From: a virus
Strand: one strand, 5' to 3'
IMG/VR virus record: IMGVR_UViG_3300006734_000026
Span: 1-31,962 of that record
Length of the DNA stretch: 31,962 nucleotides
Each line of letters begins with the position of its first letter. The stretch's first letter is position 1. Under the pieces are notes generated by a model that saw only the letters and a list, made by a program, of their open reading frames with translations, was not told where the DNA came from and did no database searches. Shown one piece after another: positions 1 through 31,962 of the stretch. Position numbers and translations under genes: made by a program.

Positions 1-1
1 A

Positions 2-154
2 TTTAGAAATAACTGGAAGGTAAAAAATAAGCAGTGGGATAAATTCATATTTAAATTAAGAATAGGTTTCTTTGATATCTTTGGTATAGAAGCAGACATA
101 TCAAGAAAGTTCTATCTATTAACTTTTATGAACTTTACTATTAAAAGCAAATAA
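2..154 (+). CDS. C-terminal end of an unidentified upstream gene (partial)
   Basis: An open frame enters from the left edge and runs 50 codons to a TAA at 152-154. The other two forward frames stop within the first few codons, so this is the only long open forward frame here. The fragment is basic and aromatic (W5, W12, several Phe, ending FTIKSK), and its only internal ATG is at 128. I do not recognise the family. A strong terminator 22 bases after the stop supports this being the last gene of an upstream operon. A chance open frame of this length in AT-rich DNA is possible but less likely. Confidence 0.55.
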   Translation, partial: FRNNWKVKNKQWDKFIFKLRIGFFDIFGIEADISRKFYLLTFMNFTIKSK

Positions 155-175
155 CTTCCGAACGTGCTTTTATTT

Positions 176-213
176 AAGCTTGGGTATATAATGTACTCAA
201 GCTTTTTGTTTTT
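176..213 (+). terminator. Rho-independent terminator of the upstream operon
   Basis: AAGCTTGGGTA at 176-186 pairs with TACTCAAGCTT at 194-204 (11 bp with one G-T wobble). The loop is TATAATG, followed by TTTTTGTTTTT (203-213). It separates the partial upstream gene from the packaging gene block. Confidence 0.85.
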
Positions 214-232
214 AAATATTTACAGTTTAAAC

Positions 233-256
233 TTTTTTAATATATTTGTATAAATC
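233..256 (+). promoter_or_regulatory. Promoter-like site heading the packaging operon (TATATTTG type)
   Basis: Six T residues lead into TATATTTG at 241-248, followed by TATAAATC. TATATTTG fits the Bacteroidota -7 element TAnnTTTG. The 24 bases match the site at 22943-22966 at 21 of 24 positions, and both sites lie just after a terminator and about 20 bases before a start codon. I see no clear -33 TTTG partner at the usual 19-21 base spacing, so a phage-specific variant is possible. Confidence 0.6.
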
Positions 257-270
257 TTAAAATCAATATA

Positions 271-576
271 ATGGAAAACCAACAAATGGGTGAAGAACTT
301 TCACCAGAAGAGTTAGAAGCAAGAAGAGATGAGATGAAGGAGTTTTATGAAAAGTCAATTCCTTATCTAGAAGCTCAGTCAAAGTATGAAGCTTTACTCA
401 CTGAAGTTGAGGAAGCAAGATTTAAAAGAGCTAGTATGCAAGTACAATATGCTAATATGATGGCTATGGCTCAAGGTCCAGAAATGAATATGGATGAAGA
501 AGAACAGGTTCAACCCGTACCTAAAGCACCAACAAAAAAAGCTTCTACATCTAGTAAAAAATTAAGAAAAAGCTAA
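271..576 (+). CDS. Small helical, acidic protein with a Lys-rich tail; first gene of the packaging operon
   Basis: This is a 101-residue protein. Residues 8-70 are charged and probably helical or coiled-coil, rich in Glu, Lys and Ala with SPEELEARRDEMKEFYEK near the start. A Met-rich stretch (NMMAMAQGPEMNMDEEEQ) follows, then a basic Lys/Ser tail ending KKLRKS. Short helical proteins like this occur just upstream of terminase modules in Bacteroidota phages, but I know of no assigned function. The ATG has an A-rich leader (AAAATCAATATAATG) and no Shine-Dalgarno sequence. Its TAA shares one base with the next ATG (TAATG), which suggests translational coupling. Confidence 0.8.
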   Translation: MENQQMGEELSPEELEARRDEMKEFYEKSIPYLEAQSKYEALLTEVEEARFKRASMQVQYANMMAMAQGPEMNMDEEEQVQPVPKAPTKKASTSSKKLRKS

Positions 577-953
577 TGACACTTGTTAATCAAGTACAGA
601 AAAGGGTCAAGTTACCTAAATGGGAAATTGTTAAGTTTCAGATTTTGACTCATTGTTATATTAATCGTATAACAATGAGTGAATCTGATCTTAATTGTTT
701 AACTCTTTTAAGTTTTAATGAACCAGTTGAACTTAGTAATTTTTGTTTAGACGCATCCTCAGAAGAAGATTGGATCTTTAAATCTCCTCAGACAGTTAGA
801 AATAGTATTAATAAAGCTGAGAAAAACGGATTAGTTATTAAAGATAAGTCCAATAAAAAAATTATTAAGCTTAATCCAGATTTAAAAATTCAGACAGAAG
901 GAGTGGTATTGTTAGATTATAAATTTGTATCAAATGATACCAAAGAAGCCTAA
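576..953 (+). CDS. Probable winged-helix DNA-binding protein
   Basis: This is a 125-residue protein. Residues 70-90 (SPQTVRNSINKAEKNGLVIK) look like the recognition helix of a winged helix-turn-helix domain, followed by a short basic hairpin at 91-99 (KSNKKIIKL) that would be the wing. Residues 15-45 are helical and could supply the preceding helices. Its place at the head of a packaging block, next to an HU/IHF-like gene, fits a sequence-specific DNA-binding role such as transcription control or packaging-site recognition. The role is inference; only the fold pattern is seen. Confidence 0.65.
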   Translation: MTLVNQVQKRVKLPKWEIVKFQILTHCYINRITMSESDLNCLTLLSFNEPVELSNFCLDASSEEDWIFKSPQTVRNSINKAEKNGLVIKDKSNKKIIKLNPDLKIQTEGVVLLDYKFVSNDTKEA

Positions 954-1341
954 TACTTTATATAGAGAAATTACGGATGAGTTTGAATGTTCAGAACAAC
1001 TAGTAGATGACTTAGTTCATTTTTATTATAAGACTTTAAGAAAAAGAATGTCTAGTCTTACCGATCTTAGAATAAATGTAGAAGGTCTAGGTCATTTTGT
1101 TCTTAAAATGAGAAAAGTTAAAAAGTCAATTCCCCATTATGAAAAAGTTTTAGCTAATCATGATACATCTACTTTTGGTGCTTATCATAATAAAAAGAGT
1201 GTTGAAGAAAAGTTAAAACGATTAAAAGAACTTGAACTAGAGATTGATGAAGAATTAACTCGAAGAAAAAATTTTAAAGATGAAAAATACTCTAAAACTA
1301 ATTTGGGAAAACAGGAAGAAGATTCTGGAGGGAATAACTAA
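934..1341 (+). CDS. HU/IHF-like DNA-binding protein
   Basis: The N-terminal 65 residues follow the HU/IHF pattern: a helix beginning REITDEFECSEQLVDDLVHF, a second helix, then LRINVEGLGHFVLKMRKVKK. The GLGHF at residues 51-55 corresponds to the G-hGTF turn of HU proteins. A long charged helix (about 88-112) follows. crAss-like phages are known to carry divergent IHF-like genes near terminase. I chose the ATG at 934 (135 residues); a TTG at 925 in the same frame would add three residues. It overlaps the preceding gene by 20 bases and the following one by 62 bases. Likely role: bending phage DNA in packaging or transcription; this is inferred. Confidence 0.65.
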   Translation: MIPKKPNTLYREITDEFECSEQLVDDLVHFYYKTLRKRMSSLTDLRINVEGLGHFVLKMRKVKKSIPHYEKVLANHDTSTFGAYHNKKSVEEKLKRLKELELEIDEELTRRKNFKDEKYSKTNLGKQEEDSGGNN

Positions 1342-1573
1342 TTCTATACTTAGAGATGAGACTATAGAAGAAATAGCTAGTTTAAGATATAGTATATGTA
1401 ATGAGTGTCCAAGTAAAGGAAATGAATGTGCTGTAAAAGGCACAGGTCCTTGTTGTAATGAATGCGGATGCTCATTAAGTTTTAAAACAAGATCTTTAGC
1501 ATCTGATTGTCCATTAGGAAAGTGGGAAGCACTTGCCACAGTAGAAGAAGAAGATAAATTAGAACAGTTATGA
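1280..1573 (+). CDS. Small Cys-rich zinc-binding protein
   Basis: This is a 97-residue protein with a helical basic N-terminus (to about residue 35) and a Cys cluster: C40-x2-C43, C50, C58-C59-x2-C62-x-C64, C77. The C-terminal part reads CNECGCSLSFKTRS, then CPLGKW. This arrangement recurs in small uncharacterised phage proteins and suggests one or two structural zinc sites. The start is unusual because it overlaps the HU-like gene by 62 bases, but the downstream Cys region is outside that overlap and clearly coding. Its stop overlaps the next start (ATGA). Function unknown; DNA or protein binding is likely. Confidence 0.75.
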   Translation: MKNTLKLIWENRKKILEGITNSILRDETIEEIASLRYSICNECPSKGNECAVKGTGPCCNECGCSLSFKTRSLASDCPLGKWEALATVEEEDKLEQL

Positions 1574-2400
1574 TAGTATTTACGGCAGATGATCATAGTT
1601 ATAAAAGTATTGATGATGATAATATTAATTGGATAAGTGTTACTACTTTAGTTAGTCACTTTAAAAAACCATTTGATGCTGTAGCAGTATCAAAAAAAGT
1701 TAGTAAAAATAAAAGGTCTAAATGGCATGGTATAGATCCTAAAATGATTAGAGAAATTTGGAATAATGAATCTAAAAGAGCTACTGATTTAGGTTCATTT
1801 TATCATGATCAAAGAGAAACTGACTTGTGTTCTTTTGCATCTATAGAAAGAGAAGGTGTCACAGTCCCAGTATTTAAACCAATAGAAAAAGATAAAGGTG
1901 TAAAAATTGCACCTAATCAAAAATTAGAAGCTGGAGTTTATCCGGAACATATGGTCTATTTAAGATCAAAAGGCATCTGTGGTCAATCCGACTTGGTAGA
2001 AGTAGTTAAGGGTAAAGTAAATATAATTGACTACAAAACTAATAAAGAGATTAAAACTAAATCATATGTAAATTGGGAAGGTATTTCAGAAAAGATGGAG
2101 CCGCCAGTAAGTAATTTAGATGATTGTAATTTTAACCACTATGCTTTACAATTAAGCATTTATATGTATATTATATTAAAGCATAACCCTAAATTAAAAC
2201 CTGGAAAAATCTTTATACATCATGTCTTGTTTGAAGTTGAAGGTGAAGATAAGTGGGGTTATCCTATAACTAAGAAGAGTGATAACGGAGATCCTTTAGT
2301 AAAAGAAGTAGTGGTTATACCAGTGCCTTATTTAGTAGATGAAGTCTTATCTATCTTCCATTACTTAAATGATAATAAAGATAAACTTAAAAAGAAATGA
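1570..2400 (+). CDS. PD-(D/E)XK nuclease, RecB/Cas4-like
   Basis: This 276-residue protein shows the order of motifs of the PDDEXK (RecB-family) nucleases: G75-S-F-Y-H79, E126 in a helix (YPEHMVYL), G138-Q-S-D141 in a strand, D154-Y-K156-T (catalytic D-x-K), and Q194-L-S-I-Y198 in the following helix. Metal-dependent cleavage of DNA ends is the known activity of the family. crAss-like phages often carry such a gene in the terminase region, where it may process recombination or packaging intermediates. It overlaps its upstream neighbour by 4 bases and the next gene by 4, so it is part of the packaging operon. Confidence 0.85.
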   Translation: MIVFTADDHSYKSIDDDNINWISVTTLVSHFKKPFDAVAVSKKVSKNKRSKWHGIDPKMIREIWNNESKRATDLGSFYHDQRETDLCSFASIEREGVTVPVFKPIEKDKGVKIAPNQKLEAGVYPEHMVYLRSKGICGQSDLVEVVKGKVNIIDYKTNKEIKTKSYVNWEGISEKMEPPVSNLDDCNFNHYALQLSIYMYIILKHNPKLKPGKIFIHHVLFEVEGEDKWGYPITKKSDNGDPLVKEVVVIPVPYLVDEVLSIFHYLNDNKDKLKKK

Positions 2401-2915
2401 TCTTAACTAAACTATTTGATGTGCAAAACGATGTTGTAGTTCCAACAGAACATTGTTATACACTGAAAGCTTTAAAGGATATAATGGATGAATACCCAGA
2501 TGATTACTTAAAAATATATCAATATTTGTTTTATATGACTTGTCCAAATCCGGACCTTAACCCTTTTTTCTTTACTCCAGATCTAGATAAGGAGCATTTA
2601 ATTCTTGAACAAATTGAGGCCGAGTTCTCTACAGAAGACGATTCAATATATACAGCATTAGAGTTTTGTAAAAAAATGTACGAGACTCCAACATTTAGAG
2701 CTTATAAAGGTATTTCAAGTATGTTAGATAGGTTAGCTAGATATATGGAGAATACTCAGATCACTGATGGTAAAGATGGTAATATAAGTCAAATGAGAGC
2801 TGTGGCAAAAGACTTTGAAGCCATTAGATCATCTTTTAAAGGAGTATATAAAGATCTTCAGGATGAGCAATCATCTAGAGTTAGAGGAGGTCAAGGATTA
2901 GCATACGATTCATGA
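2397..2915 (+). CDS. Conserved packaging-region protein of unknown function (terminase small subunit candidate)
   Basis: This 172-residue mostly helical protein has CPNPDLNPFFFTPDLDKE near residues 49-66, then STEDDSIYTALEFCKKMYETPTFRAY, and a C-terminal region ending SSRVRGGQGLAYDS. I recognise this as a conserved type of phage protein next to terminase genes, without a firm function. Size, helical content and position two genes before the large terminase make it the best positional candidate for the small terminase, but no helix-turn-helix is obvious. It is linked to both neighbours by ATGA overlaps. Confidence 0.75.
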   Translation: MILTKLFDVQNDVVVPTEHCYTLKALKDIMDEYPDDYLKIYQYLFYMTCPNPDLNPFFFTPDLDKEHLILEQIEAEFSTEDDSIYTALEFCKKMYETPTFRAYKGISSMLDRLARYMENTQITDGKDGNISQMRAVAKDFEAIRSSFKGVYKDLQDEQSSRVRGGQGLAYDS

Positions 2916-3160
2916 TGAAGAAAACTATAATACACGTAAATCAACACAAGATAAAACACAATAATAAAACAGGAGATAGAGAACCTGTAATTACATGTAA
3001 AACTTATAATACTAATGAATATGCACATGAAGCAATCATATATGGTCAGGACGGTAAGGAGGCTGCAAAGATTATTTATAGTCCGGATAAACCATTGGGT
3101 TGTGGAGCTAAAGTCTGGATTGAAACAAGAAATGAAGTAAAGGTTATAGTTAATGAGTGA
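2912..3160 (+). CDS. Conserved small beta-rich protein before terminase
   Basis: This 82-residue protein has alternating beta-strand patterns: KTIIHVNQHKIKHN, EPVITCKTYN, HEAIIYGQDG, AAKIIYSPDKPLGCGAKVWIET, then VKVIVNE. The segment YSPDKPLxCGAxVWIET looks like the family signature and I recall similar short proteins in other phages, all uncharacterised. Two consecutive ATGs (2912 and 2915) could start it; the first overlaps the preceding stop. It overlaps the terminase start by 8 bases, implying linked translation. Confidence 0.75.
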   Translation: MMKKTIIHVNQHKIKHNNKTGDREPVITCKTYNTNEYAHEAIIYGQDGKEAAKIIYSPDKPLGCGAKVWIETRNEVKVIVNE

Positions 3161-5360
3161 AATCTATCAAGACATACCAACTTATGAAAATGAAGAATGG
3201 ACAACCACAAGTTTTGAGTCTAGAGAAGACTTTGCTGACTTTATCAAAGAACTTTTTAAAAAACCTGGAGAGTACGGCTTCAATGAATTTACCAATAAAA
3301 TATTTATTGAAGAATCAACTAAATTTAAAACTACTGGGGTATATTGTACAGCTCCCTTTAAATCAAGAGATTTTGTAAAATATTGGGATGATCAAAAAGC
3401 TAAATGTAGAAAGGGAGTTATTATAAAAGACAAAACTAATACGTGGTATCTTGCAAGAGAATACTACATGTGGTTAAACTTCTTACCAATCTTTAACAAA
3501 GAAATTCAGAATTTTGGTTTTGCTGATATTAGAGATGCACAGTATCATATGGCATTATATGAACTATTAGCAGAACTAAATTATAAACATGTTGCAATAC
3601 TTAAGAAACGTCAGATTGCATCATCATATTATCATATGGCTAAACTAATAAATCAACAGTGGTTTGAGCCTGGAGTAACTTTAAAAATAGGAGCTAGCCT
3701 TAAAGATTATATTAACGAAAAAGGATCATGGAAATTCTTAGAAGAATATGCTGCATTCTTAAATGAACATACTGCTTGGTATAGACCCATGTCACCGGAT
3801 AAAATTATGATGTGGCAGCAAAAGATTGAAGTTAGAAAAGGTGATCGTAAAACAGAAGTTGGTCTTAAAGGTACTATACAAGGTATGTCATTTGAGAAAG
3901 ATCCGACAAATGGTGTAGGGGGTCCAGTAAAATTCTTTTTTCACGAGGAGGCAGGGATTGCACCTAAGATGAATAAGACGTATGAGTATATGAGACCTGC
4001 AATGAGATCTGGACTTACTACTACAGGGATGTTTATTGCAGCAGGATCTGTGGGTGATTTGTCACAATGCCTCCCCTTAAAAGAAATGATTCAGAATCCA
4101 ACAGCAAATGATATATATGCTGTAGAAACAGATTTAATAGATGATAAAGGTACTGAAGGTCTATCAGGATTATTTATTCCTGAGCAATGGTCTATGCCTC
4201 CACATATTGATGAATATGGCAACTCTAATGTAGAAGAAGCACTGCAAGCTTTAAATGATCAATTTGAAAAATGGAAAAAAGAACTTCCTCCGGAAGAATA
4301 TCAGTTAAGAATATCTCAGCATCCAAGAAATATAAAAGAAGCTTTTGATCATAGATCAGTATCTGTATTCCCAACTCATTTACTTGCAGCACAAGAAAGA
4401 AGAATTGAAGAAAAAGAATACGGGTATGAGTTCTTAGATATTTATGCAGATGCCGAAGGTAAACCTGCAGTAAAGAAGAGTAACAAACGTCCTATCATGG
4501 AGTTCCCAATTAGAAAAAAGACAGAAGACAAAACAGGTTGTTTAGTTGTCTGGGAAAGACCGGTTAAGAATCCTGAGTTTGCTAAAACTTACTACGCATC
4601 TATTGACCCCGTGTCAGAAGGTAAAACTACTACGTCAGAATCATTATGTTCTATTTACATCATGAAAGCTCCGGTAGAAGTTACTAATGTTAACGGAACA
4701 GAAACAGAAACTTACATAGAGCAGGATAAAATAGTAGCATGTTGGTGTGGAAGATATGATGATATTAATCAAACTCATAAACAGCTAGAATTAATTATTG
4801 AATGGTACAATGCTTGGACACTTGTAGAGAATAACATATCTCTATTTATTCAATATATGATCCATCGTAAAAAACAAAAATACCTTGTACCAAAAGGTCA
4901 AATTATGTTCTTAAAAGATCTTGGTTCTAATAATAACGTCTTTCAGGAGTATGGTTGGAAAAACACCGGAACATTATTTAAGGCCCATCTTCTTAGTTAT
5001 GCCATAGAATATACTAAAGAAGAATTAGATCAAGAAACAAAAACTGATGGAACCGTAGTAAAAACTACATATGGTATTGAAAGAATTCCTGATCCAATGC
5101 TTATTAAAGAAATGAGAGAATATGCAGATGGTGTCAATGTCGATAGATTAGTATCATTTGCAGCATTGGTTGCATTTATGAAAATTCAACATTCTAATAG
5201 AGGATATAACAAAAAAACGGTTATGGATGATGCAGCTAAAAACTTGCAAAAGTCAGAAAATTTGTTTAAATTAAATAGGAATCCGTTTAGACATATGGGT
5301 GGTGGAATAAAGAACACACAAGGTAGAATTAAAAGGTCTGCGTTTAAAAATATTAAATAG
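3153..5360 (+). CDS. terL: Terminase large subunit (ATPase plus nuclease)
   Basis: This 735-residue protein is the packaging motor and headful nuclease. The ATPase part has a P-loop-like segment K151-K-R-Q-I-A-S-S158 that lacks the canonical GK[ST] and resembles the deviant Walker A of some terminases, with Lys placed early. Walker B is K260-F-F-F-H-E265-E266-A, and a motif-III-like AAGSVGD sits at 296-302. The RNase H-like nuclease domain shows D485 in ASIDPVSEG, E559 or E560 region in LVENN, and D664 in NVDRLVSFAALVA, the usual three acidic positions. Length fits crAss-like terminases. It directly precedes the portal gene, as expected for a packaging module. Confidence 0.93.
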   Translation: MSEIYQDIPTYENEEWTTTSFESREDFADFIKELFKKPGEYGFNEFTNKIFIEESTKFKTTGVYCTAPFKSRDFVKYWDDQKAKCRKGVIIKDKTNTWYLAREYYMWLNFLPIFNKEIQNFGFADIRDAQYHMALYELLAELNYKHVAILKKRQIASSYYHMAKLINQQWFEPGVTLKIGASLKDYINEKGSWKFLEEYAAFLNEHTAWYRPMSPDKIMMWQQKIEVRKGDRKTEVGLKGTIQGMSFEKDPTNGVGGPVKFFFHEEAGIAPKMNKTYEYMRPAMRSGLTTTGMFIAAGSVGDLSQCLPLKEMIQNPTANDIYAVETDLIDDKGTEGLSGLFIPEQWSMPPHIDEYGNSNVEEALQALNDQFEKWKKELPPEEYQLRISQHPRNIKEAFDHRSVSVFPTHLLAAQERRIEEKEYGYEFLDIYADAEGKPAVKKSNKRPIMEFPIRKKTEDKTGCLVVWERPVKNPEFAKTYYASIDPVSEGKTTTSESLCSIYIMKAPVEVTNVNGTETETYIEQDKIVACWCGRYDDINQTHKQLELIIEWYNAWTLVENNISLFIQYMIHRKKQKYLVPKGQIMFLKDLGSNNNVFQEYGWKNTGTLFKAHLLSYAIEYTKEELDQETKTDGTVVKTTYGIERIPDPMLIKEMREYADGVNVDRLVSFAALVAFMKIQHSNRGYNKKTVMDDAAKNLQKSENLFKLNRNPFRHMGGGIKNTQGRIKRSAFKNIK

Positions 5361-5366
5361 GTAATT

Positions 5367-8111
5367 ATGCAAGTATATAATGCATTACAACTTAAAAAGG
5401 GTGCTAAAACAAAACAAAACAAATTGGGAAGTATAACCCAACCTTTACAATTTTTACCTAAAAAAGAAAAAGACGAAGAGTGGGCAGCCTGGAATCTTGA
5501 TTGGTTAGAGTGGCAAGGATTAAAACAAATCCGTAGAAATGCTCGTAGATTAATGAAAAACTACAAGCTTGCTAAAGGTATTATAGATAGAGGAGATTAT
5601 ATTGTTGAAGAAGACAACGAATATAATGATGTTGTAGAAATGTTAACTAGAGAAGATGCTTCAGCATTAGAGTTAAAATACTATCCCATCATTCCTAATG
5701 TAATTAACGTACTTACAGCAGAATTTGCAAAAAGATCATCTAGACTTACCTATAGAGCAGTGGATGATTTTTCATATAATGAAATGCTTGAGCAAAAAAG
5801 AGCTCAGGTAGAACAAACTCTAATGGCAGATGCTGCAACTAAAATGTTGGCAGCAATGTTAGAACAGGGACTTGATCCTAACTCAGAAGAAGCTCAACAA
5901 CAGCTTCAACCTGAAGCCTTAAAGTCATTACCAGAGATTGAACAGTTTTTTAAGAAAGACTATAGATCTATGATTGAACAGTGGGCAGAACATCAACATA
6001 AAGTAGATGAGGAAAGATTCCGTATGGATGAATTAGAAGAAAGAGCTTTCCGTGACATGCTTATTACAGACAGAGAGTTCTGGCATTTTCATATGATGGA
6101 GGACGACTATGAAGTGGAGTTGTGGAACCCGGTTCTTACATTTTATCATAAGTCACCTGATATTAGATATATTTCACAATCTAACTGGGTTGGTAAAACT
6201 GAAATGTTTACTGTATCAGATGTCATAGATAAGTTTGGACATATTCTTACAAAAGATCAACATGAAGCTTTAGAATCCGTATATCCAATTAGATCTGCAG
6301 GATATACCATTGGAGGTGTTCAAAATGACGGATCTTTTTATGATTCTACTAAATCTCATGAATGGAATACTAACATGCCTTCATTAGCATATAGACAGTA
6401 TACTTCATTTATGGCCGGTAATGTTTTAGACGGTTCTGATATTATTAATGAGATTCTTGGAGAAAGTGAAGATTATTATGATCAGGGTACGGCTTATTTA
6501 TTAAGAGTAACTCAAGTATATTGGAAGTCTCAAAGAAAAATTGGCCACTTAACTAAGATTACTGAAGAAGGAGATGTTACTAACGACATAGTAACTGAAG
6601 ACTATAAAATTACAGATAAACCTATTTATGATACAAGACTCTTTAAAAATAAAAACAAAGATAATTTATTATTTGGGGAGCACATTGATTGGATATATAT
6701 TAATGAAGTTTGGGGTGGTGTTAAAATTGGACCTAATATTCCAAGCTTTTGGGGTATGAATAATCCAGGAGGATTTTCACCTATTTACATTGGTATAGAT
6801 AAAAACCATATTGGACCTCTTAAGTTTCAATTTAAAGGAGATAATAATTTATATGGATGTAAGCTACCAGTAGAAGGTTCTGTCTTCTCAGATAGAAATA
6901 CAAAGTCTACAGCTTTAATTGATCTAATGAAACCGTATCAAATTGGTTATAATATTGTAAATAATCAGATAGCTGATATATTAGTTGATGAGTTAGGTAC
7001 AGTTATTATGTTAGATCAAAATAGTTTACCTAAACATTCTTTAGGGGAAGATTGGGGTAAAGGTAATTATGCTAAAGCATATGTAGCAATGAAGAATTTC
7101 CAAATGCTACCTTTAGATACATCTATTACAAATACAGAGAATGCATTAAACTTTAACCATTTCCAAAAGCTAGATCTAGAACAAACTAATAGGTTAATGT
7201 CTAGAATCCAGTTAGCTAATTACTTTAAACAACAAGCTTATGAAGTAATTGGAGTTAACCCACAAAGAATGGGTCAGCAAATTTCTCAACAAACTGCTAC
7301 TGGAGTAGAGCAAGCAGTTAACGCATCTTATGCTCAAACAGAAATGTACTTTATTCAGCACTGTGATTATTTAATGCCAAGAGTTCATGAAATGAGAACT
7401 GATCTTGCTCAGTACTATCATTCTACTAAACCTTCTACTAGGTTAACGTATATAACATCTGCTGATGAAAAAGTCAACTTTGAAATTGATGGTACAGATC
7501 TTTTACTTAGAGATTTAAATATTTCAATTAGTACTAATGCAAATCATAGAGCTATTCTAGAACAATTAAAACAAATGGCTCTTCAAAATAATACAACAGG
7601 CGCAAGTATTTATGATCTTGGTAAAGTTGTTCAATCAGATTCTATTGCTTCTTTAAATACAGTACTAAAAGAATCAGAACAAAAACAACAGCAATTGAAA
7701 CAGCAAGAAATGCAACAGCAACAACAAATGCAGCAACAACAAATTGAAGCTGAAAGAGAACAAGAACAAATGAAGATTGATGCTGAAGCTATGGAAAATG
7801 AAAAAGATAGACAAAGAGATATCTTAGTTGCAGAAATTAGAGCTGCTGGTTATGGGTCAATGGTAGATTTAAATGAAAACCAAATGTCTGACTTTAGAGA
7901 TGCTATGACTGAAATTAGAGAAACAGAGCAGTATCAAGAACAATCCGGATTACAAAGAGAAAAAGAGAACAACCGTATGGTAATTCAATCTCAAAAGAAC
8001 CAATTAGAACGAGAAAGAATGCAGACTGATAAAGAGATTGCAGAGAAACAACTTCAAATTGCACAAGAAAATAAGAACAAATATGATGTTAAGTCTGGTA
8101 AAGGAGAGTAA
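5367..8111 (+). CDS. Portal protein
   Basis: This 914-residue protein would form the dodecameric DNA gate of the head. The N-terminal region (WLEWQGLKQIRRNARRLM, then YYPIIPNVINVLTAEFAKR near residue 110) and the helical region near residue 629 (EVIGVNPQRMGQQ followed by TGVEQAVNASYAQTEMYF) match the crown/stem layout of phage portals. From about residue 770 it becomes a Gln-rich coiled coil (runs of Q broken by E, M and K), then charged helix to the end. A long C-terminal helical barrel extension is known in podovirus portals. It starts 6 bases after terL. Assignment rests on motif, size and order. Confidence 0.9.
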   Translation: MQVYNALQLKKGAKTKQNKLGSITQPLQFLPKKEKDEEWAAWNLDWLEWQGLKQIRRNARRLMKNYKLAKGIIDRGDYIVEEDNEYNDVVEMLTREDASALELKYYPIIPNVINVLTAEFAKRSSRLTYRAVDDFSYNEMLEQKRAQVEQTLMADAATKMLAAMLEQGLDPNSEEAQQQLQPEALKSLPEIEQFFKKDYRSMIEQWAEHQHKVDEERFRMDELEERAFRDMLITDREFWHFHMMEDDYEVELWNPVLTFYHKSPDIRYISQSNWVGKTEMFTVSDVIDKFGHILTKDQHEALESVYPIRSAGYTIGGVQNDGSFYDSTKSHEWNTNMPSLAYRQYTSFMAGNVLDGSDIINEILGESEDYYDQGTAYLLRVTQVYWKSQRKIGHLTKITEEGDVTNDIVTEDYKITDKPIYDTRLFKNKNKDNLLFGEHIDWIYINEVWGGVKIGPNIPSFWGMNNPGGFSPIYIGIDKNHIGPLKFQFKGDNNLYGCKLPVEGSVFSDRNTKSTALIDLMKPYQIGYNIVNNQIADILVDELGTVIMLDQNSLPKHSLGEDWGKGNYAKAYVAMKNFQMLPLDTSITNTENALNFNHFQKLDLEQTNRLMSRIQLANYFKQQAYEVIGVNPQRMGQQISQQTATGVEQAVNASYAQTEMYFIQHCDYLMPRVHEMRTDLAQYYHSTKPSTRLTYITSADEKVNFEIDGTDLLLRDLNISISTNANHRAILEQLKQMALQNNTTGASIYDLGKVVQSDSIASLNTVLKESEQKQQQLKQQEMQQQQQMQQQQIEAEREQEQMKIDAEAMENEKDRQRDILVAEIRAAGYGSMVDLNENQMSDFRDAMTEIRETEQYQEQSGLQREKENNRMVIQSQKNQLERERMQTDKEIAEKQLQIAQENKNKYDVKSGKGE

Positions 8112-8168
8112 ACTTAGCTATATATTACAGTTTATTTTTTCAAAATTTTAAATTTCTGAAGTTTATTT

Positions 8169-8180
8169 ATTATATTAATG
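8169..8180 (+). promoter_or_regulatory. Promoter-like ATTATATTAATG before the scaffold-capsid unit
   Basis: The 89-base gap between portal and scaffold genes holds ATTATATTAATG, similar to TTATATTATAATG at 14499-14511 and TATATTATAAT at 20032-20042. All lie shortly upstream of late structural genes. No -35 partner can be assigned with confidence, and AT-rich DNA produces such matches easily. Confidence 0.35.
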
Positions 8181-8188
8181 TATAACAT

Positions 8189-8203
8189 AAAACCAACAAA
8201 ATG
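8189..8203 (+). promoter_or_regulatory. Conserved A-rich translation leader AAAACCAACAAAATG
   Basis: The 15 bases ending in the start codon are identical to those at 11194-11208 and 16501-16515. No Shine-Dalgarno sequence is present. Bacteroidota are known to use A-rich, SD-free initiation regions, so this probably marks efficient initiation sites. Confidence 0.65.
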
Positions 8204-9478
8204 AGTACAAAAGAAACTATGCCCGAAGAAACGGTAAATGAATCTACAACGGTAGATCAGGTAGAAATAAATATTGACGAAATCTTTGGGATGCCGGGTG
8301 CAGAAAGTGTAATGCTCCCAGAAGAAGAAGAAAAGAAAACAGTGTTTCATAAGGAACCCGCTGTTGACACAACGTTCATTGACAAACCTACTGAAGAAGT
8401 AGAAACGGAAGAAGTTCAAATTCAAGAGCCTGTAGAACAAAAGGTAAATGAGAATATTGTACAAGAAACAATTGATGAGTTAGACGATTTAATTACAGAA
8501 CAAGAGGAGTCTGGTAATGTTGGTAGACCTAAAACAGATAAAAGTGGTTTAGTAGATCTAGCTAACAAAATGATTGAAGAAGGTACTTTATTTGCATTTG
8601 ATGACGATAAACCTTTAGAAGAATACACAGCTAAAGACTTTAGAGAGTTGTTTGAAGCTAATTTTCAAGAAAGAGAAAACCAAATTAGACAATCTACACC
8701 AGTAGAGTTTTTTCAATCACTCCCTCAAGAATTACAAGTAGCAGCTAAATATGTAGCGGATGGTGGTCAAGATTTAAAAGGTTTATTTAAAACTCTAGCT
8801 CAAGTTGAAGAAATGAGACAGCTAGATGTTACAAATGAATATGATCAAGCTGAAATTGCTAGATCATATTTACATGCTACAGGATTTGGTACTCCAGAAG
8901 AAATTGAACAAGAAATTCAAGATTGGAAAGATTTAAATAGACTTGAACAAAAAGCTAATCAATTTAAACCAAAACTTGATGCAATGCAAGAAGAAATTGT
9001 TGGAAGACAATTAGCTGAGCAAGAACATAAAAAACAAATGCAGGCTGAACAAGCTAAAGCATATCAAGAAAATGTTTATAGTACATTAGCTAATGGGACA
9101 ATAGGAGGAATTAAACTTGATAAGAAAGTACAAGGATTATTATTTTCAGGATTAGTTCAACCAAATTACCCATCTATATCTGGTAAACCAACTAATTTAT
9201 TAGGACATTTACTAGAAAAGTATCAGTTTGTAGAACCAAGACATGATCTTATTGCAGAAGCACTTTGGTTACTTGCAGATCCAAATGGATACAAAACTAA
9301 AGTTAGAGAGCAAGGTGGAAAACAAGCTGTAGAAAAAACAGTAAGAGCATTAAAAACTGAACAGTCTAGAAAAAGAACTTCTTCTCCAGCAAGTGAGTCA
9401 AATGATTCATCTAGTAGAAAACCTTCTAGATCTAAAGCTAAAACACTTTCTAAAAATAATATGTTTAGAAGATTTTAA
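8201..9478 (+). CDS. Probable scaffolding protein (acidic, disordered N-terminus, basic C-terminus)
   Basis: This 425-residue protein lies between portal and major capsid protein, the normal place for a scaffold. Residues 1-120 are strongly acidic and low in structure (many Glu, Thr, Val). Residues 140-290 are helical and coiled-coil-like (EEIEQEIQDWKDLNRLEQKA and following). The last 40 residues are Ser/Arg/Lys-rich (SRKPSRSKAKTLSKNNMFRR). A helical rod ending in a basic patch is the typical design of phage scaffolds that bind the inner capsid surface. A shell-bound minor capsid role is an alternative. It shares a unit with the capsid gene, 29 bases downstream, and begins with the conserved leader. 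Confidence 0.65.
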   Translation: MSTKETMPEETVNESTTVDQVEINIDEIFGMPGAESVMLPEEEEKKTVFHKEPAVDTTFIDKPTEEVETEEVQIQEPVEQKVNENIVQETIDELDDLITEQEESGNVGRPKTDKSGLVDLANKMIEEGTLFAFDDDKPLEEYTAKDFRELFEANFQERENQIRQSTPVEFFQSLPQELQVAAKYVADGGQDLKGLFKTLAQVEEMRQLDVTNEYDQAEIARSYLHATGFGTPEEIEQEIQDWKDLNRLEQKANQFKPKLDAMQEEIVGRQLAEQEHKKQMQAEQAKAYQENVYSTLANGTIGGIKLDKKVQGLLFSGLVQPNYPSISGKPTNLLGHLLEKYQFVEPRHDLIAEALWLLADPNGYKTKVREQGGKQAVEKTVRALKTEQSRKRTSSPASESNDSSSRKPSRSKAKTLSKNNMFRRF

Positions 9479-9507
9479 ATAAGTAACAAACAAATAAATA
9501 AATAAAA

Positions 9508-11127
9508 ATGGCAACTCCAGTTTTAAACAATGGTATCTTTCTACGGGATACAGCGTACAACGCAAGTTCACACGTAGACTCTTACCACTTGGTTAACATG
9601 TTGAAGGATGCAGAACCTATGGACCTTGGTCCGGTGGACCTCTGGGCAATGGCACAGAAGGTTGAAATGCCTCTTTACCAAATGTCTAGCTTTGGTGGTA
9701 AAAATGTAATTATGGTTGACAATGCTCGTGGGGAGTATAGATGGCAAACTGCTACTACTAATGACCTTCCTTACATCATTGAAGACATTGAACCAAACAA
9801 TACCTTTAAAGGTACAGATGGATCTACTTTCCGCATCAAATTAAGCAGACGTGAGTTTGGACATGGTGATATTATCACTTATGACAAATATAACGGAGTT
9901 GAGATGTACATTACTGATGAAGATATTCTTCCTGTAGGTGATGGGTTTATCTATACTGTAACGTTGGTTAACAACGACAACTTTAAATTCCTAGATAATA
10001 AATATCTTGAGAATGGTACTAAAGTTTTCCGTAAAGGTTCTGCTCGTGGTGAGTACGGAGAAAGATTCTCTGATATCACTACAAGAACTGGTTTCCGTGA
10101 GTTCTACAACTATGTAGGAGGAGCTGAAGCTCACGTACATTATTCTGTATCTTCTCGTGCAGATCTTATGATCAAAGGAGGAATGAATGCAGATGGTACA
10201 GTTCCAGTAACTGAAATCTGGAGAAGCTTTGACACTGCCAATATGGATCCTTCTATTTCATCACTAGATGATATGGTTAAGGTGATGGGTAAAGACAAAG
10301 TTAAAAAGGCATTTGATAACGGTGACCTTTCTCGTACTTTCCTAACTCAAATGGAAGCAGCTCACTTGTCTAAAGTTGCAAGTGATATTGAATCTTACCT
10401 AATGTGGGGACAAGGAGGTAGACTTCGTCAAGATGGTCCAGATGATCTTCGTCTTTCTGTAGGTCTTTGGAGACAGTTGGATAACTCATTTAAACGTATC
10501 TATAACAAAAATAACTTTACACTTGAGTTGTTCCGTGGAGAAATCTACAACTTCTTTAATGGTAAAGTTGAATTCCAAGGTCCAGATCCAAATAGATCTT
10601 TGATCGTTCAAACTGGTATGGGTGGAATGAGAATGGTAAATGAAGCTATCAAACGTGAAGCTGTTGCTTCAGGTCTAGTAATTCAGGCTGCTGATATTGG
10701 TGCTATCACTGGTAAAGGAATGGACTTGAACTTTGGATTTGCTTATACTTCATATGTAATTCCATTCTTGGCTAACGTTAAGTTTGTACTTAACCCAGCA
10801 TTTGATAATGTTCATACTAATGACATTGAGAACCCAATTATTGACGGATTCCCATTATCATCTTATTCATTCATTATCTTCGACATTACTGATAATACTA
10901 ATGACAACATCTTCTTATTGAAGCTATCTTGGGATAATCAGTTGAAGTGGTGGTATCAGAATGGTACAATGGACTACATGGGACGTACTCAAGGATTCCA
11001 GTCTTCTGGACAATTTAACGGATACCGAGTAATGATGTCTCAAACTATGCCAGCTATTTGGGTAAAAGATCCAACTAAAGTTCTTAAAATTGTAATGAGA
11101 AACCCTGTAACAGGAGGATCATTCTAA
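9508..11127 (+). CDS. Major capsid protein (HK97-type, crAss-like)
   Basis: This 539-residue protein has the N-terminus (residues 1-60, with LNNGIFLRDTAYNASSHVDS) and the C-terminus (AIWVKDPTKVLKIVMRNPVTGG) that I associate with crAss-like major capsid proteins. The position after portal and scaffold, strong codon adaptation and an immediate terminator all fit the most abundant virion protein. By my reading 14 of about 26 Arg codons are CGT or CGC, while neighbouring genes use mainly AGA. The leader is A-rich (ACAAACAAATAAATAAATAA) without a Shine-Dalgarno sequence. The HK97 fold is expected from the family, not seen directly. Confidence 0.87.
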   Translation: MATPVLNNGIFLRDTAYNASSHVDSYHLVNMLKDAEPMDLGPVDLWAMAQKVEMPLYQMSSFGGKNVIMVDNARGEYRWQTATTNDLPYIIEDIEPNNTFKGTDGSTFRIKLSRREFGHGDIITYDKYNGVEMYITDEDILPVGDGFIYTVTLVNNDNFKFLDNKYLENGTKVFRKGSARGEYGERFSDITTRTGFREFYNYVGGAEAHVHYSVSSRADLMIKGGMNADGTVPVTEIWRSFDTANMDPSISSLDDMVKVMGKDKVKKAFDNGDLSRTFLTQMEAAHLSKVASDIESYLMWGQGGRLRQDGPDDLRLSVGLWRQLDNSFKRIYNKNNFTLELFRGEIYNFFNGKVEFQGPDPNRSLIVQTGMGGMRMVNEAIKREAVASGLVIQAADIGAITGKGMDLNFGFAYTSYVIPFLANVKFVLNPAFDNVHTNDIENPIIDGFPLSSYSFIIFDITDNTNDNIFLLKLSWDNQLKWWYQNGTMDYMGRTQGFQSSGQFNGYRVMMSQTMPAIWVKDPTKVLKIVMRNPVTGGSF

Positions 11128-11147
11128 TAACTAGAATAATTAACTTG

Positions 11148-11180
11148 AAAGGGAGGGGTAAAACACTCCTCCCTTTTTTT
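11148..11180 (+). terminator. Terminator after the major capsid gene
   Basis: AAAGGGAGGGGT (11148-11159) pairs with ACTCCTCCCTTT (11165-11176), a 12-bp stem with one G-T wobble, loop AAAAC, then a T run to 11180. Only 25 bases separate it from the next start codon, leaving little room for a new promoter. It probably acts as a leaky valve reducing expression of downstream genes. Confidence 0.9.
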
Positions 11181-11193
11181 AATCAACAATTAA

Positions 11194-11208
11194 AAAACCA
11201 ACAAAATG
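11194..11208 (+). promoter_or_regulatory. Conserved A-rich translation leader AAAACCAACAAAATG (second copy)
   Basis: Identical over 15 bases to 8189-8203 and 16501-16515. It follows the capsid terminator closely, so it must work on read-through RNA or on RNA started within the terminator. Confidence 0.65.
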
Positions 11209-12222
11209 GAAACAAACAATTTTACAATGGTCGAAACAGGAACAAATAAGAAAACATCTATTGCTGTTAGACCTTATTTTGACCCACGAGCAACAAACAT
11301 GGGATTAGAAGATCATGGTATGAGTTTATTTGATGGAGTAACACATAATGAACAATTAGCATGTCTAGAAATTAATGGAGTAATCAGATATGTATCTGGT
11401 CTAAATGAGTATGCTCCAGAGATTAAAACATTATCTCCTGAAGATAAAGAAGCTAAAGTAAGACAGATTAGAGAATCTGTAGCTGAATTAGAAAAAGAGC
11501 TTGCGGCAAATGTAATTGATCCTGAAGACAAAGACTTTTGGAACAAAGTAACTTTATTAAAACCAGATAATAAAGAGTTTTGGAATAAGATAGATATTTC
11601 TTGTGGTAATGATCCGCTATATCTAGATCCAAAAAAACCATTTGATAGAATTAAATTACATGCAATTGAAGCCGGAGGATTTACAATGATTGCAAAAAGT
11701 TATGATGATGCACGATCACAAGCAACTCCTCCTAAATTCTATCTAGATAAAGAAGAAGAAACTGTAATGGTAAGAACTGAGTATAAAAAACTTAGAAACA
11801 AAGCTTACGCAGAGTTGCAGAAACTATATGACAAGAATAGTACTAAACTATTCTACATTGCTAAAGTAGTAGATACTAATAGTACTCAATACAAAAGATC
11901 TACTCCAAACGATGTATTCTATGAAAATATGGATAGATACATTTCTGGAGACGGTGCAGAAACAAACAAAGAAAGAGCTGCAAAATCTTTCCTTGAAGCT
12001 GCTAAACTTGACATGGAAACATTAAAGATTAAATCTATTGTAAGAGACTCAACGTTCTTTAAGTATATTGTAACTAAATCAGATGGTTACATTTATCACT
12101 CTCAAAGTGGAAGTATGCTTGGAAGAAATGTATCTGATGTAATAGAACATTTGAAAAATCCACTTAATGAGGATATTTTAAATGATCTAAATGAAGCATG
12201 TGAAAAATATTGGAAACTTTAA
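11206..12222 (+). CDS. Conserved structural-region protein of unknown function
   Basis: This 338-residue soluble protein has mixed charge. Visible segments include SIAVRPYFDPRATNMGLEDHG, a helical pair at about 85-130 (EAKVRQIRESVAELEKELAA), a central beta-rich part, TPPKFYLDKEEE, and a C-terminal region IYHSQSGSMLGRNVSDVIEHLKNP with YWKL at the end. I recognise the type as a companion gene directly after crAss-like capsid genes, function not established. Position suggests a virion or head-assembly protein. Its Arg codons are mostly AGA, so it is probably made in smaller amounts than capsid. Confidence 0.75.
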   Translation: METNNFTMVETGTNKKTSIAVRPYFDPRATNMGLEDHGMSLFDGVTHNEQLACLEINGVIRYVSGLNEYAPEIKTLSPEDKEAKVRQIRESVAELEKELAANVIDPEDKDFWNKVTLLKPDNKEFWNKIDISCGNDPLYLDPKKPFDRIKLHAIEAGGFTMIAKSYDDARSQATPPKFYLDKEEETVMVRTEYKKLRNKAYAELQKLYDKNSTKLFYIAKVVDTNSTQYKRSTPNDVFYENMDRYISGDGAETNKERAAKSFLEAAKLDMETLKIKSIVRDSTFFKYIVTKSDGYIYHSQSGSMLGRNVSDVIEHLKNPLNEDILNDLNEACEKYWKL

Positions 12223-12234
12223 AATTATATAATT

Positions 12235-12432
12235 ATGCCGGCAAATATGAAAAAAGCAGGAATCAAGTACGGGTACGGAGGTTCTAAAATGAAACGAGGA
12301 GGTTCATCATTTCCAGATTTAACTGGTGATGGTAAAGTTACACAAGCTGATATTCTTAAAGGACGTGGTGTCTTTGCTTGTGGAGGTCATGTTGGAGATA
12401 GAATTATCTCCGGCAAATCTTTAAGAAGATAA
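12235..12432 (+). CDS. 65-residue protein with an EF-hand/dockerin-type calcium loop
   Basis: The middle of this tiny protein reads PDLTGDGKVTQADILKGRG. D28, T30, D32, K34 (backbone), T36 and D39 fill positions 1, 3, 5, 7, 9 and 12 of a calcium-binding EF-hand/dockerin loop. A basic Gly-rich N-terminus (KKAGIKYGYGGSKMKRGG) precedes it and a C-terminal GDRIISGKSLRR follows. The start at 12235 is the only ATG with room for the N-terminus. A single loop could bind calcium only weakly unless it dimerises. Likely a minor virion or assembly protein given its place; function unknown. Confidence 0.75.
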   Translation: MPANMKKAGIKYGYGGSKMKRGGSSFPDLTGDGKVTQADILKGRGVFACGGHVGDRIISGKSLRR

Positions 12433-12453
12433 ATTTAAATAAATATATATATC

Positions 12454-12804
12454 ATGAGTAAGAGAAAATCTAAAAAAACAATAGATCCTGCAGGAAATGT
12501 TTATAAAACATCGAAAGGTGGTAGAAAAACAACATTGAAGTTTGCTCCAGATGAGCAGTATTCTACTGGTGAAAAAAAGAGAGTAGTTGTTAAAGACCGC
12601 AGAGGTCGTGTAAAAAAAGAAGTTAATGTTTCTGCTGATGGAAACAGAGAAGTTAAAAGATATAATATTACTCAAAGACAAGCTGCAGAACAATCTAAAA
12701 ATCCACAATTTGCTGAAGAGGATAAACTACCTGGCGCAAAATATGGTAGAGTTATAAAAGGAAAAACTTTAAGACGTTCTTATACTAGAAGAAAACAAAC
12801 TTGA
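12454..12804 (+). CDS. Basic small structural-region protein
   Basis: This 116-residue protein is Lys/Arg-rich with probable beta-strands in the middle (RVVVKDRRGRVKKEVNVSADGNREVKRYNI) and a helix (TQRQAAEQSK). Near the end it has YGRVIKGKTLRRSYTRRKQT, which shares the pattern GxRxIxGKxLRR with the C-terminus of the preceding gene. Not recognised as a named family. DNA-binding or virion-internal roles are plausible for so basic a protein. Its TGA overlaps the next ATG by one base. Confidence 0.75.
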   Translation: MSKRKSKKTIDPAGNVYKTSKGGRKTTLKFAPDEQYSTGEKKRVVVKDRRGRVKKEVNVSADGNREVKRYNITQRQAAEQSKNPQFAEEDKLPGAKYGRVIKGKTLRRSYTRRKQT

Positions 12805-12977
12805 TGGCAACTAAAAAAGATAAGAAGTGGATACAGAAAGCCACTAAGTCAATTAAGAAAAGGGGTACTAAAGGTAAATGTACCCCTATAACTAAAAGTA
12901 CTTGTACTGGTAAAGCTAAGACACTTGCTAAAACTTTTAAAAAAATTGCTAAAAAAAATAAAAAGAAGAAATCATGA
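12804..12977 (+). CDS. 57-residue Lys-rich protein
   Basis: The frame opens with ATG at 12804 inside the previous stop (TGATG) and closes with TGA at 12975-12977, which overlaps the next ATG. By count 22 Lys and 1 Arg occur in 57 residues, with one acidic residue. The centre, KGKCTPITKSTCTGKAKTL, has two Cys, and the C-terminus (LAKTFKKIAKKNKKKKS) is helical and basic. Very small basic proteins like this recur in structural operons of crAss-like phages. Perfect fit between two overlapping neighbours makes it a real gene. Probable role: binding nucleic acid or a charged capsid surface; inferred. Confidence 0.75.
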   Translation: MATKKDKKWIQKATKSIKKRGTKGKCTPITKSTCTGKAKTLAKTFKKIAKKNKKKKS

Positions 12978-13273
12978 CAAAGTATAAAACAGATGCTGAC
13001 AAGCTAAGATTTTTTAGAGAAGCTAGAGAAGCTAGAATACCTAAAGCAACGATTGGACGAATTATGTTTGCTCCTACTACAAAAGGAGAGATCTCTGATT
13101 CTCTTGAATCTCAAGGACAAAATCCAGATTTTATCTATACAAACACTACACAGGGTCAAACTTCTCCAGGTATTCAAGATACTACTACGTTTGGAAACAC
13201 TACACAGGGTAAAATAAACAACCGACTACATCGCGAAATGTGGCTAAAGAGTCAATCTAAAAAAAGAAAGTAA
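12974..13273 (+). CDS. Small protein with duplicated NTTQG motif
   Basis: This 99-residue protein has a charged helical N-terminus (DADKLRFFREAREARIPKATIGR), a Thr/Gln/Gly-rich flexible middle with two NTTQG motifs, and a basic end (MWLKSQSKKRK). The duplicated motif comes from a 16-base exact repeat at 13141 and 13195. It is joined to the preceding gene by ATGA. Function unknown; it lies in the cluster of tiny genes between capsid and connector and may be a minor virion protein. Confidence 0.7.
   Translation: MTKYKTDADKLRFFREAREARIPKATIGRIMFAPTTKGEISDSLESQGQNPDFIYTNTTQGQTSPGIQDTTTFGNTTQGKINNRLHREMWLKSQSKKRK
13141..13210 (+). repeat. Two 16-base direct repeats inside a coding region
   Basis: AAACACTACACAGGGT occurs at 13141-13156 and again at 13195-13210, 54 bases apart, in the same reading frame. 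It encodes NTTQG twice, so a local coding duplication is the simplest view. Confidence 0.8.
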
Positions 13274-13276
13274 GAC

Positions 13277-13975
13277 ATGCTTAATAGTACAATCACCATA
13301 AAAATGAAACAACGACTTAACAAGTTAGACAGTCAAGATTTTGACAATATAACTTGTTGGCAAGTTGTTGAGTCTTTTAATAAAGCTCAGGTAGAATGGG
13401 CTAGAAGACAGCTGCATGGACTTAATATTGTACAAGAAGGTGATGAACAATCTACTAGAAGAAAAGATGATCTCCAAAAGTTACTGATTAAGGAGCCCTT
13501 GGATATACTTAAAAAAGAGCTTTTTTATGAAGGTAATGTACCTGAGGACTATTTACAATGGAAACGTGTAGACATTGATGCTACCAAAGATTGCTGTGAC
13601 GGCAGAAGAATGACAGTGTATCTTGCTGAAGAGGGTAACCTTAATCAACTTTTGAGAGATAAATCTAAACAACCTAGTTTTGAATGGGCAGAGACTTTTG
13701 CTACTCTTATAGATGATACAGTTCATTTATATACAAACAATGAGTTTGAGATAGAAGAAGCTTTTCTAACATATTATAGACAGCCAGTTAGAATTGAAGT
13801 TTTGAACTGCTCAGATCCATATACCGGAATCACATCTACCCAAGAAGTAGAATGTGAATTCAAAGATGATATTATAGAATTAATAATTGATGAAGCAGTA
13901 AGTATACTTGCGGGTGATATTGAATCTGGTAATCAGTTCTCTAGAAACCAAGATGCTGCTGAACGTAGTAACTAA
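13277..13975 (+). CDS. Putative head-tail connector (adaptor/ring) protein
   Basis: This 232-residue protein has a helical N-terminus (DNITCWQVVESFNKAQVEWARRQLHG), a beta-rich centre (MTVYLAEEGNLNQLL, VHLYTNNEFEIEEAFLTYYRQPVRIEVL) and a C-terminal helix (DDIIELIIDEAVSILAGDIESGNQFSRNQDAAERSN). The last helix, with D/E-L-I-x-x-A-x-x-I-L and the Q/R/N-rich end, resembles adaptors that dock under portals, and I recall this protein type among crAss-like virion rings. Position after capsid genes agrees. Which ring it forms cannot be decided from sequence alone. Confidence 0.6.
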   Translation: MLNSTITIKMKQRLNKLDSQDFDNITCWQVVESFNKAQVEWARRQLHGLNIVQEGDEQSTRRKDDLQKLLIKEPLDILKKELFYEGNVPEDYLQWKRVDIDATKDCCDGRRMTVYLAEEGNLNQLLRDKSKQPSFEWAETFATLIDDTVHLYTNNEFEIEEAFLTYYRQPVRIEVLNCSDPYTGITSTQEVECEFKDDIIELIIDEAVSILAGDIESGNQFSRNQDAAERSN

Positions 13976-13980
13976 TTAAA

Positions 13981-14475
13981 ATGAAAGCACCGCAACCAAG
14001 AATGCTTAAAAAGCAAGAAGCTCCAAAAAAAATTGCTAAACCTTCTCCTGAAGCAAAACCAGAACCCACAAAAGACACAGGAGTAGGTGGTAGTTCATTA
14101 GATACTATGATGTCTGCATGTATTACTGAACTTATGAATGCACAGACAAGTTTTCATAAATTGCATTTGAAAGTTACTGGTGAAGGTTCTTATGCTGCAC
14201 ATAAAGCCCTTAATGATTTGTATGATGCTATTCCTGACTTGGCTGATACTTTAGTAGAGGGATATCAAGGGGTAACTGAAAAACTATTGACTTACAAAGA
14301 AGTATCTCCAAGAACACTTGATTCAACAGCAGATGCTATTAATTATTTGAGAGATATCTATGCTATGGTAAATAAATTACAAGGAATGATGCCTTACTCA
14401 GAAATTGTAAATAACCTAGATCTTGTTAAAGATGCTGTCAATTCAGCTAAATATAAATTACTTTTCTTAAAATAA
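13981..14475 (+). CDS. Dps/ferritin-like protein in the structural operon
   Basis: This 164-residue protein has a Pro/Lys-rich flexible N-terminus (1-35) followed by four or five helices. H62, H74, D89 and E93 have gaps of 12, 15 and 4, exactly those of the Dps ferroxidase residues H51, H63, D78 and E82 of E. coli, and a Gly lies five residues after the first His in both. The E. coli D67 position is N78 here. The match covers the helix-loop-helix HLKVTGEGSYAAHKALNDLY and the next turn. Dps proteins oxidise iron and bind DNA as 12-mers, often through a Lys-rich tail as here. In a virion it could be an iron- or oxidant-handling cargo, or a helical-bundle structural protein that kept the motif. 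Confidence 0.72.
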   Translation: MKAPQPRMLKKQEAPKKIAKPSPEAKPEPTKDTGVGGSSLDTMMSACITELMNAQTSFHKLHLKVTGEGSYAAHKALNDLYDAIPDLADTLVEGYQGVTEKLLTYKEVSPRTLDSTADAINYLRDIYAMVNKLQGMMPYSEIVNNLDLVKDAVNSAKYKLLFLK

Positions 14476-14498
14476 TTTTGAAATCCTAAATCTTTTCA

Positions 14499-14511
14499 TT
14501 ATATTATAATG
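14499..14511 (+). promoter_or_regulatory. Promoter-like TTATATTATAATG before the abundant virion protein gene
   Basis: The 65-base gap before 14541 contains TTATATTATAATG, sharing TATATTATAAT with 20032-20042. It is 29 bases before a codon-adapted gene and belongs to a unit that ends in a terminator. No upstream partner element is clear. Confidence 0.45.
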
Positions 14512-14540
14512 TATTTATTATTTAATTAAAACAAAACAAA

Positions 14541-15878
14541 ATGGCTTATTTTAATCATGCTTTTAAGAAAACCTTTATAGCTACAGAAGGTATTTCTGCA
14601 CTAAATGGTGTACAATTAGGTACATCTCCAACTAATGTGTTGAAATCTGGTCAAATTTCATTTATTGATCCTAAGACATTTCAAGTTTCACCTACACCTG
14701 ATACAAATTGTTGTGAGTTTATTCTTGCAGGTGGAGCTTTAATGCCTAATGACAAAATTGGACCTTTTCACGGTGGATACACTGAATCCAACAAGTCCAA
14801 AACAATTAAGGGCAAGTATGTAAGTAGACTTTACTACTCTCCTGCTAATGCTCCTTCTAACTACGTTATTCACGTAGGATTAACTCCTTGGACAAATGCT
14901 AACCCACCTGCATCAAGTAATCCAGGTGAAACTGAAGGTGAATGTTGTAAACAATTCTTGTGTGATGAGACTTACTATCTTCGTTTAGATGTTAAAGGTT
15001 CTCCTGCTATGAGATACCTTGATCGCAACTCTTACCTTACACTTGAGGCTTACACAGGATGTTGTCCTGATGATGATGTAGCACCAACTCCGGTTGATCC
15101 ACGTAAAGTAATGCTTGCATGGGCAAATCAGCTTTTGGAAAGCACTCTTGTTAATCCATTTGCATTCCCAGTTGTAACATTTACTCAAGATGCTGGTGCA
15201 ACTTGGACTTATTACTATCCAGATACAGTTGATACAACAACACTTCCTGTTATTGCTGGTGTAACTTATGCTAACTTTAGTGATTGGACTGAAGCACCAT
15301 TTGATCCAGCTATGTGTGCAGGACTTGTACTTAGCGGAGCTTATGTTGAAACTAAGTTTGAAAACTGTACATTCCAACCTTCTGACTTCTATGAACTAGA
15401 GCCGGTAAGACTTTATGCTTCTGAAGTAGATCTAACTGGAGATCCTTGTGAATTTAACGGTCTTTGTGTTGGTGTACAATGTTACGGAATTCAAGCAAAT
15501 GGAGTTGGAGAAACTGTAGTACGTGATGTAATTCTTTCTGAAGCTTACAGACAAAACCACCTTGCAACTGATCTACGTATCCGTGAGGTAACTCAAGGTA
15601 ACTCAATTGTTGAAGCTGCAGGAATTAGTAGAAATGGTCTTTATGATCGTATTTATCTACAGCACAATATTCCACGTTTGTATAACCCAACTGGAACGTT
15701 TGATAATGATCAATACTTGTTAGAGATTGTTGTTCCTCAAGGGGATCCAGATGCAGTATTTGATGTTTTGGCAGAATGGTTGACAACCTGTGAATCAGAC
15801 TGTTTAATTGAAGCATTACGAGAACCTGTTGAATGTGGGGTATCTACTCCGGATGTACCACTTCCAGTGTTACCATAA
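14541..15878 (+). CDS. Abundant virion protein candidate (auxiliary capsid type)
   Basis: This 445-residue protein begins MAYFNHAFKKTFIAT, an N-terminus I recognise from phage structural proteins, and is beta-rich with paired Cys (NCCEF, GECCKQFLCDE, GCCPDDD). About 8 of 14 Arg codons are CGT/CGC, the same bias as the capsid gene and unlike the AGA-rich neighbours. It has its own promoter-like site, an A-rich leader (TTAAAACAAAACAAAATG) and an immediate terminator, so it is probably made in large amounts. In crAss-like phages an auxiliary capsid or other major structural protein would fit. The exact place in the virion is inferred. Confidence 0.65.
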   Translation: MAYFNHAFKKTFIATEGISALNGVQLGTSPTNVLKSGQISFIDPKTFQVSPTPDTNCCEFILAGGALMPNDKIGPFHGGYTESNKSKTIKGKYVSRLYYSPANAPSNYVIHVGLTPWTNANPPASSNPGETEGECCKQFLCDETYYLRLDVKGSPAMRYLDRNSYLTLEAYTGCCPDDDVAPTPVDPRKVMLAWANQLLESTLVNPFAFPVVTFTQDAGATWTYYYPDTVDTTTLPVIAGVTYANFSDWTEAPFDPAMCAGLVLSGAYVETKFENCTFQPSDFYELEPVRLYASEVDLTGDPCEFNGLCVGVQCYGIQANGVGETVVRDVILSEAYRQNHLATDLRIREVTQGNSIVEAAGISRNGLYDRIYLQHNIPRLYNPTGTFDNDQYLLEIVVPQGDPDAVFDVLAEWLTTCESDCLIEALREPVECGVSTPDVPLPVLP

Positions 15879-15898
15879 TAATTAAACTATAAACTCAT

Positions 15899-15939
15899 AA
15901 AAGGAGAGTGAGAGTATAATTTCTCCCTCTCCTTTTTTT
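15899..15939 (+). terminator. Terminator after the abundant virion protein gene
   Basis: AAAAGGAGAGTGAGA (15899-15913) pairs with TCTCCCTCTCCTTTT (15922-15936), 14 bp with one T-C mismatch, then a T run to 15939. The next start codon is only 12 bases on, so downstream genes depend on read-through. Confidence 0.88.
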
Positions 15940-15951
15940 ATTATAAGAACT

Positions 15952-16494
15952 ATGGCAAATCATGTATTAAGTTTAGAAATCCCAACGGTATCAAATCCCT
16001 GTGTTTTAAAAATATTTGATACAAGTGTATATTCTGCTTTAGTGGGAGTTAATCGTCCTAGATTAGAAATTGTTGTTCCTGGTTTTACTTATACATCTGA
16101 ATTATCATTTGTACCAGAATCAAGCCCTACTCTTACAGCATGTGATTTAGGACTTCAAACTGAAAACTGTGGTACGTCATATGTTAATTTACCTGATGGA
16201 ATATATGGTATCAAATATATAGTAGATCCAGAATGTACAGTATACGTAAATTACAATCATCTTAGAATGACATGTGCATTAAACAGATATGAAAAAATAC
16301 TTTGTAATATAGATGTGGCAGATTGTGATCCACCAGCTAAAGTAAAAGAAAAGCTAAAAGAATTACATTTAATTAAAATGTATTTAGAAGCTGCTAAAGC
16401 TAAAGTAGAAACATGCCATGACAACCAAGCCGGGATGACACTCTTTAATTATGCAGTAAAACTATTAGATAAATTAGATTGTAAGCATTGTTAA
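15952..16494 (+). CDS. Conserved structural-region protein with helical C-terminus
   Basis: This 180-residue protein has a beta-rich N-terminal domain (HVLSLEIPTVSNPCVLKIFD, then PRLEIVVPGF and LPDGIYGIKYIVDPECTVYV) and a C-terminal helical hairpin (KVKEKLKELHLIKMYLEAAK, NQAGMTLFNYAVKLLDKL) ending with CKHC. I know this organisation from crAss-like tail regions, where it precedes a zinc ribbon and a fibre gene, but its function is not established. The beta domain could bind fibres and the helices could be a docking or oligomer element. It starts 12 bases after the terminator. Confidence 0.7.
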   Translation: MANHVLSLEIPTVSNPCVLKIFDTSVYSALVGVNRPRLEIVVPGFTYTSELSFVPESSPTLTACDLGLQTENCGTSYVNLPDGIYGIKYIVDPECTVYVNYNHLRMTCALNRYEKILCNIDVADCDPPAKVKEKLKELHLIKMYLEAAKAKVETCHDNQAGMTLFNYAVKLLDKLDCKHC

Positions 16495-16500
16495 CCCTTA

Positions 16501-16515
16501 AAAACCAACAAAATG
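16501..16515 (+). promoter_or_regulatory. Conserved A-rich translation leader AAAACCAACAAAATG (third copy)
   Basis: Same 15 bases as at 8189 and 11194, here before the zinc-ribbon gene. It confirms a start codon for a gene of only 53 codons. Confidence 0.65.
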
Positions 16516-16674
16516 AATTGTCCAAATTGCAACAAGAAATTAACATGTGGATGTCAAAGAGCTAAAGCATCAGATGGTGCTGTAGTATGTAAAAGCTGTA
16601 AATACAGTTATGAAAAGTCTTTAAGTGAAACCAACAAAACTAATGTACAAAATTTACAAAAGTTCGTTAAGTAA
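16513..16674 (+). CDS. 53-residue zinc-ribbon protein
   Basis: ATG at 16513 sits in the conserved leader, and TAA at 16672-16674 overlaps the next ATG. The protein has C3-P-N-C6, C12-G-C14 and C26-K-S-C29: a zinc ribbon (C3, C6, C26, C29) with an extra pair. The rest (SYEKSLSETNKTNVQNLQKFVK) is helical. Such proteins often bridge protein partners or bind nucleic acid. Set between two tail proteins and coupled to the 1117-residue adhesin-like gene, an assembly or chaperone role is possible; this is inference. Confidence 0.75.
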   Translation: MNCPNCNKKLTCGCQRAKASDGAVVCKSCKYSYEKSLSETNKTNVQNLQKFVK

Positions 16675-19600
16675 TGGCACATGGTATAATATCAGGTATA
16701 GGAATAGGAGTTGATTTTCAAACACAAACTACAAACGTTGTAAGATTTGTTAGTTGTTGCGATGGTCAAGAAATATTATTTCGTGGATCACTAACTATAA
16801 CAAATGGTACAGTTTATCAATATATAGGTGCTAGTCTTTTTCCTGGAGAAGGAGGTTCTTTACAACCAGGTCGTTGTTATACTGTATTTTTAGAAACTGA
16901 AGTTGGACCATTATATCCTGCTACACCTACTTTAGGTCAATTAAACCCTGTTAACGATCAAGATCTTGGATGTAATGATCCAAGTTGTCAAGACTGTAAT
17001 CCTCAACAATTATGTGAATGTCCAGAAGGATTTACATATAATGAAGTTACAGAGTTATGTGAAAGAGAAACAGAAACTATAGCTGAATATTCTGGAGGAA
17101 CTCTTTTACCTATAGTAAATGGATCACGAATTCTAGGTGCTGTAGCTTATACTAATTTAGGAGTTAGACTTTATAATGATATTACATCATTACCATGGCC
17201 TATTTTAGGTGACGGTACTAGTTTTTCAGGATATACTATTAAAGATAATAATGGTGCTGGTATTAACTTACCATTTATCGGACCTGTTCAGAATAATGCT
17301 TTTGGTAATGATATATCTGGATGTAAAACTCAAATTAATATAAACCCCGCTTTAAGTGTTTTTGTAGGAAGACTACTTAAAGCAGGTGTGTGGGCAACAG
17401 GTTTTCCTAATAATCAAGAGTTGTCTTTTCAATTTTGCATTGATGTACCAGAAACTAAACAATATGTAATTGGTATTGCAGGTGATAATAAAGTTAAGAT
17501 AAACATTGACGGATCTGATGCAGTATTCTTAGATGCTAGTGATACTTCGGCAACTGTACCTTTTAGATATTGGCATGCTTTTCCAGTTACATTAACAGCA
17601 GGAACTCATACTATAATATTATCAGGTTTAAATTTAGGAGATGAAGCTTCTTTTGCAGCAGAAATCTATGATATTACTACTACAGAATTTCAAGCAAATT
17701 TAATGTATCCCGCAGTAGGTTTAGGAAACTGTGGTAGTACTGAAGCTCAATTAGAACCTTATATTATATTTAGTACTAGAGATTATATAGGACAAGGGGT
17801 TCCAGATCCTAATAATCCAGGTATATATTCATGTCCTGATGGTAGTACTTTAGATGAATGTACTGGAATACCAGTATGTAAAACTATAGAAACTATTGAG
17901 TTAGTTTGTGATTGTTATATGGTTATCCCGTGTGATGGTACAGACTTTTTTGTTTCAAATGATCCTGTTTATGCTCCATATGTAGACTCTTTTACTAGTG
18001 TAGCTGGTCCTGAATACACAGGCTGTGCATATGTAACAGAAACTACATCTGAATTTTGTAATGACTCTACTGTAACTACAGTACCTACAGATACACCATG
18101 TGATTGTACATTAAGATGTTGGTGGGTGCAAAATACAAATGGGTTCTTATATGTTGATGAGAATGATGTACTAATAAATGTTTCTTCTGTAGAAGCAAAT
18201 CCTTATATGAGGATATGTTCTAAAATTCCACCAGTTCCAGAAGTAGGTTCTGTAAATCCTATTGTTTCAGAAATAGGAGATTGTGACGAAGGAACATGTC
18301 CTGATCTATGTTTTAAACTTACTAATTGTGAACAGCCTTCAGAAGTTATATACAGTAACTCGGATGCTTTGTATCAATATACTTTTGGAAGTTCTAATGT
18401 TGTAGAAATATTAGGCAGGGAAGGATGTTGGATTGTAGAAGAAGGTAATACTATAGAAGATGATTGTGATTGTTTAGTTGATGTTGTAGTTGTAAGATCT
18501 TATGAAGACTGTGAAGATTGTGTTAAAGTCCCTGCATATAAACTAACATCATGTATAGATTCAAGTGTAATATATACAGAACTTAACTTAGAACTTTATG
18601 TAGGTAAAGTAATCAAAATTGATTGCGGTTGTTATGAGGTTGAACTAATTGACTTTAAACCAACTAATCCTCAAATATTTGAAATAGAAGGTCTATTTGA
18701 AGAATGTATTGATTGTACTAGAACTTACTATGAACTAGTAGATTGTAAAGGTGAAGCTGATAATGTTTACACTTATACAGATCTTTCATTATACTTAGGT
18801 CAAGTAATTAAAATAGAAAACTGTACAGAATGCTGGACAGTTCAAGAAGTACTTGATCCTTCGGCAATTTACTCTAATGCAGGTACTGTAAATGTAACTG
18901 AGTCTTATGTAAATTGTGATGAGTGTGCTAATGATTTAGTATGTACGTGCAGTCAAGTTACAAACTATTCAGAAAAACTAGTTCGAACTTATCAATATTT
19001 AAATTGTGATAATGAACTAATAACTATCAGTTTAGGACCAAATGAATCTAGCGGTAGAATATGTTTATTAAAGTGGATTCCTGATCAATATTGTTCATGC
19101 TTTTTACTTGAATTAAGATCAGGAGACGTAAGTATATTATATACAGGATTAGCAACTGGTAATATTGTAAATGGTTATCCTACATATAACCTCTGTCAAG
19201 ATGTTGGTAATCCATTAGAAAATTGTGGTATTGTTTCATTTGATGGTACTAACTGGGTTATTTACGATGGTAATTCAGGTGAGCCTAAATATAAATTACC
19301 TGAGTCAACATCATTAACATGTCCTTATGGAGAATGGGTAAATTATGAAGAACCCGTAGAACCAGTACCTACACCTGATATAATAAGTTATGAGTGTACG
19401 GACGTCTGTACTTGTATAACAGGTAACTTAGAAATTGGAGGAGTAGTTACTACCTATACTTTTACTTTTGTAGGTTATGATCAATCAGGTAACCCGGTAT
19501 ATCAAGATGAAAATTTAAATCAAATATCTTTTATTATTAAAGCATGGGTATTTACAATAGGAACTGTAACATTTAGTAATGAAACTTTACCTGGAAATTG

Positions 19601-20027
19601 TCCAACAGGTCAATGGGAAAGTAGTGATCCTGATTACACATTTACTACTGAAAACTGTACAGTAATACCAGAACTTGAATTTTTATCAACAGACTTTTTT
19701 GAAACATTTGGTGAATGTAAATATGGAGTATGTCCACCACCGATATTTATAAATAATAGAACTGTAAGACCTGGTTATAATACTCCAATATGTACACCTG
19801 AGAAGTATGATATGATTACTTGCAACTTTGCAGATGTTATGTATAAACTAGTTTTAGAAAAACGATATGGTATTACTAATTGTTGTCCAGAAGAAGATGA
19901 CAAGTGGATAGTAAAAAAAGAACTTATAGACTTACAAGCATTAAAAGATCCTAATTATAACTGCCCAAATTGTAGTGGTAATTGTGATTCTTCAGTTAAT
20001 TGTTCTACTTGTAATTCTAAGAATTAA
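16674..20027 (+). CDS. Large Cys-rich adhesin/tail-fibre-like protein with tandem repeats
   Basis: This 1117-residue protein has about 68 Cys by my count (near 6%). Domains in order: an N-terminal beta region; an EGF-like CECPEGFTYNEVTELC at about 112-127; a PA14-like beta-sandwich at about 134-340 (LYNDITSLPWPILGDGTSF, QFCIDVPETKQYVIGIAGDNK, HTIILSGLNLGDEASF); Cys-rich modules; three tandem units of about 65-75 residues at 18300-18935; further Cys-rich modules; and a C-terminal CPNC-type cluster. PA14-like and EGF-like folds bind sugars or proteins in other surface proteins, so it is probably a receptor-binding or fibre-linking tail protein. Its 1-base overlap with the zinc-ribbon gene suggests joint expression. 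Confidence 0.68.
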   Translation: MAHGIISGIGIGVDFQTQTTNVVRFVSCCDGQEILFRGSLTITNGTVYQYIGASLFPGEGGSLQPGRCYTVFLETEVGPLYPATPTLGQLNPVNDQDLGCNDPSCQDCNPQQLCECPEGFTYNEVTELCERETETIAEYSGGTLLPIVNGSRILGAVAYTNLGVRLYNDITSLPWPILGDGTSFSGYTIKDNNGAGINLPFIGPVQNNAFGNDISGCKTQININPALSVFVGRLLKAGVWATGFPNNQELSFQFCIDVPETKQYVIGIAGDNKVKINIDGSDAVFLDASDTSATVPFRYWHAFPVTLTAGTHTIILSGLNLGDEASFAAEIYDITTTEFQANLMYPAVGLGNCGSTEAQLEPYIIFSTRDYIGQGVPDPNNPGIYSCPDGSTLDECTGIPVCKTIETIELVCDCYMVIPCDGTDFFVSNDPVYAPYVDSFTSVAGPEYTGCAYVTETTSEFCNDSTVTTVPTDTPCDCTLRCWWVQNTNGFLYVDENDVLINVSSVEANPYMRICSKIPPVPEVGSVNPIVSEIGDCDEGTCPDLCFKLTNCEQPSEVIYSNSDALYQYTFGSSNVVEILGREGCWIVEEGNTIEDDCDCLVDVVVVRSYEDCEDCVKVPAYKLTSCIDSSVIYTELNLELYVGKVIKIDCGCYEVELIDFKPTNPQIFEIEGLFEECIDCTRTYYELVDCKGEADNVYTYTDLSLYLGQVIKIENCTECWTVQEVLDPSAIYSNAGTVNVTESYVNCDECANDLVCTCSQVTNYSEKLVRTYQYLNCDNELITISLGPNESSGRICLLKWIPDQYCSCFLLELRSGDVSILYTGLATGNIVNGYPTYNLCQDVGNPLENCGIVSFDGTNWVIYDGNSGEPKYKLPESTSLTCPYGEWVNYEEPVEPVPTPDIISYECTDVCTCITGNLEIGGVVTTYTFTFVGYDQSGNPVYQDENLNQISFIIKAWVFTIGTVTFSNETLPGNCPTGQWESSDPDYTFTTENCTVIPELEFLSTDFFETFGECKYGVCPPPIFINNRTVRPGYNTPICTPEKYDMITCNFADVMYKLVLEKRYGITNCCPEEDDKWIVKKELIDLQALKDPNYNCPNCSGNCDSSVNCSTCNSKN
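18300..18935 (+). repeat. Three tandem Cys-rich protein repeats within the adhesin-like gene
   Basis: Units begin near 18307, 18533 and 18726. Shared pattern: [FY]-[KE]-L-[TV]-x-C at the start, then a Y-T/S-x-x-x-L-x-x-Y segment with a V[IV]xI strand, CW-x-V or C-Y-x-V, and an S/F-[YE]-x-[DNE]-C-x-[DE]-C end. Spacing is 226 and 193 bases, so they are diverged at the DNA level. Confidence 0.7.
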
Positions 20028-20031
20028 TTTG

Positions 20032-20042
20032 TATATTATAAT
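20032..20042 (+). promoter_or_regulatory. Promoter-like TATATTATAAT before the first fibre gene
   Basis: The 27-base gap before 20055 contains TATATTATAAT, the same core as at 14500-14510. It would start RNA for the fibre pair. The short gap and AT-rich base composition keep confidence low. Confidence 0.3.
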
Positions 20043-20054
20043 AAGAGAAAGAAT

Positions 20055-21545
20055 ATGAAACCTTTAAATCTAGATAATAAGCCCTGTAACCCAGTATCAT
20101 CAAATTGTGTGATATGGCAAGGTCCTACATTAGAGTGTATTAATTTATGTAAAGGAGATACAGTATCTGATGCTGTGGCCGCATTAGCTACAGAACTTTG
20201 TAAGATTTTAGATCAGATAAATGTAACTGATTATGATCTTTCATGTTTAGGGATTACTAGTTGTGGACCAACAGATTTCAAAGGTCTTATTGAACTTTTA
20301 ATTGAAAAAATCTGTGAACTTCAAGATATACCTGCTCCATCAGAAACTGTTTCAGGATCTTGTCCGGATTGTGTAGTAACGGTAGCATCTTGTTTTGTAG
20401 AAGATGGTGCTACAACAATGCAGTTATTAGATTATGTTCAAATGATTGCTTTAAAGGTTTGTACGCTTATAGATGAGATCGGTACTTTGAGTACTGAAGT
20501 GGCAAATCTAGATATTAGAGTTACAGCATTAGAAAATCAAGAAAAACAAACTTTTACTCTTCCTAGTATATTAGTAGAATGTACTTTAGATGATGGTGTA
20601 ATTGTATCAGGGAATGCTTATAAAATAGATGAAGTATTAAATGCTTTAGTTAACGATGATATTTATGGATATTGTGCATTACTTGGATCAACAGGCTTAC
20701 CAGCAGACTTACTTAGTGCAGTAGCTACACAATGTATAAATAACGCTGATTCCACATTAAGTAATAAAGGAACTTCTTATGCAGCGGAATATTTAGGTGT
20801 TTGGGTTAACTCTCCAATAACTGTAGCTGATGCAATTACTAACTTATGGTTAGTAGTATGTGATATTTATCAATATATAAGTGGAATATCATTTCCAGTA
20901 TCTATAGTAACTGCAGGAGACAACATAACAGTCACTAGTACAGTAGTGGGATCAACAACAACTTATGAAGTTTCTGGTAAAAATACAATTATTACATCTA
21001 CAGATGGAACTGTTAATGTAACAGATACAGTAGTTGGTGAAACAACTACATATGATTTATCTGTAACAGAACTACCAGGATTTTCTGTTCAAGGTCAACC
21101 TGTAAATTTATCAAGAGTTGTTCCTTCGTTAAATTCTACTAGATTGTGTGATGGAAATATTCAAATAAACACAAATATTGAATATGATGATTTTGGTACA
21201 GCATATGATCCATTAACGGGAATATTTACAGTACCAGAAGACGGTATTTATACTATTTCTTTTTTCCAACATATGTCAATTACAACTGGTGATGGATGGT
21301 TTAATTCAGTAACACCTGGTCAGTTAACAGCTGGAATAACTAGTTCAAGTGGGTGTCAGTATTATTGTGTAAATAATTTTACCCCAGTAGTAGTTGCTAA
21401 ACATGCTTCAATTAACGGATCATTTACTAGATTTTTACCTGCAGGAACAGATATTTGTTTAAAAGTAATTAATACAACTGGTCAGGACTATATTTCTCAA
21501 GTAGGTGATACTTCAAGATTTAGTGTTCAAAGGGTTAAGTTTTAA
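20055..21545 (+). CDS. Tail fibre with repeated Cys-helix modules and a C1q/TNF-like tip
   Basis: This 496-residue protein has an N-terminal half with four helical segments of similar pattern at residues 36-56, 73-92, 120-142 and 256-276. Each has Thr or Thr-like cap, hydrophobic spacing and a Cys near the end (VAALATELCKILDQI, LLIEKICELQDI, QMIALKVCTLIDEI, LWLVVCDIYQYI). A beta-rich middle follows. Residues about 342-496 form a C1q/TNF-like jelly-roll (YDDFGTAYDPLTGIFTVPED, then GIYTISFF, ending GDTSRFSVQRVKF). C1q-like tips are known in trimeric phage fibres and bind host surfaces. Likely a tail fibre with a receptor-binding tip. Confidence 0.75.
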   Translation: MKPLNLDNKPCNPVSSNCVIWQGPTLECINLCKGDTVSDAVAALATELCKILDQINVTDYDLSCLGITSCGPTDFKGLIELLIEKICELQDIPAPSETVSGSCPDCVVTVASCFVEDGATTMQLLDYVQMIALKVCTLIDEIGTLSTEVANLDIRVTALENQEKQTFTLPSILVECTLDDGVIVSGNAYKIDEVLNALVNDDIYGYCALLGSTGLPADLLSAVATQCINNADSTLSNKGTSYAAEYLGVWVNSPITVADAITNLWLVVCDIYQYISGISFPVSIVTAGDNITVTSTVVGSTTTYEVSGKNTIITSTDGTVNVTDTVVGETTTYDLSVTELPGFSVQGQPVNLSRVVPSLNSTRLCDGNIQINTNIEYDDFGTAYDPLTGIFTVPEDGIYTISFFQHMSITTGDGWFNSVTPGQLTAGITSSSGCQYYCVNNFTPVVVAKHASINGSFTRFLPAGTDICLKVINTTGQDYISQVGDTSRFSVQRVKF

Positions 21546-21577
21546 AATGTATATATCTATAAACTAAAATAAAAAAA

Positions 21578-22876
21578 ATGGCAACTAATAATTGTAATAA
21601 TCAAAATCAAAACTGTGGATGCAATGACAGTTATACTGTAACTGCACCATGTCCTCCAGCATGTCCGGAGGTATTTAATGCTCAATGTATTGTATATACA
21701 GGTACTGACATTATATGTAATAGTGATACTGTAATCAGTCGATATGATTATTTAGATACTATTATCACAAAATTAGTTAACTATCTTTGTAATGTTCAAG
21801 CTCCAGTAACTGAAGTAGTTGGATCTGAATATATTAATGTAGTACCTAGTGTTGTTGGTAATGTTACTACTTATACTGTATCAGTTAATGTTCCCGCTTT
21901 AGAAGCTTATTTCAGTACTGTTTTCCAACTTGACATCTTAGCATCAATTTTAGCAGGTCCTGGTATTGAAGTAGCACCTAACCCTATTACTGGAACGGTA
22001 ACTATTTCTCACCAAGATACTTCTGCTGTTGGAGATGTGTCAAGTGATAATAGTGGTAATAGTTTTATTCAAGATGTATTCTTTACATTTGATACTTATG
22101 GTCACGTAACAGGAGCTACAGTAATTCCTGGTACAGTTATTCCACCAAATGATTTCTTAACTGCTCAAATTAATCCAGATTCAGGATTTGTATGGGGACC
22201 AGATAATGATCCCACAAATCTTCAAATTGCAGATGCTCCTGCAGACACATTGAACTTTGTAGCAGGTGTAGGAATTGTATTAAATGCAAGTACTGACCCT
22301 AGCACAGATGCAATTAGAATTACTAACACTGCTCCAAATATTGATCAAAATCTTTGGGCTACAATTCTTTCAGACAGTGGTAGCACAACAGCTGATTCAA
22401 TTACAGACACTCTAACAATTCTTGGAGGTACTGGGATTTCTACGGCTATTGTAGGAGATACTTTAACTATTACAAATGATGCACCAAACGTTGATCAAAA
22501 CTTATGGGCAACTATTAATGCAGATACTGGAAGTACAACAGCAAATACTACTACAGATACATTAAGTATTGTTGGTGGTGATGGTGTAGAAACAACCATA
22601 TCAGCTGATACAGTTACTATTGCAACTAGATTTAATAAATTTTCAGAAAGTAGAGTTATTACTAATGGACCTTTAAATACAGAGTTATTTACTCATAACT
22701 TAGGTACAGCTGCAATTATAGTTTCTGTTCAGGAATACGATGGTGGTATACCTTCACCATGGAGTTTAACACCTGGTGTTGATTATCGTTATAGAATAAC
22801 AAGTGTTAACGAAATTGAAATTGAAAACTTAACAGGTGCTCAATTTAACCCTGCTTTAGTTACTGTAATAGGATAA
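21578..22876 (+). CDS. Second tail fibre with two 50-residue repeats
   Basis: This 432-residue protein shares with the previous fibre a Cys-containing N-terminal segment (CIVYTGTDIIC followed by LDTIITKLVNYLCNV), suggesting a common anchoring module. The shaft is Thr/Asp/Gly-rich and beta-prone. Two 50-residue units at 22331-22630 share PNxDQNLWAT, SGSTTA or TGSTTA, TDTLxIxGGxG and D-T-x-T-I. A more degenerate copy precedes them. The C-terminus (FNKFSESRVITNGPLNTELF onward) is a small beta domain typical of phage fibre ends (HNLGTAAIIVSVQE). Likely a trimeric side fibre; its receptor is unknown. It is followed by a terminator. Confidence 0.72.
   Translation: MATNNCNNQNQNCGCNDSYTVTAPCPPACPEVFNAQCIVYTGTDIICNSDTVISRYDYLDTIITKLVNYLCNVQAPVTEVVGSEYINVVPSVVGNVTTYTVSVNVPALEAYFSTVFQLDILASILAGPGIEVAPNPITGTVTISHQDTSAVGDVSSDNSGNSFIQDVFFTFDTYGHVTGATVIPGTVIPPNDFLTAQINPDSGFVWGPDNDPTNLQIADAPADTLNFVAGVGIVLNASTDPSTDAIRITNTAPNIDQNLWATILSDSGSTTADSITDTLTILGGTGISTAIVGDTLTITNDAPNVDQNLWATINADTGSTTANTTTDTLSIVGGDGVETTISADTVTIATRFNKFSESRVITNGPLNTELFTHNLGTAAIIVSVQEYDGGIPSPWSLTPGVDYRYRITSVNEIEIENLTGAQFNPALVTVIG
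22331..22630 (+). repeat. Two tandem 150-base units in the second fibre gene
   Basis: Units run 22331-22480 and 22481-22630, both starting with GC[TA]CCAAA and coding PN[IV]DQNLWAT. Exact 50-codon period keeps frame. They are diverged, so not recent copies. Confidence 0.75.
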
Positions 22877-22919
22877 TAATATGTTACAGGTTTGTTGGTT
22901 TCTGTGACAGACAGGCAAG

Positions 22920-22948
22920 CCCCCACACTAGTGGGGGTTTTGTTTTTT
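22920..22948 (+). terminator. Strong terminator ending the fibre unit
   Basis: CCCCCAC (22920-22926) pairs with GTGGGGG (22931-22937) around the loop ACTA, followed by TTTTGTTTTTT. It is a GC-rich stem in AT-rich DNA and lies 44 bases after the fibre stop codon. Confidence 0.93.
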
Positions 22949-22966
22949 AGTATATTTGTTAAAATC
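22943..22966 (+). promoter_or_regulatory. Promoter-like site heading the tail-connector operon (TATATTTG type)
   Basis: TATATTTG at 22951-22958, preceded by six T and AG, matches the site at 233-256 in 21 of 24 bases. It begins in the T run of the terminator and is 21 bases from the next start. It probably starts transcription of the ring and muzzle genes. Confidence 0.6.
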
Positions 22967-22987
22967 ATTTATTTTTAGTATATTATT

Positions 22988-23569
22988 ATGGAGGATTTTA
23001 ATAGACCTGACGTAAAAGCTTCGAGGTATAGACCTCAGGTTAGCACTGTTTTGAACAAAGAGTTCTTTGAAAACTTTAAAAAAGCATACCCTAAGTATAA
23101 AGACTTAGATAACAAAGTAATTAGAAAGATGATCAAAAGATTTAATCAAGTCTTACATCAAGCTGTAATTGATACAAGAGACGGAGTTCAATTACCTGAG
23201 CAACTTGGTTGGATTTTTATTGGTACTTGCCAAAAAAGTAAGAAAGCAAATATTGATTATGGTAAATCAAAAAAATACGGAGTTAAAGTCAGCAATAAAA
23301 ATTGGGAAACAGATGGTAAGCTAGCTAAAATATTCTTTAGTAATTATGCTCCTAAACTAAAAATGAAGAACAGAGAGTTTTGGGGATTTACGGCATGTAG
23401 AGAATTTAAAAGAGCAGTTTCAAAATCATATCCAGAAAATTGGAATATGTATATTGAAGTATTACCAGGTGCTAAAATAGATAAAGTTTATAACAGTGTA
23501 TTATATAAAGATTTTCTAAAAAAGGCTGAGAAAAAAGCTTTGGACGATTATAATGAATTTGATATATGA
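22988..23569 (+). CDS. Conserved structural-region protein, possibly IHF-like fold
   Basis: This 193-residue protein is basic. Residues about 20-70 read LNKEFFENFKKAYPKYKDLDN, KVIRKMIKRFNQVLHQAVID, then DGVQLPEQLGWIFIGTC. The helix pair followed by a V-x-LPExLGxIxI strand recalls the HU/IHF layout, weakly. The second half (NREFWGFTACREFKRAVSKS, ENWNMYIEVL) is unlike HU. I know similar genes in crAss-like tail regions, function unassigned. It is the first gene after the promoter-like site and is joined to the next gene by ATGA. A connector or DNA-binding role is possible. Confidence 0.7.
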   Translation: MEDFNRPDVKASRYRPQVSTVLNKEFFENFKKAYPKYKDLDNKVIRKMIKRFNQVLHQAVIDTRDGVQLPEQLGWIFIGTCQKSKKANIDYGKSKKYGVKVSNKNWETDGKLAKIFFSNYAPKLKMKNREFWGFTACREFKRAVSKSYPENWNMYIEVLPGAKIDKVYNSVLYKDFLKKAEKKALDDYNEFDI

Positions 23570-24237
23570 CAACAATAGGAGAAGCTATATCAAGAGTAAG
23601 AAATACTTTAAAAGCTGTAAAAGAGGATCCGTTTTTAACAGATCGAACAATATACTATTCTATAATTAAGTATGGTAAGACTCTTTTAAAAAGAGAAGAT
23701 AATCAATTTAGACTAATGAAAATTAGCTCTATATTTAAGACACTTCCTTATGTTGAATTAATAGATGTAGATAAAGTAGAGGCTGGATGTGTAGGTGTGT
23801 ATTCAGGATGTTACTTTAAAAGAACTAAGGAAAAACTTCCAACTATATTTGACGGTGCATTAGGACCTGTAATCAGAACTGTTTCTTCTATTGATGGTGG
23901 TATAGAAATGTTTAGAACAGATCCAGGTACTTGGGTTTCTATGACTAAATCAACAACTTTCAAGTATAACAAGCGACCATATTTTTGGTATTTAAACGGG
24001 TACTTATATATACCTAATGTAGATTGGGATGCTATCAAAGTAGAAGCAATCTTTGAAGGTGATATATCTGCATACACATGTGATGAAGAAGATAATTGTT
24101 TAGTTAGACAAGATGATCAACTACCTTTTCCAGAATATTTATTTTCAGAAATTGAACAATATGTTCTACAAGAATTTACAACGAGTATGAAAGTTCCAGT
24201 TGATGGTGCTGATGATAGTCAAAATATACTTAGATAA
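23566..24237 (+). CDS. Putative tail ring protein
   Basis: This 223-residue protein has an N-terminal helical bundle (TIGEAISRVRNTLKAVKED, DRTIYYSIIKYGKTLLKRED), a beta-rich centre (YFWYLNGYLYIPNVDWDAIK) and a C-terminal helix (FPEYLFSEIEQYVLQEFTTS). Helix-beta-helix proteins of this size form the rings stacked under the portal in crAss-like phages and in T7 or P22 relatives. The C-terminal helix ending in KVPVDGADDSQN is a recognisable feature. Overlaps both neighbours by one to four bases, so it is made together with the small basic proteins and second ring. Confidence 0.68.
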   Translation: MTTIGEAISRVRNTLKAVKEDPFLTDRTIYYSIIKYGKTLLKREDNQFRLMKISSIFKTLPYVELIDVDKVEAGCVGVYSGCYFKRTKEKLPTIFDGALGPVIRTVSSIDGGIEMFRTDPGTWVSMTKSTTFKYNKRPYFWYLNGYLYIPNVDWDAIKVEAIFEGDISAYTCDEEDNCLVRQDDQLPFPEYLFSEIEQYVLQEFTTSMKVPVDGADDSQNILR

Positions 24238-24557
24238 TGGCAAGTGAAAAAAAATATAAAACAGCAGCTTGGACTAGAAAAGAAGGTAAGAATCCAAAAG
24301 GTGGGTTAAATGCTAAAGGTAGAGCATCTGCTAAAAAACAAGGAAGTAACTTAAAAGCTCCTGTAAAGTCAGGAGATAATCCAAGACGTGCAAGTTTTTT
24401 AGCACGTATGGGTAATATGCCTGGTCCAGAAAAAGACAAAAATGGCAAACCTACACGTTTATTATTATCTCTAAGAGCATGGGGTGCTAGTAGTAAAGCT
24501 GATGCACGTAAAAAAGCTAAAGCAATATCTAAACGTAATAAGGCAAAAAAGAAATAG
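24237..24557 (+). CDS. Basic conserved small phage protein (DUF6321-like, from memory)
   Basis: This 106-residue protein contains TRKEGKNPKGGLNAKGRASA, LKAPVKSGDNPRRASFLARM, GNMPGPEKDKNGKPTRLLLS and LRAWGASSKADARKKAKAIS. I recognise this as a widespread family in phages of aquatic bacteria, never functionally assigned. It is Lys/Arg/Gly-rich without long hydrophobic parts. Strong conservation suggests a required virion or assembly role, possibly binding DNA. Its ATG overlaps the preceding TAA. The DUF number is unverified. Confidence 0.75.
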   Translation: MASEKKYKTAAWTRKEGKNPKGGLNAKGRASAKKQGSNLKAPVKSGDNPRRASFLARMGNMPGPEKDKNGKPTRLLLSLRAWGASSKADARKKAKAISKRNKAKKK

Positions 24558-24559
24558 TC

Positions 24560-24721
24560 ATGGCAAGAAAAGGTTTATATGCAAATATACATGCAAAGCG
24601 TAAAAGAATAAAAGCAGGATCTAAAGAAACAATGCGTAAGAAAGGTTCTAAAGGTGCTCCTACAGATAAAGATTTTAAAAAAGCTGCTAAGACTGCAAAG
24701 CCTCGTAAAAAGAAAAAGTAA
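24560..24721 (+). CDS. 53-residue Lys/Arg-rich protein
   Basis: The frame starts with ATG at 24560, two bases after the previous TAG, and ends with TAA at 24719-24721 overlapping the next ATG. By count 22 of 53 residues are Lys or Arg. The text MARKGLYANIHAKRKRIKAG, GSKGAPTDKDFKKAAKTAK and a poly-Lys tail resemble tiny proteins in other phages. The tight fit between neighbours makes it a real gene. Function unknown; nucleic-acid binding or packing into the tail barrel is possible. Confidence 0.75.
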   Translation: MARKGLYANIHAKRKRIKAGSKETMRKKGSKGAPTDKDFKKAAKTAKPRKKKK

Positions 24722-25716
24722 TGGACTTTAATTACACTTTAAAATATAGAACTTTTGATCAGCTCCTTGAAGATGTAACAATTGATTTACATTCATTTGC
24801 TTTAGAGAATATGATTGAACCTCAGCAATTAATTAAACTTGTAAGAAAGCTTAATTATGAACTTGGTTTAAGAATAAATCAAACTAAGGAAACTGTATTA
24901 GATGTTTCACATGGTAAAGTTAAGCTTCCAGATGACTTTTATGTGTTCAATTATGCCATGATATGTGGAGACTTTACTGAAGTAGTTGGGTATGACGGGT
25001 ATGCTTCTGGTACAAATATTCAAGAAGTACCATATACTGAATGGCCTAACCAAACTGTAGAGTGTGGATGTCCACCGGATAGAACATGTTGTTTTGAAGG
25101 TCAAGAAGGGATTTGCATTACACACAATCCTGATCAACCATATGGAGATAACTCTCAAAAACCAAGAGTATTTTTAAACTGTAAGAATGAAGCATATGAA
25201 CTAATTCAAGTTGTTAACGCAAGTACTACAAAAAAGTCCGGATATCTCAAACCTCTAAAGATGAAGTCAAGTCAAAATATTGACTGTGAGTGTCCAAATC
25301 TTTATTATAATACTCCAGATGAAGGGTGGATTAAAGATGGCTTTTTATTTACCTCATTTGATAACGGAAAAGTTTACTTAAACTACCAAGGAGATCTTTC
25401 TGATAGTGATGGTAATTTATTGGTTCCTGATCATGAACTTCTTAATGAATACTACGAGTATGCATTAAAGTCTAGAATATTTGAGAACTTATTCCTGAAC
25501 GGAGAAAATGTTTCACAAAGAATGCAGCTTATTGAGCAAAGACTTAGAGGTGCAAGAAACAATGCATTAAGTTTAGTAAATACTCCTAACTTCAAAGAGT
25601 TAGAAAAAGTTTGGTGGACAAATAGAAAAGCTATGTATGGTAAATACTATAGTATGTTTGCAAGCTATTCTCCAAATAGTCCGTATAGAAATAGAGCTAA
25701 TAATAGAGTAATTTAA
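24721..25716 (+). CDS. Putative tail ring/tubular protein adjoining the muzzle
   Basis: This 331-residue protein has an N-terminal helical part (RTFDQLLEDVTIDLHSFALEN, IEPQQLIKLVRKLNYELGLR), a strand region (ETVLDVSHGKVKLPDDFYVF), an insert with a Cys cluster (VECGCPPDRTCCFEGQEGIC), then DGFLFTSFDNGKVYLNYQG and a C-terminal helical region (HELLNEYYEYALKSRIFENL). Helix-beta-helix organisation and position directly before the muzzle gene fit a ring protein of the T7 gp11/P22 gp4 type known in crAss-like tails. The Cys-rich insert may bind zinc. It is separated from the muzzle gene by one base. Confidence 0.7.
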   Translation: MDFNYTLKYRTFDQLLEDVTIDLHSFALENMIEPQQLIKLVRKLNYELGLRINQTKETVLDVSHGKVKLPDDFYVFNYAMICGDFTEVVGYDGYASGTNIQEVPYTEWPNQTVECGCPPDRTCCFEGQEGICITHNPDQPYGDNSQKPRVFLNCKNEAYELIQVVNASTTKKSGYLKPLKMKSSQNIDCECPNLYYNTPDEGWIKDGFLFTSFDNGKVYLNYQGDLSDSDGNLLVPDHELLNEYYEYALKSRIFENLFLNGENVSQRMQLIEQRLRGARNNALSLVNTPNFKELEKVWWTNRKAMYGKYYSMFASYSPNSPYRNRANNRVI

Positions 25717-25717
25717 A

Positions 25718-28700
25718 ATGGCAAAGCAGAGGAAGAAACAAAAACCAGGGCTGCAAAACACTTCCCAAGTCATTACCAATTCTTTTACTAAAGGATTGAA
25801 TAAAGACTCTGATCCTTCTTTTGTTTCAGAAGGAATGTGGACTCATGCCATAAACATTGTAAATAATACTAAAGAAGGGGATGTAAGCACACTATCCAAT
25901 GAAGCTTCAAATTATCTTTGTGCAACAGCAGGTAGTACAATGCCTTCTACAGTTGCTGAAAAATATATTATTGGAGCTATATATTTATACTCTGATAAAT
26001 GGGTTATTTTTACAGCTGGTCATGATAATCAAGGAAAACGTATTAGTTCTGAAATAGGGTTATTAGAAGAGGATGCTTGTAGATATAGAGAAATCGTGCA
26101 AGATCCTTGTTTAAATTTTGATAAACGACAATTAATATCAGGAGCCTCTAGAGAAAAAGAAGACTGTACTTGGCAAGTATATTGGGCTGACGGTTTTAAT
26201 CCAGACAGATATTTAAATGTTGGTGATCCTAAAACGTGGCCGTCAAAAGATTATACTTGGTTAGGTCAAGCAGATCTGAATTACTATTTCAATGGTAATA
26301 ATAAAATACTTTGGCCAGGAGTACAATGGAATGAAGAAGAGGAAACAATTGACGATTGTGACTTTGTAGAACAAGTTAACAGTCTTAATTGTGATCACAT
26401 AAGATTAGCAAGATTAATGGAGACACCTTGTCTTACATTAAAATTAGGTCAATCAGGAGGGACCCTTGCTAACGGAACTTATTTTGCTTTAATTGCATAT
26501 AGCATCAAAGGTCAAAAGGTAACTGATTATTTTTCACAAAGTAACTTTCAGTTTATATATACTCCTAATGATTTTCAAGGATCTTTAACTTTAGACTTAG
26601 AATTAGATTCAGAAAATTTTGATGAATATCAACTTGTTTTAGTTTCTGCTGTTAATCAGCAAACTGTAGCTACCCAATTTGGATACTATTCAACTAAAAC
26701 TACTACAATAGAAATTGATCAGGTTAACCCTAGTTTACCGGCAGTTCCTATAGAGCAGTTACCAATACAAACACCTGTCTTTGAAACATCAGATCAAATG
26801 ACAGATGTAAATGGCTATTTACTTAGAGTAGGTCCTAGATCTAAATTTGATTTTAATTATCAACCTCTAGCAAACTTAATTAAGACAAGGTGGGCATCAG
26901 TAGAATATCCTGCAAACTATTATATGAAAGGAGGTAATAAAACAAATTATCTAAGAGATGAAGTCTATTCTTTTTATATAAGATGGGTGTATGATACTGG
27001 TGATAAATCTTCTTCATACCATATTCCAGGAAGAGCTCCTAGAAATTTTAATATTCCTGGAGGTCCAACAGTGTTTGAAGCAGATGAGGTTAACGATGAT
27101 GATGCATTAGCATTAGATGATAAAGTATTTGAAATATATAATACAGCATCTCAATTACCATACCCTACAGATCTACCTAACGCAACATTGAATGCAAATG
27201 GTCAATGGGTCTTAGAAGATGGTGGGGTTTTATTAGCAGTTGGGGATATGGGATACTGGCAATCTACAGAAGAATATCCTGATGATCGACCAGATATTTG
27301 GAACTCTAGTTCTTACTGTTGGACAGGACCTAGTGCTCAAATACCAAGTGGTGGTACAAGCGGTGCTTTTGACTTATGTGGTAAAAAAGTAAGACATCAT
27401 AAATTCCCGGAAGGGTTTTTAAATAATAGCAACTCTACTGATGCATTACATTTTAGACCTACTCCAAATATTGCAACAGCCGGTAATGATCTTTTTATAA
27501 GATTAATGGGTGTAATGTTTGAAAACATAACAACTCCTAAAGATCAATTTGGTAATGATATACCGGGGATTGCAGGTTATGAAATCTTAAGAGGATCACG
27601 AGAAGGTAATAAAACTATTATTGCTAAAGGTATGATAAACAACATGCGTACTTTTAAATTAAGAGGAGCTGATAATAGTACTGGATTATATCCTAATTAT
27701 CCATTTAATACAATTAAACCAATTGGTTTTGAACCTACTGATAATACACTTCATAATTACTTGTATAATGACCCGTATATTAAAAATGTTGATAGTAATG
27801 ATGAAGTTGTCAATCAAGATATACCAACAGATATTTTTACGTTCCATTCACCGGATACAATGTTCAGAACACCTTTCTTGGCTACTACAGAATTTAAAGC
27901 TTATGGTACGCTAAATGGGTATGCAACTATGAATTTTCAAGAGCCCTCTGAACATCCTAAGTGGAAACTTTTATCTGATGCAGCAGTTGCTATAATGATT
28001 ATTGGAGGTGTGGCTGAAGCTATTATATCTTTAATTGGTAAAAGAACTCTTAATGCTCCTGAAATACCAGGCTATACTGAACAATATAGAGGTGTAGGTG
28101 GAGCTGGCCCGATTAACCTTAGCTGGTCCCCAACAGGTGTAGGTACTATTGTAGATGTTGGTGGTGTAGGAACAACGGCTCCTGGTGCAGGGGGTAGAAT
28201 TGTAAATGCCAATCTTCAAAATACAGCATTAAATAGTATTGCAGGTGGGGTAACTACATACAATAACTTTCTTAACAACTATTATTCATCAGGACAAGCA
28301 TTAGCTGATGCATTAATTGTACTTTTTGCTGGTTATGAAAATACTCAGGTCGCTCTTGCTGAGGATACTTTAAGAGGTGTAATAAATACTGCGGCAAATA
28401 ATGCAGGGCTTCCTAAACAACTTGCACTTCAAGGTTCAATTGAATTGCCTGACTTTGCTTATTTAGATCCAGTCACAAGATCTCTTGGAGGTCTTAATCA
28501 AGTAGCATTTTATTTTTCTGAAGGTGCGGATGTAACTCTAAAGTTATTGTATTTAATGATTCCTTTTAGACAATATGCTCTTCAACAAATAAGTCATGGT
28601 TACTATGGTAACATGGTAAAAATTAGTAATGCTAATTTAAAAAGGTTTAAAATTGATGATAGTTTTTATATAAGAGATAATATACAAGACGTTCCAAAAT

Positions 28701-31243
28701 ATCAAGACTATTTAGGAAACAATAAATCTTTTATTATTAATAATTTAAAACGATCAGATACTGTTGTATTAAGAACTAAATCAGGCCCTTACTTTAATGC
28801 TACATATCCTGATGGAGTTAACGTAGGTCCTAATTTAATTACTTCCGGAACTCAAGATAAATCACTTGTTACATTAGGAACTATAGATCAAAACAGTTCA
28901 AACTCTGCATTTTTGTCTACAAATGGATTACCAGGCTTTGATGAAGATAATCAAGATTTACCATTTAGCTTAACTATAGCAAGTCATTATGGTGGTATAA
29001 AAGGTAGAGTTAGAAATCAATATGGTCAAATATCAAGTGAATTCCAAATTCCAGTAACTCCTTGTGAACAAAAACTTACTGATTATAATACTCCTGTAAC
29101 TACTTGGAACTGTCCTATTGATTCTGTAGAATATTATTTTAGGCAAATAAGACGCTCACCAATTATCTTTGGAGGAGACACCTATATAAATAGATATACT
29201 GAAAAGAATAACATGTTGTTCTTTAATGATTGGCTTTATGGTCAACCTAACGGTTTTGAATATAACTATTATCTACATAGTATGATTCCTAATCCAAGAT
29301 TTAGGGTTAATAGTATTAACTATGATGTAACATTTTTAGGTGAACTATTTGACTTTAGTGCTCCAGCAATTCCTGGAACAGGAGCCTTTCCAAGAGCTTT
29401 TTATCAAGTAGATCATGATGATTATAATTATGAAAATGATAACTTAGGAAACCCTCCAGGATTTTTTAGTGTAAAAAAATCTAAATTCTATTTAGCTAAT
29501 TCTAGTGTTAGAGATTTCTTTGTTGAATCTGAAGTTCTAGTAGACTTTAGAAAACAATCAGAACGGATTGCAAGCAAACATTATGATCCTTATAGATATA
29601 CTGATATTACAGCAATGTTTGATATGAACCCTGAGGTTATAGGTAATCCTGTAGCATATCTTTATGATTACTCATTAAGTGTATCTAAATTATTTAATCA
29701 GTATTTTTCTTTAGGATCTACTCAAAATAGGTATTATGACCCTGAGGTAGCAGAATTATGCTACACTTATTATCCGGATAGAATTATATATTCTTTACCT
29801 CAACAAGATGAAGCTATTAAAGACAGTTGGTTTATCTATTTAGTTAATAACTATAAAGAGTTTCAAGCACAGATATCAGGGGTTAAAGCAATTAATAAAA
29901 GTGGTATATTCATTACTTTTAAAAACGCATCTCCACTAATGTACCAAGGAGTTGATACGTTAGAAACTGACCTAAATACTAAAATTACTATAGGGGATGG
30001 GGGGTTATTTAACCAGCCTCAACAATCTATTACTAACGCTGATAAGTCTTTTGAATACGGATCTTCACAAAATAGACTTTCTGTAATATCAACACCTGCT
30101 GGTATTTACTATATGTCCCAAAATCAAGGACGTGTATTTAGTTATGCAAACGGTCTTCAAGAGATATCACAAGCAGGAATGAAATGGTGGTTCCTTTTAT
30201 ATTTACCATATAGATTGATCCAAGATTTTCCGGATTACCCTTATCTAGATAACCCAGTAGCAGGTATTGGTTGCCAATCAACTTATGACAGCTCTAGTTC
30301 CGTATTATACTTTTGTAAGAAAGATTACTATTTGAAAGATGAGTTTAAAGGAAGAGTAAAATATATACCTGTAGATAGTGACGGTACTGGTGACTATTTT
30401 GAATTAGATGGTAGGAAAAATGCTATTTATAAATTAGGTGATCCATACTTATTTGAAGATGCCTCTTGGACGGTAAGTTATGATCCTAAAACTGAATTTT
30501 GGATTAGTTTTCATGATTGGCATCCTGATTTACTATTACCTACTAAAGATATATTCTTAAGTACTAAGGAAAACACAGTATGGAAACATAATCTTATATG
30601 TGATAGTTTCTGTAATTTTTATGGAGATCAGCATGGATGTGAAATAGAATTTCCTATAGTAACAGGTCAAAATGTAATGACCACTAGATCAATGGAGTAT
30701 ATACTTGAATGTTATAGAAGACGTTCTGGAAACTGTGTGGATCAGCATCATGTTCTTGATTATAACTTTGATACAGCTATAGTATATAACTCAGAGCAAG
30801 TATCAGGATATCTAAACTTAAATTTATATCCTAAGAATGATATTAATCTTTCGTTGCAATATCCTAAGTTAAATGGAAATTTAGCCTCATATGACATTCT
30901 ATATTCTAAAGAAGAGCAGAAATATAGATTTAATCAATTCTGGGATATTACCAGTAATAGAGCTGAATTCCCAACAGGATCTAATTATCCTCCAACAGGA
31001 CCATTAGTACCTGGCACAACAATTTTACAAGGTAATTATGCTTCAGAAAATACTTGGGTTACATCTCAAGATGGGCATACAAGAATTTTAAATCCTAATA
31101 ATATGGATTATAATAAACCTGAATTAGAAAGAAAAAAATTCAGACATTACTTGAATTTCTTAAATTTAAGAAAAGAACAGTGTGATGATGTAAACATGAT
31201 TATAAAACTGAGCAATAGTAAAAATCAATATTCTCCTAGATAA
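25718..31243 (+). CDS. Very large tail muzzle/stabilisation protein
   Basis: This 1841-residue protein starts with SQVITNSFTKGLNKDSDPSF and EGMWTHAINIVNNTKEGDVS, the signature I associate with crAss-like tail stabilisation (muzzle) proteins, counterparts of P22 gp10. Beta-propeller-like strand patterns follow. Residues 755-774 (AAVAIMIIGGVAEAIISLIG) form a hydrophobic segment, followed by a Gly-rich stretch at 791-826, unusual for a soluble barrel protein. The C-terminal half includes YDSSSSVLYFCKKDYYLKDE and FDNGK-like modules, ending LSNSKNQYSPR. It would close the tail barrel and open at infection. Its TAA overlaps the SET gene start. Confidence 0.85.
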   Translation: MAKQRKKQKPGLQNTSQVITNSFTKGLNKDSDPSFVSEGMWTHAINIVNNTKEGDVSTLSNEASNYLCATAGSTMPSTVAEKYIIGAIYLYSDKWVIFTAGHDNQGKRISSEIGLLEEDACRYREIVQDPCLNFDKRQLISGASREKEDCTWQVYWADGFNPDRYLNVGDPKTWPSKDYTWLGQADLNYYFNGNNKILWPGVQWNEEEETIDDCDFVEQVNSLNCDHIRLARLMETPCLTLKLGQSGGTLANGTYFALIAYSIKGQKVTDYFSQSNFQFIYTPNDFQGSLTLDLELDSENFDEYQLVLVSAVNQQTVATQFGYYSTKTTTIEIDQVNPSLPAVPIEQLPIQTPVFETSDQMTDVNGYLLRVGPRSKFDFNYQPLANLIKTRWASVEYPANYYMKGGNKTNYLRDEVYSFYIRWVYDTGDKSSSYHIPGRAPRNFNIPGGPTVFEADEVNDDDALALDDKVFEIYNTASQLPYPTDLPNATLNANGQWVLEDGGVLLAVGDMGYWQSTEEYPDDRPDIWNSSSYCWTGPSAQIPSGGTSGAFDLCGKKVRHHKFPEGFLNNSNSTDALHFRPTPNIATAGNDLFIRLMGVMFENITTPKDQFGNDIPGIAGYEILRGSREGNKTIIAKGMINNMRTFKLRGADNSTGLYPNYPFNTIKPIGFEPTDNTLHNYLYNDPYIKNVDSNDEVVNQDIPTDIFTFHSPDTMFRTPFLATTEFKAYGTLNGYATMNFQEPSEHPKWKLLSDAAVAIMIIGGVAEAIISLIGKRTLNAPEIPGYTEQYRGVGGAGPINLSWSPTGVGTIVDVGGVGTTAPGAGGRIVNANLQNTALNSIAGGVTTYNNFLNNYYSSGQALADALIVLFAGYENTQVALAEDTLRGVINTAANNAGLPKQLALQGSIELPDFAYLDPVTRSLGGLNQVAFYFSEGADVTLKLLYLMIPFRQYALQQISHGYYGNMVKISNANLKRFKIDDSFYIRDNIQDVPKYQDYLGNNKSFIINNLKRSDTVVLRTKSGPYFNATYPDGVNVGPNLITSGTQDKSLVTLGTIDQNSSNSAFLSTNGLPGFDEDNQDLPFSLTIASHYGGIKGRVRNQYGQISSEFQIPVTPCEQKLTDYNTPVTTWNCPIDSVEYYFRQIRRSPIIFGGDTYINRYTEKNNMLFFNDWLYGQPNGFEYNYYLHSMIPNPRFRVNSINYDVTFLGELFDFSAPAIPGTGAFPRAFYQVDHDDYNYENDNLGNPPGFFSVKKSKFYLANSSVRDFFVESEVLVDFRKQSERIASKHYDPYRYTDITAMFDMNPEVIGNPVAYLYDYSLSVSKLFNQYFSLGSTQNRYYDPEVAELCYTYYPDRIIYSLPQQDEAIKDSWFIYLVNNYKEFQAQISGVKAINKSGIFITFKNASPLMYQGVDTLETDLNTKITIGDGGLFNQPQQSITNADKSFEYGSSQNRLSVISTPAGIYYMSQNQGRVFSYANGLQEISQAGMKWWFLLYLPYRLIQDFPDYPYLDNPVAGIGCQSTYDSSSSVLYFCKKDYYLKDEFKGRVKYIPVDSDGTGDYFELDGRKNAIYKLGDPYLFEDASWTVSYDPKTEFWISFHDWHPDLLLPTKDIFLSTKENTVWKHNLICDSFCNFYGDQHGCEIEFPIVTGQNVMTTRSMEYILECYRRRSGNCVDQHHVLDYNFDTAIVYNSEQVSGYLNLNLYPKNDINLSLQYPKLNGNLASYDILYSKEEQKYRFNQFWDITSNRAEFPTGSNYPPTGPLVPGTTILQGNYASENTWVTSQDGHTRILNPNNMDYNKPELERKKFRHYLNFLNLRKEQCDDVNMIIKLSNSKNQYSPR

Positions 31244-31962
31244 TGTACAATAAAAAAGTTCTTACAGAAGCTACGAGGAATCTTAACAAGGTCAAAGTAC
31301 GTGTTAAGAAAAGACCGCCTGCAAATCAAGATAATATTATTTCATCTAGATCAGGGTTAGATGCATTTGTATATCCTACTATAGATAATACACCTTTAAT
31401 GAAAGAAGGTGGGGAAAAGCAATTTGTAAATTCTAAAGAACATGGAGTTGATGCTCCTGAATATTTTCAAGTACAGACAGGAGAATCACCAATTCACGGA
31501 ACAGGGGTATTTACTAACGAAGTAATCCCGGCTGGTTCATTAATAGGTGTAACTCATATTAGAAAAACTTTTGAGCAAAACGGCAATACTTATAAAGCTC
31601 CTTTTCCTGCAAAAGTATTAGGTGGATACAATCACAGTGAAAATCCAAATGTTACTGAGATAGATAATGGTGATCATATTGTAATGGTGGCTCTTAGAGA
31701 TATAGAACCTGGAGAAGAGTTAGTATCTAACTACAACAATAATACTATTGAAGATCTGGAAAAACCAGAAGACTTTAAAAATGAGTTGGCTAAAGCTAAT
31801 ATGGGTTTAATAACAAAAGGTGTAAAACCTGTATTAAAGCTAGCTACTCATAAAAACCCTGCAAAAAGATTTATTGGTCAAAGATTGGCGGATGTAGGAG
31901 TAACAACACTCCCCCTTATGTTTCCTGATCAATTAAGAGATTTAGGAATACGAGCTGGTCAC
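31243..31962 (+). CDS. SET-domain protein, probable lysine methyltransferase (3' end cut by window)
   Basis: The frame opens at ATG 31243 inside the muzzle stop (TAATG) and runs 240 codons to the window edge without a stop. SET motifs are in order: H85-G-T-G88-V-F at the domain start, N130-H-S-E-N-P-N136, and D153-I-E-P-G-E-E-L with Y164 at the place of the catalytic Tyr. SET enzymes transfer methyl groups from S-adenosylmethionine to protein lysine. After residue 170 the protein continues into a helical basic part (ATHKNPAKRFIGQRLADVGV) of unknown role. Substrate is unknown; as the next cistron after muzzle it may modify virion proteins or be delivered with them. Confidence 0.82.
   Translation, partial: MYNKKVLTEATRNLNKVKVRVKKRPPANQDNIISSRSGLDAFVYPTIDNTPLMKEGGEKQFVNSKEHGVDAPEYFQVQTGESPIHGTGVFTNEVIPAGSLIGVTHIRKTFEQNGNTYKAPFPAKVLGGYNHSENPNVTEIDNGDHIVMVALRDIEPGEELVSNYNNNTIEDLEKPEDFKNELAKANMGLITKGVKPVLKLATHKNPAKRFIGQRLADVGVTTLPLMFPDQLRDLGIRAGH

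Follow-up and report, generated by a model that had tools for sequence, protein, structure and literature searches.

The protein of 164 amino acids encoded at positions 13,981 to 14,475 of the stretch of viral DNA analyzed here (the window, all 31,962 nucleotides of IMG/VR virus record IMGVR_UViG_3300006734_000026) is, as judged from its sequence and predicted structure, a true relative of Dps with intact site A residues. It belongs to DUF5856, a Pfam family with no function assigned to it, which we judge to be a genuine phage offshoot of the Dps kind, old and well conserved, and which includes the T4 protein rI.-1. At a probability of about 0.6, and on the strength of sequence, structural models, and analogy with Dps, we favor the reading that it is a phage-specialized Dps derivative that would bind and oxidize Fe(II), be made late, and act in the infected cell.

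A Conserved Gene in a Structural Operon

The features to which the text refers are listed below; all lie on the plus strand.

9508..11127, +, Crassvirus major capsid protein (PF23898), which identifies the phage group
13277..13975, +, upstream tail-ring protein, a homologue of crAss ring 3/4 (PHROG_29507, E 1.5e-12; PF25710, E 1.5e-4, below the cut-off of that model)
13981..14475, +, DUF5856/Dps-like protein, 164 aa, ATG start (PF19174, PHROG_858, 80 close relatives)
13981..14094, +, N-terminal Pro/Lys-rich tail, residues 1-38, predicted to be disordered (low pLDDT), net charge +5
14095..14472, +, predicted ferritin-like four-helix core, residues 39-164 (AlphaFold model, Dps matches)
14155..14157, +, H59, invariant in DUF5856; His also in HP-NAP and MrgA (LHxxHW)
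14164..14166, +, H62, aligned with E. coli Dps H51
14200..14202, +, H74, aligned with E. coli Dps H63
14212..14214, +, N78, where Dps has its fifth ligand, D67; not conserved
14245..14247, +, D89, aligned with E. coli Dps D78
14257..14259, +, E93, aligned with E. coli Dps E82
14541..15878, +, downstream gene with no family match; a homologue lies downstream in 78 of 81 loci

With an E value of 1.7e-30 (106 bits against a cut-off of 27), the capsid protein fits the Crassvirus capsid model PF23898, and by this sequence evidence the window comes from a crAss-like phage. The open reading frame at 13981-14475 is a genuine, conserved gene. It starts 5 bases 3' of the tail-ring gene. Of 81 related loci, 80 have a ring gene ahead of the DUF5856 gene, in most cases no more than 10 bases away. 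For codon usage like that of the major capsid protein, the downstream gene scores second highest in the window (0.750) and the DUF5856 gene third (0.748). This agrees with the preliminary description, made from the letters and open reading frames, which placed the gene between a connector and the second most codon-adapted gene; the connector is the tail-ring homologue. The invariant operon position and the codon usage also support its suggestion that the protein would be expressed with virion parts.

A comparable arrangement is found in the podovirus branch of the family, where the DUF5856 gene directly follows the gene for a T7-type portal (head–tail adaptor) in 16 of 17 loci. The structural-operon position is recurrent and not universal, since members of the family are also found near rI in T4-like phages and near the primase gene in Vi01, and the distant relative gp7 of crAss001 is encoded within an array of tRNA genes near HU. 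A bacterial origin of the gene was considered and rejected: the sole genome match, a contig from a Sphingomonadaceae MAG bin (RFPL01000035.1, record L091, 7912 bases), carries the phage's own gene neighborhood, with the ring gene, the DUF5856 gene, and the flanking genes of the same phage, and is a phage contig within a bacterial bin. At the end of the window, positions 31243-31962 encode a SET-domain protein (PF00856, E 3e-11), which is unexpected in a phage.

Relationship of DUF5856 to Dps

The protein matches Pfam DUF5856 (PF19174) at 59.2 bits (E 9e-16), above the curated cut-off of 34.6 bits. It also matches PHROG_858 (E 6e-23), whose label, "starvation-inducible transcriptional regulator," hints that others saw the link to Dps. 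Its relatives comprise 80 close environmental virus contigs, T4-like phages, Vi01-like phages, and small podoviruses.

The preliminary description drew attention to H62, H74, D89, and E93, which are separated by 12, 15, and 4 residues as in E. coli Dps, and all four are found in the translation. The pattern H-x11-H-x14-D-x3-E occurs once across all open reading frames of the window. Shuffled controls also contained it, 43 of 5000 for the window and 16 of 100,000 for the protein itself, so the spacing by itself is suggestive and not decisive. It is conservation that leads us to judge the motif real. Across 24 diverse DUF5856 representatives (less than 70% identity), ten columns show no variation (H59, H62, S70, H74, A76, D89, E93, G97, L160, and L163), and these include the four residues whose conservation in homologues had been proposed as a check. 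When the 24 proteins were aligned with crAss001 gp7, a cr106_1 relative, and 12 classical Dps proteins, by an aligner blind to the ligands, H62, H74, D89, and E93 were the sole invariant columns among the 38. Within the crAss-like clade both synonymous codons are used at the three His residues and at E93, and constraint therefore acts on the protein.

A fixed spacing of 12 residues between the His ligands does not hold as a rule of the family, for the T4-type members lack three loop residues. The Gly five residues after the first ligand His, the other likeness to Dps that had been pointed out, is present in the protein studied here (G67, after H62) but is gone in the T4-type members. A third large environmental group of DUF5856 proteins (records L124-L203) is compact, at about 120 aa, with the signature MIEQLISRVF..HW; these proteins retain the Dps Trp, and their neighboring genes vary.

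Because direct searches of the protein against Pfam and NCBIfam gave no ferritin or Dps family match (PF00210, NCBI Dps model), profiles were required to make the link. Single-sequence searches of the PDB yielded weak Dps matches for the protein (E 0.069) and no Dps match for T4 rI.-1. Matches were still weak with a profile of 16 close DUF5856 members (HP-NAP, E 0.0018). With a profile of 25 diverse members, HP-NAP was found at E 1e-7 along with dozens of other Dps chains, and nearly all of the matches were Dps; this is the outcome of the profile search against Dps and ferritin families that the preliminary description had recommended. Comparison of a DUF5856 profile with one of 13 Dps proteins gave a probability of 96.8 and an E value of 3.2e-10 over 152 columns, with the four ligands aligned and no gaps between them. 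One member of the crAss clade matches PF00210 Ferritin directly, at an E value (4.8e-5) that falls below the cut-off.

In a tree, which is tentative because the sequences are short, DUF5856 groups with the crAss "DpsA" proteins in a single branch among Dps (support 0.96); the clade of the window joins the podovirus members (0.88), and crAss001 gp7 sits on a separate deep branch. No second, classical Dps was detected in 18 related contigs of the same phages, some of them incomplete.

In the AlphaFold model of the protein (mean pLDDT 79.5), four helices form a bundle and helix B is followed by a short additional one; the core is confident and the tail disordered. The core helices span residues 40-64, 70-94, 96-103, 116-136, and 142-161. 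In Foldseek the top ranks go to Dps and related dodecameric ferritins, at modest E values (0.005 at best). Aligned with VIA-align, the model matches MsDps2 with a Z of 15.7 (rmsd 2.4 Å over 128 residues) and other ferritin-superfamily proteins with Z values of about 14-15, scores that are inflated for helical bundles, which readily match one another. With the Z values so nearly equal, the fold assigns the protein to the superfamily, and the ligands assign it to Dps. The model of T4 rI.-1 (pLDDT 90.8) is a confident ferritin-like fold that carries all four Dps ligands; its best match is likewise MsDps2 (Z 13.7, rmsd 2.4 Å, 117 residues), which leads other ferritin-superfamily proteins by no more than one Z unit. 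The helical fold that was expected from the sequence is thus borne out by prediction, with Dps as the best match. Fold, profiles, and phylogeny together back the relationship to Dps and the ferroxidase-type residues, and derivation from Dps is supported.

Among viral models in BFVD, giant-virus proteins from Pithovirus LCPAC404 (A0A481ZC29) and Fadolivirus (A0A7D3V608) also match the fold, with TM-scores near 0.8 for the target. Long proteins of uncultured phages named "Prohead protease" and ParB/Sulfiredoxin match as well and are possibly fusions with Dps-like domains.

Proposed Role and Competing Readings

In the mechanism we propose, the protein would fold as a ferritin-like four-helix bundle, with H62 on predicted helix A and H74, D89, and E93 on helix B. 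By analogy with Dps structures, the protein would assemble into a dimer or cage of the Dps type, in which two subunits would pair such that the His of one and the acidic residues of the other make up a metal site. The site A ligands (H62, D89, and E93) appear complete, and site B would lack its usual fifth ligand. Ferrous iron would be bound and oxidized, presumably with less Fenton damage as a result. The operon position and codon usage suggest synthesis late, alongside the head and tail proteins. Action would most likely take place in the infected cell during genome replication and packaging, so that phage DNA would be protected. There is a minority chance, one to be taken seriously, that the protein also enters the virion. 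A bolder extension, which we consider distinctly unlikely, is that mini-ferritins of the kind spread from T4 to crAss-like phages ride in the virions of some lineages (those with the gene beside that for the tail ring or portal), are injected with the genome, and scavenge iron as the DNA enters; if this were true, a virion-borne mini-ferritin would be an injected antioxidant for phage DNA.

A role as a virion component is unlikely but has to be reckoned with. The protein would then be a Dps-derived bundle packaged in head or tail, either cargo that enters with the DNA or a structural piece at the junction of the tail ring or portal, its metal site holding iron or zinc for stability. The locking of the gene beside the ring gene, its place beside the portal gene in another branch, and codon usage close to that of the capsid protein all fit this reading, and cargo proteins are known from both the capsid and the tail of crassviruses (PMC10172136). 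A position in a late operon is no proof of incorporation, however, and the protein is not a core virion part, since in Fpv3 and phi17:2, which are more distant phages, the ring gene is present and no DUF5856 match was obtained. Neither Dps nor crAss001 gp7 is mentioned in the main texts of the virion mass spectrometry and cryo-EM papers searched, although this silence in main texts is weak evidence, given that gp7 is a distant relative from a different genome location. It is improbable that the protein is instead a cytoplasmic regulator of lysis timing or signaling, with a metal site that senses redox or iron state and does not store. This idea draws on T4, where rI.-1 adjoins rI and its overexpression slightly prolongs lysis inhibition (PMC6832632), and on the member in MW202655, which lies between a gene for a predicted lipoprotein or spanin-like protein and a lysozyme gene. 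The T4 effect is small and comes from overexpression, and RaK2 has a relative of rI.-1 yet is without a holin/antiholin system (PMC3622015). The crAss-like members, moreover, sit beside ring and capsid genes, away from lysis genes.

The tail was likened in the preliminary description to the DNA-binding tails of Dps, and some Dps proteins do bind DNA through basic tails. A helper in DNA condensation or packaging that acts through such a tail, with the iron site secondary, is very improbable here. The tail carries a net charge of +5 against -4 for the core, and an LKR-type motif is found in the tails of most members of the crAss clade. Tail charge varies from -2 to +5 within the clade, however, which leaves the resemblance weak; other DUF5856 groups have short tails or none, and it is the metal ligands, not the tail, that are invariant. 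That an unrelated helical bundle bears the motif by chance is extremely improbable. The weak match of the single protein in the PDB and the ease with which helical bundles match one another would allow it, but the four invariant columns shared with Dps across 38 proteins and the strength of both the profile and the profile–profile matches, nearly all of the former to Dps, stand against it. The Dps derivative acting on iron in the infected cell remains the reading we prefer.

Comparison with T4 rI.-1 and Other Dps Proteins

T4 rI.-1 matches PF19174 with an E value of 5e-33. It is encoded, with the four Dps ligands present, at positions 2938-3324 of T4 record L082, where it is labeled MobD.6; the name rI.-1 is used in RB51 and in the PHA02604 domain note. 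Members of DUF5856 and PHROG_858, rI.-1 included, share the invariant H, H, S, H, A, D, and E with the protein studied here. T4 rI.-1 lacks the N-terminal Pro/Lys tail, its A–B loop is three residues shorter, and its gene sits in the rI/tk region and not in a structural operon. In the literature searched it is discussed solely for lysis inhibition (PMC6832632, PMC3622015), and no link to iron was found for it. DUF5856 and rI.-1, which has had only a vague lysis-inhibition phenotype, gain a testable biochemical role, and the handling of iron or oxidants is tied to the late structural program of environmental crAss-like phages. Because T4 has a member of the family, phage iron handling becomes testable in a standard laboratory system.

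The supposition that no role had been described for such a protein among these phages still stands, but the name is not new, as crAss001 gp7 and the cr106_1 protein were already annotated "putative DpsA." These two match PF19174 with E values of 3e-5 and 4e-7, both below the cut-off. They belong to the same phage order and have the same four ligands, but unlike the protein of the window they keep the Trp and the fifth-ligand Asp, and gp7 lies outside the structural block.

Dps has been reported in Gratiaviridae and 36 other gut phage genomes (PMC8008677), in Lactobacillus phages (PMC6669764), and in a Campylobacter phage (PMC2853527), and has been proposed to aid the host under oxidative stress (PMC8008677, PMC6669764). 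The Dps proteins of Gratiaviridae and of Lactobacillus, Campylobacter, and Streptomyces phages have the same four ligands. Those of CP20, GAP52, and Gilson match PF00210, unlike the protein studied here, and lie outside the structural genes where the neighborhood could be seen. DUF5856 is not named in the literature searched, and no description of a connection between DUF5856, Dps, and rI.-1 was found there (a body of literature to which most subscription papers do not belong). Dps-like phage proteins were already known; what we found undescribed are this connection and the fixed position, an unusual one, in the structural operon.

Compared with classical Dps (E. coli Dps, HP-NAP, and MrgA; PF00210), the protein has the predicted fold and the four metal ligands at matching positions, and H59 lines up with the initial His of the LHxxHW form found in HP-NAP and MrgA. 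The departures lie around this core. The position of the fifth ligand, D67, is occupied by N78 here and by N, G, or E across DUF5856. Trp52, which follows the first ligand His in Dps, is replaced by Leu (L63) here and by Phe in T4 and is kept in one environmental DUF5856 branch. The Arg that follows E82 in Dps is missing after E93, and the B–C region is longer in Dps. NpDps4 has Asn at position 67 and still oxidizes Fe(II) with O2 (PMC6675082), so loss of the fifth ligand is compatible with activity, although the comparison is inexact because NpDps4 carries additional His ligands (PMC6675082). Taken from sequence and model, the comparison indicates that this is a Dps-derived DUF5856 protein that probably works like a Dps while standing outside Dps proper.
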